Source of the DNA: Candidatus Nanopelagicaceae bacterium
Lineage (GTDB): Bacteria; Actinomycetota; Actinomycetes; Nanopelagicales; Nanopelagicaceae
Direction: 5' to 3'
Length of the DNA stretch: 64,000 bases
NCBI GenBank assembly: GCA_009694285.1
Contig: SHVK01000006.1
Span: 1 to 64,000 of the forward strand
The number at the start of each line of letters is the position of its first letter. Position 1 is the stretch's first letter. Positions 1-64,000 of the stretch are shown here, one piece after another. A program made the position numbers and the translations under genes. Below the pieces are notes generated by a model. That model saw only the letters and a list, made by a program, of their open reading frames with translations. It was not told the origin of the DNA and made no database searches.

Positions 1-74
1 GCACCTGCAGTAGCAGGAGTTAAAAGCGCTCCGACTAAGGCGATCAGTGATGCAGCGATTGTGAATTTTTTCAC
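1..74 (-). CDS. N-terminal fragment of an exported protein (possibly a phosphate-binding PstS)
   Basis: Only the first 24 codons lie in the window. Reading leftwards from a GTG at 74, the peptide starts VKKFTIAASLIALVGALL, with two lysines, a hydrophobic core and an Ala-rich region, which is a typical signal peptide. A strong Shine-Dalgarno (GGAGG, minus strand, 81-85) fixes the start. The gene lies downstream of glnR on the same strand. In mycobacteria phosphate-transport genes lie near glnR, so a PstS-like protein is possible, but nothing beyond the signal peptide can be seen. Confidence 0.6.
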   Translation of the reverse strand, partial: MKKFTIAASLIALVGALLTPATAG

Positions 75-80
75 TTAGAT

Positions 81-85
81 CCTCC
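81..85 (-). promoter_or_regulatory. Ribosome binding site of the left-edge gene
   Basis: GGAGG on the minus strand lies 6 nt before the GTG at 74 and decides this start. The upstream region (86-241) has a 6-bp inverted repeat, ATAGAT at 115-120 and ATCTAT at 126-131. No Pho box is convincing. Confidence 0.6.
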
Positions 86-241
86 AAGGATTAGTTTTGT
101 ATCTGAGCAACAAAATAGATTGATTATCTATACCGCTTGCTCAATAACCGCAGATTTTACTCCCATTTAGGCTAAAAGGCTCTAGCCGAAGGTAGGGTAA
201 ACCCAATTCAAATCACCTAAAAAACCGTTATTTAATACGAG

Positions 242-958
242 TTAGTGCTCAGATAGGGCAGCGACCCCTTGATTCTGGCTATTTGGAGTATTGAATCTGT
301 ATCCCACGTGGCGCACTGTGCCGATCAGCGCTTCGTGTTCTGGACCTAATTTTGCCCGCAGACGCCGGATGTGAACATCGACAGTTCGAGTGCCGCCGAA
401 ATAGTCATATCCCCAAACTTCTTGCAACAATTGAGAGCGAGTAAAAACACGCCCTGGATGTTGGACTAAATATTTTAGAAGTTCAAACTCTTTGTAAGTT
501 AAATCAAGCGATCGTCCTTTTATTTTTGCAGTGTATGAGTGTTCATCAATTGTAATTTCACCGCCGCGAATTTCGATAGTTGCTGGATTAACTACACGTT
601 GCAAATCCAAAAACTTCATAATTGCAAGGCGAATTCGAGCATCTACTTCGGCAGGTCCAGCCGTATCAAGAATTACATCATCAATTGCCCAATCAGCGGC
701 AATGGCAGCAAGGCCACCTTCAGTAGTTACCAAAATAATTGGTGCGCCAACGCCAGTGGTATTAAGTAACCGGGTTAAATTTTTTACTGCACCTAAATCA
801 CGACGTCCATCAATAATTAACAAATCAATTGAGGGGGCATCCAGCAGAACACTTACTTCAGCCGGCAGTATTTTCACTTGGTGTTGCAATAAGGACAAAG
901 AGGGAAGCACTTCGGCGCTGCTATTGCGCGAATTAGTAAGCATCAGCAATTTAGCCAT
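242..958 (-). CDS. glnR: GlnR-like atypical OmpR-family regulator of nitrogen metabolism
   Basis: The protein has 238 residues: an N-terminal receiver-like domain (about 1-115) and a C-terminal winged helix (about 130-225) with the OmpR pattern [12 protein letters not shown] and [15 protein letters not shown]. The N-terminal segments IIDGRRDL (48-55) and [17 protein letters not shown] resemble Streptomyces GlnR closely. The end of the first receiver strand reads LTNS, so the acidic pair of a phosphorylatable receiver is absent, as in known GlnR proteins, which act without a partner kinase. GlnR controls ammonium assimilation and transport genes in actinomycetes. It is divergent from a thioredoxin-like gene, as in mycobacteria. 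A purine-rich 12-bp tandem repeat precedes its Shine-Dalgarno sequence. Confidence 0.9.
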
Positions 959-969
959 TGATGCTCACC

Positions 970-993
970 TCTTCTTTCTGTTCTTCTTTCTGT
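970..993 (-). repeat. 12-bp tandem repeat in the glnR 5' leader
   Basis: Two exact copies of a 12-bp unit lie at 970-981 and 982-993 (plus strand TCTTCTTTCTGT; minus strand ACAGAAAGAAGA). The repeat ends just before the likely ribosome binding site AGAGGTGAG of glnR, so copy number would change the leader length. Confidence 0.7.
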
Positions 994-1072
994 CGCTGTC
1001 ACAAAGAACCCACTAGTAACGGATGCATAAAGGACCCGGGTTGGCTGCTTCGTCGCAACTTCCAGGTCCTAC

Positions 1073-1516
1073 ATGCGCAACAATACTCCCGTGGACAACC
1101 TGCTGGTACTCATCGCAATTTTGGCCTCGGCCACTGGGTACGGTTTTTACTTTCGGGCTCGCTCTGGCCGGCTGAAAGCCACCACAAAAAAGGGAGCGAC
1201 GGCAGTAATAAGTTGCATAACCCCAGTTGAAATGGGTACTGAATTTGGTTCCGTGGCAACGCTTTTGCAATTTTCATCAGCTTTTTGCGCTCCATGTCGA
1301 GCAACAAAGGTACTTCTAGGCGAGGTAGCAAAAGATCATCCCGGTGTTGTCCATGTAGTGCTAGATGCGGAGTCTCACCTTGAATTAGTTCGCCGGCTAA
1401 AGATTATCTCCACCCCGACTACTTTGATCCTCGACCCAAAGGGCCACGAAGTGGGGCGGGCCGTGGGAGCCCCGAGGCGCGAACAAGTCGCTGCCGCTTT
1501 ACACGCCTTGAGATAG
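1073..1516 (+). CDS. Membrane-anchored thioredoxin-like protein (ThiX-like)
   Basis: This 147-residue protein has one N-terminal membrane segment (about 9-27, LLVLIAILASATGYGFYF) followed by a thioredoxin fold. The redox motif is C72-A-P-C75, and a cis-proline loop reads ISTPTTLIL. The catalytic domain is expected outside the membrane, where it would reduce or oxidise disulfides. Its place between glnR and the DUF4395-sulfurtransferase genes copies the mycobacterial order (Rv0816c-Rv0818 region). No clear Shine-Dalgarno or TAnnnT hexamer sits at the usual distance, so the start is chosen from the length and the signal anchor. Confidence 0.85.
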   Translation: MRNNTPVDNLLVLIAILASATGYGFYFRARSGRLKATTKKGATAVISCITPVEMGTEFGSVATLLQFSSAFCAPCRATKVLLGEVAKDHPGVVHVVLDAESHLELVRRLKIISTPTTLILDPKGHEVGRAVGAPRREQVAAALHALR

Positions 1517-1591
1517 AGCAAATAGGATCGACCAGCAGCAAAGTAGGTAGATGCGACAACTTTGCAAGTGGCTTAATTAAGTGATCAAAAG

Positions 1592-1597
1592 TAAGAT
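1592..1597 (+). promoter_or_regulatory. -10 element of the sulfur-operon leader ORF
   Basis: TAAGAT is followed by 6 nt and then the ATG at 1604. This spacing predicts transcription starting at the A of the start codon, so the leader ORF would be leaderless. No convincing -35 is present. Confidence 0.6.
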
Positions 1598-1603
1598 TCA
1601 CCT

Positions 1604-1690
1604 ATGTTTTCAAAGAGAGATACGCTGACCACACTAACCAAGCGTCGCACCATTGATTATGGTCGCATCTCTACTTCGCTTTGTCGTTAA
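1604..1690 (+). CDS. Leader peptide upstream of the sulfur operon, probable cysteine-responsive attenuator
   Basis: This 28-codon ORF ends in RRTIDYGRISTSLCR followed by a stop. The pattern RRxxDxxRxSxxLCR resembles small actinobacterial leader peptides found upstream of sulfur-assimilation genes (recalled from annotation, not searched here). In mycobacteria, leaderless cysteine-containing ORFs of this kind are known to attenuate downstream genes when cysteine is plentiful. Here a single Cys codon (TGT, 1682-1684) lies two codons before the stop. Translation would start on a leaderless transcript. Downstream lie two overlapping hairpins and a U-tract, then DUF4395, thiosulfate sulfurtransferase and DUF1416. 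Whether the peptide itself has a function cannot be seen. Confidence 0.7.
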   Translation: MFSKRDTLTTLTKRRTIDYGRISTSLCR

Positions 1691-1716
1691 ATCTCCCAAC
1701 ACTTTAAGTGTCGTTT

Positions 1717-1744
1717 GCCCGCGTTAGCGGCTTGCTAATTTTTT
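1717..1744 (+). terminator. Candidate attenuator: mutually exclusive hairpins with U-tract
   Basis: Hairpin A pairs GCC(C)GC with GCGGC around loop GTTA (1717-1731). Hairpin B pairs TTAGC with GCTAA around loop GGCTT (1724-1738) and is followed at once by six T residues (1739-1744). The two share bases 1724-1731, so only one can form. B with its U-tract looks like a weak intrinsic terminator. A smaller stem (ACACT/AGTGT, 1699-1711) precedes them, just after the leader ORF. Confidence 0.45.
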
Positions 1745-1770
1745 ATCCCCCAAATTATTGAAGGAGATTC

Positions 1771-2235
1771 ATGTCAAGTATGTTAAAGGCTTCTGTACAA
1801 ATAGATGCACGTGGTGCACGCTTTGGCGCGTTAATCACCGCAATTGTTTTTTCTGTGGCGTTAGTAACGCAATCACCCGCATTAATCATGTGGCAAGCAG
1901 CAGTTTTTGCAATTGGCGCATTTCGCGGCCCACAATTCACTCCTTATGCAGTTATTTTCCGCTCGGTAGTTAAGCCGCGCTTAAAATCTAATCCAATTTT
2001 TGAAGATGTACGCCCACCGAAATTTGCGCAAGCAGTTGGCTTGGTATTTACCATCATCGCACTAATCGGATCACTTTTAGGTTCTTCAGTTGTCTTCTCT
2101 GTTGCAGTTGCGGCTGCATTAGCGGCAGCATTTTTAAACTTTGCGTTTAATTATTGCTTAGGTTGCCAGTTTTATTTACTAGGAGTTCGTTTAGTTAGTC
2201 CACGTAATTCAAAAATAACTTTGGAGGTTAAATAA
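1771..2235 (+). CDS. DUF4395 membrane protein of the sulfur operon
   Basis: This 154-residue protein has about four hydrophobic segments (roughly 20-50 and 88-130, each able to hold two). Conserved-looking motifs include GARFGALITA and FNYCLGCQFYLLGVRL near the C terminus, with two cysteines in CLGC. It matches the DUF4395 family, found beside thiosulfate sulfurtransferase in actinobacteria (Rv0817c position). The CLGC pair near a membrane edge and the neighbouring thioredoxin-like gene suggest a redox or sulfur-transfer role, but the function is unknown. AAGGAG precedes the ATG by 5 nt. The stop TAA shares its last A with the next ATG. Confidence 0.8.
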   Translation: MSSMLKASVQIDARGARFGALITAIVFSVALVTQSPALIMWQAAVFAIGAFRGPQFTPYAVIFRSVVKPRLKSNPIFEDVRPPKFAQAVGLVFTIIALIGSLLGSSVVFSVAVAAALAAAFLNFAFNYCLGCQFYLLGVRLVSPRNSKITLEVK

Positions 2236-3068
2236 TGTCACGTTCAACTGCATTAGTAACAGCTGATTGGGTTCAAGAAAACTTGTCAAAGCCAAAAGTG
2301 GTTCTTGTTGAAGTTGATGAAGATACCTCTTTATATGAGAAGAACCATATAGAAGGAGCAAGTACATTTCACTGGAGAAACGATCTGCAAGATGGGGTAA
2401 TTCGCGACATCGTTTCTAAAGAGAAGTTTGAACTTCTTCTTTCAAAGCATGGAATCGCAAATGATTCAACAGTTGTGCTTTATGGTGGAAATAACAATTG
2501 GTTTGCAACTTATGCTTATTGGTACTTTAAAGTTTATGGACATGCAGATGTAAGAATCCTTGATGGTGGCCGCAAGAAGTGGGAGTTAGATGGACGTCCG
2601 CTTACTTCAGAAACTCCAACTCGCACCGCTACTCGTTATGTTGCGAAAGAGCGTGATCTTTCAATTCGTGCATTCCGCGACGAAGTAATCAATTCAATCG
2701 GAGTAAAAAATATCGTTGATGTCCGCTCTCCTGCTGAATTTAAAGGTGAATTACTTGCGCCAGCCCATTTACCACAAGAGGGTGGACAGATTGCCGGCCA
2801 CATTCCTAGTGCGAAAAATATTCCGTGGTCACAGGCTGCAAATGATGATGGAACTTTCAAGAGCGATGCAGATCTTCGCTCCCTTTACGCAAACGCAGGT
2901 GTTGATTATGCAAAAGAGACGATCGCTTATTGCCGAATTGGTGAGCGTTCAGCATTTTCATGGTTTGTACTTCATGAACTTCTCGAACTCGGCAATGTTA
3001 AAAATTACGATGGCTCTTGGACTGAATACGGATCACTTGTCGGCGCACCAGTAGAAATTGGCGCATGA
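2235..3068 (+). CDS. cysA2: Thiosulfate sulfurtransferase (two rhodanese domains)
   Basis: The protein has 277 residues and two rhodanese domains. The N-terminal one (about 5-130) has GGNNNW where the active cysteine would be and is presumably inactive. The C-terminal one (about 145-270) carries the catalytic loop Y-C233-RIGERS, characteristic of the mycobacterial CysA2/SseC pair. It would transfer the sulfane sulfur of thiosulfate to a thiophilic acceptor. The start overlaps the DUF4395 stop by one base, with GGAGG upstream inside that gene, so translation is coupled. The stop overlaps the DUF1416 start (ATGA). Confidence 0.9.
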   Translation: MSRSTALVTADWVQENLSKPKVVLVEVDEDTSLYEKNHIEGASTFHWRNDLQDGVIRDIVSKEKFELLLSKHGIANDSTVVLYGGNNNWFATYAYWYFKVYGHADVRILDGGRKKWELDGRPLTSETPTRTATRYVAKERDLSIRAFRDEVINSIGVKNIVDVRSPAEFKGELLAPAHLPQEGGQIAGHIPSAKNIPWSQAANDDGTFKSDADLRSLYANAGVDYAKETIAYCRIGERSAFSWFVLHELLELGNVKNYDGSWTEYGSLVGAPVEIGA

Positions 3069-3388
3069 AAAGTTGCGGAGCAACTCTTGCTGGGGCCGAT
3101 CTTTCCGGGATTGATCTCAGTAAACAGAGCGTGATTCAAGGTGTGGTAATTGCAGAGGGTTCAGGTGATGGCGTTCCAAATGGGATGCCAATCACTGTCG
3201 GCTATGCCCGCTTATTGGATAAAGATGGAGAGTTCACCGCTGAAGTTCCATTGAATGGACAAGGGCAGTTTCGCTTCTTCGCAGCACCCGGCAAATGGAC
3301 CGTTCGGATTTTGGCTCCAGGTGCCACAACTGAACGAGTCGTCCTAGCAGTAGTCGGTACTGCCGTAGATCTTACGATCCCACTCTAG
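3065..3388 (+). CDS. sseC: DUF1416 protein (SseC-like), partner of the sulfurtransferase
   Basis: This 107-residue protein follows the sulfurtransferase with a 4-bp ATGA overlap. The C-terminal part (about 25-107) looks like a small beta-sandwich of the transthyretin or carboxypeptidase-regulatory type (VGYARLLDKDGEFTAEV, FFAAPGKWTVRIL). The N terminus has a Cys (MKSCGA) conserved in SseC-like proteins. Genes of this family sit beside cysA2 in mycobacteria and Streptomyces. The biochemical role is not established. Its stop codon TAG forms the first three bases of the -10 hexamer of fur. Confidence 0.85.
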   Translation: MKSCGATLAGADLSGIDLSKQSVIQGVVIAEGSGDGVPNGMPITVGYARLLDKDGEFTAEVPLNGQGQFRFFAAPGKWTVRILAPGATTERVVLAVVGTAVDLTIPL

Positions 3389-3391
3389 GCT
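3386..3391 (+). promoter_or_regulatory. -10 element of fur, overlapping a stop codon
   Basis: TAGGCT begins with the stop codon of the DUF1416 gene and ends 6 nt before the fur ATG, predicting a leaderless mRNA. Confidence 0.6.
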
Positions 3392-3397
3392 TAGGGC

Positions 3398-3805
3398 ATG
3401 CCAGATGAATTGCGCGATCGAGGATTGCGCTTAACCCCTCAACGCGAATTAGTTCTCGCCGCAGTGCGCGAATTAGGTCATGCCAATCCAGAAGAGATTG
3501 CAGAGATGGTTCGCTTAAAACATCCTGGAATTAATCTTTCAACTGTTTATCGAAATCTTGAAACCCTTGAAAATGTCGGCTTAGTAATCCATTCACATTT
3601 GGGTCATGGTGGAGCCACATATCACGCAGCCGATGACATAAATCATTTGCATTTAGTTTGCGGAAAATGTGGTTCAGTTGGTGAAGCTCCAATTGAAACA
3701 GCAGCACAATTTGTAAACACTATTGCTGATGATTACAGTTTCAAAACAGATGTAACCCACTTTGCAATACATGGAACTTGTGCACGTTGTCTTGAAACGC
3801 TATAA
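3398..3805 (+). CDS. fur: Fur-family metal-dependent repressor
   Basis: This 135-residue protein has the usual Fur length. A winged helix (about 10-75) contains the recognition segment INLSTVYRNLETLENVGLV. The C-terminal domain has two CxxC pairs (C88/C91 and C128/C131) for structural zinc, and histidines (HLHLVC) in the regulatory site. The metal specificity (iron, zinc or other) cannot be decided from the sequence. In mycobacteria a Fur-family gene is not adjacent to this sulfur operon in the same way, though similar arrangements exist in other actinobacteria. ygfZ starts 2 bp after the stop. Confidence 0.9.
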   Translation: MPDELRDRGLRLTPQRELVLAAVRELGHANPEEIAEMVRLKHPGINLSTVYRNLETLENVGLVIHSHLGHGGATYHAADDINHLHLVCGKCGSVGEAPIETAAQFVNTIADDYSFKTDVTHFAIHGTCARCLETL

Positions 3806-3807
3806 AA

Positions 3808-4716
3808 ATGTCTGCTGTTTTAAATGAAGAAGGTCCTGACAAAGGCGCAGTCTGGCATTTTGGTGAACCAAACAAAGAACAGAAAGCTTTAGAGGCCGGA
3901 AAAGCTTGGGCAGATTTATCACACTTACCCGCGCTGGCAATCACTGGTGCTGATCGTTTAACTTGGCTGCATGCCTTAACCACTCAACATTTAGAAAAAT
4001 TACAACCGGGTGATTGGCAATCTGCACTTATTCTCGATTCAAAAGGCCACATCGAGGAACAATTTGTACTTGTTGATGATGGCCAAATAACTTGGTTATT
4101 TACGGAAAGTGCGCGCGTATCGATATTAGAAAAGTATTTAAACTCAATGAAATTCATGTTGCGAGTTGAAGTTAGAGATGCAAGTACTGAAGTGGCTTTA
4201 CTCCGTGCACCAGGTGTAGAAAATGAAATTGGTGGACCTTACGCACTCGTTCCGCGATCAGAGCTTGCCCAAATGATCGAGACTTTTAATACAACTTCAA
4301 TGCAAGTGGGAAGTTGGGCACTTGATGCAATGCGCGTTGCATCTGGCCGTCCAAGATTAGGGTTCGATACCGATGCCAAAGCAATTCCGAATGAATTAGG
4401 AATGTTAAATAAGTCGGTACATATGAAAAAAGGTTGTTACAGAGGACAGGAAACTATTGCCAAAATTGCAAACCTCGGCAAACCACCAAGGCGATTAACG
4501 ATGCTGCATTTAGATGGCTCAGGAGTTAGCCTTCCAAATCCAAATAGTCCAATTATTTATAACGAAAAAGAGGTTGGGTATTTAGGGACAGTTGCTCGAC
4601 ATCATGAACTAGGAACAATTGCACTTGCAGTTATAAAACGCGCAATTCCGGCTGATGCAATTCTTACCGTTGATGGGATCCCAGCATCACAAGAGTTGAT
4701 CGTTCCAGCAGAGTAG
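3808..4716 (+). CDS. ygfZ: Folate-binding YgfZ-family protein for Fe-S cluster maintenance
   Basis: The protein has 302 residues. The family signature KGCYRGQE lies at about residue 208. The N-terminal part (WLHALTTQHLEKLQPGDWQSALILDSKGHI) matches the GcvT-like folate-binding fold. YgfZ/IBA57 proteins use tetrahydrofolate to help repair or mature certain Fe-S enzymes in the cytosol. It forms a probable transcription unit with fur. A possible 24-codon membrane peptide follows 11 bp downstream. Confidence 0.9.
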   Translation: MSAVLNEEGPDKGAVWHFGEPNKEQKALEAGKAWADLSHLPALAITGADRLTWLHALTTQHLEKLQPGDWQSALILDSKGHIEEQFVLVDDGQITWLFTESARVSILEKYLNSMKFMLRVEVRDASTEVALLRAPGVENEIGGPYALVPRSELAQMIETFNTTSMQVGSWALDAMRVASGRPRLGFDTDAKAIPNELGMLNKSVHMKKGCYRGQETIAKIANLGKPPRRLTMLHLDGSGVSLPNPNSPIIYNEKEVGYLGTVARHHELGTIALAVIKRAIPADAILTVDGIPASQELIVPAE

Positions 4717-4727
4717 ATCGGAAAATT

Positions 4728-4802
4728 ATGCAGACACTTTCGCAATATTTTATAGTAGTTGTAGCTGCAGTAGTAATTATGGTTGTGTTAAAAAAACTTT
4801 AA
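4728..4802 (+). CDS. Possible 24-residue single-pass membrane peptide
   Basis: A short ORF after ygfZ encodes MQTLSQYFIVVVAAVVIM and ends VVLKKL. A single hydrophobic helix with a basic C terminus is a plausible small membrane protein. The upstream CGGAAAA is a weak ribosome binding site. The stop overlaps the stop of the convergent DsrE-like gene. Only conservation in relatives would establish it. Confidence 0.35.
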   Translation: MQTLSQYFIVVVAAVVIMVVLKKL

Positions 4803-5164
4803 TAAACAAGGGCTTGGATATCAGGCTCAATAATTTCAGCCAAAAACGATGCAGCACCAGCGATCTTTATGCCGTCAATTAAATCTTTTTCATTAATTCC
4901 TCTGCGCACTGCACATTGAGTACATAAAGTAACTTTCCCACCCGCAATTATGGCGGCCAATAAATCAGCCAGTGGCGCTGCATGTGGCAAATCGAATTCT
5001 TGTGCTTTACCAGGGAGTGCGAACCAAGATGCTTCGCCAGTTAGCCAAAGTGATGTTGAAATACCTGATGCGACTGCAGTTGCTGCAACTGTGAATGCTT
5101 GTGCACATCTTTCGGCATCATCAATTCCGGCGATGCATTTAATTACTAATCCCCGTTGTGCCAT
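4799..5164 (-). CDS. DsrE/DsrF-like small sulfur-related protein
   Basis: The 121-residue protein has the DsrE-like fold pattern: an N-terminal strand, an ALPGKAQEFDLP loop, then GGKVTLCTQCAVRRGI with C81 and C84. In DsrE/TusD proteins a cysteine in this region carries persulfide in sulfur relay, but many DsrE-like proteins have unknown functions. It lies next to the sulfur operon block, which suits a sulfur role. A leaderless promoter (TAGATT, 6 nt from the ATG) precedes it. Confidence 0.75.
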   Translation of the reverse strand: MAQRGLVIKCIAGIDDAERCAQAFTVAATAVASGISTSLWLTGEASWFALPGKAQEFDLPHAAPLADLLAAIIAGGKVTLCTQCAVRRGINEKDLIDGIKIAGAASFLAEIIEPDIQALVY

Positions 5165-5170
5165 GAGGTA

Positions 5171-5176
5171 AATCTA
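5171..5176 (-). promoter_or_regulatory. -10 element of the DsrE-like gene
   Basis: TAGATT on the minus strand ends 6 nt before the ATG at 5164, so the mRNA is predicted to be leaderless. Confidence 0.6.
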
Positions 5177-5188
5177 CTCTGATGGCTC

Positions 5189-5194
5189 TAGGCT
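5189..5194 (+). promoter_or_regulatory. -10 element of the small membrane ORF at 5203
   Basis: TAGGCT ends 8 nt before the ATG at 5203, consistent with a leaderless or nearly leaderless mRNA and with choosing this ATG over the in-frame ATG at 5182. Confidence 0.4.
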
Positions 5195-5202
5195 GTGCCA
5201 AT

Positions 5203-5313
5203 ATGGAGTTGATTTTTGCAGCCATCATTGTTGCAGCTGCAGCCTTTATTGCACTTTTTCTTGTGGGACAGTCAAGTAAAGGGCTCCGCTCTTTTTTACG
5301 TAATAAGAAGTAG
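5203..5313 (+). CDS. Possible 36-residue single-pass membrane protein
   Basis: The ORF encodes MELIFAAIIVAAAAFIALFL, followed by a basic tail ending SFLRNKK. One transmembrane helix and a positively charged C terminus suggest an N-out or tail-anchored micro-protein. An in-frame ATG at 5182 would add seven residues (MALGCAN), but the -10 hexamer at 5189-5194 would then lie inside the gene. It ends 13 bp before the nitrobindin-like gene and could be its operon partner. Confidence 0.45.
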   Translation: MELIFAAIIVAAAAFIALFLVGQSSKGLRSFLRNKK

Positions 5314-5326
5314 GGGGATTGGCTAA

Positions 5327-5830
5327 ATGAGAACTTTTTCAATTCCAGAAGGTTTGCATCCGGAGTTAAATCCGCTGGCTTGGCTTGTTGGGACTTGGCG
5401 GGGAAAAGGTCAAGGGGAGTATCCAAATATCGAGAACTTTCAATTTGCTCATGAAGTCACTTTTAATCATGATGGCCGGCCTTTTCTTTCCTACTTTTCG
5501 CGCTCATGGTTAATTGATGATGACGACGAAATAATTGCTCCTGCCGCACAAGAAACTGGTTTTTGGCGGATAAAACCTAATAATGTTTTAGAGGTAGTAA
5601 TTTCGCATAGCACTGGAATATCTGAAGGTTGGGTCGGTCGATACGACGGTCCAAAAATTCAATTAGTAATGGATCAGGGATATAGCTCACCAACTGCAAA
5701 AGTTGTGACCGCAGGAGCACGCTTGTATGGATTAGTCGAAGGCGAACTTTTCTTTGCTTATGACATGGCTGCAGAGGGCCAAACTTTGCAAGCACATATC
5801 TGGTCAACTCTTCCACGAGTTATAGAGTAA
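5327..5830 (+). CDS. Nitrobindin-like heme-binding beta-barrel protein
   Basis: This 167-residue protein starts with LHPELNPLAWLVGTWRGKGQGEYP, which carries the GxWxGxG signature of the nitrobindin/THAP4-like (FABP-like) family. The C-terminal LQAHIWSTLPR contains the likely heme-ligating histidine. Family members bind heme b and can act on nitric oxide or peroxynitrite. The actinobacterial role is not settled. A GGGGGAUU-like ribosome binding site precedes the ATG. Asparaginase follows 17 bp downstream. Confidence 0.8.
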   Translation: MRTFSIPEGLHPELNPLAWLVGTWRGKGQGEYPNIENFQFAHEVTFNHDGRPFLSYFSRSWLIDDDDEIIAPAAQETGFWRIKPNNVLEVVISHSTGISEGWVGRYDGPKIQLVMDQGYSSPTAKVVTAGARLYGLVEGELFFAYDMAAEGQTLQAHIWSTLPRVIE

Positions 5831-5847
5831 TCGAGGAATCGAGAATA

Positions 5848-6765
5848 ATGCCAGCAGCCCTTGCTGAAGTAATTAGAAATGAAATGGTGGAGTCAGTTCA
5901 TTATGGTCACCTAGTTTTACTAAATGCCAAAGGCGAAATTCAATTAGCAGTTGGTGATATTAACTTGCCGATTTTTCCGCGTTCATGTGTCAAGCCTTTA
6001 CAAGCACGAGCGATGGTTAAAGCAGGGTTAAATTTAGCACCAAAATTATTAGCATTAGTTACCGCAAGTCATTCGGGATCTGAAACGCATATCGAAATAG
6101 TGCGTCGAATTTTAAAGAGTGCTGGATTAGATGAATCAGCATTGCAGTGCGCATTAGATAAGCCAATTGGTGAAGTCGAACGCAAAAAATGGGGAGATGC
6201 GCCAGCAACTCGAATTGCCATGAACTGCAGTGGAAAGCATGCTGGAATGTTGGCAACATCTATTGCCAACAATTGGCCGATTGAAAATTATCTAGCAATG
6301 GATCATCCATTACAGAAACTCATACTTAGCGAAATCGAAAGTGCAGCTAGTGAAAAAAGTATCAATAAAACTTTTGATGGATGTGGAGCGCCTTTGTTTG
6401 CAATTTCAACTATTGGATTAGCCCGAGCAATTCAAGATGTAACCCTTGCTGACGATTCGGCTTCAACTCAAATTCGAAACGCAATGCGCGAATATCCCGA
6501 ATTGGTGTCAGGGGTTGGCCGATTGACGCAACGATGGATGAGTCTGATCCCAGGACTTCTTATAAAGGAAGGTGCCGAGGGGGTGCAAATCGCATCTCTT
6601 GCTGATGGCCGAACGCTGGCTTTCAAAATTTCCGATGGAGGTTTTCGCCCCTTTTCAGTAATAACGGCTGCCGCTTTGGCGCATTTTGGGGTTAAAGCCC
6701 CTGATGAGAGCGTAAGTGTCTTCGGTGGTGGAGCGCCAGTAGGGTCAATTCGCGCCACTTTTTGA
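5848..6765 (+). CDS. L-asparaginase II family protein
   Basis: The 305-residue protein matches the actinobacterial and rhizobial asparaginase II family. It has the early segment VESVHYGHLVLLNAKGE, SCVKPLQARAMVKAG, TASHSGSETHIEIVRRIL and the internal MNCSGKHAGML, all hallmarks of this family. It would hydrolyse L-asparagine to aspartate and ammonia in the cytosol. GAGGAATCGAG upstream of the ATG serves as ribosome binding site. DUF2516 follows with its own -10 hexamer. Confidence 0.88.
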   Translation: MPAALAEVIRNEMVESVHYGHLVLLNAKGEIQLAVGDINLPIFPRSCVKPLQARAMVKAGLNLAPKLLALVTASHSGSETHIEIVRRILKSAGLDESALQCALDKPIGEVERKKWGDAPATRIAMNCSGKHAGMLATSIANNWPIENYLAMDHPLQKLILSEIESAASEKSINKTFDGCGAPLFAISTIGLARAIQDVTLADDSASTQIRNAMREYPELVSGVGRLTQRWMSLIPGLLIKEGAEGVQIASLADGRTLAFKISDGGFRPFSVITAAALAHFGVKAPDESVSVFGGGAPVGSIRATF

Positions 6766-6771
6766 CCTCGG

Positions 6772-6777
6772 TAGAGT
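6772..6777 (+). promoter_or_regulatory. -10 element of the DUF2516-mshA unit
   Basis: TAGAGT ends 6 nt before the ATG at 6784, so the mRNA is predicted to be leaderless. Confidence 0.6.
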
Positions 6778-6783
6778 TAGCAC

Positions 6784-7092
6784 ATGGAGTCAATTTTAAA
6801 TCCGTTGGGTTCACTATCTACCTACGTCATTTTGGCTATTTCATTAGCAGAGTTGATTGCACTTAGTTTTGCGCTTTTCCATGCGGTGCGAACCCCATCG
6901 GAAGCATTTCCGGCCGCTAGTAAGCAATCAAAACAATTTTGGGGATTTCTACTTGGCGCAGCACTCATTGCGCGTTTAACTTTTGCGTCACCACTTGATC
7001 TATTTGGGGTAATTGCTGCAGTCGCTGCGATTGTTTATTTAGTTGATGTAAAACCTGCTGTGACAGATGTCTTGCGCGGACCGCGCTGGTAA
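6784..7092 (+). CDS. DUF2516-like small membrane protein
   Basis: This 102-residue protein has three hydrophobic segments (about 12-35, 53-68 and 73-88). The AARLTFASPLDL-like loop before the last helix and the end VTDVLRGPRW fit DUF2516, an actinobacterial membrane family of unknown function. It lies 3 bp upstream of mshA. Confidence 0.7.
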   Translation: MESILNPLGSLSTYVILAISLAELIALSFALFHAVRTPSEAFPAASKQSKQFWGFLLGAALIARLTFASPLDLFGVIAAVAAIVYLVDVKPAVTDVLRGPRW

Positions 7093-7095
7093 TCG

Positions 7096-8370
7096 ATGGC
7101 CACTAAAGGTCGCATTGCGACCCTAATGATGCATACCTCCCCACTTGAGCAAGCCGGTGTTGGAGATGCAGGTGGCATGAATGTTTATGTTGTTGAGAGT
7201 GCCAAAAGAATTGCAAAAGCTGGAATTGAAGTTGATATCTTTACGAGAGCAAACTCTTCCGATTTACCTGATGTTGTTGAAATTGCAGATGGCGTAAATG
7301 TTCGACACATAACAGCTGGTCCCTACCAAGGTTTAGCAAAAGAAGATTTACCTTCACAGATGTGCGCAATGGCGTCAGAGTTAATGCGCATTGAAGCTGC
7401 TTTTTCAAAAGGTAGATATGACTTAATCCATTCACATTATTGGATCTCAGGACAAGTCGGATGGCTTGCTGCAGATAGATGGAAAATTCCATTAGTGCAT
7501 ACGATGCATACAATGGCAAAAGTTAAGAACTTAGCACTTGCCAAAAATGAAAAGCCTGAGCCGATGGCACGTGCAATCGGAGAAGAGCAAGTTGTAAATG
7601 CAGCAAGTGCATTAATTGCAAATACCGATGCTGAGGCAGCAAATTTAGTAGGTCTTTATAATGCTTGCCCTGATTTAGTTCATGTGGTCTCACCTGGAGT
7701 GGATTTAAACCGATTTTCACCTGGTGGTGGAAAACGTGAAGCACGTACCAGACTCGGATTACCAAAGGATGCCCAAATCCTTACCTTTGTTGGTCGACTT
7801 CAACCACACAAAGGACCAGAAGTATTAATTCAAACTGCAGCTGAACTTTTAACTTACGACCAAAATTTGCGTTCAAAATTATTAGTTTTAATTATTGGCG
7901 GTGCATCTGGTTCTGGGTTAAATGAATTAAACAGGTTGAAAGAGTTGGCAAATTGGTTAGGCATTTCCGAATCGGTTAGATTTATTGAACCTGCTTCGCA
8001 AGATAACCTTCCGGACTGGTATCGAGCCTCAGACTTAGTTTGCGTCCCGAGTTACAGCGAATCCTTTGGTCTTGTTGCTCTAGAGGCACAAGCTTGCGGC
8101 ACTCCGGTAATCGCCGCTGCAGTTGGTGGACTTCGCACCGCGGTCTCGGATGGCTTTTCCGGTTCATTAGTTGATGGTCATGATCCCAAAGCATGGAGTT
8201 CAGTTATAAGTCGGTTATTGCATGAACCCCAACGCCGAATCTTACTTTCGATGGGCGCACTTGAACATTCAAAACGTTTTGGTTGGGAAAACACCGCACG
8301 CGGGACATTAGATATTTATGATCAATTATTGAGTAAACCAAATAGCGCATCAAACCGTTTTCTTGCGTGA
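7096..8370 (+). CDS. mshA: D-inositol-3-phosphate glycosyltransferase (mycothiol biosynthesis)
   Basis: This 424-residue GT4 glycosyltransferase has the MshA N terminus with SPLEQAGVGDAGGMNVYV, the UDP-sugar loop GRLQPHKGPE and the donor-site motif SESFGLVALEAQACGTPVIA. It would join GlcNAc from UDP-GlcNAc to 1D-myo-inositol 3-phosphate, the first step of mycothiol synthesis. Neighbours keep the mycobacterial order mshA, YbjN-like, gpm, senX3, regX3. The stop TGA overlaps the GTG of the next gene. Confidence 0.93.
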   Translation: MATKGRIATLMMHTSPLEQAGVGDAGGMNVYVVESAKRIAKAGIEVDIFTRANSSDLPDVVEIADGVNVRHITAGPYQGLAKEDLPSQMCAMASELMRIEAAFSKGRYDLIHSHYWISGQVGWLAADRWKIPLVHTMHTMAKVKNLALAKNEKPEPMARAIGEEQVVNAASALIANTDAEAANLVGLYNACPDLVHVVSPGVDLNRFSPGGGKREARTRLGLPKDAQILTFVGRLQPHKGPEVLIQTAAELLTYDQNLRSKLLVLIIGGASGSGLNELNRLKELANWLGISESVRFIEPASQDNLPDWYRASDLVCVPSYSESFGLVALEAQACGTPVIAAAVGGLRTAVSDGFSGSLVDGHDPKAWSSVISRLLHEPQRRILLSMGALEHSKRFGWENTARGTLDIYDQLLSKPNSASNRFLA

Positions 8371-8861
8371 TCATCATGGGCGCGCGTGAAACCATCCTTG
8401 AAAGTATTGCCGAACATAAATTAGAGTTTGAAGAACCGCTTAAAAATACAATTATTGTCACTTTGCCAGGAATAAAAAAGCTACACACGCATTGCGTGTT
8501 AATAATTGGTCAGCACTCTTTGAGCATTAATGCATTTGTCATTCGAAAACCCGATCAAAATCAAAGCCAGATTCATGAGTGGTTACTTCATAAAAATATT
8601 AATCTTTATGCACTCTCTTACGCTGTAAATGAATTAGGGGATATTTATTTAGTTGGAAGATTGCCACTTTCGTCGGTAACTTTAAGCGAATTAGATCGAA
8701 TATTTGGAGCAGTGCTCGAGTATTGCGATACAACTTTTAACACATTGCTTGAAATGGGTTTTGCGGATGCGATCAGACGTGAGTGGGCTTGGCGCTTAAG
8801 TCGTGGGGAGTCGATGGAAAATTTGAAAGCCTTCGCGCATCTTGTTGAGGTGGAAAGGTAG
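8367..8861 (+). CDS. YbjN-domain protein
   Basis: This protein of up to 164 residues matches the YbjN family between mshA and gpm, as in Rv0487. The C-terminal motif [20 protein letters not shown] is typical of that group. GTG at 8367 overlaps the mshA stop. An ATG three codons later (8376) is an alternative. The function is unknown; the fold resembles type III secretion chaperones. Its stop codon TAG begins the -10 hexamer of gpmA. Confidence 0.8.
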
Positions 8862-8864
8862 GAT
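8859..8864 (+). promoter_or_regulatory. -10 element of gpmA, overlapping a stop codon
   Basis: TAGGAT starts with the stop codon of the YbjN-like gene and ends 7 nt before the gpmA ATG. Confidence 0.6.
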
Positions 8865-8871
8865 TAGCTGT

Positions 8872-9618
8872 ATGGCTTACAAGTTAATCTTACTTCGTCA
8901 CGGTGAGAGTGCGTGGAATGAAAAAAATCTATTCACTGGCTGGGTAGATGTGCGATTAACTCAAAAAGGCGAACAAGAAGCGGTACGAGCCGGAGAATTG
9001 TTTCAGGAACATAATTTATTGCCAGAGCTTTTGTATACTTCACTTTTGCGACGAGCTATAAGTACCGCACAAATTGCTTTAGATCAAGCTGAACGACATT
9101 GGGTTCCAGTTCGCAGATCCTGGAAATTAAATGAGCGCCATTACGGGGCACTTCAAGGTAAAGATAAAAAAGCCACCCTCGCTCAATATGGTGAGGAAAA
9201 ATTCCAGTTATGGCGCAGATCATTTGATGTTTCACCACCTCCAATTGCAGATGACGACGAATTTAGTCAAGTTAATGATGCTAGATATAAGGATTTAAGG
9301 AATCAGGTTCCCAAAACTGAATGTCTAAAGGATGTTGTGAAAAGACTTATTCCATATTGGGAGCAAGAAATTATTCCGGACTTAAAAAGTGGAAAAGTAA
9401 CGCTAGTTACTGCTCATGGAAACTCACTCCGAGCCCTGGTGAAGCATTTAGATGGAATCAGCGACCAAGATATTGCAGCACTTAATATTCCTACGGGAAT
9501 CCCCTTGCTCTACGAACTAGATGATAATTTCAAACCGCTAACAATTGGTGGCGAATACTTGGATCCCACAGCAGCTAAGTCGGCAATCGAGGCTGTAGCT
9601 AATCAAGGGCGCAAGTAA
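8872..9618 (+). CDS. gpmA: 2,3-bisphosphoglycerate-dependent phosphoglycerate mutase
   Basis: The protein has 248 residues, the usual length. The start [20 protein letters not shown] contains the RHGES phosphohistidine motif, and the second catalytic histidine lies in [21 protein letters not shown] and [10 protein letters not shown] are also family motifs. It interconverts 3- and 2-phosphoglycerate in glycolysis. A longer reading frame starts at 8842, but the ATG at 8872 matches both the family N terminus and the leaderless promoter. It is convergent with phoU, 2 bp apart. Confidence 0.95.
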
Positions 9619-9620
9619 AA

Positions 9621-10271
9621 CTATTCTTCAGATGCGTATTCTCCAGTGACCATGAAATAAACACGGCGTGAAATAGAAACCGCATGGTCGCCAAATCGTT
9701 CGTAATATCTGCCGATTAGTGTCATGTCGATAGCAGTTTCAATTCCATGTGGCCAAGCATCATCAAGTAGTGCTACGAAAAGTTTTCGGTGAAGCAAATC
9801 CATCTCATCATCATCTTTTTCAAGTTGAAGTGCCATTGTTGTATCTCTGCTTGAGATAATTTCTGTAGTCTTCTTGCAAATTTTTGAAGCTGCGGCACCC
9901 ATTTCTTGCACAGTTAATAAAAGTTCTGGAGGAACTGCTGTCGCTGGATAACGCATCCGTGCAGATTTTGCGACGTGATGGGCTAAGTCTCCCATTCGTT
10001 CAAGGTCAGCACTCATGCGAAGTGAAACCACAAGTGCACGTAGGTCGCTTGCAACAGGTTGTTGTCTTGCCATCAAATCAATTGTTTGCGCATCTAGTGC
10101 ATGTTGAATCTCATCAATTTTGTTATCTTCAGCGATAACTTGCTCCGCTAGTGCAAGATCGGCAGTCAAAAGCGCATGAGTAGCTAGCTCCATCGCCTTC
10201 TGAACCCGTCTGCTCAAATCAGCCAGGGTCTCGTTGATGGCATCTAACTCTTCATGGAAGGCATCGCGCAT
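9621..10271 (-). CDS. phoU: PhoU-family phosphate signalling regulator
   Basis: This 216-residue all-helical protein has two PhoU repeats (about 10-100 and 115-205), each with the pattern R-x-x-D-L-E-R-M-G-D/x-H (DLERMGDLAHHVA, YYERFGDHAVSISRRV). PhoU links the phosphate ABC transporter to its histidine kinase and represses the regulon when phosphate is ample. It is divergent from the SenX3-RegX3-like pair, which supports a phosphate role for all three. The promoter TAAAGT lies 6 nt from the ATG. Confidence 0.92.
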   Translation of the reverse strand: MRDAFHEELDAINETLADLSRRVQKAMELATHALLTADLALAEQVIAEDNKIDEIQHALDAQTIDLMARQQPVASDLRALVVSLRMSADLERMGDLAHHVAKSARMRYPATAVPPELLLTVQEMGAAASKICKKTTEIISSRDTTMALQLEKDDDEMDLLHRKLFVALLDDAWPHGIETAIDMTLIGRYYERFGDHAVSISRRVYFMVTGEYASEE

Positions 10272-10277
10272 GCGTTA

Positions 10278-10283
10278 ACTTTA
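10278..10283 (-). promoter_or_regulatory. -10 element of phoU
   Basis: TAAAGT on the minus strand ends 6 nt before the phoU ATG. A possible -10 in the opposite direction (TAACTT, 10276-10281) overlaps it and could serve the senX3 side. Confidence 0.55.
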
Positions 10284-10314
10284 CTTCGGTGGGGGGCTAA
10301 GAGGAGGGATCTCA

Positions 10315-10368
10315 ATGAACATCTGCTTAACGGGCCCTGAATTTTTAACACTTCTACCCTTTGGGTAA
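10315..10368 (+). CDS. Possible 17-residue upstream ORF of senX3
   Basis: A strong Shine-Dalgarno (GAGGAGGG, ending about 6 nt upstream) precedes ATG at 10315. The ORF encodes MNICLTGPEFLTLLPFG and stops 15 nt before the senX3 ATG. The strength of the ribosome binding site compared with that of senX3 suggests it is translated and may couple or tune senX3 expression. It does not resemble a lost SenX3 membrane segment. Confidence 0.35.
   Translation: MNICLTGPEFLTLLPFG
10355..10367 (+). promoter_or_regulatory. Short inverted repeat before senX3
   Basis: TACCC at 10355-10359 and GGGTA at 10363-10367 form a perfect 5-bp inverted repeat with a 3-bp centre. It could be a hairpin covering the end of the upstream ORF or an operator. 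No known box was matched. Confidence 0.3.
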
Positions 10369-10383
10369 GAGCGGACAGGGTAG

Positions 10384-11487
10384 ATGAGTACCCAAACTCT
10401 CTACGATATAGATATGGCATTAGCCCGGCGGAAGATAGTCAAACCAGAAGGTTCGCGAAACGAGCTTTCCAGTGGAGTAATTGCGGTCCTCGAAACTTTG
10501 GATTCAGCCTCGGTTGTACTTGCTCCGGGAGATGCGGTTCTTTACTCATCTCCCGCCGCCCTGCAAATTGGTTTGATAAAAGATGGCCGTTTATTTGGCG
10601 AAGAGTTGTTGGCCCTAATCCGGGTCGTTCGTCGAACAGATCAGAGTCAAGACGGTAATGTAGAAATCCCACGCGGTCCTGTGGGTGAAGGTGTGAAGAA
10701 TTTACACGTCAAAGTCACTCCGCTTGGTAATGAAGGATTTATTTTAGTTTTAGCAGATGATGTGAGCGAAGCTGATCGAATTGACGCGGTCCGCAGAGAC
10801 TTTGTCGCAAATATTTCACACGAACTAAAAACTCCAATTGGCGCACTTTCGATTTTGAGTGAAGCAGTTTTACAAGCGAGTGATGATCCTGCAATGGTCA
10901 AACATTTTGCAGCAAAGATGGGAGATACTGCAAATCGGTTGACTCAGTTAGTTCAGCAAATTATTTCTCTATCTCGATTACAAGATGCTGATCCTTTGAC
11001 TGACGCCACTGCAGTTGATATTTCGACAGCAGTCAAGTCTGCTGTCGATCAAAGCCAAACAAATGCTGATGCACGTGGAATTTTTATCACACTTGATGCA
11101 CAAATCGAAGCAAATGTATTTGGAGGTAGAGAACAGTTAGTAATGGCATTTCATAATTTGATTGAAAATGCGATAAATTACAGTCCAGAAAAAACTAAAG
11201 TCATAATTTCTGTGCGTGTAATTGAAAAGCTTGTTGAGATAGTAGTTAAAGATCAAGGAATAGGAATAGCCGAACGTGATCAAGAACGAATTTTTGAAAG
11301 GTTTTACCGAGTTGATCCGGCTAGATCTAGAGAGACGGGCGGCACTGGGCTAGGACTTTCAATAGTAAAACATGTAGTTGCAAATCATGGTGGGGATATT
11401 TCAGTGTGGAGTCAGATGGGCGAAGGTAGCACTTTTACTCTGCGGTTGCCTCTAGCCGAAGATGATTTATCAGCGAAGGAGATGTAG
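10384..11487 (+). CDS. senX3: SenX3-like sensor histidine kinase lacking membrane segments
   Basis: The protein has 367 residues: a PAS-like N-terminal domain (about 35-130), HisKA with phospho-acceptor H146 in FVANISHELKTPIGAL, and HATPase with NLIENAINYSP, DQGIGIAERDQERIFERFYRVD and GGTGLGLSIVKHVV. SenX3 of mycobacteria begins with two transmembrane helices. Here none is visible, and the codon before the ATG is a stop (TAG), so the kinase looks cytosolic. It overlaps the regulator gene by one base and lies opposite phoU, so it probably phosphorylates the next protein in response to phosphate. Confidence 0.88.
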   Translation: MSTQTLYDIDMALARRKIVKPEGSRNELSSGVIAVLETLDSASVVLAPGDAVLYSSPAALQIGLIKDGRLFGEELLALIRVVRRTDQSQDGNVEIPRGPVGEGVKNLHVKVTPLGNEGFILVLADDVSEADRIDAVRRDFVANISHELKTPIGALSILSEAVLQASDDPAMVKHFAAKMGDTANRLTQLVQQIISLSRLQDADPLTDATAVDISTAVKSAVDQSQTNADARGIFITLDAQIEANVFGGREQLVMAFHNLIENAINYSPEKTKVIISVRVIEKLVEIVVKDQGIGIAERDQERIFERFYRVDPARSRETGGTGLGLSIVKHVVANHGGDISVWSQMGEGSTFTLRLPLAEDDLSAKEM

Positions 11488-12164
11488 TGACCAAAATATT
11501 GGTAGTTGAAGACGAGGATTCATTTTCTGATGCACTTGCATTCTTGCTACAAAAAGAGGGTTTCGAAACGGTCATCGCAGACTCTGGTCCAAAAGCAATA
11601 GCAGAGTTTGAAAAAGGTGGCGCAGATCTAATCCTTTTAGATTTAATGCTTCCAGGATTAAGCGGAACTGAAGTTTGTCGTCAGATTCGCACTCGCTCAC
11701 AAGTTCCAATCATCATGCTCACTGCCAAAGATACTGAGGTAGATAAAGTTGTTGGCCTTGAACTTGGTGCTGATGATTATGTGACCAAGCCTTATTCTTC
11801 AAGAGAATTAATAGCCCGAGTTCGCGCTGTTCTTCGCCGTCAAGAAGAACCAGATGAAGTAAGTGGCGTACTGATTGGTGGCACTGTTCGAATGGATATC
11901 GAGCGTCATATTGTGAGCGTTGACAATATTGCAATCTCAATGCCATTGAAGGAGTTTGAGTTGTTGGAATTTTTAATGCGTAACTCAGGAAGAGTTCTCA
12001 CCAGAATTCAACTGATTGATCGTGTTTGGGGGAGTGATTACGTCGGAGATACAAAAACTCTTGATGTGCACGTCAAGCGATTACGCGCCAAAATCGAGAA
12101 GAATCCAGCTAACCCTGAAATAATTGAGACTGTGCGTGGACTCGGATACAAATTCCTCGGTTAA
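11487..12164 (+). CDS. regX3: RegX3/PhoB-like response regulator
   Basis: This 225-residue OmpR-family regulator has a receiver (1-120) with acidic pocket E8/D9/E10, phospho-acceptor D52 in LLDLMLPG and K in DDYVTKPYSSRELIARV. The winged helix (about 130-223) reads LKEFELLEFLMRNSGRVLTRIQLIDRVWG and TLDVHVKRLRAKIE. In mycobacteria RegX3 activates phosphate-uptake genes. The GTG start overlaps the kinase stop. It is convergent with a lipoprotein gene, with only 5 bp between the stops. Confidence 0.92.
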   Translation: MTKILVVEDEDSFSDALAFLLQKEGFETVIADSGPKAIAEFEKGGADLILLDLMLPGLSGTEVCRQIRTRSQVPIIMLTAKDTEVDKVVGLELGADDYVTKPYSSRELIARVRAVLRRQEEPDEVSGVLIGGTVRMDIERHIVSVDNIAISMPLKEFELLEFLMRNSGRVLTRIQLIDRVWGSDYVGDTKTLDVHVKRLRAKIEKNPANPEIIETVRGLGYKFLG

Positions 12165-12169
12165 AAAGT

Positions 12170-12661
12170 TTAATTTGTTAGTGGGGCTCCACTAACAGAT
12201 GCAAACTCCGCACTTTTTTCACGGACCAAAAGATCCACTTTTAATTTACCAGAGCTAGAGAAAGTAAATTCAACTGGCATTCGATCGCCAATTTTTGCAT
12301 TTAATTCAGGGAAAATCGCCACTGCATTTGCGCTATCTCCGGAAAACACGGCTTTTTCGCCGATATTAAGTGCTGGTGCAAAAGGAGTTAATGTTGCTTC
12401 AACGCTATTTGCGATTATTGCACCTATGCGATCACTTGTTTTTCCATTATTTACAACAGTGCCAACAAGTACTGCGCTTCCATCAGGTTGTGCCACAAGA
12501 AGTACATTTACCAGTCGAAGATCGCCAATATTTGCTTCAATGCCATCAGTAAGTTGAGAACTTAAACGTGTTTGCGCAGCTGGGCCAGCGCCACAACCAC
12601 TTAATAGCAGAAGTGCGGTTATTGCCAGTGTTGCGATAGATGATTTAGCTACTTTGCGCAC
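12170..12661 (-). CDS. Exported lipoprotein of unknown function
   Basis: From GTG at 12661 the product starts VRKVAKSSIATLAITALL and has a lipobox LLSGC, so it is lipid-anchored outside the membrane. The mature part (about 140 residues) is a probable beta-sandwich (VLLVAQPDGSAVLVGTVVN, VEFTFSSSGKLKVDLLV). An ATG 21 codons upstream exists, but it would place the signal peptide after a long basic stretch. AAGGAG lies 10 nt before the GTG. The protein resembles small secreted actinobacterial proteins of unknown role near CarD. Confidence 0.75.
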   Translation of the reverse strand: MRKVAKSSIATLAITALLLLSGCGAGPAAQTRLSSQLTDGIEANIGDLRLVNVLLVAQPDGSAVLVGTVVNNGKTSDRIGAIIANSVEATLTPFAPALNIGEKAVFSGDSANAVAIFPELNAKIGDRMPVEFTFSSSGKLKVDLLVREKSAEFASVSGAPLTN

Positions 12662-12805
12662 GGCAGGTATTCTCCTTGGCTTAGGCAGTAAATGCGAAAT
12701 CCTAAATTGGGCACAGATTTGCATATTTTGTCAACCACAATTTAGCGAAAAATATAGCCGTCTACCTGCATAGATGGTAAAAATTTGGCGCGTTCTTACT
12801 CACAA

Positions 12806-12833
12806 TTGACTGGTAGACTTAGCCCTATAAATA
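12806..12833 (+). promoter_or_regulatory. carD promoter
   Basis: TTGACT at 12806-12811 and TAAATA at 12828-12833 are separated by 16 nt. Transcription would start near 12840, leaving a leader of about 23 nt with a GAAAGG ribosome binding site before carD. This is one of the few promoters here with a recognisable -35. Confidence 0.5.
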
Positions 12834-12862
12834 ACCCCAAGAACGCCCTCGAAAGGCCTTAA

Positions 12863-13345
12863 ATGTCATTTAAAGTTGGCGAAACAGTCGTTTATCCTCA
12901 TCACGGAGCAGCTCTAATCGAAGCGATTGAGACTCGTACCATCAAGGGCGAAGAGAAGATTTACTTAGTTTTGAAGGTGACTCAAGGAGATCTAACTGTA
13001 CGAGTTCCAGCCGAAAATGTTGATTTAGTCGGAGTACGCGATGTCGTTGATAGCGCTGGACTAGATCGAGTATTTGGAGTTTTGCGTCAGCCATATACAG
13101 AAGAGCCAACAAATTGGTCACGTAGATATAAAGCAAATCTTGAAAAACTTGCTTCTGGAGATGTAATTAAAGTTGCTGAAGTAGTGCGCGATCTTTATCG
13201 CCGCGATCTCGATCGTGGACTATCTGCCGGCGAGAAGCGGATGCTTGCAAAAGCTCGTCAAATTTTGATTAGTGAGCTAGCGCTCGCCGAGAAAACAGAT
13301 GAGATGAAAGCTGAAGTAATTCTCGACGAGGTACTTGCCTCATAA
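12863..13345 (+). CDS. carD: CarD-like RNA polymerase-binding transcription regulator
   Basis: The 160-residue protein has an N-terminal RNA polymerase-interacting Tudor-like domain ([20 protein letters not shown]) and a C-terminal helical DNA-binding part ([35 protein letters not shown]). CarD stabilises open promoter complexes, notably at rRNA promoters, in actinobacteria. The downstream ispD-ispF-cysS-rlmB order is the mycobacterial order. ispD begins 12 bp after its stop. Confidence 0.95.
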
Positions 13346-13357
13346 ACGGCTGAAACC

Positions 13358-14035
13358 ATGGGAATAAATGGCCAATTCTTTTCGGCAATAATTCCAGCAG
13401 CAGGCAGTGGTGATCGTCTTGGTGCATCAACTCCAAAAGCACTTGTGGTCATAAATGGAAAAACATTAATTGAAAGAGCAGTCGAATCTCTTTTGCCACA
13501 GGTTGAGGAAATAATTATTGCAGCACCAAAAGATTTCGAGTTAGAAATTTCAGAGTTATTTTCAAGCAACAAAAAAATCAAAGTAATTTCTGGTGGTGAA
13601 GTAAGAAGTAAAAGTGTGGCTGCTGCACTTTCTCAAGTTAATAAAAATGCCAACTACATTTTGGTACATGATGCAGCTCGTTGTTTTGCAACTCAGGAAC
13701 AAACCTTGAGAATAATTAATGCTTTGCTGGCTGGGGATGATGCTGTGGTTCCCGGAATTGAAGTAGTAGATACGATTAAAGTTATTGATTCAAATAATTT
13801 TGCGGAATCAACCCCATCGCGTTCTACGCTAAGAGCAGTACAAACCCCACAAGGTTTCAGCGCCCGAATTTTGCATCGAGCACATCAATCTGGAAATGAT
13901 GCAACTGATGATGCAGCATTGGTGGAAGCACTTGGGATTGCAGTAAGAGTTGTCCCAGGAGAACCAAATGCTTATAAAATTACAACGCCGGCTGACTTAG
14001 AGTGGGCAAAGAGATTGGCGGAAACAAATGAGTGA
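13358..14035 (+). CDS. ispD: 2-C-methyl-D-erythritol 4-phosphate cytidylyltransferase
   Basis: This 225-residue protein has the nucleotidyltransferase motif IPAAGSGDRLGASTPKALVVINGKTLIERAV and the later HDAARCF and QTPQGFSARIL. It activates MEP with CTP in the non-mevalonate isoprenoid pathway. It overlaps ispF by 8 bp. Confidence 0.95.
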   Translation: MGINGQFFSAIIPAAGSGDRLGASTPKALVVINGKTLIERAVESLLPQVEEIIIAAPKDFELEISELFSSNKKIKVISGGEVRSKSVAAALSQVNKNANYILVHDAARCFATQEQTLRIINALLAGDDAVVPGIEVVDTIKVIDSNNFAESTPSRSTLRAVQTPQGFSARILHRAHQSGNDATDDAALVEALGIAVRVVPGEPNAYKITTPADLEWAKRLAETNE

Positions 14036-14501
14036 AATATTTACTGGAATAGGTTTTGACGCTCATAAATTTGGAGAGAAAAAGGGAGCATGGATTGCTT
14101 GCCTTGAATGGCCTGAGAGTTTGGTATGTGAGGGACATTCCGATGGAGATGTTGTCGCGCATGCAATCTGTGATGCATTGCTTTCGGCAGCGAACCTCGG
14201 TGATCTTGGAAGCAATTTTGGAACGTCAGATCCGAAATGGGCCGGAGTAAGCGGGGCTAATTTATTAGCTGAAGTGTACAAATTGATTAGTGCGGAAAAA
14301 TTTAAAATTCAAAATGTGAGCGCTCAATTAATCGGCAATTCACCTAAAATCGGTCCACGACGAGATGAGGCAATTGCTGCAATTAGTTCACCCTTAAATG
14401 GTGCGCGAGTGAGCCTGTCAGCCACCACCACCGATGGAATGGGATTTACCGGCTCTGGCGAAGGATTGGCCGCGCTGGCAACTGTCCTTATTGCGCGTTA
14501 G
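14028..14501 (+). CDS. ispF: 2-C-methyl-D-erythritol 2,4-cyclodiphosphate synthase
   Basis: The 157-residue protein has the family pattern GIGFDAHKF (metal ligands D and H), GHSDGDVVAHAICDALL and a C-terminal TTDGMGFTGSGEGLAALATVLI. It cyclises CDP-ME 2-phosphate to MEcPP. The overlap with ispD suggests coupled translation. The gene following the fixed order is cysS, but cysS has its own leaderless promoter. Confidence 0.95.
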   Translation: MSEIFTGIGFDAHKFGEKKGAWIACLEWPESLVCEGHSDGDVVAHAICDALLSAANLGDLGSNFGTSDPKWAGVSGANLLAEVYKLISAEKFKIQNVSAQLIGNSPKIGPRRDEAIAAISSPLNGARVSLSATTTDGMGFTGSGEGLAALATVLIAR

Positions 14502-14502
14502 T

Positions 14503-14508
14503 TAGACT
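14503..14508 (+). promoter_or_regulatory. -10 element of cysS
   Basis: TAGACT ends 6 nt before the GTG at 14515, so the mRNA is predicted to be leaderless. Confidence 0.6.
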
Positions 14509-14514
14509 GATCAA

Positions 14515-15915
14515 GTGAGTATCCACTTGTATGACAGCGCGACTCGAGAAATCCGCGCATTTAAACCACTGAATCCAGGTGCAGTTTCTATTTATCTGTG
14601 TGGAGCAACCGTGCAAGCTCCTCCACACATTGGACATGTAAGAAGTGGAATTAATTTTGATATTTTACGACGTTGGTTAACTCACTCTGGATATGAGGTA
14701 ACTTTTATTCGCAATGTAACTGATATTGATGACAAAATCTTACAAAATGCGTTAAAAGAAAAGCTGCCGTGGTGGGGTTTAGCTCTTAAATATGAGCGAG
14801 TATTTACCCAGGCGTATAAAGAGTTGAATGTGCTTCCACCAACATATGAACCTCGTGCAACTGGTCATATAACTCAAATGATTGAATTAATTGAAAAATT
14901 GATTTCGCGAGGAAAGGCGTATGTGCCAGGTAACGGTGATGTTTATTTGGATGTTCGCTCATTAGATGAATACTTAACAATATCTAAACAGAAATTAGAC
15001 GATCTCTTAATTTCACCCGACGGTGATCAAAGTTTTAAGAAAAATCCACAAGATTTTGCATTGTGGAAAGGTGCGAAGTCTGGTGAGCCATCATGGCCAA
15101 CATCGTGGGGCGCAGGACGACCAGGTTGGCATATCGAATGTTCAGCGATGGCACACACCTATTTAGGTGAGGCCTTTGATATTCATTGCGGGGGGTTAGA
15201 TCTAGTTTTCCCACATCATGAAAATGAAATTGCCCAGTCAAATGCGGCTGGCTATCCATTTGCAAAATTGTGGATGCATAACGCTTGGGTGACTACGGCT
15301 GGCGAGAAAATGAGTAAGTCACTTGGCAATTCATTGCGCGTGAATGAGGTGTTAAACAAAGTACGGGGAATTGAATTACGTTGGTATTTAGGTAGTGCCC
15401 AATATCGATCAATGCTTGAATATTCACCAGAAGCACTCGACGAATCAGCAGCTGGATTCCGCAGAGTAGAAAACTTTTTGAAACGTGCAAAAGAAATTAT
15501 TGGCCAAAATCCAGAACTAAAAATTTCTAAAGATTTTGCAGCGGCTATGGACAATGATTTGGCAGTTCCAGAAGGCTTAGCAATAATCGCCGAGTTAGTA
15601 AGAGCGGGAAATGCCGCAATCACGGCGAATGACAAAAAAACAATTTCTGAAAACGCATCTTTTGTGCGTGGAGCACTTTCAATTTTAGGATGTGACCCTT
15701 TTGATGATAATTGGCTTATAGATCAAAGTGACGATTTAACTGAAATTGTTGATGGCTTGGTCAAACTTGCTCTTGCAGAGCGAGAAGAGGCCAGAATTCG
15801 TCAAGATTGGCAGAGTGCAGATCGCATTCGGGATGCAATCTCTGCAGTCGGGATTTCCATCGAAGATACTTCAAGCGGTCCGCGATGGACCATCACTCGT
15901 GATGAGGATAGGTAG
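14515..15915 (+). CDS. cysS: Cysteinyl-tRNA synthetase
   Basis: This 466-residue class I synthetase has the HIGH motif as PHIGHV, the zinc-site cysteine CGATV, WHIECSAMA and CGGLDLVFPHHENEIAQ, and the KMSKS loop GEKMSKSLGN. It charges tRNA-Cys. The start is GTG. The gene lies between ispF and rlmB, as in mycobacteria. Confidence 0.97.
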   Translation: MSIHLYDSATREIRAFKPLNPGAVSIYLCGATVQAPPHIGHVRSGINFDILRRWLTHSGYEVTFIRNVTDIDDKILQNALKEKLPWWGLALKYERVFTQAYKELNVLPPTYEPRATGHITQMIELIEKLISRGKAYVPGNGDVYLDVRSLDEYLTISKQKLDDLLISPDGDQSFKKNPQDFALWKGAKSGEPSWPTSWGAGRPGWHIECSAMAHTYLGEAFDIHCGGLDLVFPHHENEIAQSNAAGYPFAKLWMHNAWVTTAGEKMSKSLGNSLRVNEVLNKVRGIELRWYLGSAQYRSMLEYSPEALDESAAGFRRVENFLKRAKEIIGQNPELKISKDFAAAMDNDLAVPEGLAIIAELVRAGNAAITANDKKTISENASFVRGALSILGCDPFDDNWLIDQSDDLTEIVDGLVKLALAEREEARIRQDWQSADRIRDAISAVGISIEDTSSGPRWTITRDEDR

Positions 15916-15921
15916 ACAAAA

Positions 15922-16920
15922 GTGGTTAAGAAAAAAGTTGGTACCGGAGGAAATAACAAAAGACGTTTAGCCGGAAAAGGTCCGACACCAAAAGCTGAAG
16001 ATCGCACGTATCACCCTGCTGCTAAGCGAAAAAAAGCCGCAGCAAAAAATGGGAAGCTGGTAAAAGCCGGTACCAAAAGACCAGGAACTAGAGATTCACG
16101 GCGATCAACAGAGCAGAGCGGTGTTGGAGACGGGGCTAGATCTAAATCAGTAGCGCGCACTCCAAGATCTGCAAACCGGGAGACCCCACTTGAAGAGGAC
16201 ATAATTGTTGGACGTAATCCTGTATTAGAAGCGCTACGCGCTGAAATGCCATCACGTAAAGTTTTAATGGCCCGCGGAATTGATATTGATGATCGAGTTC
16301 GTGAAATCGTTGAATTAGCACGTGAGAAAAAAATTCCAATAGAGGAGTGCGCAAGACGTGAGTTAGATGCTTACCCAGCGCACCAAGGAATCGCGTTGCG
16401 AATTTCACCGTATGTTTATAAAGAGTTTGATGATGTACGTGGGAAAGTTGAAGGTGTTCCACTTTTTGTTGCCCTCGACGGTGTAACCGATCCGCGCAAT
16501 CTCGGTGCAATTGTGCGAAGTGCATGTGCATTTGGTGCACATGGTGTTGTAGTTCCCGAGCGCCGCTCTGCTGGAATGAGTGCAGTTGCTTGGAAAGCAT
16601 CAGCCGGCGCAGCAGCTAGAACACCAGTCACGCAAATTCGAAACTTAGTAGCCACAATTCAAGAAGTTCAAAACGAGGGTTACTTTGTAATTGGATTAGA
16701 TGCCGATGGCGAGGCGTTAATCGGAGATTTAGCAGCGGCAACGGAACCTTTGTTATTAATTGTTGGTGGAGAAGGTAAAGGTCTATCGCGATTAGTGCGC
16801 GAGCATTGCGATTTGGTGGTTTCCATTCCAATGTCCTCAGAAATGGAATCATTAAATGCGAGTATTGCCGCAGCGATCGCACTATTTTCAATATCAGAAA
16901 AAAGGAAAGCCATAAAATAA
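15922..16920 (+). CDS. rlmB: SpoU-family 23S rRNA (guanosine-2'-O-)-methyltransferase
   Basis: The protein has 332 residues. A lysine/arginine-rich extension of about 90 residues probably contacts RNA. It is followed by the SpoU substrate-binding domain (EDIIVGRNPVLEALRA) and the knotted SPOUT domain with LDGVTDPRNLGAIVRSACAFG, VGGEGKGLSRLVREHCD and IPMSSEMESLNASIAAAI. It would methylate G2251-type 2'-OH in 23S rRNA. The start is GTG. Confidence 0.93.
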   Translation: MVKKKVGTGGNNKRRLAGKGPTPKAEDRTYHPAAKRKKAAAKNGKLVKAGTKRPGTRDSRRSTEQSGVGDGARSKSVARTPRSANRETPLEEDIIVGRNPVLEALRAEMPSRKVLMARGIDIDDRVREIVELAREKKIPIEECARRELDAYPAHQGIALRISPYVYKEFDDVRGKVEGVPLFVALDGVTDPRNLGAIVRSACAFGAHGVVVPERRSAGMSAVAWKASAGAAARTPVTQIRNLVATIQEVQNEGYFVIGLDADGEALIGDLAAATEPLLLIVGGEGKGLSRLVREHCDLVVSIPMSSEMESLNASIAAAIALFSISEKRKAIK

Positions 16921-16921
16921 G

Positions 16922-17698
16922 ATGATTAGGTATACCCGCTTCATTGCTTTAGGTGATTCATTCACTGAAGGTGTTGGGGATATTCAAGTCGATGGCCAAT
17001 TTAAGGGATGGGCAGATCGAGTTGCAGAGAGAATTGCTCTGCAAAAATCTGATTTTTCATATTGTAATTTAGCGATACGTGGAAAATTAGTGGCAGAGGT
17101 AGTTGATAATCAAATACCAGAAGCCATTAACTGGGTTCAAGGCCCGGCAACCCTAGTTTCCTTTCACGCGGGAGCCAATGATGTATTGCGCCCCGGATAT
17201 AACCCAGAGATCGTATTGCCGCAGTATCGAGAAGCGGTGCGCACCCTTGCGGCTACTGGAGCCCAATTACTTTTATTTACCGCAATTGAGCGGGTAGCAA
17301 AATCTGGGAAAATGCAAGAGTTGTGGCATCAAAGATTCAGCAGTTTTAATAACAATGTCAGAATTATCGGTTTAGAGGTGGGTGCGATAGTTGCTGATGC
17401 AAATTTTGATCCGGATATTGCAACACCAAGATTTGTTGACGCAGATAAATTGCATTTGAATCCAGCAGGCCATGCCCGTGTTGCTGAATCTGTTCTACAA
17501 CTAATTGGCGCTGAGTTTGATTCCAATTGGAGCGCACCCTTGCCCCCGCTTCCGTCAATAGGGAAGATCAAAGCAACTGGGGCAGAGCTAAATTGGATTT
17601 TTACCTTCTTAATACCTTGGGTTTCACGCCGAATCAGGGGCATCTCATCAGGGGATGGCAGGGTTGCAAAGCACCGGGAGCCAATTACACTTTCGTAA
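16922..17698 (+). CDS. SGNH-family hydrolase (GDSL esterase)
   Basis: The 258-residue protein has block I FIALGDSFTEGVGD (catalytic Ser), block III GANDV and block V DKLHLNPAGH (Asp and His). There is no signal peptide, so it is probably cytosolic. The substrate is unknown; the family includes carbohydrate esterases and lipases. It begins 1 bp after the rlmB stop and is probably cotranscribed with it. Confidence 0.88.
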   Translation: MIRYTRFIALGDSFTEGVGDIQVDGQFKGWADRVAERIALQKSDFSYCNLAIRGKLVAEVVDNQIPEAINWVQGPATLVSFHAGANDVLRPGYNPEIVLPQYREAVRTLAATGAQLLLFTAIERVAKSGKMQELWHQRFSSFNNNVRIIGLEVGAIVADANFDPDIATPRFVDADKLHLNPAGHARVAESVLQLIGAEFDSNWSAPLPPLPSIGKIKATGAELNWIFTFLIPWVSRRIRGISSGDGRVAKHREPITLS

Positions 17699-17717
17699 CC
17701 GTTGAGAAAGGCAAGCC

Positions 17718-18896
17718 ATGAAAATCGATTCAGTAGATCTATTTTATTTACGTATGCCAGAGGTCCTCGATATCGGTGATGGCAGCCAAGATGCATTGTT
17801 AGTTCGTGTAACTGCAGATGGTTATGTTGGTTGGGGTGAGGCTGAGGCATCACCACTAACTTCGATTGCAAGTTGGATTGCGCCGATGTCGCATAGTGCT
17901 TGTCATCCAGTAATTGATTCGGTTTTAGGTGAGCAACTAAATTCACCAGAAGATATTTTTGCAATCACCCGCAAAGTACGAGCAAACTCTTTTTATGCAA
18001 TTATTCAAAGTGACTTAACACTTTCAGGGATTGAAATTGCACTTTGGGATTTGCTTGGACAAGTAAAAGAAGAGCCTATTTATAAATTGCTTGGCTATAA
18101 AGAAGCTACTCGCAAACTTCCATACGCCTCTGTTCTATTTGGCGATACTGCAGAAGAAACTTTGAAGAAAGCAAGCGATATTAGAAAAGTTGGTTTTAGT
18201 GCAATTAAATTTGGATGGGGACCTTTTGGTCGTGGAAGCGTGCAAGATGATGCAGACCATATTCACGCTGCACGAGAGGGTATTGGCGCTGATGCACATC
18301 TAATGATCGATGCTGGAACTATTTTTCATGAGGATGTAGAAGCAGCTGCCGCAAGATTGCAGGCGTTATCTGATGCAAATGTACTTTGGTACGAAGAACC
18401 ATTTGATGCTGCAGCTTTGGCTTCATATGGCGAATTAGCAAAGCGCACGCCTAAAGTTAAATTAGCTGGCGGTGAAGGTGCGCATAACCCATACCAAGCA
18501 GAACATTTAATTGATCATGGCGGTGTTGAATTTGTGCAAATCGATACTGGATATATTGGTGGAATCGGCGATGCATACCGTGTTGCTCAGTATGCAAAAG
18601 CACGTGGAGTTCAATTTGTAAATCACACCTTCACTTCACACTCAGCACTTTCAGCATCATTGCAGCCATTTGCGGGTCTTAAAGATTCTTGGATTACTGA
18701 GTATCCGATGGAACCAAAATCTCTTTGTGTTGAATTAACTGTAGACAAGATTGAAGTCGAAAGCGATGGAATGATCACTATTCCAGATCGCCCTGGCATC
18801 GGTCTTGAAATTAATTTAGCTGCAGTCAAAAAGTATTTAGTTGAAACAGAAATAAAGGTTGGCGGAAAAGTTCTTTACACAACTCCAATCGTTTAA
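17718..18896 (+). CDS. Enolase-superfamily (mandelate racemase-like) sugar-acid enzyme
   Basis: This 392-residue protein has the N-terminal capping domain and a TIM barrel with metal ligands in LMIDAG (D, about 198), WYEEPF (E) and GGEGA (E), plus the base/acid His in FVNHTF. The second-strand motif reads IKFGWGPFG, typical of sugar-acid dehydratases such as those acting on galactarate or related acids. The likely reaction is dehydration of an aldonate or aldarate. The convergent neighbour is a uronate dehydrogenase-like enzyme, which fits sugar-acid use. GAAAGG precedes the ATG. Confidence 0.85.
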   Translation: MKIDSVDLFYLRMPEVLDIGDGSQDALLVRVTADGYVGWGEAEASPLTSIASWIAPMSHSACHPVIDSVLGEQLNSPEDIFAITRKVRANSFYAIIQSDLTLSGIEIALWDLLGQVKEEPIYKLLGYKEATRKLPYASVLFGDTAEETLKKASDIRKVGFSAIKFGWGPFGRGSVQDDADHIHAAREGIGADAHLMIDAGTIFHEDVEAAAARLQALSDANVLWYEEPFDAAALASYGELAKRTPKVKLAGGEGAHNPYQAEHLIDHGGVEFVQIDTGYIGGIGDAYRVAQYAKARGVQFVNHTFTSHSALSASLQPFAGLKDSWITEYPMEPKSLCVELTVDKIEVESDGMITIPDRPGIGLEINLAAVKKYLVETEIKVGGKVLYTTPIV

Positions 18897-18897
18897 A

Positions 18898-19767
18898 TTA
18901 TTTCATGTTTCTGATTTTTTCACGGTCAAAGAGGTGCTGGGGTTTATAACCCATTACCTCTAACCAGTGATCAGAACTAAAGATTGATTGGTAGCCGGAG
19001 AAATCCCCACGTATTTCAGTTGTTGGATGGTATTTAGCTAACAATTTATCTGTGGTTTCGATTGCCATTGTGTCTGGCGCCATCAAGTTAAATACTTGTG
19101 CACCTTTCAGATCGCTACGAACTGTTAGTTCAAGAGCTGCAGCGGCATCGCGTGCATCTAAATATGCCCAACCAATTTTTGCTGCCTGTTCAGCCAGTTT
19201 TGGATCATGGTGATTAAATCTAATCGCAAAATCTTCAAGTTCATTCATATTATTTGTATAAGGGAATCTAAACCCAACGAAGGTTGTGTCACTGCGCTTG
19301 GACCACATTAATGCGGCTTGTTCATTTGCTTCTTTACAAAGGGAATAACTCTCAGTGCACATGAGCGGATGAGGCTCAGTCATCGGCGCATAGATTGGTG
19401 AACTCCATTTATCTGACCATGCTTGGCCGTATGCAGAACAACTTGATGCGTAAGCAACGACGCGACATTTTGCGTTTGCGGCTGCGCTGAAAATAGCAAA
19501 AGTTGCATTGACATTATTTTTGTAGACGTTGTATTGGCGTTCATCTCTTGGGCTTGGAATTCCAGCCATGTGGATTACGGCATCAGAACCGGCGACCACC
19601 TTGTCGGCAAAATCAAGATCTGTTAAATCGCCCACATGTAACTTTATGCCAGCAGGCACTGGTCCATCCGCAATATCTACCGCGACCACCTCATGGCCAC
19701 GATCTACGAGGAGTTGAGTGGTAACTTTTCCGATTCGTCCTATTGCGCCAGTCATTGTGATTTTCAT
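18898..19767 (-). CDS. NAD-dependent epimerase/uronate dehydrogenase-like enzyme
   Basis: This 289-residue extended short-chain dehydrogenase has an N-terminal nucleotide loop, G-AIGRIG (GxxGxxG), the YASSCSAYG strand and the catalytic YSLCKEANE (Y-x-x-x-K). Overall features resemble uronate dehydrogenases, which oxidise hexuronic acids to aldarolactones. With the enolase-superfamily enzyme next to it, a small sugar-acid module is likely. The stop lies 1 bp from the convergent gene's stop. The promoter TAGGCT is 7 nt from the ATG. Confidence 0.82.
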   Translation of the reverse strand: MKITMTGAIGRIGKVTTQLLVDRGHEVVAVDIADGPVPAGIKLHVGDLTDLDFADKVVAGSDAVIHMAGIPSPRDERQYNVYKNNVNATFAIFSAAANAKCRVVAYASSCSAYGQAWSDKWSSPIYAPMTEPHPLMCTESYSLCKEANEQAALMWSKRSDTTFVGFRFPYTNNMNELEDFAIRFNHHDPKLAEQAAKIGWAYLDARDAAAALELTVRSDLKGAQVFNLMAPDTMAIETTDKLLAKYHPTTEIRGDFSGYQSIFSSDHWLEVMGYKPQHLFDREKIRNMK

Positions 19768-19774
19768 AGTCGCG

Positions 19775-19780
19775 AGCCTA
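19775..19780 (-). promoter_or_regulatory. -10 element of the epimerase-like gene
   Basis: TAGGCT on the minus strand ends 7 nt before the ATG at 19767, predicting a leaderless mRNA. Confidence 0.55.
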
Positions 19781-19852
19781 GCAAGTGACCATTTCTACAG
19801 GGGAGATAAACCTGCCATAATTAAGCCGTTGGGGTTTTTAAACTCCTGTTTT

Positions 19853-19925
19853 GCCGAAGTGGCGCAATTGGTAGCGCACCCGACTTGTAATCGGGCGGTT
19901 AGGGGTTCGATTCCCCTCTTCGGCC
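19853..19925 (+). tRNA. trnT: tRNA-Thr (anticodon TGT)
   Basis: The cloverleaf is complete. The acceptor GCCGAAG pairs with CTTCGGC, the anticodon stem CCCGA pairs with TCGGG around loop CTTGTAA (anticodon TGT, 19886-19888), and the T arm AGGGG-TTCGATT-CCCCT is canonical. CCA is not encoded. It would decode ACA and probably the other ACN codons. Confidence 0.97.
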
Positions 19926-19967
19926 CGAATAATTAAATAAATGATTCACGGATGAACGGATAGTCCA

Positions 19968-20270
19968 ATGGATTTAACCATTCTGACCCGAGAGTTAACA
20001 CCTTTTGAGCATCTCGTAGGTAAGTACATGTGCGACGGACTTTCAAATGCCGCTATCGCAATTAAAACCGCACACACTGAGAAAGTAATTGAAAACACTA
20101 TTTCACGACTTGCAAAAGCCTTTGCACTTAAATCAGCACCAGATATAAATATTAGAGTTTTGCTAGCTCTTGCATATCGCTCTCACTTTGGTGATTCTGC
20201 ATTTGATAAAATAAATACTGAATATAGCCATCTTGAAATTGGCCCAGATGGCAAAAAAAATCTGCACTAG
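19968..20270 (+). CDS. Stand-alone LuxR-type HTH protein
   Basis: This 100-residue protein consists almost entirely of a LuxR/GerE-like helix-turn-helix (LTPFEHLVGKYMCDGLSNAAIAI, then VIENTISRLAKAFAL), followed by a short tail with YRSHFGD. There is no receiver or other sensing domain. The usual basic recognition residues are only partly kept. The start ATG lies 42 bp after tRNA-Thr with no clear ribosome binding site. It could be an orphan transcription factor. The target is unknown. Confidence 0.65.
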   Translation: MDLTILTRELTPFEHLVGKYMCDGLSNAAIAIKTAHTEKVIENTISRLAKAFALKSAPDINIRVLLALAYRSHFGDSAFDKINTEYSHLEIGPDGKKNLH

Positions 20271-20302
20271 ACATATCTAATTTAATTGTGATCTATCTCT
20301 AA

Positions 20303-20424
20303 GTGACAGCATCAACAATTAGCACTAAGGGGCGGCCCCTGAAGAGGCGACGATCTAGTCCCCTAACTCTCCGTGAGGGATTGCCCTCTGCTGCTGAATA
20401 AAAATCCTGAGCCATTTGGATTTT
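20303..20424 (+). ncRNA. Candidate structured RNA or short leader in a GC-rich island
   Basis: The stretch 20325-20395 is far richer in G+C than its surroundings. It holds several possible stems: AGGGG/CCCCT, GAGGG/CCCTC around ATTG, and CAGCA/TGCTG enclosing them. A final 7-bp stem AAAATCC (20401-20407) and GGATTTT (20418-20424) could end a transcript. A 32-codon ORF starting GTG at 20303 also spans it, but it uses codons rare in this genome (CGG, AGG, CTG, CCC). No known Rfam family was recognised. It may be a small RNA or a leader of the threonine aldolase gene. Confidence 0.35.
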
Positions 20425-20437
20425 AAGGTAAAACCGA

Positions 20438-20443
20438 TAACCT
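20438..20443 (+). promoter_or_regulatory. -10 element of the threonine aldolase gene
   Basis: TAACCT ends 7 nt before the ATG at 20451. TTGGAT 16 nt upstream is a weak -35 candidate. Leaderless mRNA is predicted. Confidence 0.5.
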
Positions 20444-20450
20444 CACCCGT

Positions 20451-21482
20451 ATGAATATTGACTTACGCTCAGACACCATAACTAAGCCATCTGAAGGAAT
20501 GCGCCTAGCTATGGTAAGTGCTGAAGTTGGTGATGATGTTTACGGTGAGGACCCAACAGTTAACTCTCTCGAGGAGCGCGTAGCTAAAATGTTCGGGAAG
20601 GAAGCTGGTTTATTTACGCCAACTGGATCAATGGCAAATCAATTGGGAATTCGCTCACTTGTTAAACCTGGCGAAGAGTTGCTTTGTGAAGAAGATGCAC
20701 ATGTTGTACGTGCAGAGTTAGGTGCTGGAGCAGCACAAGGTGGCATAACCACCAGAACGTGGCACGCAGAACGAGGATTATTAAATGCTGATGAAGCAAT
20801 TCGAATGGCCAGGCCAGATGCTGGTGCATATTTAGTTTCTACAACAGCTATCGCAATTGAGAACACTCATAATTTTGGTGGTGGAACCATTCAGCCGATT
20901 AGCGAAATTGCAAAGTTGTATTCACAAAGTAAAGAAGTTGGAATTTTATTACATTTAGATGGAGCTCGGATATGGAATGCGCATATAGCAACTAGTACAC
21001 CTTTGTTAGAGTATGGAAAATATCTTGAAACTATAAGTGTTTGTTTATCAAAAGGACTAGGCGCACCGATTGGTTCAGTATTGCTATCAACTAAAGAAAA
21101 GATTGCAACTGCACGAGTTTGGCGTAAACGTTTAGGTGCTGGAATGCGCCAAGTTGGAGTTCTTGCCGCCGCCGCTCACTACGCGCTTGACCACAACATC
21201 TCACGATTAGCAGAAGATCACCATCACGCCCAAATTTTGGCAAAAGCAATCCATTCGGTATCTCCAGAAGTAGTCAATCCGAAGTATGTCGACTCAAATA
21301 TTGTGGGGTTAAATCTGAACTCTCATCGATTAAATGCAAGCCAAGTTAGCGCAGCGCTTAGTGAAGAAGGTGTGTTCGCCAGCGCTCTCGGTCCAAAGTA
21401 CTTGCGATTGGTCACACATATGGATGTAAGTACAGAGCAAATTGAAATTGCAGCCACAAAGCTCGTAAAAATTCTAGGTTAG
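20451..21482 (+). CDS. ltaE: Low-specificity L-threonine aldolase (PLP)
   Basis: The 343-residue protein starts MNIDLRSDTITKPSEGMRLAM and carries VGDDVYGEDPTVNSLEE, ALFTPTGSMANQLGI-like and LHLDGARIWNA. The PLP-binding lysine is in CLSKGLGAPIGS. It cleaves L-threonine or L-allo-threonine to glycine and acetaldehyde. It is a monocistronic unit with its own leaderless promoter. Confidence 0.93.
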   Translation: MNIDLRSDTITKPSEGMRLAMVSAEVGDDVYGEDPTVNSLEERVAKMFGKEAGLFTPTGSMANQLGIRSLVKPGEELLCEEDAHVVRAELGAGAAQGGITTRTWHAERGLLNADEAIRMARPDAGAYLVSTTAIAIENTHNFGGGTIQPISEIAKLYSQSKEVGILLHLDGARIWNAHIATSTPLLEYGKYLETISVCLSKGLGAPIGSVLLSTKEKIATARVWRKRLGAGMRQVGVLAAAAHYALDHNISRLAEDHHHAQILAKAIHSVSPEVVNPKYVDSNIVGLNLNSHRLNASQVSAALSEEGVFASALGPKYLRLVTHMDVSTEQIEIAATKLVKILG

Positions 21483-21505
21483 TAGAAATCACACTTCCGA
21501 TTCGA

Positions 21506-21511
21506 TAAAGT
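21506..21511 (+). promoter_or_regulatory. -10 element of the patatin-like gene
   Basis: TAAAGT ends 6 nt before the ATG at 21518, predicting a leaderless mRNA. Confidence 0.55.
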
Positions 21512-21517
21512 AGAGAT

Positions 21518-22465
21518 ATGAAAATTCTTTCAATTGATGGCGGTGGAGTGCGCGGGCTAATCCCTGGCATGGTTATTGTTGAAATTGAAAAGCGTATGGG
21601 CAAACCGATTAGTGAACTCTTTGACTTAATTGCGGGAACATCCGCGGGCGGGCATATTGCGCTAGCGCTTGCTGTGCCCGGTGCTGACGGAAAACCTAAA
21701 TGGAGCGCACCAGAGTTAGCCGCTTACTATCGGGAAGCGTATGGACGGATCTTCGATAACTCTGGTTTTAAAGTGCTTGATGTTTTGAAAGGATTAACAA
21801 GCGAAAGATATTCCACAGATGGAATAGATGCTGCTCTAGATGAGATTTTCGGGGAAGCAAAGATAAGTGAAGCGTTAATTGAAGTGTTAATAACTGCTTT
21901 TGAAGTAGAAAGTGGAGAACCACATTTTTTCTTAAGAAGTGAAGCACGCAAAGATCCTAGAAAAGATCATCTCATGAGTTTCGCAGCACGAGCTACAAGT
22001 GCAGCTCCTACCTATTTCGAGCCAGCCGCAAAATTTAATGATGAAGAAAGTATGGCTTTTCTAGATGGAGCATTATTTGCAAATAATCCAGCGATGTGTG
22101 CTTTTGCTCATGCGCAATCTTTAGGATTTGATGAAGACGAAATGACCATTATTTCGCTAGGCACTGGAGCCGTATCTCGGATTTTGCAATATGAAGAGGT
22201 TCGCCACTGGGGATTAGCAAACTGGGCCAGACCAATCTTGGATATAACCTCACAAGCAAGTAACCATGCAATTGATTGGCAGCTAAACCATATTTTGCGC
22301 AAGGGGCATTATTTTAGAGTGCAACCACTTATGTCTGGCATGAGATCCGCCATAGATGATGCTCGCCCTGAAACGATTAAAGCTCTTGAGGAAGCAAGTA
22401 TTGAAGTAATCTCCAGACATTCAGAAGACCTAGATAAGTTATGCCTACTATTAGCTACTAGCTGA
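21518..22465 (+). CDS. Patatin-like phospholipase
   Basis: This 315-residue protein has the oxyanion motif DGGGVRGLIPG, the nucleophile elbow GTSAGG (catalytic Ser) and the DGALFANNPA motif with the catalytic Asp, all in the usual positions. It would hydrolyse acyl lipids, either as a cytosolic lipase or an effector. No neighbouring CBASS cyclase, toxin or secretion genes are seen, so a housekeeping lipid role is more likely than defence. A DinB-like gene follows 18 bp later. Confidence 0.9.
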   Translation: MKILSIDGGGVRGLIPGMVIVEIEKRMGKPISELFDLIAGTSAGGHIALALAVPGADGKPKWSAPELAAYYREAYGRIFDNSGFKVLDVLKGLTSERYSTDGIDAALDEIFGEAKISEALIEVLITAFEVESGEPHFFLRSEARKDPRKDHLMSFAARATSAAPTYFEPAAKFNDEESMAFLDGALFANNPAMCAFAHAQSLGFDEDEMTIISLGTGAVSRILQYEEVRHWGLANWARPILDITSQASNHAIDWQLNHILRKGHYFRVQPLMSGMRSAIDDARPETIKALEEASIEVISRHSEDLDKLCLLLATS

Positions 22466-22483
22466 TTAATGATTGGAATCTAA

Positions 22484-22942
22484 ATGTCAATCGAAGTTAT
22501 AGCTGAGTTTCGCAATTCAGGTGATCAATTTGTAAAAATAGCCAAAAGTATATCGAGTGAAAAGTTGCATAAAAGTCCACAGAATGAAGACTGGTCTCTG
22601 GCAAATATCATTCACCACATGGCAGATTCAGAAGCGCATTTCTACATTAGATACTTACGTATACTAACTGAGAATGTTCCAACTACAGAGTTTTTTGATG
22701 AAAATGTGTATCCAGAACTTTTGCAATATGAAAAGCGTGATGTGCATGCGTCTATTGCGCTGATTGAAAGTATTAGAGCTTCTAGCGTTTCGCTGTTTAA
22801 TAATTTTAGTGATGAAGATTGGCAACGCAAAGGTTTTACCTCTGAAGGAAAAGAGTTTGTATTAATTGCACTAATCAAGAAGGGGCGTTCGCATATTACT
22901 GAACATGCAAATCAGTTAAGTGCGACCCTACTGGCAATTTAA
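22484..22942 (+). CDS. DinB-family four-helix protein
   Basis: The 152-residue protein fits the DinB/YfiT-like fold: helix 2 with IIHHMADSEAHFYIRYLR and a last helix with RSHITEHANQLSATLL. The three metal-ligand histidines are present (HHM near 45, H in SHI, H in EHA). Family members include mycothiol- and bacillithiol-dependent transferases and hydrolases. With mshA in this genome, a mycothiol-linked reaction is possible but not shown. It ends 1 bp before the stop of the convergent NDH-2 gene. Confidence 0.78.
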   Translation: MSIEVIAEFRNSGDQFVKIAKSISSEKLHKSPQNEDWSLANIIHHMADSEAHFYIRYLRILTENVPTTEFFDENVYPELLQYEKRDVHASIALIESIRASSVSLFNNFSDEDWQRKGFTSEGKEFVLIALIKKGRSHITEHANQLSATLLAI

Positions 22943-22943
22943 A

Positions 22944-24173
22944 TTAGAGAGTATCCATAATGTGGCGATTACCTCGGTCAAAGGTTAGATAATTCCAGGA
23001 CCAATCTGCAATTGTTCCAATTTTGTTGCGACCACCAAGTAAATAGAACAGGTGCAAGAATAACCAAATACCCCATGCGATAAAACCGGAAATTCGTAAA
23101 CCTTTTACTTCTACTACAGCTTTGTGTCTGCCGATTGTGGCCATCGCACCTTTATCTCGGTATTTAAATTTCTTGAGATCCTTACCTTGTATTAATTGTG
23201 AAATCTGGTGTGCTACAAATTTTGCTTGCTGCAGAGCAACGGGAGCAACCATTGGGTAAGGATTTCCATTTTCATCTACAGATCCAGAGTTGTCACCAAT
23301 TGCCCAGATGTATGGATAATTCTTCACTTGAAGGGTTTGATCAGAATCAATTCTTCCCCGATTAAGTGGGATATTTAACTGCTCTAAGATTGGGACACCC
23401 CGTACTCCAGCGGCCCAGATTGTGATTTCTGCTCCGATTTGAGCGCCATCTTTAAATTTAATAATTCTTGGGGCCACTTCAGCTACTGCAGTGTTGATTA
23501 AAACCTGCACACCCATTTTCTCAAGGTCCCGCAAAGTGCGGGTGGAGAGCGATGGGTGTAGAGCTGGCAACAATCTCTCACCAGCTTCGACTAATGAAAT
23601 ATTTATGTTAGCGGCGGCATGAGAATGATCACCTTTGAGCGGCCCCCGAATTAATTCAGCGAGTGCTCCTGCCATTTCAACTCCTGTTGGTCCGCCACCC
23701 ACAACAACTATTCCTAATTTTGTATCGTCATTAAATCTACAGAGATCTTCAAACCTGCGCATAACCTCTGCGCGAATAGTTAGCGCTTCGTGAATAGTTT
23801 TCATTCCTAGTGCATGTTCTGTGACTCCAGGAATTCCAAAATCTGCAGTAGCCGAACCAAGTGCAATTATTAGATGATCAAAATCGATTTCTTCACTGCT
23901 ATCTAATTTAACTGATTTATCGCGGTGATTTATTGAAATTGGTGAACCCATTCGAAATTCAATTGGCAATCCTCGAAGAGCCCCACGAATTGGGTAGGCA
24001 ACATGATCTGCGGCAAGGCCAGCGGTTGACACTTGATAAAGCAATGGCAAAAAAGTTTGGAAATTATGGCGATCTACTAAAGTGACCTTAGCTATTTTGG
24101 CTAGTGCGATTGCAGCAGTCAGGCCACCAAACCCAGCGCCCAAAATTAGAACCCGTGGCTTGTTTTTATTCAT
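22944..24173 (-). CDS. ndh: Type II NADH dehydrogenase
   Basis: The 409-residue protein has an N-terminal FAD site VLILGAGFGGLTAAI, the NAD site VVVGGGPTGVEMAGAL and a second FAD-contact IWAIGDNSG. The C-terminal hydrophobic region (ISGFIAWGIWLFLHLFYLLGGRNK) is the membrane-associating helix pair. It oxidises NADH and reduces menaquinone without proton pumping. The gene is divergent from the DUF2867 gene. Confidence 0.93.
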   Translation of the reverse strand: MNKNKPRVLILGAGFGGLTAAIALAKIAKVTLVDRHNFQTFLPLLYQVSTAGLAADHVAYPIRGALRGLPIEFRMGSPISINHRDKSVKLDSSEEIDFDHLIIALGSATADFGIPGVTEHALGMKTIHEALTIRAEVMRRFEDLCRFNDDTKLGIVVVGGGPTGVEMAGALAELIRGPLKGDHSHAAANINISLVEAGERLLPALHPSLSTRTLRDLEKMGVQVLINTAVAEVAPRIIKFKDGAQIGAEITIWAAGVRGVPILEQLNIPLNRGRIDSDQTLQVKNYPYIWAIGDNSGSVDENGNPYPMVAPVALQQAKFVAHQISQLIQGKDLKKFKYRDKGAMATIGRHKAVVEVKGLRISGFIAWGIWLFLHLFYLLGGRNKIGTIADWSWNYLTFDRGNRHIMDTL

Positions 24174-24227
24174 GGCACCCAGCTTTCAAATTACGATTTA
24201 GCAACTATAAGTCTATTGTTGCTCATT

Positions 24228-25727
24228 GTGAGCGCACCTCGAAAGATACTAGTCACGGGGGCTACCGGTTATGTGGGTGGCCGATTAGTACGAGCCTTGC
24301 TAAACGAAGAGTCGGAAGTGCGGATATTTGTCCGCGACCGGGCAAAAGTTACTGATCAGCCTTGGGCCGATCAAGTTGAGATAGCGGTTGGAAATGCGAG
24401 TGATTTCGAAAGCACGAAACAAGCCTTAACTGGAATCTATATCGCGTTCTATTTACTGCACTCTTTAAATTTAGGTCCCAAATTTGACGTGATTGAAAGT
24501 GAAATGGCCGCCAACTTTGCGCGCGCAGCGGCTGAAGCTGGGGTCAAACAAATTGTGTACCTGGGTGGTATCGCAAATGATGCGAAGACAAGCAAACACT
24601 TATCATCAAGGGCTCGCGTAGGAGAAGTCTTAGCTTCAACTGGCGTTGCAACTCTTGAATTAAGAGCCGGAATAATTATTGGTTCAGGTTCAGCATCATT
24701 TGAAATGGTTCGACATTTGACACATCGTTTACCTGTAATGACAACTCCCAAATGGATTTCAAATTTAACACATCCAATTGCAATTAGAGATGTACTTTGG
24801 TACTTAACTCACACTGCTCAATTTGATTCACCAGTAAGTGGAGTTTTTGATATCGGTGGCCCTGAAGTACTTCCCTACTCTGAGATGTTACAAAAATTTG
24901 CCAAACTGTCTGGGCTACGGCGAAGAGTGATTATTAAAATTCCAGTTTTAACTCCGAGGTTAGCCAGTCATTGGATTGGATTGGTAACTCCGCTGCCAGC
25001 CGCATTAGCAAAACCATTAGTGGGCTCATTGATAAGTGAAGTTGTTGCCGATCCAGAAAAAAGTATTAACAAGTTAATCTCACCCCCTAATGAAGGATTG
25101 TTAGGCGTGGATGATGCGATGATTTACGCATTAACACGGATAGACAACAATCAAGTGCAATCTCGTTGGTCAGATGCCACTGCTCCGATGTTGCCGTGGC
25201 AAAAAGCGCAATCAGATCCAGCATGGGCTGGCGAAGCAATCTATAAAGATCATCGTGAAGTAATTACTGAGGCGAAAACCATTTATCTTTGGGAAACAAT
25301 TGAAGCAATCGGTGGTGAAACCGGTTGGTATGGATCTGACTGGTTGTGGTGGTTGCGTGGATCGATCGATCGTGCAATCGGTGGAGTTGGGTTACGCCGG
25401 GGACGTCGTGATCCAAAAACTTTGCGAGTTGGCGATGGATTAGATTTCTGGAGAGTTGAGTCTTTAAGTCGTCCAAATTTCCTAAAATTGTACGCTGAAA
25501 TGATTTTGCCTGGGAAAGCTTGGTTGGAATTTCGGATTGAACCCGATAAATCTATTGATGGTTCAGAGACTGTCAAAGTAATTCAGGAGGCTACATTTTC
25601 TCCACGGGGATTAGGCGGTCAGTTATATTGGTTTGCGGTTTTGCCATTTCATGCGTTTGTCTTTCCCATTATGTTACGAAATATAGTGCGTAGTGCAAAG
25701 CGAAAAGAATATTTCAAAGACTCCTAG
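24228..25727 (+). CDS. NAD(P)-binding SDR with C-terminal DUF2867 domain
   Basis: From GTG at 24228 the protein has 499 residues. The N-terminal half is an extended SDR (KILVTGATGYVGGRLVRALL) like an NmrA/UDP-sugar epimerase domain. The C-terminal half (about 345-490) holds DUF2867, with FWRVESLSRPNFLKLYAEM, GKAWLEFRIE and a hydrophobic end FAVLPFHAFVFPIMLRN. This two-domain protein occurs beside NDH-2 and prenyltransferase genes in actinobacteria. Its substrate is unknown. A TTG four codons upstream is an alternative start. The last 14 bp overlap the end of the convergent UbiA gene. Confidence 0.8.
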   Translation: MSAPRKILVTGATGYVGGRLVRALLNEESEVRIFVRDRAKVTDQPWADQVEIAVGNASDFESTKQALTGIYIAFYLLHSLNLGPKFDVIESEMAANFARAAAEAGVKQIVYLGGIANDAKTSKHLSSRARVGEVLASTGVATLELRAGIIIGSGSASFEMVRHLTHRLPVMTTPKWISNLTHPIAIRDVLWYLTHTAQFDSPVSGVFDIGGPEVLPYSEMLQKFAKLSGLRRRVIIKIPVLTPRLASHWIGLVTPLPAALAKPLVGSLISEVVADPEKSINKLISPPNEGLLGVDDAMIYALTRIDNNQVQSRWSDATAPMLPWQKAQSDPAWAGEAIYKDHREVITEAKTIYLWETIEAIGGETGWYGSDWLWWLRGSIDRAIGGVGLRRGRRDPKTLRVGDGLDFWRVESLSRPNFLKLYAEMILPGKAWLEFRIEPDKSIDGSETVKVIQEATFSPRGLGGQLYWFAVLPFHAFVFPIMLRNIVRSAKRKEYFKDS

Positions 25728-26568
25728 TACCAATTTTGACACTTACAGCGGCTATTAGTAGTAAAACGTTTAACAGAGAGACCAACATAATTGCTGGAAA
25801 AACAAAACGCTTTCCACCAAAAAGTAGGAACAAAGATCCTACAAGGCCGATAGCCAGAGTTAGCGCATTTTCCATTACTTGAGTCAAAATTATTGTGGTT
25901 AAAATCAAGATAAATGCCGTTATCGCTCTTGAATTTTTTTCACCGATGATTTGCGGTAAGCCACGAATGCCACTTTCAACATCTTCTTTTAAATCTTTAA
26001 TCACATTTGCAAAATGAGCAGCTACACCAAGCAGCGCGCCTGCACTTATCAGCCACAGCGGCGGCGTTCTATCAGTTGCTACAACGATACAAGCCGGCAG
26101 CGCAGCGAACGCTAAAAAGTATGGAAGTGGAGATAGTGGTGTCGCTTTTAAGTAAAAGTTATATGTAACACCGCAGCCGATTCCAAATAAATAGATCAAA
26201 CCTCCTTTAATTCCAAGTGGGCCAAATAAATTAATTACAATTGCCAAAACCAGCGCGAACCAAATCCCTTTGCGCAGTTGCTTTTCCGTGAGCGAACCTG
26301 CCACCAACGGCTTTTCCAATCGACGATGTCGAGTGTCATCTGAAAAATCATTTAAATCATTCGTGAAACCAACAACAAGTTGTCCGAAAAACACACCGAT
26401 TGCAATTAGGTAAGCCGGACCCTCCCACCAAAGTTCGCGCGCCAGTAAAAAGCTGACGGCGGTAACAAAGATTGTGGGTTGGAAATGTGAGGCAGCCAGG
26501 AAGGCTTTAAAGTTAGAAAGCACCCACCAAGTATCGCTTACTTGAATGCGTGAGAGAATGTCTAACAT
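25714..26568 (-). CDS. UbiA-family prenyltransferase
   Basis: This 284-residue integral membrane protein has about eight hydrophobic segments and the first Asp-rich motif NDLNDFSDDTRHRRLEKPLVAG, typical of UbiA prenyltransferases. The second motif region reads KDLKEDVESG. It would transfer a polyprenyl group to an aromatic or sugar acceptor; the acceptor is not evident. It is near NDH-2, so quinone metabolism is possible. A divergent decarboxylase gene starts within its first codons. Confidence 0.82.
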   Translation of the reverse strand: MLDILSRIQVSDTWWVLSNFKAFLAASHFQPTIFVTAVSFLLARELWWEGPAYLIAIGVFFGQLVVGFTNDLNDFSDDTRHRRLEKPLVAGSLTEKQLRKGIWFALVLAIVINLFGPLGIKGGLIYLFGIGCGVTYNFYLKATPLSPLPYFLAFAALPACIVVATDRTPPLWLISAGALLGVAAHFANVIKDLKEDVESGIRGLPQIIGEKNSRAITAFILILTTIILTQVMENALTLAIGLVGSLFLLFGGKRFVFPAIMLVSLLNVLLLIAAVSVKIGTRSL

Positions 26569-27919
26569 GCATGAATTTACCGCTGAAGTAGAAGCCTTGG
26601 CACATGAGATCCTTAATTACAGTTTGGATCGGTTGCGAATAGATCCACCTTTGGATCATCCACGAAGTGAAGCTGAGTTGTATGCGTTAGTGGGTCAAAC
26701 GATTACTGGAAATGGCTTAGGTGGACATGATGCCCTTGGTATTTTTCAGAAATATTTAGCAACATCTTGCATTTCTACTGATCATCCAAGGTATTTAGCA
26801 TTTATCCCATCAGCACCAAGTGAGTATGCAAGTCTTTTTGATTTAGTAGTTGCTGCAACTTCACTATATGGCGGCTCATGGCTGGAAGGTGCCGGGGCTG
26901 TGTACGCAGAGAATCAAGCGTTGCGATGGATAAGTGATTTGGCAAAATTTCCCGAAAGCGCTGGGGGAGTTTTCGTACAAGGTGGAACTGTCGGTAATCT
27001 TTCTGCACTCGTCGCAGCAAGATTTCATGCCAAAAAAGAGTTTGGATCTTCTAAACGTTGGGTAATAGCTTGTAGCGCCGATGCGCATTCATCAATAGCA
27101 GCGGCGGCAGATGTTATGGATGTAGATACTCTCCCAATAAAAACCGATAAAGATGGGAAATTAATTGCAGCAAATGCTCTTGCAGCAATATCAAAATTTG
27201 AGAGCAAAAATCCAAATCACAAAGTTTTTGTGTTAGTAGGTACCGCCGGAACTACCAACTTAGGAATTATTGATGATCTAAATGGTCTGGCTGATGTAGC
27301 AGGTGAGTTAAAAATTTGGTTTCATGTTGATGGTGCATATGGTCTTGCAGCCCTGGCAGCACCCTCAGTTCGGGAATTATTTAATGGTGTCGAACGTGCC
27401 GATTCATTAATAGTTGACCCGCATAAATGGCTCTTTGCACCTTTTGATGCGTGCGCACTGATTTATCATGATGCAGCACTTGGTAAAGCTGCTCATACCC
27501 AACGCGCGCCTTATTTAGAAACTCTAGAAGATGAAAGCGAATTCAACCCATCAGATTACGCAATTCAATTGACCAGACGAGCACGCGGGTTGCCGTTCTG
27601 GTTTTCACTTGCTGCTAATGGAAGCGCTGCTTATGAAGATGCAATAGAAAAATCCTTGCAGATCACTAGGGAGGCAAGTGAATTAATTAAAGCCCATCCG
27701 CGATTAACCCTTTTATGCGAACCAACACTTTCAATAGTTGCATTCACTCGTGATGGATGGACGTTAAATGAGTATCAAGAGTGGAGCGACAAATTATTGG
27801 CCGACCAAATTGGTTTTGTGACCCCTTCATCACATGAAGGTCTACCGATCTTGCGCTTTGCCATCGTTAATCCATGGACCAAGATCACAGATATTCAAGC
27901 AATTTTGGCGACTCTTTAA
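26567..27919 (+). CDS. PLP-dependent group II decarboxylase
   Basis: From ATG at 26567 the protein has 450 residues. Motifs of aromatic amino-acid or glutamate-type decarboxylases are present: HPRYLAFIPSAPS, EGAGAVYAENQALRWIS, WFHVDGAYG and the PLP lysine in VDPHKWLFAPFD. It would decarboxylate an amino acid (aromatic, aspartate or other; specificity not evident). ATG at 26558 and GTG at 26546 are alternative starts inside the divergent UbiA gene. Confidence 0.88.
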   Translation: MHEFTAEVEALAHEILNYSLDRLRIDPPLDHPRSEAELYALVGQTITGNGLGGHDALGIFQKYLATSCISTDHPRYLAFIPSAPSEYASLFDLVVAATSLYGGSWLEGAGAVYAENQALRWISDLAKFPESAGGVFVQGGTVGNLSALVAARFHAKKEFGSSKRWVIACSADAHSSIAAAADVMDVDTLPIKTDKDGKLIAANALAAISKFESKNPNHKVFVLVGTAGTTNLGIIDDLNGLADVAGELKIWFHVDGAYGLAALAAPSVRELFNGVERADSLIVDPHKWLFAPFDACALIYHDAALGKAAHTQRAPYLETLEDESEFNPSDYAIQLTRRARGLPFWFSLAANGSAAYEDAIEKSLQITREASELIKAHPRLTLLCEPTLSIVAFTRDGWTLNEYQEWSDKLLADQIGFVTPSSHEGLPILRFAIVNPWTKITDIQAILATL

Positions 27920-27961
27920 ACCATACCAATTGGGGTAAATGACATCAATGTAATTTAGCCG

Positions 27962-27967
27962 TACGAT
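27962..27967 (+). promoter_or_regulatory. -10 element of the DUF3263 gene
   Basis: TACGAT ends 6 nt before the ATG at 27974, predicting a leaderless mRNA. Confidence 0.6.
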
Positions 27968-27973
27968 AGGAAC

Positions 27974-28252
27974 ATGGGTGAACCGGTACAAAATAGTGGC
28001 GCAAGCACGCTCACTGAACTCGAGCTGCAGATATTGGAGTTTGAGCGGCAATGGTGGCGCTACCCGGGCTCAAAAGAGGCGGCTATCCGCGAATTATTTT
28101 CGATCAGCACCCCACGTTATTACCAATTATTGAACGCATTGCTCGACAACAGCGCAGCTGAAAGCGCTTATCCCACTCTGGTCCGGCGGTTACGCCGCTT
28201 GCGGGAGAGCCGAACTCAGTCTCGATCTCCGATCGCCCCCCTGCACCTGTAA
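27974..28252 (+). CDS. DUF3263 protein
   Basis: The 92-residue protein has the family core LQILEFERQWWRYPGSKEA, then IRELFSISTPRYYQLLNALLD, which resembles a helix-turn-helix. It ends in an Arg-rich tail. In mycobacteria a DUF3263 gene (Rv0430) lies a few genes upstream of groEL2, and the arrangement here agrees. The function is unknown; DNA binding is likely from the fold. Confidence 0.85.
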   Translation: MGEPVQNSGASTLTELELQILEFERQWWRYPGSKEAAIRELFSISTPRYYQLLNALLDNSAAESAYPTLVRRLRRLRESRTQSRSPIAPLHL

Positions 28253-28296
28253 AGCCAGTCATACCTCTTCACAACTCAAGCAGGCCCCAGCTCCGT

Positions 28297-28326
28297 TTGG
28301 CCGACGCACCCTTCCTGCCGTAGATT
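28297..28326 (+). promoter_or_regulatory. groEL promoter
   Basis: TTGGCC at 28297-28302 and TAGATT at 28321-28326 are separated by 18 nt, placing transcription start near 28333, at the edge of the CIRCE-like repeat. The leader is about 65 nt with AAGGAG before the GTG at 28400. Confidence 0.55.
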
Positions 28327-28331
28327 ATGCG

Positions 28332-28358
28332 TTAGCACTCTCCCGATGAGAGTGACAG
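28332..28358 (+). promoter_or_regulatory. CIRCE-like HrcA operator
   Basis: The left arm TTAGCACTC (28332-28340) matches the CIRCE consensus exactly. After 9 nt the right arm GAGTGACAG (28350-28358) matches GAGTGCTAA at six of nine positions. CIRCE binds HrcA and represses heat-shock genes. The weak right half may lower affinity. Confidence 0.8.
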
Positions 28359-28396
28359 CCAAGAGCTGTAAATGTGCTTAATTTTGCAAGGAGTAA

Positions 28397-30022
<1,626 letters not shown>

Positions 30023-30029
30023 ATTCAAA

Positions 30030-30734
30030 ATGGAAATAACCACAGATCAATTTCTAGGTAACGCGATCGTATTAGCGCGTGCAGCAGCATTTGATGAGGC
30101 ACGCGTAAGTGGTCTTCCTTATGAAGGTGAATTAGTTGGAGAACATCTAGGTGTAGAAGTTGATGGTGAAAGATTTGTAACACATCTATTTGGAACTGGA
30201 CTATCTGGATATCGTGATTGGCGTTGGGCTGTAACACTGACTCGCGCTGATGAAGATGTGACTAGCGAAGCAACTGTTTGTGATGTTGTGTTACTCCCTG
30301 GTCCAGATGCTTTGCTAGCACCTAAATGGATTCCGTATCACGAGAGAATTCAAGCCGGTGACTTAACACCTGGAGCGATTGTGCCGACATCTCATGATGA
30401 TGCTCGTCTAACTCCTGGGTATGCCGCGCTTTCTGGTGATGAAGAGTTGGACATGGCGCAATTATTTGAATTGGGATTAGGAAGAGAACGAGTGCTCTCT
30501 GCATTTGGTAGAGATGCTACAAGCCAGCGTTGGTACCGTGGTGATTTTGGACCCGAGGCCCAAATGGCAAAAGCCGCTCCACTTCCTTGTGCAGCATGTG
30601 CATTCTTTATTCCGATGGCCGGATCGATGCGATCTGCATTTGGCGTTTGCGCCAATGAGATCTCACCGGCCGATGGCCATGTGGTTTCGATTGATCATGG
30701 GTGTGGAGCGCACTCACAAGCCCAAGTTATTTAA
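30030..30734 (+). CDS. DUF3027 protein
   Basis: This 234-residue protein carries DUF3027 features: HLFGTGLSGYRDWRWAVTLTRA, VVLLPGPDALLAPKWIPYHERI and, near the C terminus, a cysteine cluster (CAACAFFIPMAGSMRSAFGVC, with a later GCGAH) that may bind zinc or an Fe-S cluster. The family is actinobacterial, usually near cold-shock genes, as here. The function is unknown. The start follows the groEL stop by 7 bp, so cotranscription from the heat-shock promoter is likely. Confidence 0.8.
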   Translation: MEITTDQFLGNAIVLARAAAFDEARVSGLPYEGELVGEHLGVEVDGERFVTHLFGTGLSGYRDWRWAVTLTRADEDVTSEATVCDVVLLPGPDALLAPKWIPYHERIQAGDLTPGAIVPTSHDDARLTPGYAALSGDEELDMAQLFELGLGRERVLSAFGRDATSQRWYRGDFGPEAQMAKAAPLPCAACAFFIPMAGSMRSAFGVCANEISPADGHVVSIDHGCGAHSQAQVI

Positions 30735-30747
30735 TCAAATCGTGGGA

Positions 30748-30768
30748 TTTGCCCCTGTTTAGGGGAAA
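30748..30768. other. Hairpin between DUF3027 and the cold-shock gene
   Basis: CCCCT (30752-30756) and AGGGG (30761-30765) form a 5-bp stem with loop GTTT. Outer TTT/AAA pairs extend it after one mismatch. No U-tract follows on the plus strand, so termination there is uncertain. It may be a 3'-end structure of the groEL transcript. Confidence 0.35.
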
Positions 30769-30866
30769 ACAAGTCAAAAAACTGTTTAGCAAGGCTGACC
30801 TATTTCTCGGTAAACTCACCCCCTAGCTACTTCCCAGCTATACCTGAACTGTTGATGGAGATGATG

Positions 30867-31250
30867 ATGCCTACCGGTCGTGTTAAATGGTTTAGCCTTG
30901 AAAAGGGCTTTGGTTTCATTGCCTCTGAAGAGGGCGATGATGTCTTTCTTCCAGCAACTTCACTTCCGGCGGGAGTAACAAGTGTCAAACCAGGCACCCG
31001 ACTTGAATTCGGCGTAGCTGATGGTCGTCGTGGACCTCAAGCACTTTCAGTAAGCATTCTCGAAGCACCTCCATCATTAGCAGCGAGTTCAAGAATTAAC
31101 CCTGATGATTTAGCGGCAATCATTGAAGACGCGATAAAGATTTTAGATCGAGTTGGAAATGGATTGCGTCATGGTCGTCATCCATCAACTAATGAAGCTG
31201 AGCGATTAGGAAAAGTTTTGCGCGGTATTGCAGATCAGATCGAAGCTTAA
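30867..31250 (+). CDS. Cold-shock domain protein with C-terminal extension
   Basis: From ATG at 30867 the protein has 127 residues. The cold-shock domain (1-62) has RNP1 KGFGFIA and RNP2 DVFLPATSL. A C-terminal helical extension (about 80-127, DLAAIIEDAIKILDRVGNGL) sets it apart from the usual 67-residue CspA. The long form is common in actinobacteria as CspB-like proteins. Several ATGs precede; 30867 is chosen because GGAG lies 6 nt upstream and the domain begins MPTGRVKWF. Confidence 0.85.
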   Translation: MPTGRVKWFSLEKGFGFIASEEGDDVFLPATSLPAGVTSVKPGTRLEFGVADGRRGPQALSVSILEAPPSLAASSRINPDDLAAIIEDAIKILDRVGNGLRHGRHPSTNEAERLGKVLRGIADQIEA

Positions 31251-31256
31251 ATTTAA

Positions 31257-31439
31257 TTAATTTATTTTTCGTTTTTTGATTGCACGTAAACCGTATAAAC
31301 CAAGCGCAACACCGATCGCGCTAGTTATCGCCCAGTGTCCATATTTGTTATTTGTTAATTGCAAAATGAGGGCGCCAACGAAAATAATTGTCCAGATAGT
31401 GATACCAATCTTAACTACCTGCTCATCTTTTAGTTGCAT
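31257..31439 (-). CDS. DUF2530-like small membrane protein
   Basis: This 60-residue protein has two transmembrane helices (about 8-30 and 35-52) and a basic end, LRAIKKRKIN. Size, topology and the location beside a MFS or MarR locus fit DUF2530. The ATG at 31439 is chosen over the upstream 31460 because TACAAT ends exactly 6 nt before it. The function is unknown. Confidence 0.65.
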   Translation of the reverse strand: MQLKDEQVVKIGITIWTIIFVGALILQLTNNKYGHWAITSAIGVALGLYGLRAIKKRKIN

Positions 31440-31445
31440 AAGGCT

Positions 31446-31451
31446 ATTGTA
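31446..31451 (-). promoter_or_regulatory. -10 element of the DUF2530-like gene
   Basis: TACAAT on the minus strand ends 6 nt before the ATG at 31439 and decides the start. Confidence 0.6.
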
Positions 31452-31477
31452 GGAGTACATACAGAAATAACCAGAGA

Positions 31478-32737
31478 ATGTGTGGCGAAAAGTTGGCGAA
31501 ATCTTCAGGAACTTTCCGCTCTTTCAAGCATAGAAATTTTCGGATCTTCTTTATTGCCAGCCTTTTTTCAAATATCGGCACATGGGTGCAGCGAATTGCT
31601 CAAGATTGGCTCGTACTTGAACTAACAAATGACGCATTTCAGTTAGGGATTGTCACTGGATTGCAGGCAATTCCATTTATATTTTTTTCTAGCTTTGGCG
31701 GAAAACTTGCTGATCGATTTCCAAAACGGAAGTTGTTAATTATTGCTAATTCAACTGTTGCATTATGGGCACTAATTCTTGGGGTTCTAGTAATTTCGGG
31801 CAATGTGCAGATCTGGCATGTATACGTAATCGCGTTGCTATTAGGAATCTCAAGTTCGATAGAAGCTCCAATAGCACAAGCATTTATAACGCAGATAGTT
31901 CCGCAAGAAGATATGGCAAATGCAATTAGTTTACGAGCGGTAAATTTTAATTCGGCCAGATTGATCGGTCCTGCGCTTTCTGGGTTCATGATCAGCGCAT
32001 TTGGGACTGGACCTTCCTTTATCTTTAATTCTTGTTCTTTTGTTTTTATTTTAAGTGCCTTATTTTTTATGAGTACTGGAGGAATCAGAGAACTAAATCC
32101 AGAACAAGGTAAAGTTTATATTCGCGAAGCTATACGGTACATACGAGCAAGGCCGGACCTAAAAGCATTAATGCTGTTAACTTTTTTCTTCGCAACTTTT
32201 GGATTCAATCCAGAGCTATTTAGCGCAACAATGGCGACAATGGCTTTTGGTAAAGATGCAAAAGAGTTTGGGCTTTTAGGAAGTTGTATCGCAGTAGGTT
32301 CATTATCTGGTTCCTTGCTTGCAACTAAATTGGAGTGGAAGCCGGGGACAAGACGAGTTATTGCCTGTTCAATTGGTTTTGGATTCGCACTAATAATTGG
32401 CTCTCTTGCACCGTCATACACTTTGTATGCCATCGCTTTGCCATTATTTGGTGCAGGAATGCTGACAACTGGAATCGCCGCAAACAGAACTGCTCAATTA
32501 GGTAGTGATCCATTAATTCGCGGGCGAGTAATGGGAATTTACTTTGCAATTTTTATGGGGGGGACTCCGATAGGGGCACCATTCATAGGATGGTTAGCTG
32601 AGATTTTCGGACCAAGACAAGCTTTGATTACAGCCGGTTTAATTGTAATTTTTGGCTCAATTTTTGTTTCTTGGCGCTTTCGAGGACGTCTTGAACCCCC
32701 TGAAGATGTATCAATCGGTGCCACACTAGGCAAATAA
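31478..32737 (+). CDS. MFS transporter
   Basis: This 419-residue protein has about 12 transmembrane segments. It starts with the conserved cytosolic SFKHRNFRIFFIASLFSNIGTWVQRIAQDWLVLELT, split here as SFKHRNFRIFFIASLF and IGTWVQRIAQDWLV, typical of the enterobactin-exporter EntS/DHA3 family. Motif A reads FGGKLADRFPKRKL. The substrate is unknown; export of siderophores or drugs is usual for the family. Confidence 0.85.
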   Translation: MCGEKLAKSSGTFRSFKHRNFRIFFIASLFSNIGTWVQRIAQDWLVLELTNDAFQLGIVTGLQAIPFIFFSSFGGKLADRFPKRKLLIIANSTVALWALILGVLVISGNVQIWHVYVIALLLGISSSIEAPIAQAFITQIVPQEDMANAISLRAVNFNSARLIGPALSGFMISAFGTGPSFIFNSCSFVFILSALFFMSTGGIRELNPEQGKVYIREAIRYIRARPDLKALMLLTFFFATFGFNPELFSATMATMAFGKDAKEFGLLGSCIAVGSLSGSLLATKLEWKPGTRRVIACSIGFGFALIIGSLAPSYTLYAIALPLFGAGMLTTGIAANRTAQLGSDPLIRGRVMGIYFAIFMGGTPIGAPFIGWLAEIFGPRQALITAGLIVIFGSIFVSWRFRGRLEPPEDVSIGATLGK

Positions 32738-32761
32738 CCATTAGAAATGGTTAGAATTGAA

Positions 32762-32767
32762 TACAAT
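32762..32767 (+). promoter_or_regulatory. -10 element of the small lysine-rich gene
   Basis: TACAAT lies 34 nt before the ATG at 32802. With GGAG at 32793-32796 this would be a leadered transcript, unlike most short genes here. Confidence 0.4.
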
Positions 32768-32801
32768 CAAGTAACAGTCAGAAAAAAACTTTGGAGTTGA
32801 A

Positions 32802-32909
32802 ATGGCTAACAAGGAACAAAAAAGCAATGCGAACCAGAAAAAGGAACCAAAGCTCTCGCTAAAAGAGAAGCGTTTGAAGAAGCAAGAAAAACAATCCAAG
32901 AAGGATTAA
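32802..32909 (+). CDS. Small lysine-rich protein (35 residues)
   Basis: The ORF encodes MANKEQKSNANQKKEPKLSL and ends KQEKQSKKD, so about a third of its residues are lysine. GGAG lies 5 nt before the ATG and TACAAT at 32762-32767 can serve as -10. The composition suggests RNA or ribosome binding, as in other small basic actinobacterial proteins. No family was recognised. Confidence 0.6.
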   Translation: MANKEQKSNANQKKEPKLSLKEKRLKKQEKQSKKD

Positions 32910-32914
32910 TTTTC

Positions 32915-32995
32915 TTAAAAACCACCAATTGCGATTAGGCCGAGCAGGGAAATAAGAATTACTAAAGAGGTTATGCGACGAGCGCGCGGACTCAA
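32915..32995 (-). CDS. Possible 26-residue membrane peptide downstream of serC
   Basis: In the same frame as serC, two codons after its stop, a TTG opens a 26-codon frame reading LSPRARRITSLVILISLLG and ending IAIGGF. A basic N terminus followed by one hydrophobic helix is a sound N-in topology. There is no clear ribosome binding site, so it would rely on translational coupling to serC. A chance readthrough tail is the alternative. Confidence 0.35.
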   Translation of the reverse strand: MSPRARRITSLVILISLLGLIAIGGF

Positions 32996-32998
32996 CTT

Positions 32999-34129
<1,131 letters not shown>

Positions 34130-34140
34130 CCGATGAATTG

Positions 34141-34809
34141 TTATGGGGCGAGACGAGTTAATTGCCACTTTTTGTTTTCATCCAATGTGTAGCGAAGCCG
34201 ATCGTGGAGTCGTGAGTAACGTCCCTGCCAAAATTCAATGGAGTGGGGTACAACACAAAAACCGCCCCAACTTGGTGGTAGTGGCACAGCACTACCTTCT
34301 AGGTCGTCTGGGCCTTCCGGATATTTTGCGGCGATTTCATCCCAACTTTTCTGCAAGCTCTCCCGACTGGCAATCACCTCGGATTGATTGCTCGCCCATG
34401 CACCAATTTGGCTAGACCATGGTCGAGTAGCGAAGTAATCTGCAGATTCAGCATTGCTAACTTTTGTTGCTCTGCCCAAAACTATGACCTGTCGTTCCAT
34501 CGGAAACCATGGAAAAGTCAGGCTGACATTTTGATTTTGGCTGATCTCTTTACCCTTGTCTGAGTTGTAATTTGAATAAAAAACAAAACCATTTTCACTA
34601 ACCTCTTTAAGCAGCACTGTCCGTGCCTTGGGTTGATTATCTGCACTGGTTCCGAGCACCATTGCATTTGCTTCCACCACATAAGGATTCTCGGCCGCGG
34701 CTGTGAGCCAGATCTCAAATTGAGTGATTGGATTTGGATTGGCATCACTCTCACTTAGCCCTAATTCACCGTACGAGCGGCGCATTGCCCTGATTTCATC
34801 CCGATCCAT
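34141..34809 (-). CDS. pdxH: Pyridoxamine 5'-phosphate oxidase
   Basis: From ATG at 34809 the protein has 222 residues. It contains the FMN-binding RTVLLKEVSENGFVFYSN, SLTFPWFPMERQVIVLGRA, SQIGAWASNQSEVI and the C-terminal IEFWQGRYSRLHDRLRY. It oxidises PNP/PMP to PLP. An open frame extends to 34917, but those 36 residues (with an internal ATG at 34839) have no counterpart in the family, and MDRDEIRAMRRSYGE is the usual N terminus. It sits upstream of serC on the same strand. Confidence 0.93.
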   Translation of the reverse strand: MDRDEIRAMRRSYGELGLSESDANPNPITQFEIWLTAAAENPYVVEANAMVLGTSADNQPKARTVLLKEVSENGFVFYSNYNSDKGKEISQNQNVSLTFPWFPMERQVIVLGRATKVSNAESADYFATRPWSSQIGAWASNQSEVIASRESLQKSWDEIAAKYPEGPDDLEGSAVPLPPSWGGFCVVPHSIEFWQGRYSRLHDRLRYTLDENKKWQLTRLAP

Positions 34810-34953
34810 TGGAGTATTAGAGCAGGTGGCTGCCGTCATAGCGAGTCGAGAAATGCTGGCTAAATTTATGAATAGTTGGCCAAGGGGGGCAGAATAAGCG
34901 AATGGACATTGGCTCATCGCCAGTGACTCTTAGTTAAGGGGTTAAGGAATCTC

Positions 34954-36066
34954 ATGAGCGAATTCAAACCAGGTCTTGAAGGTGTTATCGCATTTGAATC
35001 AGAGATTGCCGAGCCCGACAAAGAAGGAAGTGCGCTGCGCTACCGCGGTGTTGATATTGAAGATTTAGTTGGTCGAGTTACTTTTGGAAATGCTTGGGGC
35101 TTACTAGTTGATGATGAGTTTAATCCAGGACTTCCACCAGCAGAACCTTTTCCACTGCCAGTTCACTCAGGTGATGTGCGTGTGGATGTGCAATCAGCAA
35201 TTGCAATGTTGGCACCGGCTTGGGGATTTAAACCACTTTTAGATATTACTGATGAAGAAGCTCGTAGCAACCTTGCTCGCGCATCAGTAATGGTTTTATC
35301 GTATGTCGCCCAATCTGCTCGCGGAACTTGGCAACCAATGGTTCCACAATCTGAAGTTGATAAGGCGCACACAGTTGTCGAGCGAATGATGATTCGTTGG
35401 CGCGGTGAACCAGATCCAAAACATGTACGAGCAATTGATGCATATTTTGTTTCTGCAGCCGAACATGGAATGAATGCTTCTACATTTACAGCTCGCGTTA
35501 TCGCTTCAACCGGTGCTGATGTTGCTGCCGCTTTGTCAGGGGCAATTGGTGCAATGTCAGGCCCATTGCATGGCGGCGCACCTTCACGCGTGCTTCATAT
35601 GATTGAAGGTGTTGAAAAAACAGGGGATGCAAGTAAATATGTAAAAGATTTAATGGATCGTGGCGAACGTTTAATGGGCTTTGGTCATCGGGTTTATCGT
35701 GCTGAAGATCCACGCGCACGTACATTGCGTCGCACCGCTGAAGAGTTAGGTGCTCCCCGTTACCAAGTTGCACTTGCTCTTGAAGAAGCAGCGCTCGCCG
35801 AACTTAAAGAACGTCATCCAGATCGGGTACTTGCGACAAACGTTGAATTTTGGGCAGCGATCGTCCTTGATTTCGCTGAAGTCCCAGGGCCACTATTTAC
35901 TTCCATGTTCACTGCCGCACGGACAGCTGGATGGAGCGCGCATATTCTTGAACAAAAGCGAACTGGTCGGTTGGTGCGTCCATCAGCTACTTACATAGGC
36001 AAAGCTCCTCGCAAGCCAGAAGATGTAAAAGGCTGGGATCAAAGCGTTATTTCTCTACACGCCTAA
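34954..36066 (+). CDS. gltA: Citrate synthase
   Basis: The 370-residue protein is of the type II, short actinobacterial form. The N terminus GLEGVIAFESEIAEPDKEG and RYRGVDIEDL are followed by the catalytic histidines in GPLHGGAPSRV and GFGHRVYRAEDPRA and the aspartate region VLDFAEVPGPLFTSMF. It condenses acetyl-CoA with oxaloacetate. AAGGA lies 6 nt before the ATG. Photolyase follows 15 bp downstream. The divergent pdxH start is about 145 bp away. Confidence 0.93.
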   Translation: MSEFKPGLEGVIAFESEIAEPDKEGSALRYRGVDIEDLVGRVTFGNAWGLLVDDEFNPGLPPAEPFPLPVHSGDVRVDVQSAIAMLAPAWGFKPLLDITDEEARSNLARASVMVLSYVAQSARGTWQPMVPQSEVDKAHTVVERMMIRWRGEPDPKHVRAIDAYFVSAAEHGMNASTFTARVIASTGADVAAALSGAIGAMSGPLHGGAPSRVLHMIEGVEKTGDASKYVKDLMDRGERLMGFGHRVYRAEDPRARTLRRTAEELGAPRYQVALALEEAALAELKERHPDRVLATNVEFWAAIVLDFAEVPGPLFTSMFTAARTAGWSAHILEQKRTGRLVRPSATYIGKAPRKPEDVKGWDQSVISLHA

Positions 36067-36081
36067 GGGAGGGAGAAGTAA

Positions 36082-37431
36082 ATGTCAGAGGTATCAATCT
36101 TTTGGTTTAGACGTGATTTGCGCATCTCTGATAATCCTGGGTTATTAGCAGCATTAGCTGAAGGCGATGAAGTTTTACCGATTTTTATTGTAGATCAAGC
36201 AATTTCAGATCGCGCAGGTGAATTTAGGCGCTCTTATTTAGCAAGTGCTTTGAAACATTTGGACAAAACTCTTGCTGGAAATTTACAAGTTTTTGAAGGC
36301 GACGCTGTAGAAATTTTACAAAAGCTTACAAAGAAATACAACGCAACTTCAATTCATTGCGCAAAACAGTATGCACCTTATGGGGTCGCATTAGAGAAAA
36401 AAATTTCCGAAAGTGGAATTGAATTGCAATTTACTGGTTGTGATTATGCGGTTGATCCTGGAAAAGTTCGTAAACCTGACGGCACTCCTTACAAGGTTTA
36501 CACTCCATTTTTTAAGGCATGGAGTGTTGTAGGTTGGGAACGGCCATACAACTCACCTAAGTCTCCTAATTGGGTGAGTGTAAAAGATGCAAAACGATAT
36601 TTTCCGGATTGGGATCTAGCAAAAAACACGAAAACTTTTGAAGTTGGCACAGATGTCGCACTAGAAAAATGGAATCAATTTTTTAAAGGACCGATAAATT
36701 CTTACAACCATAATCGAAATTTTCCGGGGATCAGCGGAACAAGTGGAATGAGCCCACATTTGAGATGGGGTGAGGTACATCCAAGAACTTTGTTAGCCAA
36801 TTTGAACAATAGTGCTGATCAAGAAGTATACCGCAAAGAGATCGCCTGGCGGGAATTTTATGCTGATGTTCTACACCACAATCCACATACATCTCGTGAA
36901 TATTTAAATCCACAATTTACCAAAATGCGCTATGACAAACCTGGTAAGAAATTTGATGCCTGGTGTGCAGGTAAAACTGGATTTCCTTTTGTAGATGCAG
37001 GAATGAGACAACTTAGACAAACGGGATGGATGCATAATCGGGTACGCATGGTTGTTGCTTCTTTTCTAGCTAAGGATTTACACATTGAATGGCAACATGG
37101 TGCAAATTTCTTTATGCAATATTTGATTGATAATGATGTGGCTTCGAATTCGCATGGATGGCAATGGACTGCAGGTTGTGGAACTGATGCCTCTCCTTAT
37201 TACCGAATCTTCAACCCCATTGAACAGGGCAAAAGATTTGATCCTGAAGGGGATTACATTAGAAAATATGTGCCCGAACTTGCTCACCTAACAGGTTCAG
37301 ATATCCATGAACCTTGGCTATATCTTGATGGATATTCGGGAGGTTATGTTGAGCGAATGGTGGATCACGCAGCGGAAAGAATTGAATCCCTGGCTCGACT
37401 AGAAGAAATTAAGGTTAGCGCGCACTTTTAG
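36082..37431 (+). CDS. phrB: Deoxyribodipyrimidine photolyase (class I)
   Basis: This 449-residue protein has an N-terminal antenna-binding domain starting VSIFWFRRDLRISDNPGLL and a C-terminal FAD domain with EIAWREFYADVLHHN, RQTGWMHNRVRMVVASFLAKDL, DNDVASNSHGWQWTAGCGTD and ASPYYRIFNP. The tryptophan positions fit an active photolyase rather than a cryptochrome. It repairs UV-made pyrimidine dimers with light, expected in a sunlit-water bacterium. GGGAGGGAG precedes the ATG. Its end overlaps the convergent GGDEF gene by 17 bp. Confidence 0.92.
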   Translation: MSEVSIFWFRRDLRISDNPGLLAALAEGDEVLPIFIVDQAISDRAGEFRRSYLASALKHLDKTLAGNLQVFEGDAVEILQKLTKKYNATSIHCAKQYAPYGVALEKKISESGIELQFTGCDYAVDPGKVRKPDGTPYKVYTPFFKAWSVVGWERPYNSPKSPNWVSVKDAKRYFPDWDLAKNTKTFEVGTDVALEKWNQFFKGPINSYNHNRNFPGISGTSGMSPHLRWGEVHPRTLLANLNNSADQEVYRKEIAWREFYADVLHHNPHTSREYLNPQFTKMRYDKPGKKFDAWCAGKTGFPFVDAGMRQLRQTGWMHNRVRMVVASFLAKDLHIEWQHGANFFMQYLIDNDVASNSHGWQWTAGCGTDASPYYRIFNPIEQGKRFDPEGDYIRKYVPELAHLTGSDIHEPWLYLDGYSGGYVERMVDHAAERIESLARLEEIKVSAHF

Positions 37432-38737
37432 CAATATACATCGCTTCATCTGCGGCTCGGATCAAATCAATCCCGACCGTCTTTTCGGCTACCCCAATAC
37501 TCACAGATAGATATCTTGGAACTTGGTCTACATAAATTGGAGAGGTAAGGGAAAGTTCTAAACGTTTTGAAATCTCTGCAGCTTGTTGAAAATCTGCTTG
37601 AACTAAAACTCCAAATTCATCCCCACCAAGTCTTGCCAGAAAAGCATTGCTTGGAAGTACTTGTTCAAAGCGACGAGCAACCTCTCTTAGTACAGCGTCG
37701 CCAGCATCATGTCCAAAGTCATCATTAATTTCCTTAAAAGAATCTAGATCTAATAGCAACATACAATGGGTGGGACCGAATTCGGCATCATTCAATTTAG
37801 CAAGAAGTGATCTTCTATTTGCAATTCCAGTTAGCTCATCGGTACGCGCCAACTTATGTTCTTCGTCAAGATTTTGGGAATGTTTTAATGCGATCGACAT
37901 ACGTAAGAAAGCCATGATTAGAGCAAGAACTGCGGGGATAACGGCAAATTTTGAAAGAGAATCTGACCAGATAGTTAATAAGCCAAGCGTCAAGAAACTC
38001 AGGAAAATCGAGAAAAAAATCATTTTTTGATTAAAGAGTTGGTTTTCACTTTCTCTTTTAGAGACACGATCCTCATGCAGAGATATAAGAATTAAGGCAA
38101 ATATCCAACCACTCTCTATCCACGAACCCAGCGAGTACTCCTCATTAGCCGATATCCAAAAGAATTTTATATCTGTGAGGGTGAAAGCAAGAAAACCAAA
38201 TCCTTGCAAAACATTTACGAGTGAAATTTTGTGCTTGGAAAAAATGGTAATTACAAGTGCACATAAAATTACATCAGAGATTGGATAGAAATTGTTCAAT
38301 AGATTGCGCAGGCTTATTGTGCTTTGAAGATCTGAAATCGGTTCTAGTGCAAAAGCTGTTAAAAATGATGAGATACCAAGTGCGATGATCGCTGCATCTA
38401 GAAATTGAATTTTTGATTTAGGGCTGCTGTCAGAGAATTTCAGGAAGTGAATTATTAGAAATGGAAAAAACAGCACATAGCCAAGGTCAAGGATGACTGG
38501 GGCAGCAGCTACGTTGTTCAATGCGAACCAGCTTGAAGTGGTGGAGCTTAACCCCCAGCAAGCAAAACCAACACTGAGGAGAACCTCAGCTTCCACTAAC
38601 AATGTCACGGCCAAAGCAAAAACAATCAGGTTATAAATTAGTAAATCCCAAAAAAAGGAAGGCTGGGGAGAAATTATTCTTTCGATGGCATGCGCGGCTA
38701 GGAACCCGATGCAGGCACCTCGAACTAATAACCGCAT
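37415..38737 (-). CDS. Membrane-bound diguanylate cyclase (GGDEF)
   Basis: The 440-residue protein has about eight to nine membrane segments (about 5-270) and a C-terminal GGDEF domain with LTGIANRRSLLAKL and the active-site loop RLGGDEFGVL, so cyclic di-GMP synthesis is likely. The residues before GGDEF lack an RxxD inhibition site. No EAL or PilZ partner is in the window. The promoter TACCTT is 6 nt from the ATG. Confidence 0.85.
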   Translation of the reverse strand: MRLLVRGACIGFLAAHAIERIISPQPSFFWDLLIYNLIVFALAVTLLVEAEVLLSVGFACWGLSSTTSSWFALNNVAAAPVILDLGYVLFFPFLIIHFLKFSDSSPKSKIQFLDAAIIALGISSFLTAFALEPISDLQSTISLRNLLNNFYPISDVILCALVITIFSKHKISLVNVLQGFGFLAFTLTDIKFFWISANEEYSLGSWIESGWIFALILISLHEDRVSKRESENQLFNQKMIFFSIFLSFLTLGLLTIWSDSLSKFAVIPAVLALIMAFLRMSIALKHSQNLDEEHKLARTDELTGIANRRSLLAKLNDAEFGPTHCMLLLDLDSFKEINDDFGHDAGDAVLREVARRFEQVLPSNAFLARLGGDEFGVLVQADFQQAAEISKRLELSLTSPIYVDQVPRYLSVSIGVAEKTVGIDLIRAADEAMYIAKSAR

Positions 38738-38743
38738 GAGTTA

Positions 38744-38749
38744 AAGGTA
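38744..38749 (-). promoter_or_regulatory. -10 element of the GGDEF gene
   Basis: TACCTT on the minus strand ends 6 nt before the ATG at 38737. Confidence 0.55.
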
Positions 38750-38780
38750 AATCTAATTGACTAGATTGAGAAGGCCTGAA

Positions 38781-38808
38781 TTGACAGATGATCTTTTTTG
38801 GGGACAAT
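38781..38808 (+). promoter_or_regulatory. Rieske gene promoter with consensus -35
   Basis: A perfect TTGACA (38781-38786) is followed after 16 nt by GACAAT (38803-38808), which ends 6 nt before the ATG at 38815. This is the best bipartite promoter in the window and indicates strong leaderless expression. Confidence 0.6.
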
Positions 38809-38814
38809 TACGAC

Positions 38815-39234
38815 ATGGGAATGGAAATCAGTCGTAGAGGATTTATGTGTGCTGGATTGGCAACTGCTGCTGGAGTTGCAATTTCTGGCCCTTCCGCTGA
38901 AGCTGCTGGAGGGATAAAGATTTTGCGAGATGGGCGCGTAGAAGTTGAACTTTCAAAGTTCAAAGTTCTTGCAAAGATAGGTGGCGCACTTGTAGTTGGG
39001 AATGTAAAGGATGTCCCAACAGCTTTAGTACGTACTGGCAAAAACTCTTATCAAGGATTAGATCTGCGCTGCACTCATCAACAAGTAACATCAAAATTGG
39101 TGTCAGGTACCTTTAAATGTCCAGCGCACGGATCAGAGTTTACAAAAACGGGTGCGGTAAAAATTGGCCCAGCTCAAACTGGATTAAATAAAATTAATAC
39201 AGAAGTTGTCGGTAAAACGGTAATTCTTGGTTAA
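38815..39234 (+). CDS. Exported Rieske [2Fe-2S] protein (Tat substrate)
   Basis: From ATG at 38815 the 139-residue protein begins MGMEISRRGFMCAGLATAAG, a twin-arginine signal. The Rieske site is CTHQQ and CPAHGS (C-x-H and C-x-x-H). The protein is short, so it looks like a stand-alone electron-transfer domain outside the membrane, not a QcrA subunit. An ATG at 38788 is in frame, but it would bury the promoter and the signal. It is convergent with an exported-protein gene, 1 bp apart. Confidence 0.85.
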   Translation: MGMEISRRGFMCAGLATAAGVAISGPSAEAAGGIKILRDGRVEVELSKFKVLAKIGGALVVGNVKDVPTALVRTGKNSYQGLDLRCTHQQVTSKLVSGTFKCPAHGSEFTKTGAVKIGPAQTGLNKINTEVVGKTVILG

Positions 39235-39235
39235 G

Positions 39236-39685
39236 TTATAAACCAGGAGTACAAGCTAGATCACGAACCTGCTTGTTCATTTTGCTCAAAGTGTTGTAAG
39301 TATTAATGATTGTGTCATAGAGATTTAAGCCATCTTTTTTCGCTTGAGCTAACATTTCGCGATCAGCGACGCTTAGAGTCTGATCAGATTCAGTTGCTGC
39401 TGTCTGAGCTAAAAATACGCCCCTTTTAATTTTCTCCTCAGTCAATTGTGCAGTGCCTTTTTTGTAAGCTGCATTTGAGGTTAAGCAATCTGCAACCACC
39501 CAAGTATTTTTTGCATTTACAACAATCGGATTTTTTGAACACACATATGACTTGCCACCGATTGAAGCTTTTGCGTTAGCAGTTTTGCAGGCTGCCCCAG
39601 ATTTGTTAGCAGCTTGAGCGGGAGAAACGACCCCACCGATTAGAAGTACGGTAAGTGCGATAGCTAGCCCATTACGTTTGATCAT
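39236..39685 (-). CDS. Secreted protein of unknown function
   Basis: The 149-residue protein has a signal peptide (MIKRNGLAIALTVLLIGGVV then SPAQA, cleavage near residue 25). The mature part has four cysteines (AACK, YVCS, ADCL, LACT), enough for two disulfides, and is mostly helical at the C terminus. Repeats such as ANKSGAACKTANAKAS at the N terminus resemble a small domain seen in other actinobacterial exported proteins. No family could be named. The promoter TAAGGT is 6 nt from the ATG. Confidence 0.7.
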   Translation of the reverse strand: MIKRNGLAIALTVLLIGGVVSPAQAANKSGAACKTANAKASIGGKSYVCSKNPIVVNAKNTWVVADCLTSNAAYKKGTAQLTEEKIKRGVFLAQTAATESDQTLSVADREMLAQAKKDGLNLYDTIINTYNTLSKMNKQVRDLACTPGL

Positions 39686-39691
39686 GAGCCA

Positions 39692-39697
39692 ACCTTA
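39692..39697 (-). promoter_or_regulatory. -10 element of the secreted protein gene
   Basis: TAAGGT on the minus strand ends 6 nt before the ATG at 39685. Confidence 0.55.
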
Positions 39698-39726
39698 ACT
39701 TGAGAGCCCACTAAATCGCTGGATTT

Positions 39727-40491
39727 TCAAGTGAACTTCCTGTGAGTCTGGATTCTGCGTACTAATTTGCGGGGTAAATGTCGGGCTATAAAAACTATAA
39801 CTCGATACTGCTTCCCTGAAATCACTACGGCATCGCCGCGACGAGCACCCTCCCAACCTGCTTTAGCCACCTCTGCGGCTTTTTCCCATAAAAATTCCGG
39901 CACTGCACCCATCTTCATTCCACCACGTTGATGAAATTCGGTGTGGGTAAATCCAGGCGTAAGTGAGGTAACTGTGATTCCATCCTTAGCTAAATCCGCA
40001 TTTAGATACTCAGAAAAAACATTTACCCAGGCTTTTGCCGCGCTATAAGTACTTCCAGTTAGCCATCCGGCAACACTGCCGACATTAATAATGTAACCAC
40101 TTTTTGCATTTCGCATATTTGGGAGTGCTGCATGAGTTAACCGTAAAATCGCAGTTACTAATACATTTAGCAAATCAACCTCTGCTGCAGAAGTATGGTT
40201 AATAAACCTGCCTTTTAGGCCGTATCCAGCATTGTTAATCAGCACACCTACGGCCAGAGATGGATTTGTAGTTAGCAGGCGTTTTTCTACTAGAACTATT
40301 TCATTTTCAACCGATAGGTCTGCCACAATTATTTCAGTTGTGACTCCAAATTCTTTCTCTAACTCTTCTGCAGATTTCTTTAATCGAATCTCATCACGTG
40401 CAACAAGAATGATGTTGTAATGCTCTTTAGCTAAAAGTTTTGTAAATTCCGCCCCAATACCTGATGTAGCTCCAGTTACCAGTGCCCACAT
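39727..40491 (-). CDS. Short-chain dehydrogenase/reductase
   Basis: This 254-residue classical SDR has the NAD(P) loop VTGATSGIGAEF, NNAGYG and the catalytic S-(x)-YSAAKAWV (Tyr and Lys). The C-terminal end VFIARHLPRKLVRRIQTHRK is basic and may touch the membrane, as in DltE/YqjQ-like short-chain dehydrogenases. Its start lies 9 bp after the stop of the GMC oxidoreductase on the same strand, and the -10 hexamer TAAGAT begins with that stop codon. Confidence 0.88.
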   Translation of the reverse strand: MWALVTGATSGIGAEFTKLLAKEHYNIILVARDEIRLKKSAEELEKEFGVTTEIIVADLSVENEIVLVEKRLLTTNPSLAVGVLINNAGYGLKGRFINHTSAAEVDLLNVLVTAILRLTHAALPNMRNAKSGYIINVGSVAGWLTGSTYSAAKAWVNVFSEYLNADLAKDGITVTSLTPGFTHTEFHQRGGMKMGAVPEFLWEKAAEVAKAGWEGARRGDAVVISGKQYRVIVFIARHLPRKLVRRIQTHRKFT

Positions 40492-40497
40492 AATTTA

Positions 40498-40503
40498 ATC
40501 TTA
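40498..40503 (-). promoter_or_regulatory. -10 element of the SDR gene, overlapping a stop codon
   Basis: TAAGAT on the minus strand begins with the TAA stop of the GMC oxidoreductase and ends 6 nt before the SDR ATG. Confidence 0.55.
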
Positions 40504-42192
40504 GGAGATAACTTTGAGCGCGGCTGGTGCGTGTGCCGGAACCACTGGATGCTTTGGAGCAATTCCTGATAGCCGTTGATATTTTTGATTTTGGTTTGGC
40601 CGAGGATCGACCTCGCCTTTGTTTGGCCAAAATGAAAATGCGCGTTCAGCTTGAGCCGTAATTGTTAGTGAGGGATTTACACCTAAGTTTGCAGTAATAG
40701 TTGAACCATCAACTATATGTAAGGATGGGTAATTCCAAACACGATGGTACGGATCAATGACACTATTGTTTTCATTACTTCCGATTACGCACCCTCCAAC
40801 AAAATGTGCAGTGAAAGGGGCATTAATCAAATCACCAATATGACCACCAGCAATGCCGTTGTATTTGTTAGCTATCCTTCTAACGGCTTCATTTGCAGCA
40901 GGAATATATGTAGCACTTGGGTTACTGGCATCATTTTTTGAAGTTAAATGCCAACCAAAAATACTGCGATCACCATGGACTGAAATTGAGGAGTCCACAT
41001 TTTGCATAGTTAAAGCAATTACAGTTCGTTCACTCCACTTTCTCACATGCAAGATTTTAAAAAGTAGAATCGGCTTTGAACTGAATTGTTTCAACCACTG
41101 CTTTCTGCGCGACTTTGCGGAAGGGCCATCAGTCATAATTGTTTGTAGTAAACCCATTAAGTTGCTGCCTTTGCCGTAACGAACCGGCTCTATATGTGTG
41201 TGCTCATCTGGGAAAAATGAAGAGGTAATCGCGCATCCAGCACTAAAATCAATTTTTGTATCTGGCATCATTGCTCCGGTAAGTGCCTCACTATTAGTTC
41301 TGGATAACTTACCTAAATGCTCAGAAAGTCTTGGCAACACACCCTTACCTTTCATCCTATGCAGTAATTTTTGAGTATTAAAAGTACCAGCTGCAATTAC
41401 CAACTCTTTTGCATAAAAGGTTTTAGTTTTTACTCCAAAAAAACTATTTGTACTTTTAGTTGAAATTTTCCAACTTCCATCCTCACAAAGTTCAATTTGG
41501 GTAGCGGTAGTCATAGGAAAAACTTGTGCCCCAGCAAATTCAGCTAATCCCAAATAATTCTTAGGCAGAGAATTTTTTGCATTATTACGACACCCAGTCA
41601 TACATGCACCACATTGCAAACACCCTGTTCGATCAGGGCCCACCCCACCAAAAAAAGGATCTTTGGCAATACTGCCTGCACCTTGACCAAAATAAACCCC
41701 TAAAGGTGCCATTTGAAATGTTTGCCCTACTCCCATTTCATTTGCTACATCTCTTATCGCTTGATCGCTAGCAGAAAAATAGGGATTTTGGACCACACCT
41801 AACATGCGTTTTGCTTGGTCGTACCAAGGAGTTAATTCAGCTTTCCAATCGGTAATTTCACTCCATTGTTTATCATTAAAATACTTATCATCTGGCTGGT
41901 ACAAAGTATTTGCATAAACGAGTGAGCCTCCACCGACTCCTGCGCCGGCCAGTATTAAAACATTGGGAAGCGCGTGAATTCTTTGAATCCCATAAAGACC
42001 AAATTTGGGGGCAAATAAAAATTTATTAATTCGCCAAGAAGTTTTTGGAAAATCTTTATCTTCAAAACGTTTACCAGCTTCTAGTACTGCGACTGAATAC
42101 CCTTTTTCGCGCAGCCTTAGTGCTGCTACAGATCCACCAAAACCAGAGCCAATAATTACTACGTCAAAATTTGCAGTTCGGCTAATTGCCAT
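40501..42192 (-). CDS. GMC-family FAD oxidoreductase (cholesterol oxidase-like)
   Basis: The 563-residue protein has an N-terminal FAD site DVVIIGSGFGGSVAALRL and a GAGVGGGSLVYANTLY loop. A Cys-rich segment CLQCGACMTGCRNNAKN (about residue 195) resembles a ferredoxin-like motif and is typical of the cholesterol-oxidase-like branch of GMC enzymes. The C-terminal signature NPSLTITAQAERAF carries the active-site region. It would oxidise an alcohol, perhaps a steroid or terpenoid; the substrate is unknown. The SDR just downstream may act on the same substrate. Confidence 0.88.
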   Translation of the reverse strand: MAISRTANFDVVIIGSGFGGSVAALRLREKGYSVAVLEAGKRFEDKDFPKTSWRINKFLFAPKFGLYGIQRIHALPNVLILAGAGVGGGSLVYANTLYQPDDKYFNDKQWSEITDWKAELTPWYDQAKRMLGVVQNPYFSASDQAIRDVANEMGVGQTFQMAPLGVYFGQGAGSIAKDPFFGGVGPDRTGCLQCGACMTGCRNNAKNSLPKNYLGLAEFAGAQVFPMTTATQIELCEDGSWKISTKSTNSFFGVKTKTFYAKELVIAAGTFNTQKLLHRMKGKGVLPRLSEHLGKLSRTNSEALTGAMMPDTKIDFSAGCAITSSFFPDEHTHIEPVRYGKGSNLMGLLQTIMTDGPSAKSRRKQWLKQFSSKPILLFKILHVRKWSERTVIALTMQNVDSSISVHGDRSIFGWHLTSKNDASNPSATYIPAANEAVRRIANKYNGIAGGHIGDLINAPFTAHFVGGCVIGSNENNSVIDPYHRVWNYPSLHIVDGSTITANLGVNPSLTITAQAERAFSFWPNKGEVDPRPNQNQKYQRLSGIAPKHPVVPAHAPAALKVIS

Positions 42193-42198
42193 GTAATT

Positions 42199-42204
42199 AA
42201 TCTA
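42199..42204 (-). promoter_or_regulatory. -10 element of the GMC oxidoreductase gene
   Basis: TAGATT on the minus strand ends 6 nt before the ATG at 42192. Confidence 0.55.
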
Positions 42205-42237
42205 CGGGAGGGTAGTTACATTTACGAGTGGTTGGTG

Positions 42238-42243
42238 TAGGTT
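42238..42243 (+). promoter_or_regulatory. -10 element of the second enolase-superfamily gene
   Basis: TAGGTT ends 6 nt before the ATG at 42250, so the mRNA is predicted to be leaderless. It is divergent from the GMC oxidoreductase promoter, 34 bp away. Confidence 0.6.
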
Positions 42244-42249
42244 TTTTAT

Positions 42250-43437
42250 ATGAAAATAAGCAAAATCGAATGCCACGTTCTCTTAGACCCAGAATATGAC
42301 CCAGCCGCAACTAGTTCGGCTCAGGATGATCTTGTTGTAGAAGTACATACCGATGAGGGGATTGTTGGTATTGGGGAAACTGATCTAAACCCATGGATTG
42401 CGCGTGAGTGCATTGAGGCACCGGGCACTCACACTATGGATCAAGGACTTGGTTCAATGTTAATTGGGGAAAACCCATTAGAGATCGAAAAGCTTTGGTG
42501 GAAGGCATATCAAGCAACCGCAATGACTGGAAGACGTGGCGCATTAATTAATGCACTTGGCGCAATCGATATGGCTCTTTGGGATATTGCTGGCAAAGCA
42601 GCGAATAAACCGGTTTGGCAATTATTAGGTGAAAAGTCACGCGAACATCTTGGTGCTTATGCTTCTTTGCAACCGGAGGTTGGATCTTTTGATGCTTATA
42701 TAACATCAATGGTTAAGTGGGCTCACTCCGCAAAAGAGATGGGTTTTCGCGCAGCGAAATTAGAAACAACTTTTTCTGGACCTTATGCAAATATGGGAAT
42801 CAGAGAAGACGATGAAAAAATGACTGAAGTTATTAGAGCAGTAAGAAATGCAGTCGGCCCAGATTTTACGCTGATGGTGGATGTTCAATATGCATTTGAT
42901 TCTGTTGATCGCGCAATAAAAACGATAAACACATGGCAAGAGTTTGATTTATTTTTTGTAGAAACTCCACTTTGGGTAGATGATCTCGAAGGATTAGCAA
43001 AATTGGTTGCAGCCACCCCAATAAAGATTGCATCAGGGGAGTGGTTAAGCACTCGTTATGAATTTTCTGACTTAATTAAATATGGAAATGTTGGGGTAGT
43101 GCAGCCAGATATTGGTCGAGTTGGTGGATTGTCAGAAGCGCGAAATGTTTGCGACATGGCAAAAGCCAATAACAAGATTGTGGTTCCGCATCTTTGGAAA
43201 ACTGGAATTTCAGTTGCAGCCGCTGCGCATTTGGCTACTGTGACTCCACATATGCCATTTTTTGAGTTTTTACCACCTGCGTTATGTGAATCGCGACTTC
43301 GTAAAGAGTTGGTAGTTGATGAGGTAACCATGGTGGATGGAAAAGTCACTATTCCACAACGGCCTGGACTTGGCATCGAGTTAAACCGCGATGCACTGGA
43401 ATTATTTAAAGATGCTGCGCGAAAGATTCGACCTTAA
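42250..43437 (+). CDS. Enolase-superfamily (mandelate racemase-like) enzyme
   Basis: The 395-residue protein has the capping domain and barrel of the mandelate racemase group. Catalytic features are K-x-E in AAKLETTF, metal ligands in LMVDVQYAF (D), FFVETPLW (E) and IASGEW (E), and the His in VVPHLWKTG. The W-rich, H-dependent geometry suits sugar-acid dehydratases. It differs clearly from the member at 17718. The stop overlaps that of the convergent saccharopine-dehydrogenase-like gene by 4 bp. Confidence 0.85.
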   Translation: MKISKIECHVLLDPEYDPAATSSAQDDLVVEVHTDEGIVGIGETDLNPWIARECIEAPGTHTMDQGLGSMLIGENPLEIEKLWWKAYQATAMTGRRGALINALGAIDMALWDIAGKAANKPVWQLLGEKSREHLGAYASLQPEVGSFDAYITSMVKWAHSAKEMGFRAAKLETTFSGPYANMGIREDDEKMTEVIRAVRNAVGPDFTLMVDVQYAFDSVDRAIKTINTWQEFDLFFVETPLWVDDLEGLAKLVAATPIKIASGEWLSTRYEFSDLIKYGNVGVVQPDIGRVGGLSEARNVCDMAKANNKIVVPHLWKTGISVAAAAHLATVTPHMPFFEFLPPALCESRLRKELVVDEVTMVDGKVTIPQRPGLGIELNRDALELFKDAARKIRP

Positions 43438-44660
43438 CGGGTAATTCCGGTCGTATCTTCTTCTCTAATTCCCCAAGCTGTACCAAATTCAGCAAGTTTG
43501 TCGAGAAAAGGTTTAGCTGGAAACCACTCTGGACCGGCAACTCCTTTTGGTTGCCAAATTCCCTCTTGAATTAACTCCATAGCAATCACGGGGTTGATAG
43601 CTGTCTGCCAAACAACAGCCTGGTCCCCGTACTCCTGCATCGACCAATCGTTATCTACTACGTTATATAAATAAACAGCGCGTGGATTTCCGGATTTATC
43701 TAAACCTTTTACCAAAGTGCCAGCACAAGTCTTGCCCTTCATCCGTGAACCCAAAGTTGCTGGGTCGGGAAGAGAGGCTGCTAAAAGATCTCTCGGTGAA
43801 ACCGAAATGCCTTGCACATCAACTGATTCTTTTCGATCCATACCAAGCAGGTGAATAGTTTTAAGAATGGTGATGAACTCTGCACCTAAGCCATATTTAA
43901 AACTTACTTTTTTTGCATCAATTTTTTGTGGAATTAATACCACTTCTTCATGCTCAACATTTACACATTGCACCGGTCCAATACCTTCTGGGAAATCAAA
44001 TGTTTGCATTCCACTAAATGGTTCAGTTGTGTACCAACCCCGACCATCTTCCCAAATTAGTGGTGCATTTAAACATTCCTCAATTGTTGTCCAGATAGAA
44101 AAAGATGGAGCAAATTCATACCCTTCAATGACAACATTTGAGCCATCAAGAACTGTAATTTCATCTATTCTTGAAAATAACTCTTCATCAGCATACTTCG
44201 CAAAAACATCACTTAACCCTGGTTCAATTCCCATTCCAACAAGTGCGTATATTCCACGTTCATCCCAATTCCAATCACGCGCAAATTGTTCATCACCTAA
44301 TTTCACACCTGTTTCACTATTCGGATAATGAGGATGGGGGCGAGATAGTGACATGGCCATATCCATGTAATTGGTATTTTCGATTTCGCAAGCGAGAAAA
44401 ATCGGCATTACAAATCGGGGATCGACTGCATTTATTACGATATCTGGCGAAGTCTTGCGTATGAGTTCTCGGATATCTTCTAATTCAGCAGCATTAACTT
44501 GAGCGGCTAAAAAACGCGCATCTTTAACTCTGCTAACTGCTAGCTCAGCTCGCGCCAAAGTCCGATCAGCAATAACCATGCTTGAAATAGAACTTCTTCT
44601 TGAGGCGATATTGGCTATTGCGCGTCCGACTCCGCCGGCACCAATAACTAGGACTTTCAT
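43434..44660 (-). CDS. Saccharopine dehydrogenase-family protein
   Basis: From ATG at 44660 the 408-residue protein begins MKVLVIGAGGVGRAIANIAS, a Rossmann loop, with the C-terminal domain of the saccharopine dehydrogenase/Lys9 type (YALVGMGIEPGLSDVFAKYA). It might be a carboxynorspermidine or saccharopine reductase, but its substrate is not evident. A strong AGGAG lies 8 nt before this ATG. An in-frame start at 44687 would contain that ribosome binding site and is rejected. Confidence 0.85.
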   Translation of the reverse strand: MKVLVIGAGGVGRAIANIASRRSSISSMVIADRTLARAELAVSRVKDARFLAAQVNAAELEDIRELIRKTSPDIVINAVDPRFVMPIFLACEIENTNYMDMAMSLSRPHPHYPNSETGVKLGDEQFARDWNWDERGIYALVGMGIEPGLSDVFAKYADEELFSRIDEITVLDGSNVVIEGYEFAPSFSIWTTIEECLNAPLIWEDGRGWYTTEPFSGMQTFDFPEGIGPVQCVNVEHEEVVLIPQKIDAKKVSFKYGLGAEFITILKTIHLLGMDRKESVDVQGISVSPRDLLAASLPDPATLGSRMKGKTCAGTLVKGLDKSGNPRAVYLYNVVDNDWSMQEYGDQAVVWQTAINPVIAMELIQEGIWQPKGVAGPEWFPAKPFLDKLAEFGTAWGIREEDTTGITR

Positions 44661-44771
44661 TGAAATAACTCCTGAACTTTTAACCAAGGCTAATACTCAA
44701 GGAGCAACTAAGCAAAGCACGCTCAAAGTAGCAATGGGCTAAAGGGGTATTCTTGGCAAGTGTTGAATTCA

Positions 44772-44845
44772 GTCCTCGTAGCTCAGTTGGATAGAGCAAT
44801 CGCCTCCTAAGCGGTAGGTCACCAGTTCGATTCTGGTCGAGGACA
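44772..44845 (+). tRNA. trnR: tRNA-Arg (anticodon CCT)
   Basis: The acceptor GTCCTCG pairs with CGAGGAC, the anticodon stem ATCGC pairs with GCGGT around loop CTCCTAA (anticodon CCT, 44806-44808), and the T arm ACCAG-TTCGATT-CTGGT is canonical. CCA is not encoded. It decodes AGG. Confidence 0.97.
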
Positions 44846-44906
44846 CCCGTCTTAAACAATTCTTTCCCAAATTTTTATTTTCTTACTATTTTTCGTAATG
44901 AACGAG

Positions 44907-45761
44907 CTACTTAACCGGCGATGTAATTTTAACTTTGCCTGTGTAAAGCCCAAGATTCTGACCGTTTTTCTTAATCGCAGAATTCGAAATTAGGATTGAG
45001 CCGTTACGAGTAGAGGCTGAACCCTCATCAAAACCAAAGGAATTATTCTTGATCGATGTGTTTGTGATGGTTTTAGTGCCGGCGGTACTCGATCCATACA
45101 TCATAAAGCCATATGAATTTCCATAAATTTCATTTTTGTCTAATTTCATATTTTGTAAGCCCATGACGTGGAAAGCGCAATGAGATCCAGTCATCTTGGA
45201 ATTAGTCAGCGTAATTGATTTAACCCCAAAGAGTTCGAAGAAGTCGCCTGTATTTTTTCCAGCTCCTGTTAATACTGAATTATCAATAGTGATCGACCCG
45301 GTTCCATTACTGGAAGAAATTCCACCCCCGGTTCCCTTGTCGTAACGCAGGTGGTCAGCAACAAAGTTACCTTCGACATTACTTGATCCTAGAATTCCAG
45401 AGATAGTCCCCCCGTTAATGGTGAGAGAGCCACCAGAGTCCACTCGAAATGATTGAGAAGCGCCTTTTTCTTGGAAATTCGTGATTACCGCAGTTCCAGT
45501 AATAACAAGACCAATCCACGATTTTCCAGTTAGAGATAATCCAGCTGGAGCATTCAGAGTTCCATTTATGGTGATCTGAGTTCCGTCTTGAACAACAATT
45601 TTTGTGTTTGGTGCGACAGTTACCCTTTGTCCAACAGGAATAATGATCTCGCCTTTTAGTTCTGTCGCCGAGCTCCACTTAACAGTCGAGCCTGCATACG
45701 CTTCGGTCGGCATAAGTATAAGTAAAAATAGAATACTCATTAAGAGTTTTGCTAATTTCAT
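44907..45761 (-). CDS. Secreted parallel beta-helix protein
   Basis: This 284-residue protein starts with a signal peptide (MKLAKLLMSILFLLILMPTE then AYA). The mature protein is a series of repeats with the pattern I-x-N/G-T-x-I-x-x-N and many Asn, Gly, Ser and Thr (SIKNNSFGFDEGS and similar), typical of right-handed parallel beta-helices such as those of pectin-degrading or adhesive proteins. No catalytic motif was seen. It may bind or process polysaccharide at the cell surface. Confidence 0.7.
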   Translation of the reverse strand: MKLAKLLMSILFLLILMPTEAYAGSTVKWSSATELKGEIIIPVGQRVTVAPNTKIVVQDGTQITINGTLNAPAGLSLTGKSWIGLVITGTAVITNFQEKGASQSFRVDSGGSLTINGGTISGILGSSNVEGNFVADHLRYDKGTGGGISSSNGTGSITIDNSVLTGAGKNTGDFFELFGVKSITLTNSKMTGSHCAFHVMGLQNMKLDKNEIYGNSYGFMMYGSSTAGTKTITNTSIKNNSFGFDEGSASTRNGSILISNSAIKKNGQNLGLYTGKVKITSPVK

Positions 45762-45880
45762 TTACCTGATAACCATCCATTCGAATTAAAGGCTATACCT
45801 TCGCCAGGGAAGAAGAATACTTGAGTCCATTCTTTACTGCCCATCGGGCGAGAAAGAGTGCGACTCTAAGGGTTCTGATA

Positions 45881-46729
45881 CTAAGAAAAAACGACGGTGC
45901 GCGCTCCAACTAGGAATACTCGATCTTCTGCATATAAACGAACTGCTTTTGCTAGAACCCGTCTTTCAATATCACGGCCAATTGCAACTAAATCTTCCGG
46001 AGTTGCAGAGTGGGAAACATGAGTGATGTCTTGCTCAATTATTGGGCCCTCATCTAAATCTTCAGTTACAAAATGTGCAGTTGCGCCAATAATTTTTACA
46101 CCACGTGCATGAGCCTGGTGATAAGGCTTGGCACCTTTAAATCCAGGAAGAAATGAGTGGTGGATATTGATTATATGTCCGGTAAATTTTCGACAAAAAT
46201 CAGCGGAGAGAATTTGCATGTACCTGGCAAGTACAACTACATCGATTTGGTGCTTCTCAATCCTTTCAATTAACTGCACTTCTTGTTCTGTTTTTGTGGC
46301 TGAGGTAACCGGAAGGTATTCAAAAGCTATTCCATGGGACTCAACAAGTGCGCGTAGCTCTTCATGATTAGAGACAACTAACGGAATATCAACTGGAAGT
46401 TCGCCAAGATCACGTAAGTAAAGTAAATCTCGCAAACAATGACTTTCCTTAGTCACCAGAATTAGCGCACGTTTACGATTTTCAAATGGTCTAATCTCTA
46501 AAGTTGGGGAAAACCGGCTTAACTCCTTGCTTAAAATTTCTTTTGCTGTTGAAAGATTTTCTGCTGTTGTAAAACGGGTGCGCATACAAAACAACCCAGT
46601 TACCGGATCAGTGAATTGTTGATTTTCAATTATATTTCCATTTGAATTCAAGACTGCTGTGGTCATCGCATGGACAATGCCAGGCCGATCAATACAGGTC
46701 AAAGTAGCCAATAAATCAATTGTGGACAT
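45881..46729 (-). CDS. purU: Formyltetrahydrofolate deformylase
   Basis: The 282-residue protein has an N-terminal ACT domain (DLLATLTCIDRPGIVHAMT) and a C-terminal formyltransferase-type domain with VVLARYMQILS, IINIHHSFLPGFKGAKPYHQ and GATAHFVTEDLDEGPIIEQD. It hydrolyses 10-formyl-THF to formate and THF, balancing one-carbon units. The promoter TAGACT is 7 nt from the ATG. Confidence 0.93.
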   Translation of the reverse strand: MSTIDLLATLTCIDRPGIVHAMTTAVLNSNGNIIENQQFTDPVTGLFCMRTRFTTAENLSTAKEILSKELSRFSPTLEIRPFENRKRALILVTKESHCLRDLLYLRDLGELPVDIPLVVSNHEELRALVESHGIAFEYLPVTSATKTEQEVQLIERIEKHQIDVVVLARYMQILSADFCRKFTGHIINIHHSFLPGFKGAKPYHQAHARGVKIIGATAHFVTEDLDEGPIIEQDITHVSHSATPEDLVAIGRDIERRVLAKAVRLYAEDRVFLVGARTVVFS

Positions 46730-46736
46730 GCGCTTA

Positions 46737-46742
46737 AGTCTA
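46737..46742 (-). promoter_or_regulatory. -10 element of purU
   Basis: TAGACT on the minus strand ends 7 nt before the ATG at 46729. The tandem repeat at 46752-46787 lies directly upstream. Confidence 0.5.
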
Positions 46743-46751
46743 TGGCATCCC

Positions 46752-46787
46752 CTGAATCCGCTGAATCCGCTGAATCCGCTGAATTCT
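46752..46787 (+). repeat. 9-bp tandem repeat between MMPL and purU genes
   Basis: Three exact copies of CTGAATCCG (46752-46778) are followed by a degenerate fourth copy, CTGAATTCT (46779-46787). The array ends at the first base of the MMPL stop codon and overlaps where a -35 for purU would lie. Confidence 0.85.
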
Positions 46788-48892
46788 TAATGTGAGAGGG
46801 TGAAGCGTTTTAACTGCTTGGGAGCCCACCAATTGGCGTTCCCAAAGAGCCTCATTAAAGCTGGCACAAGCAATCCACGAACAACAGTGGCATCAAGCAA
46901 GATTGCAAATGCGACGCCAAAGCCGAGCATTTTAATTGAAGTTACTCCACCAAGCACAAAGGCACCAAATACAACCGCGAGCACAAATGCCGCCGCAGTA
47001 ATAATTCGTGCAGATCTTTGCAAACCAATCGCTACGGCGTCAGCATTTGATTTCCCAGCCTCATACTCTTCCTTTATACGAGAAATTAGAAAAACTTCAT
47101 AATCCATCGATAAACCAAATGTAGTTACTGCGATCAAAATTACCGAACCTGTATCTAATGTTCCAGTTACTGTAAATCCACCAAATAGGTTTGCAAGATG
47201 ACCATCAATAAAGATCCATGTTATAACTCCTAATGTGGCTCCAAGTGAAAGCATGTTAAGCAAGACAGCTTTTATTGGCAATAGGAGAGATCCGGTAAAT
47301 ATAAATAAAAGTAAAAAAACAGAGATCGCAATCCAAAGTAGTGCCCATGGAAGTGCGTCGGCTATTCCTTGTTGAGTGTCTGTATAATCAGCGGCCGCCC
47401 CACCAATTAATGTTCCAACAGGGGCTGGAATTTCGCGTAATTTATCTATAAGAGCTTCCGCAGGTAATGAGCGCGGAGCCATGGAATGGATTGCGGTAAA
47501 GCGCAATATTCTTCCTGATGTAACTGCGTCAGTCAGGTACAAAATTCCGTCAGTAGAGCCGATTTCCGCTTGATATAACTTGAGCTCGGCACTACCGAGA
47601 AACTTTGTTCCATCCTCAATTACAAATTCAACTGGAACCGATTCACGGCCGGGAAATCTTTCACCTACGACTCGAGCTGATACGGCGGCTGGATGGTTCT
47701 TCGGAAGAACTTGTGAATCCACTTGTCCGAAAGCGATATCTTTTATAGGAGCAGCAAAAATTCCCAACCCAATTAGAGTTAAAACCAAAACTGCAACTGG
47801 GCGCCGCATTACAAAATGTGCAGTATTTGCCCAGCCGCCATGCTCCTTCGGAGTTATTGCGCTTTTCCGAACAGCGTATTTGTCAATGCGATTTCCTAAA
47901 AGAGCGAGCATTGCTGGAAGTGGAATAAGTGCACCAATCACCGCCATAGCAACTACTGTGATTCCGGCGTAACCAAAAGATTTTAAAAAGTACAAGGGGA
48001 AAATTAACATAGATCCCAAAGTCACCATGATTGTTAGGCCTGAGAAAAATACCGTTCTGCCTGCTGTTGCCACAGTTTTAACCACTGCATCATTTACTGA
48101 TAATCCGCGATGCAATTCTTCACGAAATCTATTCACAATCAGGAGTGAGTAATCAATTCCAAGACCGAGACCAAGCCCAGTTATTAAATTTATGGCAAAA
48201 ATACTTACATCTGTAAGCAATGAGATCAGAAATATCACAAAAAATGAACCAAGTATTGCGCTAACCCCTACAACCAATGGAGTAGCTGAGGCGACCAATC
48301 CTCCAAAAATAAAAAGCAAAAGTAAAAATGTTAGTGGTATTGCGATCGCTTCAGATTTTGCTAAGTCCTTACTAATTTGACCATTAATTGCGTGTCCTGC
48401 GACGCCAGTGCCGGTGGCGTACAAAGTCAGAGAGCGATATTTATTTCCATAAGTTTTTGTAACTACTCCTGCGACTTTACTTAATACGTCAAAATCTGAT
48501 TTAGTAGCATAAATAAAAATGTAAGCTGCTTTTCCATCAGTACTTTTGAGTTGTGGAGCTTTCAAATCCCAGTAAGAGAATGTTTTACTAATGTTTTGCA
48601 TTTGTCGTAATTCAGCTGTCAATGCAAGTACATCAGAAGTAACAGTTGGGTCATCAACACTTCGCGATCCAGAATCGACTATAAGAACAACGGCAGGATC
48701 TTCAATATCAAAATTCTCTTGGAGGTATTTGTAAGCTTTTGCTGATTCGCTCTTTGGGTTTGTATATCCACCGCTATCTAACCTGCCAAAAGCAAGAGAG
48801 CCAATAGCGCCTGCACAAATAAAAATAATTAGAAAAATAGCCAGGATCCTAGATTTACGATGAACTATTACTCGCCCAAGACGCTCAAACAT
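46787..48892 (-). CDS. MMPL-family RND transporter
   Basis: The 701-residue protein has about 11-12 transmembrane segments in two halves, each with a large external domain after the first helix. RND-like motifs include GLGLGLGIDYSLLIVNRFREEL and, in the second half, FGLSMDYEVFLISRIKEEY, where the Asp-Tyr pairs are the proton-relay residues. It could export lipids or other hydrophobic compounds; no mycolic acid genes are nearby. The promoter TAGGAT is 6 nt from the ATG. Confidence 0.9.
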   Translation of the reverse strand: MFERLGRVIVHRKSRILAIFLIIFICAGAIGSLAFGRLDSGGYTNPKSESAKAYKYLQENFDIEDPAVVLIVDSGSRSVDDPTVTSDVLALTAELRQMQNISKTFSYWDLKAPQLKSTDGKAAYIFIYATKSDFDVLSKVAGVVTKTYGNKYRSLTLYATGTGVAGHAINGQISKDLAKSEAIAIPLTFLLLLFIFGGLVASATPLVVGVSAILGSFFVIFLISLLTDVSIFAINLITGLGLGLGIDYSLLIVNRFREELHRGLSVNDAVVKTVATAGRTVFFSGLTIMVTLGSMLIFPLYFLKSFGYAGITVVAMAVIGALIPLPAMLALLGNRIDKYAVRKSAITPKEHGGWANTAHFVMRRPVAVLVLTLIGLGIFAAPIKDIAFGQVDSQVLPKNHPAAVSARVVGERFPGRESVPVEFVIEDGTKFLGSAELKLYQAEIGSTDGILYLTDAVTSGRILRFTAIHSMAPRSLPAEALIDKLREIPAPVGTLIGGAAADYTDTQQGIADALPWALLWIAISVFLLLFIFTGSLLLPIKAVLLNMLSLGATLGVITWIFIDGHLANLFGGFTVTGTLDTGSVILIAVTTFGLSMDYEVFLISRIKEEYEAGKSNADAVAIGLQRSARIITAAAFVLAVVFGAFVLGGVTSIKMLGFGVAFAILLDATVVRGLLVPALMRLFGNANWWAPKQLKRFTLSH

Positions 48893-48898
48893 GGTTAA

Positions 48899-48904
48899 AT
48901 CCTA
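48899..48904 (-). promoter_or_regulatory. -10 element of the MMPL gene
   Basis: TAGGAT on the minus strand ends 6 nt before the ATG at 48892. The divergent small ORF at 48907 starts 2 bp away. Confidence 0.6.
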
Positions 48905-48906
48905 AT

Positions 48907-49044
48907 GTGGAAAACCAAGGCGTCGAACCAACCAAGAAAAACGTTGAAAAAAACCCGCTTGCTAAACCAGAGTTTGTTGATCCATCAGAGGAGCGAGTAA
49001 GAGATGAGGAGATCCGAAGAGAGGTGCCTCCCCATCATTCATGA
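48907..49044 (+). CDS. Possible 45-residue acidic/charged small protein
   Basis: The ORF starts GTG and encodes a highly charged peptide (ENQGVEPTKKNVEKNPLAK, later EERVRDEEIRREVPPHHS). No hydrophobic segment is present. It starts 14 bp from the divergent MMPL ATG and ends overlapping the SAF gene by 10 bp. Such disordered, charged small proteins are known in actinobacteria, but this one was not recognised. No ribosome binding site is present and the -10 is weak. Confidence 0.4.
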   Translation: MENQGVEPTKKNVEKNPLAKPEFVDPSEERVRDEEIRREVPPHHS

Positions 49045-49514
49045 GTTTCAGGGAGCAATAGAAAATCTAGTTCGCCCTCTCGTCTGGCCTGGGCAATAGC
49101 TAACACATCTTTTTCCTGAACTGCGAGCAATGCCCGCACATCTTGATTTTGAGGAATACTTTTAATAACTCTTAAATTGCGAGCCAGAGTCCAAGATTTT
49201 GCAGATACATCATCATCAACAATATTTTGCTGCACATTGGTTGCTATTAAATCTATTCGGTCTTGTGGATGTAAAATATTTTCAGCACCAGATAAAATTA
49301 AGGAAATTCCAACCTCGCCGGGGCGGAGTACAGGAACCGCAATTTGTACTTTTGAAGCATCTGGGCGATAAAAAAGAGTTACTCCAATAATTACCGTAAG
49401 CCCAGTTGCAAGTATCAATCTTCGACGGATCGAAAATAATGCAAAAACTCTTTTAATCTTTTCAATATCTTGTGAAGGAATGATTTTTCTGAGATTAAGT
49501 TGATTAATTAGCAT
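49035..49514 (-). CDS. SAF-domain (CpaB-like) membrane protein
   Basis: The 159-residue protein has one membrane segment (about 34-50, LILATGLTVIIGVTLFY), followed by a SAF/CpaB-like domain (VPVLRPGEVGISLIL, ILHPQDRIDLIATN, LALARREGELDFLLLP-like end). RcpC/CpaB proteins belong to Flp pilus assembly, but no other pilus genes are here. The FmdB-SAF order is common in actinobacteria. It is probably transcribed with the FmdB-like gene upstream. Confidence 0.7.
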   Translation of the reverse strand: MLINQLNLRKIIPSQDIEKIKRVFALFSIRRRLILATGLTVIIGVTLFYRPDASKVQIAVPVLRPGEVGISLILSGAENILHPQDRIDLIATNVQQNIVDDDVSAKSWTLARNLRVIKSIPQNQDVRALLAVQEKDVLAIAQARREGELDFLLLPETHE

Positions 49515-49553
49515 CGTGTAAATCTGGCAGAGATTTAAGAGCTGATAATTTTC

Positions 49554-49859
49554 TTACTTAGTGCCTGTGGATGGTGCGGTAGGAGTGGATGTTGGGGCAG
49601 GCGTAGATGGGGTAGAGGGAGTAGGTGTTGATGTAGCCACAGGTGTTGAGGTAGCCGGAGGTGGCGAAGTAGAGGTTGCCGCACCACGTGAATCGGTGCG
49701 ATAGAAACCAGAGCCTTTGAAGACAACTCCAACTGATGAGAAAACTTTGCGAACGATGCCATTGCACCCAGGACAGGTTGGAACTGTTGAATCTGTGAAG
49801 GCTTGTGTCACTTCAAAAGAGTGTTCGCACTCGGTGCAGATATATTGGTATGTAGGCAC
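49554..49859 (-). CDS. FmdB-family zinc-ribbon protein with Thr/Pro/Ser-rich tail
   Basis: From GTG at 49859 the 101-residue protein begins MPTYQYICTECEHSF, with a zinc ribbon CxxC...CPGC and the FmdB core VRKVFSSVGVVFKGSGFYRTD. The last 40 or so residues are almost only Thr, Ser, Pro and Ala in TSTP-like repeats, a probably disordered tail. The GTG two codons upstream overlaps the Shine-Dalgarno GGAGG (49865-49869), so 49859 is chosen. The function of FmdB-like proteins is unknown. Confidence 0.8.
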   Translation of the reverse strand: MPTYQYICTECEHSFEVTQAFTDSTVPTCPGCNGIVRKVFSSVGVVFKGSGFYRTDSRGAATSTSPPPATSTPVATSTPTPSTPSTPAPTSTPTAPSTGTK

Positions 49860-49922
49860 AGCCACCTCCGGTCAGTGCAGAGTTTAGGGAAGTGGCACGA
49901 TTGGGGCTAATTGAGGGGGGTT

Positions 49923-50480
49923 ATGAAGAAATTTAAGTTGGTCTTTTTCGCTTTATTGCTCATGATCTTCACTCATGCGAACCCAAATTTGGCTTCAGCA
50001 GGACCGACAGCAGAGTTGACTTCCTCATCTCCGGCGGCTGGATCCTCCATAACTTCTGCTCCAAGTGTCGCAACAATTACTTTTTCAAATTCCCTCGGAG
50101 ATGCTGGAAATTCAGTAACTGTGACTGCACCTAATGGCGAGCGCGTCGATGATGGCTCACTCCAAATTGCAGATACTCAAATTTTAGTTGGGCTAAAACC
50201 ATTAAATATTGGTGGTGAGTATGCAGTTGAGTATGAGGTTGTTACAAGTGAAGGTGAAACTTTAATTGGTCAATACAAATTTACTTTTGTTGCCCCAGCG
50301 GTTCTGGCAACTCCCACCCCAGAGAGTAGCGAATCTCCCACGCCTGATTTAAATAAGGAGACCGACTCATCTAGGACAACTGATTTTTTTATGATGGGAT
50401 TATTAGCTTTATCAATTTTAGTACTGGTTTTGATTTCTAAATCTTTACGAAAGCCAAAGAAAAAGAAACGCAAGAAGTGA
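49923..50480 (+). CDS. CopC-like exported protein lacking copper ligands
   Basis: From ATG at 49923 the 185-residue protein has a signal peptide (MKKFKLVFFALLLMIFTHAN), a CopC-like beta-sandwich (about 25-125) and a C-terminal membrane helix (about 158-175) with a KKKKRKK tail. CopC proteins normally start after cleavage with His and carry a D-G-H motif for copper. Here the corresponding places read GPTAELTSSSPAAGS and SEGETLIGQYKF, so both ligand sets seem lost. It overlaps the CopD-CtaG gene by 4 bp. Confidence 0.8.
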   Translation: MKKFKLVFFALLLMIFTHANPNLASAGPTAELTSSSPAAGSSITSAPSVATITFSNSLGDAGNSVTVTAPNGERVDDGSLQIADTQILVGLKPLNIGGEYAVEYEVVTSEGETLIGQYKFTFVAPAVLATPTPESSESPTPDLNKETDSSRTTDFFMMGLLALSILVLVLISKSLRKPKKKKRKK

Positions 50481-52321
50481 AAACTGAAGAAATAAATTTG
50501 ATATTACATTTTTTAGCTAAATTTATAACGCTTTCCTCTTTCATTACTTTAATTGGAATTTTAGTGGGCCTTGCATTTTTGGCCCCAGAAAATAAAGGTT
50601 ATTTTCAACCATCTCGCCTACAAAAATTTCTTGCACCAGTTTCACTTGCTTGGCTGCTTAGCAGTATTTTCTTCCTCATGTCAGAAGTGGCATTTATTTT
50701 AAATACTCCTATTTCTAAAGTTATCGATGGCAACATTTTGCGATCTTTTATAACGCAAACAACCGTAGGTAAACTTTTTGAGATTCAAATCGTTGCCGCA
50801 TTGGTATGTGCATTTGCCGCTGTCCGAGTTAAGAAAACAGGCGGTGCAGTATTTTTGATTTTTATTGCGTGGATTGGTGGGTTAGCGCCCTATTTAGAAA
50901 GCCATGGCAGCGGATCCGGTCACCATATGTTGGCAATCGGCTTAGTAATAGTGCATGTGGCTGCAATTTCTCTATGGTTTGGTGGAGTTGTTGCGCTTTT
51001 CTTAATGTCAAAGAGTGACCGTGAAATTGCGCGAAAAAGATTTACCCCTTTGGCGCTGTGGTGTGTTTCTGCTATCGCGTTAACTGGAGTTGTTAATGCT
51101 TTTATACGAATTGAAAGTTTTGCAAATATCAGATCTGATTATGGAGTTTTGGTAATTCTAAAAACTGGCATCTTTGTATTTGTCCTTGCACTTGCTGCTT
51201 ATAGTAGGAAAAAACTAGGGGAGCAAAATTTTACTAAACAGCTAATCCAAGAGTTAATTTTACTTACAACTGTTTTGGTCTTAGGAGTTTTTCTAGGTCA
51301 AGGAGAACCTCCAGCACATAGTTCAGCTGATGTAGTTGAAGCGATCGGTATAAAAATGCCTGAGAGCCCCACACTTTCTAGATTATTTTTTGCATATGAG
51401 CCAGATGGCTTATTCCTTGCACTTTTAATTCTTGCCGTAGCGCTATACGTAAAAGGCGTAATGATTTTAAGTAAACGTGGAGATAAATGGCCTATCGGAC
51501 GTACTGTCGCTTTTGCTCTGGGAATTACTGCCATCGATTACGCAGTTAATGGCGGATTGGGTGTATATGCACAAGTCGCATTTTCATTTCACATGATTTC
51601 ACATATGGTTTTAGCAACACTTGCTCCAATTGGAATTGTTTTAGGAGCACCAATTACATTGGCATTACGTGCATTGCCGATTGGGCGTACTAAAGATGAG
51701 AGAGGCGTGAGGGGTTATGCCATTGCAATTTTGCATTCAAGATATTCGAGCATAATTACTCATCCGGTGAGTGCCTTAATTATTTTTGAGGCTTCACTCT
51801 TTGCACTTTATTTTACAAATTTATTTAATTGGCTCATGAGTTATCACTTTGGTCATTTTTTTATGGGGTTACATTTCCTTCTATCAGGAATTTTACTATT
51901 TTTTGTAATAATCGGAGTTGATCCAACCCCACAAAAAAGCCCATTCATTTTGCGGATAGTAATTCTTTTTGTGGCGATCAGCATTCATGCCTTTTTCTCT
52001 GTCGCATTGATGTCTTCATCACAATTAGTTGATGGAGGGTACTTTGCCGAAATTGCCAGGCCGTGGTGGCCAGATTTCTTGGCAGATCAAAAGCTGGGCG
52101 CTTCCCTTGGGTGGGCCATGGGCGAGATTCCAATTTTGCTGGCGCTGATCGCCACTTTCTTGCAATGGATCCGAGCCGATGAACGAGATGCCAAGCGGAT
52201 TGAACGTAACTCAAATCGGGCACGCCAATTTGGGGAACTGGATGAAGTAGATAAGTACAACCAGTACCTTTCGACTTTAAATGCGAGGGAAAGTTCAACA
52301 GATAAGAAAGCTAATAATTAG
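50477..52321 (+). CDS. CopD-CtaG fusion membrane protein
   Basis: This 614-residue protein has about 15 transmembrane segments. The N-terminal half is CopD-like (GLAFLAPENKGYF, GSGHHMLAIGLVIVHVAAISLWFGGVVAL). The C-terminal half is of the Caa3-type CtaG family (YAQVAFSFHMISHMVLATLAPIGIVLGAP). It would import copper and help assemble cytochrome c oxidase. Actinobacterial genomes often have this fusion. The GTG start overlaps the CopC-like stop (GTGA), so translation is coupled. Confidence 0.87.
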   Translation: MKTEEINLILHFLAKFITLSSFITLIGILVGLAFLAPENKGYFQPSRLQKFLAPVSLAWLLSSIFFLMSEVAFILNTPISKVIDGNILRSFITQTTVGKLFEIQIVAALVCAFAAVRVKKTGGAVFLIFIAWIGGLAPYLESHGSGSGHHMLAIGLVIVHVAAISLWFGGVVALFLMSKSDREIARKRFTPLALWCVSAIALTGVVNAFIRIESFANIRSDYGVLVILKTGIFVFVLALAAYSRKKLGEQNFTKQLIQELILLTTVLVLGVFLGQGEPPAHSSADVVEAIGIKMPESPTLSRLFFAYEPDGLFLALLILAVALYVKGVMILSKRGDKWPIGRTVAFALGITAIDYAVNGGLGVYAQVAFSFHMISHMVLATLAPIGIVLGAPITLALRALPIGRTKDERGVRGYAIAILHSRYSSIITHPVSALIIFEASLFALYFTNLFNWLMSYHFGHFFMGLHFLLSGILLFFVIIGVDPTPQKSPFILRIVILFVAISIHAFFSVALMSSSQLVDGGYFAEIARPWWPDFLADQKLGASLGWAMGEIPILLALIATFLQWIRADERDAKRIERNSNRARQFGELDEVDKYNQYLSTLNARESSTDKKANN

Positions 52322-52361
52322 TGGAGTAGCGCTGTTCCTAAATCTCTGCGTTAATTAGCCC

Positions 52362-53501
52362 ATGGACGCGCTTTTTCAATTACCTGATGAGTACATTTCT
52401 TTACGTAAATCTGTCCGAGCGCTAGCCGAAGAAAAAATTGCCCCATTTGCTAGAGAAGTTGATGAAGATGCAAGATTTCCAGAAGAGGCGGCAATAGCGC
52501 TATCTGCAAATAAATTATCAGCTGCTCATGTTCCGGAAGAGTTCGGTGGTGAAGGAGCTGATGCTTTAGCCGTTGTGCTAATCATTGAAGAAGTTGCTCG
52601 GGTTTGTGGTTCATCTTCACTCATACCTGCAGTAAATAAATTAGGATCACTACCATTAATATTGGCTGGCAATAAAGATCAAAAAGAGCGATGGCTACGC
52701 CCGCTAGCAAGTGGTAAAGGTTTTTCTTACTGCCTATCTGAGTCAGAGGCGGGATCAGATGCCTCCGCATTAAAGACAAAAGCAGTGCGCTCTGGAGATA
52801 AATGGATTATTTCGGGAAGTAAAAAATGGATTTCAAATGCAGGTGAGTCTGAGTTTTATACAGTTTTAGCAGTAACCGACCCTGAAAAAGGCAGCAAAGG
52901 AATTAGCGCTTTTATAGTTGAGAAAAACGATAAAGGAATTTCTTTTGGTGCACACGAAAAGAAAATGGGGTTTAGAGGTTCTCCAACTCGTGAGGTTTAT
53001 TTTGATCAAGTTGAATTAGCAAATGATCGAATGTTAGGCGTGGAAGGTACCGGATTTGCTCTGGCTATGAAGACATTAGACCACACTCGAATCACAATAG
53101 CTGCGCAAGCAATAGGCCTAGCTCAAGGCGCATTTGATGTGGCAAATAAATATTCACATGAGCGTAAGCAATTTGGTAAAGAAATTTTTGATTTTCAAGC
53201 GATTCAATTTATGTTAGCGGATATGGCAATGAAAATCGAAGCAGCACGCCAATTAACTTATGCCGCTGCTGTTAAGAGCGAAAATGAAAGTTCTGACTTA
53301 ACTTTTTATTCAGCAGCTTGTAAATGTTTAGCATCGGACACTGCCATGCAGGTCACCACAGATGCTGTGCAAATTCTTGGTGGTTATGGGTATGTATCTG
53401 ATTATCCAGTAGAGCGCATGATGCGAGATGCAAAGCTGACTCAAATTTATGAAGGTACGAATCAGGTACAACGCATAATTATCGCCCGAAATCTTGCCTA
53501 A
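52362..53501 (+). CDS. Acyl-CoA dehydrogenase
   Basis: This 379-residue flavoprotein has the family motifs GKGFSYCLSESEAGSDASAL, KKWISNAGESEFYTVLA, HTRITIAAQAIGLAQGAFD and YSHERKQFGKEIFDFQAIQF. The catalytic glutamate is in QIYEGTNQVQRIIIARNL. Specificity (short, branched or other acyl-CoA) is not evident. No beta-oxidation partners adjoin. It is convergent with the 5-FTHF cyclo-ligase gene, with no gap. Confidence 0.93.
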   Translation: MDALFQLPDEYISLRKSVRALAEEKIAPFAREVDEDARFPEEAAIALSANKLSAAHVPEEFGGEGADALAVVLIIEEVARVCGSSSLIPAVNKLGSLPLILAGNKDQKERWLRPLASGKGFSYCLSESEAGSDASALKTKAVRSGDKWIISGSKKWISNAGESEFYTVLAVTDPEKGSKGISAFIVEKNDKGISFGAHEKKMGFRGSPTREVYFDQVELANDRMLGVEGTGFALAMKTLDHTRITIAAQAIGLAQGAFDVANKYSHERKQFGKEIFDFQAIQFMLADMAMKIEAARQLTYAAAVKSENESSDLTFYSAACKCLASDTAMQVTTDAVQILGGYGYVSDYPVERMMRDAKLTQIYEGTNQVQRIIIARNLA

Positions 53502-54044
53502 TTAAATAAAGCGAATTATTTTAGTAGGTGTAACAACAGCGTTAACTTTTTGATCGTGAATTTCTTGGGGCAACTTACCTTCAAAAATTTCACCATCATG
53601 CAATAGGCAGACTTTCCAACCTGAGTTCAATTTGAGAGCTCGATCATATGAACCACCACCTTGGCCAATTCTCATTCCACTCTCATCAACGCTTAATGCC
53701 GGCACAACAACAATTTGGGCCAATGAAATTCCAGTAATTCCGAAATTTTTGCCGGTTTCGGAATCTACCCACTCCAAAGAATTGTCCTCGAGTAAATGCG
53801 GCAGAAGTACTTGGACCCCACGGCTCAGGAGAGTGGAGTTAAAACCTTGAGTTGATGGCTCATTTTCGTAAGAGGTGTAGGAGGCCACCACTTTTATATG
53901 ACCAAATTCCAGTCCTTCAACTTCTTCAAGTTGCTCAAGTTTCCCAAGTTCTTCAAGCAGTAATGAACTTGCTCGCCCGTCGCCTTCAGGGGCTAATTTT
54001 CGCAAGTTGCGCAGCACCCGCCGAGTCTGGCTCTTCTCTTTCAC
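53502..54044 (-). CDS. 5-formyltetrahydrofolate cyclo-ligase
   Basis: From GTG at 54044 the 180-residue protein has the family length. Motifs include VLLPHLLEDNSLEWV, the signature VVPALSVDESGMRIGQGGGSYDRAL (split here around the glycine loop RIGQGGGSYDR) and LHDGEIFEGKLPQEIHDQKVNAVVTP. It converts 5-formyl-THF to methenyl-THF. A longer frame reaches 54140, but its first 32 residues lie inside galU and match no family member. The promoter TACGCT is 6 nt from the GTG. The neighbour order matches mycobacteria (Rv0992c-galU). Confidence 0.9.
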   Translation of the reverse strand: MKEKSQTRRVLRNLRKLAPEGDGRASSLLLEELGKLEQLEEVEGLEFGHIKVVASYTSYENEPSTQGFNSTLLSRGVQVLLPHLLEDNSLEWVDSETGKNFGITGISLAQIVVVPALSVDESGMRIGQGGGSYDRALKLNSGWKVCLLHDGEIFEGKLPQEIHDQKVNAVVTPTKIIRFI

Positions 54045-54050
54045 GTGATC

Positions 54051-54056
54051 AGCGTA
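54051..54056 (-). promoter_or_regulatory. -10 element of the 5-FTHF cyclo-ligase gene
   Basis: TACGCT on the minus strand ends 6 nt before the GTG at 54044. It overlaps by two bases the opposing galU -10 (54055-54060). Confidence 0.55.
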
Positions 54057-54060
54057 GGGT
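54055..54060 (+). promoter_or_regulatory. -10 element of galU
   Basis: TAGGGT ends 9 nt before the ATG at 54070, or directly abuts an in-frame GTG at 54061. The former is favoured. Transcription from here should compete with the opposing promoter. Confidence 0.5.
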
Positions 54061-54069
54061 GTGATCACT

Positions 54070-54972
54070 ATGGGATCTAGCGTATTTAAGGCAGTTATTC
54101 CGGCGGCCGGTCTGGGCACTCGTTTTTTGCCAGCGACCAAGTCAATCCCAAAAGAGATGCTCCCGATTGTTGATAAGCCGGCGATTCAATATGTAGTCGA
54201 AGAAGCCATTCGTGCAGGTTTAAGTGATGTGCTACTAATTACTGGAAGAAATAAAGGTGCCCTTGAAGATCATTTTGATCGAGCGATTGAACTTGAGGCA
54301 ACATTAGAAAATCGTGGCGATGTTGAAAAGTTAGCAGCAGTCAAGCAAATAACTGAACTCGGTAAAATCCATTATGTACGTCAAGGAGATCCGCTCGGAC
54401 TCGGTCATGCTGTTCTCACAGCCGCTAATCATGTCGGCTATGAAACTTTCGTAGTTTTACTTGGCGATGACTTAATTGCTGAACAAGATAACTTATTAGG
54501 TGAAATGCTTGATGTACATAAAAAATTTGGAGGAAGCGTAATTGCTTTGATGGAAGTTCCTGATTCTCAAGTTTCGCTATACGGCATCGCATCAGTGAAA
54601 AAAACCGACTCACCTAATATTGTGGAAATTCTAGATTTAGTTGAAAAGCCTAATGTCGAGAATGCTCCATCAAATTTTGCGATTATTGGCAGATATGTAT
54701 TAGATCCTGCAATTTTCAAAGTATTGGAAAAAACGCAAGCCGGTCGTGGTGGCGAGATTCAATTAACTGATGCAATTCGCGAATTGGCAGTAAATGAGAA
54801 ATTAGGTGGACCGGTTCATGGAGTTATTTTTTCAGGACGACGTTATGACACGGGCGACCGTGTTAGTTATTTAAAAACAGTAGTTGAATTAGCAAGTGAA
54901 AGAGCAGATATTGGCGGAGAGTTCACCATGTGGTTGAAAAACTTTGTTGGGAATTTGAATGGAAAACGTTAA
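54070..54972 (+). CDS. galU: UTP-glucose-1-phosphate uridylyltransferase
   Basis: From ATG at 54070 the 300-residue protein starts MGSSVFKAVIPAAGLGTRFL and carries LPATKSIPKEMLPIVDKPAIQ, LGLGHAVLTA, LLGDDLI and the GRYVLDPAIF region of GalU. It makes UDP-glucose from UTP and glucose 1-phosphate. The start is only 26 bp from the divergent gene's start. It is followed with overlap by the MoeA-like gene. Confidence 0.95.
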   Translation: MGSSVFKAVIPAAGLGTRFLPATKSIPKEMLPIVDKPAIQYVVEEAIRAGLSDVLLITGRNKGALEDHFDRAIELEATLENRGDVEKLAAVKQITELGKIHYVRQGDPLGLGHAVLTAANHVGYETFVVLLGDDLIAEQDNLLGEMLDVHKKFGGSVIALMEVPDSQVSLYGIASVKKTDSPNIVEILDLVEKPNVENAPSNFAIIGRYVLDPAIFKVLEKTQAGRGGEIQLTDAIRELAVNEKLGGPVHGVIFSGRRYDTGDRVSYLKTVVELASERADIGGEFTMWLKNFVGNLNGKR

Positions 54973-55849
54973 AAGTTATTTAAAGCAACTCTTATTGCTG
55001 GCCCAACCATTGGCACCGCTAGATTTACCACTATTAGATGCACATGGTGCGACTCTTGCTTCAGATATTGAAGTAGGAACTCGCCGGGTATTAACAGGCG
55101 GAAGTCGAATTAGATCTACACATATTGGAATAGCGGCTTCTGTTGGCCTAGATCATCTGCCCACACACCCACATCCTCGCGTCGTAGTGATTTCAGCAGG
55201 TGGAGATTTGACTGAACCGGGTGAGCAACTTGAAACTGCTCATTTTTACGAGGTCAACTCTTGGTTATTAACCACATCAGTTCGAGAGGCTGGAGCAATT
55301 GGTTATCGGGTACATACAATTCCAACAACCTCGGCACAACTTCGATTACTGATTGAAGACCAACTTGTGCGTGCTGATCTAATAGTCATAACAAGTGGAC
55401 CAGAGTCTGAGGAGATGACTCAAGCGGCACTAACTGAACTTGGAATTATTAGCAAAATTCAAATAGAGATGAACCCCAGTGGAAGCCATAGTTTTGGATT
55501 AATTGGACCAGATAAGACGCCGGTAATAACTTTGCCAACCGACCCAATGACCTCATTTATTTCATTTGAATTATTTGTGCGGCCAATGATTCGCCAGATG
55601 TTTGGCAGAAAAAATATTTTGCATCCAATTTTAAATGCGAAATTAATAGATGCAGTTAACTTTGAGGCTGGAGCACAGCGATACCTTCCAGCGGTCATAG
55701 ATTTAACTCAAAGTGAAAAAACTGTTAAAGCTCTAGATTTAGAAAATTGGGCAGATGCTAACTCTTTTATTATCATTCCAGCGGGAGTCAATAATTTAGC
55801 AGTCGGAGAATTAGCTTCTGTTATGAATCTTGAGTTGAGAGCTGATTAA
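54959..55849 (+). CDS. MoeA-like molybdopterin-binding protein (Glp)
   Basis: This 296-residue protein resembles the N-terminal and central parts of MoeA/Glp: DLPLLDAHGATLASDI, GSRIRSTHIGIAASVGL (DxSxxDG-like region degenerate), VVVISAGGDLTEPGEQL and a C-terminal RYLPAVIDLT. Full MoeA proteins have about 400 residues, and the canonical DNSAMDGYA motif is absent, so catalytic molybdenum insertion is doubtful. It overlaps galU by 14 bp. In mycobacteria moeA1 follows galU at the same place. Confidence 0.75.
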   Translation: MENVKSYLKQLLLLAQPLAPLDLPLLDAHGATLASDIEVGTRRVLTGGSRIRSTHIGIAASVGLDHLPTHPHPRVVVISAGGDLTEPGEQLETAHFYEVNSWLLTTSVREAGAIGYRVHTIPTTSAQLRLLIEDQLVRADLIVITSGPESEEMTQAALTELGIISKIQIEMNPSGSHSFGLIGPDKTPVITLPTDPMTSFISFELFVRPMIRQMFGRKNILHPILNAKLIDAVNFEAGAQRYLPAVIDLTQSEKTVKALDLENWADANSFIIIPAGVNNLAVGELASVMNLELRAD

Positions 55850-55850
55850 A

Positions 55851-56402
55851 GTGTTGCTGCAAAGTGGTGAAATAAAATTGCGACCACTACGCAGAACTGA
55901 TAAAAAAAAGTGGGAACTACTTCGATACAAAAATGAAAAATGGCTTAGCCCATGGGAAGCCACCTCTCCAGATCCATTGATTTCATTACCCACCTTCCAG
56001 CAGATGAGAGCATTCCATCGGCGTGAAGAGAAAGCTTTGCGATCACTTACGTGGGCCGTGATCTACCAGGGAAGAATTTCTGGCCAAGTTACCTTGGCAG
56101 GAATCTCTTTAGGCTCATATCGAGGTGGCCATATCGGTTATTGGATCACCGCAGAACTAGCTGGACGAGGATTTATCCCAATAGCTGTGAATTTAGTGAG
56201 TGAATATGCCTTCAAAGAACTGGGGTTGCATCGCTTAGAAATATCTATGCGACCAGAAAATGTCGCTTCAAAGCAGGTAGCGCTCAAATGTGGATTTGAA
56301 TTTGAAAGTTTGCGAAAGCAGTTTTTACATATCGATGGCGATTGGCGAGACCATCACACTTATGTGAAACTCCACGAATCACCACGAATCAACACGAAGT
56401 GA
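55851..56402 (+). CDS. rimJ: RimJ-like GNAT acetyltransferase
   Basis: The 183-residue GNAT protein has IKLRPLRRTDKKKWELLRYKN, the acetyl-CoA loop WITAELAGRGFIPIAVNLV (Q/R-x-x-G-x-G/A) and LGLHRLEISMRPENVASKQVALKCGFEFE. It fits the RimJ/RimL group that acetylates the N terminus of ribosomal proteins. The order galU-moeA-rimJ is the mycobacterial order. The start is GTG, 1 bp after the previous stop. Confidence 0.88.
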   Translation: MLLQSGEIKLRPLRRTDKKKWELLRYKNEKWLSPWEATSPDPLISLPTFQQMRAFHRREEKALRSLTWAVIYQGRISGQVTLAGISLGSYRGGHIGYWITAELAGRGFIPIAVNLVSEYAFKELGLHRLEISMRPENVASKQVALKCGFEFESLRKQFLHIDGDWRDHHTYVKLHESPRINTK

Positions 56403-56456
56403 CCACACTCCTTAAATCCATGATTTGAGCCATCCGGACTCGTATCGTTGACCATC

Positions 56457-57134
56457 ATGAGTTCTGGTTTGATCTACTTCGCAGTCGTCGCAATGTGGGT
56501 AGCGTATTTCCTTCCAAGATGGCTGCGTACCCATGACGAAATTTCAGACAATAGAAGTTTAGAGCGATATCAGAGTGCCATGAGTTTGGTCTCACTAGGT
56601 ACCAGCCATGAAAATCTTCCAAGTGGTACAGAGGTGGCTGAAAATAAAATTCGCCAAATTCGCCAACGTCAACTTATTTTGATTGGACTCGCTGCAATTC
56701 TTCTAATTGTTTTTATTTCAACTTTATTCGGTGGAGTCCCTTTTAAAACAAATGCACTTCCTCTTTCACTAATTTTAATTTATGTTATTCATGTCCGCAG
56801 ACAAAAAATTGTTGAAGAAGTTGCAACTCGTCGTCGACTTGCAGCAGCAAGAGCGACAAACGGAGTTCGTGCGAATTTTTCAGATGTGGTCTATCGCTCT
56901 AATGAAAGTGCTACTGAACACTGGATCCCATTACGCCCATCCACCACAGTCACTGTTATTCCTAATACAACGTGGCAACCATTAGATGTTCCACTTCCAA
57001 CATATGTCACAGCCCCTAAGGCAACCTCTCGACCAATGAAAGAGGTAGCTACTAAAGCAGAAGTGACAGCAGGGCCAGATGAGATATTTGATCAAGTTGC
57101 GATAGAAGAAGCGAATTTACGCGCAGCAAATTAA
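56457..57134 (+). CDS. Conserved actinobacterial membrane protein (Rv0996-like position)
   Basis: From ATG at 56457 the 225-residue protein has one N-terminal helix (MSSGLIYFAVVAMWVAYFLP) and two further helices around 70-110 (LILIGLAAILLIVFISTLF, NALPLSLILIYVIHV). The C-terminal part (about 130-225) is hydrophilic and Thr-rich. A similar protein follows rimJ in mycobacteria. The function is unknown. TATCGT (56443-56448) ends 8 nt before the ATG. Confidence 0.7.
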   Translation: MSSGLIYFAVVAMWVAYFLPRWLRTHDEISDNRSLERYQSAMSLVSLGTSHENLPSGTEVAENKIRQIRQRQLILIGLAAILLIVFISTLFGGVPFKTNALPLSLILIYVIHVRRQKIVEEVATRRRLAAARATNGVRANFSDVVYRSNESATEHWIPLRPSTTVTVIPNTTWQPLDVPLPTYVTAPKATSRPMKEVATKAEVTAGPDEIFDQVAIEEANLRAAN

Positions 57135-57139
57135 TTAAA

Positions 57140-58480
57140 TCATATCCATTTCTGAAACCACATTAATGAATGCCAATCATCATAAGTAGTAATTTGTCCA
57201 ACGAAAATTGGAAAGTGGTAAACAAAATTTGCAGCAATGATGCATATGATAAAAATTATTGAATAAAGTTTTAATTTTGGATTACCTAATGAACTTAAAT
57301 AGTAATTACGCAGAACGGCGACAAAAGCGATTATTAACCAAGGTTCAAAAATTATTGCATAGAAGGTGAAAGTTGTGCGTTGTGGAAAGGTAAACCAAGG
57401 TAAATACCCGGCACTTACCGCAAGCAAAATAAATCCGGTACTCCACTGTTTATTTTTTAACCAAAGCACGACCAAAATCACAAGTGAAATTGCTGCGCTC
57501 CACCAAAGTACTGGAGTTCCCATGGCCAGAACTTCTTGTGCGCAAGATGCTGCCCCACACCCCTTTGGGGTCTCATAAAAAAAAGATGTCGGGCGATACA
57601 TAAGTAGCCAAGACCAAGCTTTAGCCTCGTAATTATGGTTTTCGGTGAGGTGGGTATGAAAGTAAAGGATTTCGGATTGATAATGCCAAAAGGATCTGAG
57701 GGCATTTGGTAACAGGCCAGCATTTTCAACTCCCCAATTTCTGCTCCAGCCCAAAGTGGAATTAAACCAACCAAACCAACTCACCACGTATATGAAAACC
57801 GGAAGAATCCCTAACTGAGCCGTGAGCAAAGTTGTGGCTTTTAAGTAATTTTGGGTTCTACCTTCATCACTTTCTTTATTTGCGCGGATTCGATAAATAT
57901 CTCGGACTAAGTAATAAATCCCAAAAAAAACTATATAGTAAATAGCGCTCCACTTAGTTGCAAATGCTAACCCAAATAAAAAGCCAGCTGCCCAGGAATT
58001 CTTTTTTAGTAAAGCGTAAAGACCGACTAATACAAAAAACATGAGGGTCATATCCAAAAGAGAGGTACGAGACATTACAAGATGCAATCCATCAAGTGAG
58101 ACCAATGCTGCTGAAAGTAATGCCCATTTCTCAGAGCCAAATAAATGTTTTGCAATTAAATAGACAAAAAAAATAGAGATGGTCCCAAGCAATGCTGTAG
58201 AAAATCTCCAGCCAAACGAGTTGTCGCCAAACAATTTAATTCCTGATGCAATAATCCATTTACCTACCGGTGGATGCGCAATAAATTCGGACTTACCTTT
58301 TTCAATTTCAACACCGTACTTTAAGAAATCTCTTGCTCCATCAACATAATAAATTTCATCAAAAACCAATTCATTCGGACGGCCAAGATTTATAAAACGC
58401 ACACTCGCTGAGAATGCAAGAATCAGAACTAGCCAACGGCGCAGCAAAAGGTATCGGATGCCTTCCAGCGCTTTGGTCAT
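57140..58480 (-). CDS. pmt: Protein mannosyltransferase (PMT, GT39)
   Basis: The 446-residue integral membrane protein has about 10-11 helices. The first external loop has the catalytic DE motif VFDEIYYVDGARDFL, and FIAHPPVGKWIIA and WRFSTALLG are also family features. A second loop contains the typical MSRTSLLDMTLMFFV. It transfers mannose from a polyprenyl-phosphate to secreted proteins. The order PMT-rsmI-metG-tatD-ksgA-ispE is conserved with mycobacteria (Rv1002c-Rv1011). The promoter TAACCT is 7 nt from the ATG. Confidence 0.88.
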   Translation of the reverse strand: MTKALEGIRYLLLRRWLVLILAFSASVRFINLGRPNELVFDEIYYVDGARDFLKYGVEIEKGKSEFIAHPPVGKWIIASGIKLFGDNSFGWRFSTALLGTISIFFVYLIAKHLFGSEKWALLSAALVSLDGLHLVMSRTSLLDMTLMFFVLVGLYALLKKNSWAAGFLFGLAFATKWSAIYYIVFFGIYYLVRDIYRIRANKESDEGRTQNYLKATTLLTAQLGILPVFIYVVSWFGWFNSTLGWSRNWGVENAGLLPNALRSFWHYQSEILYFHTHLTENHNYEAKAWSWLLMYRPTSFFYETPKGCGAASCAQEVLAMGTPVLWWSAAISLVILVVLWLKNKQWSTGFILLAVSAGYLPWFTFPQRTTFTFYAIIFEPWLIIAFVAVLRNYYLSSLGNPKLKLYSIIFIICIIAANFVYHFPIFVGQITTYDDWHSLMWFQKWI

Positions 58481-58487
58481 GGAGGAT

Positions 58488-58493
58488 AGGTTA
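58488..58493 (-). promoter_or_regulatory. -10 element of the PMT gene
   Basis: TAACCT on the minus strand ends 7 nt before the ATG at 58480. The divergent rsmI start is at 58514. Confidence 0.55.
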
Positions 58494-58513
58494 GAACCTG
58501 AGATGATAAGTGT

Positions 58514-59365
58514 GTGAAAAAAGGCCTATTAATCCTCGCCGGTGCCCCATTAGGCAATAGCCGAGACCTCTCGCTACGTGTACGAGATTTACTGGGCGAG
58601 GTCGATCTGATTGCGGCGGAGGACACCCGCCGACTCTTGCGGCTTTGTAGCGATTTAGAGATTTCACTTAGCGCTCCAGTGGTTTCTTTTTTTGCCGGTA
58701 ATGAAACACAGCGCACCCCAGAATTAATCTCTGCTCTACTCCAAGGTAAAACTGTTTTAGTAATTACTGATGCAGGAATGCCAGGAATCAGTGATCCAGG
58801 ATATTTAATTGTAAGAGCGACGTTAGATGCAAATATTGAGATTGAAGTTGTGCCTGGCCCAAGTGCAGCAAGTACAGCGTTACTTCTTTCTGGTTTACCA
58901 ATGGAGCGATATATTTTTGATGGTTTCCCACCGCGAACTCAACAAGCACGGCAAAATTATTTTGAAACAATAAAAGCGGAAAGCAGAACTGTTGTTTTAT
59001 TTGAAGCTCCGCATCGAATCAGAGAAACTCTGGCCGATGCGATAGGAATTTTGGGAGGTCAACGCCTAGGCGCAGTTTGTCGCGAAATGACAAAAACCCA
59101 TGAAGAGATTGTGCGCGGTTCACTTACTGAATTGGAAACATGGGCCAATTCAAAAGAGATGCTTGGTGAAATAACTTTGGTGATTGCCGGTCCCAATTCA
59201 GGGGAGATATCAGAGTTAACACCTCTGCAAATAGCCGTAAAAGTGAAGGAGCTGGAGGGAGTTGGGGCAACAAGACAAGAGGCGGTCGCGCAGATTGCAA
59301 CGGAGTTTGGCTTACGCAAACGCGCGATATTTGATGCCTTAGTCGCCTCTAAGATAGGACAGTGA
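58514..59365 (+). CDS. rsmI: 16S rRNA 2'-O-ribose C1402 methyltransferase
   Basis: This 283-residue protein of the tetrapyrrole-methylase fold has LILAGAPLGNSRDLSLR, LIAAEDTRRLLRLC, VVPGPSAASTALLLSG and PMERYIFDGFPPR, which are RsmI motifs. It methylates C1402 in 16S rRNA. It begins a co-oriented run of five housekeeping genes with short overlaps. The start is GTG; GATGAT (58502-58507), 6 nt upstream, is a possible -10. Confidence 0.93.
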   Translation: MKKGLLILAGAPLGNSRDLSLRVRDLLGEVDLIAAEDTRRLLRLCSDLEISLSAPVVSFFAGNETQRTPELISALLQGKTVLVITDAGMPGISDPGYLIVRATLDANIEIEVVPGPSAASTALLLSGLPMERYIFDGFPPRTQQARQNYFETIKAESRTVVLFEAPHRIRETLADAIGILGGQRLGAVCREMTKTHEEIVRGSLTELETWANSKEMLGEITLVIAGPNSGEISELTPLQIAVKVKELEGVGATRQEAVAQIATEFGLRKRAIFDALVASKIGQ

Positions 59366-60939
59366 GCAACAAAGCCTTTTATCTGACCACGCCGATTTAC
59401 TATGTAAATGATGCGCCGCATATAGGCCATGCATATACGACAGTTGCTGGCGATGTTTTGACTCGTTGGCACCGTCAAAAAGGTGAGCAAGTTTGGTTTC
59501 TAACTGGCACTGATGAGCATGGACAAAAAGTTATGCGCACCGCTGAAGCCAATGGTAGCGACCCGCAGAGTTGGGCCGATCGGTTGGTCAAATCTGCTTG
59601 GATCCCAACTTGGGGAAAATTAAATATTGCGAATGATGATTTTATTAGAACAACTGAAGATCGACACATGGATCGTGTCCAACACTTCTTACAAGGACTC
59701 AAAGATTCTGGCCATATCTACGAGGGTAAATATGAAGGACCATACTGTGTTGGATGCGAAGAGTTTAAACTCGCTGGAGATTTACTTGATGGTGCAACTC
59801 CTGATGAAAAACTTTGCCCGACCCACTCAAAACCTGTTGAGTTATTGAGTGAAACAAATTGGTTTTTTAAATTATCTGCTTTTGCTCAGCCTTTGATTGA
59901 GCATTACAAAGCTAATCCAAGTGCTTGTGAGCCAGCAAGTGCACGAAATGAAGTTCTCTCCTTCTTGGAAGGTGGCGTTTCAGATCTTTCAATTTCGCGC
60001 TCTTCATTTGATTGGGGCATTCCAGTTCCTTGGGATACCAAGCAGGTCGTTTATGTATGGTTTGATGCGCTACTCAATTATGCGACTGCAGTAGGAATTG
60101 GTGATGATCCAAATTCTGAAGGTGGCAAAAAATTTGCGCAAACTTGGCCAGCTGATGTTCACCTAGTTGGCAAGGACATCCTTAGATTTCATGCGGTCAT
60201 CTGGCCAGCGATGTTAATGGCAGCAGGAATTCCGGTGCCGAAAAAAGTATTTGCGCATGGCTGGCTACTTGTAGGTGGCGAAAAAATGAGCAAGAGCAAG
60301 TTAACTGGTATCGCACCCTCAGATATAACTGATTTTTTTGGTGTTGATGCATTTAGATATTACTTTTTGCGTTCAATTCCATTTGGTACAGATGGCTCTT
60401 TTTCTTGGGAAGATATGGTCGCTCGATATACCAGCGAACTTGCCAACGATTTTGGAAATTTAGCATCGAGATCTATTGCGATGATTGAAAAGTATTGCGA
60501 CGGCAAAGTTCCACAACCGGCAGCGGAACCAAAAGTAGCCGAGGCAGCCCAAAAAGCCGGTGAAATCTCCGATGAGCGGATTTGTGCACTAGATTTTCAA
60601 GGTGGAATTTTAGCAATTCTAGATTTTTGCAAAGTGGTAAATGGATACGTTACCGAGCAGGCTCCATGGGTTCTGGCAAAAGATCCGGCAAATAAAGCTG
60701 AACTTGAAAAAGTTTTATACACAACCGTGGAGTCACTTCGAATACTTGCTGTTTTATTTTACCCAGTGATGCCAGAAACTTGTGAAAAATTATGGGAAGC
60801 TCTTGGTGCAAAAATTCTAGGTCCCATCGGTGATCAAAAAATAAGTGAAGTCGCAGCCTGGGGGCAATTGCCAGCAGGTGTTCAAGTATCAAGAGGAGAT
60901 GTACTTTTCCCAAGATTGCCAGAACCGGAGAACGCGTGA
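59362..60939 (+). CDS. metG: Methionyl-tRNA synthetase
   Basis: The 525-residue class I synthetase has the HIGH motif PHIGHAYTT, a zinc knuckle-like CVGCE...CPTHSK region, VWFDALLNYATA and the KMSKS loop GEKMSKSKLTG. It is of the actinobacterial short type without a C-terminal EMAPII-like domain. It charges initiator and elongator tRNA-Met. The GTG start overlaps the rsmI stop. Confidence 0.96.
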   Translation: MSNKAFYLTTPIYYVNDAPHIGHAYTTVAGDVLTRWHRQKGEQVWFLTGTDEHGQKVMRTAEANGSDPQSWADRLVKSAWIPTWGKLNIANDDFIRTTEDRHMDRVQHFLQGLKDSGHIYEGKYEGPYCVGCEEFKLAGDLLDGATPDEKLCPTHSKPVELLSETNWFFKLSAFAQPLIEHYKANPSACEPASARNEVLSFLEGGVSDLSISRSSFDWGIPVPWDTKQVVYVWFDALLNYATAVGIGDDPNSEGGKKFAQTWPADVHLVGKDILRFHAVIWPAMLMAAGIPVPKKVFAHGWLLVGGEKMSKSKLTGIAPSDITDFFGVDAFRYYFLRSIPFGTDGSFSWEDMVARYTSELANDFGNLASRSIAMIEKYCDGKVPQPAAEPKVAEAAQKAGEISDERICALDFQGGILAILDFCKVVNGYVTEQAPWVLAKDPANKAELEKVLYTTVESLRILAVLFYPVMPETCEKLWEALGAKILGPIGDQKISEVAAWGQLPAGVQVSRGDVLFPRLPEPENA

Positions 60940-61793
60940 CCGATCGGTACAATCGCGATATTGAAAAAGTTGCTGCGCCATTACCTGAACCGTTGGAAGA
61001 AGCAACAATAGATTCACATTGTCACATGGAGTTAATTGTTGAAGGAAATGCAGATGACCCTACAGTTGGGATTATTTTAACTGAAGCAAAAAGTGTGGGA
61101 ATTGATCGAGTGGTCCAAATTGGTTATGACTTAGAACAATCAAAATGGTCAGTTGCATGTGCGAATGCTTGGCCAGGCAAAGTGCTTGCAACTGTGGCTT
61201 TGCATCCAAATGAGGCCCCAGTTGTTGAAAATCTGGAAGATCAGTTAACAGAGATTGAGAGATTAGCTGCGAATCCGCGGGTTAGAGGAGTGGGAGAAAC
61301 CGGGTTAGATTTTTTCAGAACCGAACCGGCCCTTCGCGCAAAACAAGAAGATTCTTTTAGAGCACATATTGAAATTGCCAAGAAGAAAAATAAGGCTTTA
61401 ATTATTCACGATAGAGACTCACATTCAGATGTCCTTAGAGTTTTGCGAGAAGTGGGAGCGCCAGAGAAAACTATTTTTCATTGCTTCTCGGGAGATCGGG
61501 AAATGGCAGAAGAATGCATTTCGGCTGGGTACTTCTTATCTTTTGCAGGAACGGTCACTTTTAAAAATGCTCCGGAGCTGCGTGAGGCTTTGAAAATAAC
61601 TCCGCTTTCACAGATGTTAGTAGAGACAGATGCGCCATTTTTAGCTCCAATGCCACATCGAGGTTTACTTAATTCGCCGGCTCAAATTCCAAACACTCTT
61701 AGATTTATGGCTGAAGTAGTTCAACGTAACGTTAATGAATTAGCTATAGCTACCCGTGAAAATGCCTTAACTATCTTTGGCTCTTTCGACTAA
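60936..61793 (+). CDS. tatD: TatD-family deoxyribonuclease
   Basis: This 285-residue metal-dependent hydrolase has IDSHCHMEL (first His pair), GVGETGLDFFR, LIIHDRDSH, TIFHCFSGDREMAEE and LVETDAPFLAP. Members trim DNA or RNA 3' ends and act on D-aminoacyl-tRNA in some cases. An N-terminal extension of about 20 residues precedes the barrel. It overlaps metG by 4 bp. Confidence 0.93.
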   Translation: MTDRYNRDIEKVAAPLPEPLEEATIDSHCHMELIVEGNADDPTVGIILTEAKSVGIDRVVQIGYDLEQSKWSVACANAWPGKVLATVALHPNEAPVVENLEDQLTEIERLAANPRVRGVGETGLDFFRTEPALRAKQEDSFRAHIEIAKKKNKALIIHDRDSHSDVLRVLREVGAPEKTIFHCFSGDREMAEECISAGYFLSFAGTVTFKNAPELREALKITPLSQMLVETDAPFLAPMPHRGLLNSPAQIPNTLRFMAEVVQRNVNELAIATRENALTIFGSFD

Positions 61794-61795
61794 TA

Positions 61796-62656
61796 ATGGA
61801 AAATACCGAGCCTACTTCTCCGACTTTAGGCGCAACCGAGATCCGTGAAATTGCAAAGCTGCTAGATCTGCATCCGGCTAAATCCCTTGGCCAGAATTTT
61901 GTTATTGATGGAAATACCTGCAGAAAAATAGTGCGGCTGGCCGATATAAATAACAAGGATATAGTTTTAGAAATTGGCCCAGGGCTAGGTTCATTAACTA
62001 TTGCACTTTTGCCAGTGGCACGTGAAGTGATTGCAGTAGAGATTGACCGTAGATTAGCCACCCAGTTAACCGAAACGATGCAAAATAAAATTCCAAATCA
62101 TGCAGACAAATTGCGGATTATTAATAAGGATGCTCAATTGATAAATACTTTGCCACAATCCCCAACGGCTTTAGTCGCAAACCTTCCGTATAACATTTCA
62201 GTACCGGTAATTTTACATTTACTTGAAAAGTTTCCGTCAATTAATAAAGGGTTAGTCATGGTGCAAGCAGAAGTCGCCCAACGTCTGGCTGCCAAGCCTG
62301 GAAATAAAATTTATGGAACTCCTAGTGTTAAGGCAAAATGGTGGGCTGATATGTCCATTGCTGGAAATGTTTCAAGGGAAGTGTTTTGGCCAGTCCCAAA
62401 TGTAGATTCCTTGCTGGTGGCATTTAAGCGCGGAGAATCCCCAGGGGATGAAGCGCTCAGAGTTCAAACCTTCACTGTCATTGAGGCTGCTTTTTCACAG
62501 CGTCGCAAAATGCTTAGAAGTGCATTAAGTGTTTGGGCGGGAGGAAGTTCTTCTGCAATTGAAATTTTAGAGAAGGCTGGAGTAGCCCAAACTTCTCGGG
62601 CGGAGGAGCTAGAACTTAAAGAATTCATTGCAATTGCTCAGGCAAGAAGCATTTAG
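61796..62656 (+). CDS. ksgA: 16S rRNA dimethyladenosine transferase
   Basis: The 286-residue protein has the KsgA motifs KSLGQNFVID, VLEIGPGLGSLTIALL, VANLPYNISVPVILHLL (NLPY) and FSQRRKMLRSAL. It dimethylates A1518 and A1519 in 16S rRNA. It begins 2 bp after the tatD stop. The mycobacterial gene rpf, which lies between tatD and ksgA there, is missing here. Confidence 0.95.
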   Translation: MENTEPTSPTLGATEIREIAKLLDLHPAKSLGQNFVIDGNTCRKIVRLADINNKDIVLEIGPGLGSLTIALLPVAREVIAVEIDRRLATQLTETMQNKIPNHADKLRIINKDAQLINTLPQSPTALVANLPYNISVPVILHLLEKFPSINKGLVMVQAEVAQRLAAKPGNKIYGTPSVKAKWWADMSIAGNVSREVFWPVPNVDSLLVAFKRGESPGDEALRVQTFTVIEAAFSQRRKMLRSALSVWAGGSSSAIEILEKAGVAQTSRAEELELKEFIAIAQARSI

Positions 62657-62671
62657 ATTAATTCTTACCAA

Positions 62672-62677
62672 TAAGGT
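62672..62677 (+). promoter_or_regulatory. -10 element of ispE
   Basis: TAAGGT ends 6 nt before the ATG at 62684, so ispE can be expressed apart from ksgA. Confidence 0.55.
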
Positions 62678-62683
62678 AAAGCC

Positions 62684-63586
62684 ATGAAAGTTCTTGTTCG
62701 CGCCCCCGCAAAGATAAATTTGCAATTATCAGTTGGGCCACGCGGTGAAGATGGCTTTCATGAATTAGCAACTGTTTTTCAAGCAATCTCGATCTATGAT
62801 GAAATAACAATTGAATCTGCTGCGAAAGGAAGTGGGATTAATTTAACTTTTTCAGGAGATGGCGCTGCAGGTTTACCGGTAGATGATAAAAATCTAGCTT
62901 GCCAAGCTACAAAATTATTTGCTAAACATACAAAAATTGATTGTGATATTAAAATTTCAATAAAAAAAGGAATCTCAATTGCTGGAGGTATGGCCGGTGG
63001 AAGCGCAGATGCAGCAGGAACGCTTGTGGCCCTTGATGCATTATTTGAGACAGCACTACGAAAAGATGAATTACTTAAACTAGCAGCAAAACTAGGCAGT
63101 GATGTTCCTTTCTCACTAATGGGGGGCACTGCGATTGGTAGTGGACGCGGAGATCAACTCACCCCAGCATTATGTCGCGGTACTTTTCATTGGGTTTTAG
63201 CTTTTTCCTCTCAAGGGCTATCGACCCCTGCGGTCTATGCCGAATCGGATCGGTTACGCCAATCGCTAGATATTAGAAAACCCCGAATTAGTGAGGAGTT
63301 GATGCACGCACTTAGCGGGGGAGATGCAATTGGATTGGGAAAAGCCTTAGTTAATGATTTACAACCGGCAGCAATCTCTCTTCGCCCCGCTCTTAAGATG
63401 GCAATAGGTGCTGGAATTGAATGCAAAGCGATTGGTGCAATAGTTTCTGGATCTGGGCCAACTGTTGCGTTTCTAGCAGTTGATGAGGAGAGTGCGATCG
63501 ACTTAGCAGTAGCACTTTCTTCCACTGGTGCAGTTACAAAGATCAACCGAGCCAGCAGCCCAGTGCATGGACCTAAAGTTATCTAG
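62684..63586 (+). CDS. ispE: 4-diphosphocytidyl-2-C-methyl-D-erythritol kinase
   Basis: This 300-residue GHMP kinase has VRAPAKINLQLSVGPRGEDGFHEL, the phosphate loop ISIAGGMAGGSADAAG and the end motif VSGSGPTVAFLA. It phosphorylates CDP-ME in the MEP isoprenoid pathway, whose ispD and ispF lie at 13.3-14.5 kb. It is convergent with an enolase-superfamily gene, with a 4-bp overlap. Confidence 0.95.
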   Translation: MKVLVRAPAKINLQLSVGPRGEDGFHELATVFQAISIYDEITIESAAKGSGINLTFSGDGAAGLPVDDKNLACQATKLFAKHTKIDCDIKISIKKGISIAGGMAGGSADAAGTLVALDALFETALRKDELLKLAAKLGSDVPFSLMGGTAIGSGRGDQLTPALCRGTFHWVLAFSSQGLSTPAVYAESDRLRQSLDIRKPRISEELMHALSGGDAIGLGKALVNDLQPAAISLRPALKMAIGAGIECKAIGAIVSGSGPTVAFLAVDEESAIDLAVALSSTGAVTKINRASSPVHGPKVI

Positions 63587-64000
63587 TAAATCTCAACAGT
63601 ATGTTTGTCAATAAAATCCCAGTCATATTCAATTCCTAGTCCAACTCCAGTTGGAGCTTGCACATAGCCATCTTTGATCACCAATCCATTCTTTAATCCA
63701 AAATTGAAGTCATCAAATGGATATAACGTTTCGAAGAATTGGCAATTGGAAATTGCGAGCGAAGCATGGAGTTGTACCATCTCAAGACCATGATAAATAG
63801 TTGTATGCAATTCGCATCGAACACCAAAAGCTTCAGCAAGGTGTGCAGTTTTCATAACAGCAGTTAAGCCACCGCGCCATGAGACATCGGTTCTGACTAT
63901 GTCAACAATGTCTTCTTTAATATAAAGCGCTGTTGAATATTGAGCACCTGCGATTACTTCAGTTCCACAGATTGGAATATCTAATTTCTCCCGTAACTTT
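63583..64000 (-). CDS. Enolase-superfamily (mandelate racemase-like) enzyme, 5' end beyond window
   Basis: The frame stays open to the right edge and gives at least 138 C-terminal residues. It includes the third metal-ligand region (PICGTEVIAGAQY), DIVRTDVSWRGGLT at the seventh strand and ELHTTIYHGL with the likely catalytic His. The end PTGVGLGIEYDWDFI matches the C-terminal capping part of sugar-acid dehydratases. It is the third enolase-superfamily member in the window and differs from both others. Confidence 0.82.
   Translation of the reverse strand, partial: KLREKLDIPICGTEVIAGAQYSTALYIKEDIVDIVRTDVSWRGGLTAVMKTAHLAEAFGVRCELHTTIYHGLEMVQLHASLAISNCQFFETLYPFDDFNFGLKNGLVIKDGYVQAPTGVGLGIEYDWDFIDKHTVEIY

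Follow-up and report, generated by a model that had tools for sequence, protein, structure and literature searches.

The locus raises the question of how a short open reading frame (ORF) with a single cysteine codon just before its stop might control the sulfurtransferase operon behind it, and whether such a control would act on transcription or on translation. We analyzed a stretch of 64,000 nucleotides of a Candidatus Nanopelagicaceae bacterium—referred to as the window—whose genome assembly comprises 1.28 Mb and is 86% complete. The initial annotation had described a TAAGAT element, a 6-nt gap, a 28-codon ORF ending in RISTSLCR, an AAGGAG sequence, and the DUF4395, sulfurtransferase, and DUF1416 genes, all of which are present where it had put them. 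The features needed in the following are:

1552–1571, plus strand: tandem TGCRA/TTGCAA box TGCGACAACTTTGCAAGTGG, a candidate activator site, second half 42 nt before the leader start
1592–1597, plus strand: −10 promoter element TAAGAT, 6 nt (TCACCT) ahead of the ATG; TAnnnT in relatives
1604–1690, plus strand: leader ORF of 28 amino acids, MFSKRDTLTTLTKRRTIDYGRISTSLCR, with an RRxxDxxR motif and a Cys at +6 from the last motif Arg, recognized by conservation
1682–1684, plus strand: sole Cys codon TGT, followed by CGT and TAA; predicted stalling site, register kept in 157 of 159 distinct leaders
1690–1696, plus strand: 5′ arm of stem P0, AATCTCC (anti-ribosome-binding-site), at and just past the leader stop codon; pairs with 1763–1769 in the minimum free energy (MFE) fold
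1699–1711, plus strand: P1 hairpin ACACT-TTA-AGTGT within the P0 junction; ACAATC...GATTGT at the same place in the sister genus
1717–1731, plus strand: P2 hairpin GCC(C)GC-GTTA-GCGGC within the P0 junction, kept in seven loci of two genera
1723–1744, plus strand: alternative hairpin GTTAGC-GGCTT-GCTAAT (1723–1739) with six T (1739–1744), probably not functional
1761–1769, plus strand: Shine-Dalgarno (SD) sequence AAGGAG (1761–1766) and 3′ arm of P0, GGAGATT (1763–1769), paired in the MFE fold
1771–2235, plus strand: DUF4395 membrane protein gene, first of the putatively controlled operon (Pfam PF14340, E 2.6e-39)
2235–3068, plus strand: tandem-rhodanese sulfurtransferase gene, CysA2-like (Pfam PF00581)
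3065–3388, plus strand: DUF1416 gene, SseC-like (Pfam PF07210, E 9.7e-29)

The nearest named relatives of the sulfurtransferase belong to Candidatus Planktophila and other freshwater actinobacteria, and identities to named actinomycete relatives reach up to 81%. A thioredoxin-like gene (1073–1516) adjoins the leader on its upstream side. The resulting order of thioredoxin, leader, sulfurtransferase, and DUF1416 is similar to the mycobacterial order thiX-cysA2-sseC. DUF4395 matches in G078, G096, and some others (L014 and L022) contain in-frame stop codons, which suggests gene decay in some relatives; in the loci L014 and L022, the leader is missing too.

Predicted leaderless start and distribution of the leader

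The initial annotation had taken the ORF starting with the ATG at 1604 for a leaderless, Cys-containing leader peptide. The relatives bear this out: the ORF is kept, and TAnnnT precedes the ATG or GTG by 6 to 7 nt in 65 of 66 leaders (four of Mycobacteriaceae-type included)—with the −10 box itself used as a criterion where the start codon had to be chosen among several candidates, and with one or few candidates in most leaders. Because the −10 element sits 6 nt before the start codon, the leader transcript is predicted to be leaderless. Its putative transcription start would thereby resemble that of the mycobacterial polycysteine attenuators. Upstream of the leader start, the sequence T[CT]GCAANTNG is found in 54 of 64 loci, in 53 of these at −42/−43, at a background of about 0.11 per kb; the tandem form of the TGCRA-TTGCAANTNG box occurs once in the genome. 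This box is likely a shared activator site of sulfur leaders.

Conservation of the ORF ending in relatives had been named by the initial annotation as a check on its reading, and the leader with its −10 box is indeed kept across the family. DUF4395 is present in 96 of the 151 genomes of this family, and the upstream regions of about 90 DUF4395 loci divide into 62 with a clear leader, of consensus FTKRRVLDFGRLAGSLCRM, and about 27 without a recognizable one. With a profile of 24 leaders, searched at E up to 0.01 per genome, so that a few matches may be chance, homologues turn up in 118 of the order's 151 genomes and, class-wide, in 236 of 297; 86 of 115 genera are represented. Among named Actinomycetes—Streptomyces, Nonomuraea, Nocardia, Mycolicibacterium, Micromonospora, and others—the leader lies upstream of the sulfurtransferase in 78 of 80 loci.

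No second leader copy was found in the bacterium's own 1.28-Mb, 86% complete assembly. Other copies stand ahead of genes for cysteine synthase, exported rhodanese, DUF4395, or sulfurtransferase. Within the same family, second copies precede cysteine synthase genes (L246, L247, L249, L255, L256, L258, L259, L263, and L265) and mostly read W[LFY]FTRRR[VI]IDFGR, with one to three Cys behind it; the TGCRA-TTGCAANTNG box is present ahead of cysteine synthase leaders too (e.g., L246, L247, and L249). In L248 and L257, short leaders of about 19 to 20 amino acids stand ahead of a sulfurtransferase that has a rhodanese domain and an N terminus resembling a signal peptide. The genus g2 (L105, L107, L109, and L110) bears the tail RAKGCMCW or RAKGWMCW, in which the Cys is followed by Trp and often preceded by another Cys two residues before it. 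One locus of the window's own genus (L004) has a truncated leader, whose end is joined to the sequence ahead of the T tract; about 50 nt are gone, and with them both the +6 Cys and the arm for pairing, be it by a real deletion or by an assembly error.

A peptide motif in fixed register with the cysteine

In all fetched loci, we searched for leaderless ORFs whose C-terminal part contains R[RHQ]xxDxxR, without demanding a Cys, which gave 159 distinct peptides. All of them carry a Cys after the motif, and in 157 it lies exactly six residues past the last motif Arg; the set was partly fetched with the leader profile and is not fully independent, and loci fetched by DUF4395 or by sulfurtransferase show the same register. 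The exceptions are L004, where the allele is truncated, and L265, where the Cys is shifted. Most of the peptides have a single tail Cys (111 of 159), and an Arg directly follows the +6 Cys in 107 of the 157 leaders. N terminus and length are variable.

The invariant Arg residues of the motif use up to five codons each, and this synonymous variation implies that selection acts on the peptide and not on the RNA alone. Within the motif, pS amounts to 0.64 and pN to 0.22; pN of the four preceding codons is 0.52. Hence, the suspicion of the initial annotation that a single Cys leaves room for a nascent-peptide mechanism has gained ground with the fixed register and the synonymous changes at the Arg residues. 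Like arrest peptides, the leader has conserved nascent-chain residues in fixed register with a predicted stall codon.

Pairing of the leader end with the ribosome-binding site

In the MFE fold of the window region, the sequence at 1690–1696 pairs with 1763–1769 and encloses the hairpins 1699–1711 and 1717–1731. The compensatory pairing to which the initial annotation had looked is found in part: the arms of P0 change in concert and one pair of P2 varies, but the T-tract hairpin is mismatched or missing in congeners. For P0, the same-genus loci L003 and L005 show TAATTCTTC or TAATTCTTT against GGAGAATTA. For P2, seven loci of two genera give the consensus GCC(C)GC-GTNA-GYGGC, with one pair changing between G-C, G-U, and A-U. 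The consensus fold of the P1–P2 region supports four P2 pairs only, one of them with a compensatory change; the P1 hairpin was not recovered by this automatic fold. In other genera, a CATTCGACA-like sequence just ahead of the SD pairs with TGTCGAATG, the codons for Cys-Arg-Met; the partner of the Cys codons in loci of Mycobacteriaceae type is CAGCAACA, ahead of the SD.

For a comparison across genera, the last five leader codons with the stop and 12 further nucleotides were paired with the region from SD-20 to the start codon, either natively or with partners swapped between genera, and the mean of genus means was taken. The native pairing reaches −14.1 kcal/mol versus −9.05 kcal/mol for swapped partners and is better in 14 of 14 genera (p = 0.00012). 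No native-versus-swapped effect appears when the same region is paired with control segments, namely the leader's opening 30 nt, the codons of the motif, two segments from upstream, and three from DUF4395 downstream. With the narrower region from SD-3 to start+12 as the only partner, the leader end shows no significant effect, and one control against this region (the leader's opening 30 nt) gives p = 0.025. The ribosome-binding site costs 10.5 kcal/mol to open with native leaders and 8.2 kcal/mol with swapped ones (p = 0.003); placing a ribosome so that its A site holds the Cys codon reduces this cost by 3.9 and 1.5 kcal/mol, respectively (p = 0.011). At the window locus itself, the cost falls from 13.6 to 7.7 kcal/mol with a ribosome on the Cys codon, compared with 8.5 to 8.0 kcal/mol for swapped leaders. 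In silico, the leader region would hence sequester the downstream ribosome-binding site and a stalled ribosome would relieve this, as in the polycysteine attenuators. A ribosome positioned in this way would, by its assumed footprint, cover the 5′ arm only partly, and in some genera, the stem stops just ahead of the SD and leaves it uncovered.

Compared with dinucleotide shuffles, the mean pairing probability of the SD shows no excess (0.68 versus 0.67), probably since a leader rich in pyrimidines will pair with a purine-rich SD in any case; the stability of the window fold is likewise unremarkable against shuffles (z −0.64). Since these shuffle tests are negative, support for the pairing comes from the native-versus-swapped comparisons.

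Probable translational attenuation and its alternatives

We consider it probable that the sulfur leader attenuates translation in response to cysteine, as a homologue of mycobacterial Ms5788A with one Cys only and a conserved motif in its nascent peptide. RNA polymerase would start at or next to the leader ATG, and a ribosome would translate the 28-codon peptide without an SD sequence, as the −10 spacing suggests. With ample Cys-tRNA, this ribosome would complete the leader and depart, whereupon AATCTCC (1690–1696) could pair with GGAGATT (1763–1769) and shut the ribosome-binding site of DUF4395, the two small hairpins being held in the junction. With scarce Cys-tRNA, the ribosome would pause at the single Cys codon, mask part of the 5′ arm, and open the ribosome-binding site, so that DUF4395, sulfurtransferase, and DUF1416 would be produced. 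The pause is probably reinforced by the RRxxDxxR motif of the nascent peptide, whose distance to the Cys is fixed, so that one codon might be enough. From the sequence, we infer that transcription is leaderless, that the ribosome stalls at the Cys codon, that the signal is cysteine, and that control acts on the initiation of translation.

The initial annotation had instead proposed an intrinsic transcriptional attenuator, in which a choice between terminator and antiterminator hairpins decides on readthrough. The two mutually exclusive hairpins that it had seen do exist (1717–1731 and 1723–1739, with the common segment 1723–1731), and the latter, GTTAGC/GCTAAT, runs into TTTTTT. Yet this hairpin is not kept within the genus, having a C-A mismatch in L003 and being missing in L005. 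A standard terminator scan calls none at its thresholds, this hairpin included, and a laxer scan finds terminator-like sites in 4 of 64 spacers versus 3.0 expected by shuffling; the T-tract hairpin is no more than chance. Terminator choice at 1723–1744 has thus become highly improbable, and the evidence points to translational attenuation by sequestration of the ribosome-binding site. A trp-type attenuator was rejected on the same ground, as no conserved terminator hairpin with a U-tract follows the leader. Transcription could also be attenuated through Rho, if untranslated RNA past the leader exposed a Rho site unless a ribosome stalls or the next gene is translated. Such a mechanism was proposed for terminator-less mycobacterial cys leaders (PMC1262725), and an intrinsic terminator is absent here as well; but that study itself grades its prediction as weak, the spacers of 44 to 122 nt give little room for a Rho site, and a conserved pairing to the ribosome-binding region would not be predicted. 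We regard Rho as quite improbable.

A different division of labor would be that of a true arrest peptide, in which the RRxxDxxR chain by itself brings the ribosome to a halt on the Cys codon or past it and acts on the same downstream ribosome-binding site. The signal would then come from a small molecule, be it free cysteine, sulfide, or a different sulfur metabolite, or from a tRNA or release step, as for TnaC with tryptophan. The invariance of RR, D, R, and Cys at fixed spacing despite synonymous codon change, the prevalence of single-Cys leaders, and the frequent Arg after the Cys would all suit it, and so would the motif's distance of 6 to 13 residues before the Cys, which is within the tunnel reach of arrest peptides. 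The stalling is predicted, however, and the Cys at the stall position is never replaced, save for the truncated allele and the one shifted case; moreover, mycobacterial homologues carry Cys runs at the same register, which fits the sensing of Cys-tRNA. A true arrest peptide of this kind is unlikely in our view. Strong amino-acid conservation might equally be expected of a small protein working in trans, for example, a Cys-thiol peptide, with no regulation in cis. However, the leader always heads sulfur operons, is leaderless by its −10 spacing, pairs by its 3′ end to the downstream ribosome-binding site, and varies in N terminus and length, which renders a trans function extremely improbable. 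A further reading, possible although somewhat doubtful, is that the RR-x2-D-x2-R-x5-C leader represents a class-wide actinobacterial arrest peptide, whose nascent-chain-assisted stall at a single Cys senses cysteine supply, and that the mycobacterial polycysteine leaders are derived from it by Cys codons added at the same register.

Relation to known leader peptides

In mycobacteria, ribosome profiling shows occupancy of a small ORF ahead of cysA2 in which Cys codons are clustered (PMC4633059), and ORFs of the polycysteine class in M. smegmatis are cysteine-dependent attenuators according to Canestrari 2020 as related in PMC9031893 and PMC13236596. The initial annotation had named such mycobacterial leaders together with annotated actinomycete leader peptides of the RRxxDxxR...CR pattern, and both relationships are recovered, each below the curated cut-off. 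The window peptide matches NF042933, the Ms5788A family of Cys-rich leaders, with 22.2 bits (E 8.1e-5; cut-off 45 bits), so that it is, by sequence, a homologue of this family outside the curated NF042933. It shares with Ms5788A-type attenuators the peptide (KRRxVDxCRVxG then Cys), the predicted leaderless start, the position upstream of a cysA2/sulfurtransferase operon (with DUF4395 in related loci), and the putative pairing of the leader end to the downstream ribosome-binding site. Unlike these, it has one Cys codon in place of a run—as do the tails of most relatives—and Gly for the Cys of DxCR, and is known here from sequence. Against NF042934 (cis_reg_atten), it scores 13 bits (cut-off 27 bits), with the 19-residue RRxxDxxR...C domain matching end to end; 13 of 24 aligned relatives match this model, which names a "putative leader peptide" of actinomycetes and states no mechanism. 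None of 4227 Rfam models matched positions 1–6000 of the window up to E = 1.

The predicted leader peptides of actinobacterial cys operons (PMC1262725) likewise stand ahead of sulfur genes without conserved terminators, but have Cys runs and a weakly suggested Rho-dependent termination; pairing to the ribosome-binding site and a fixed Cys register are not described there. Lyubetsky et al. 2014 (cited in PMC4833913) tie the regulation of PF14340 (DUF4395) to sulfur metabolism in their title. With TnaC/SecM-type arrest peptides, the leader shares conserved nascent-chain residues at a fixed distance from the presumed stall codon, but its sequence is unrelated and its arrest putative. With trp-type transcription attenuators, it shares a leader peptide that holds the regulatory amino acid, but lacks their conserved terminator.

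Implications

Elements of this kind are known. To them, the present analysis adds a form in which a single Cys keeps a fixed register to an invariant motif, the spread of this form across the class, and the native pairing to the ribosome-binding site; the literature consulted yielded no description of these features, although they may have been reported elsewhere. Cys runs account for the cases with experimental evidence; in the leaders assembled here, the majority have a single Cys at a fixed distance behind an invariant RRxxDxxR. In our reading, the leader would act on translation rather than on transcription, and it is short enough for direct testing. If the peptide belongs to the sensor, Actinomycetes, with Streptomyces, Nocardia, and mycobacteria among them, would share a widespread arrest peptide that senses an amino acid. 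Sulfur regulation of this type would also extend to the streamlined freshwater bacteria of the Nanopelagicaceae type.
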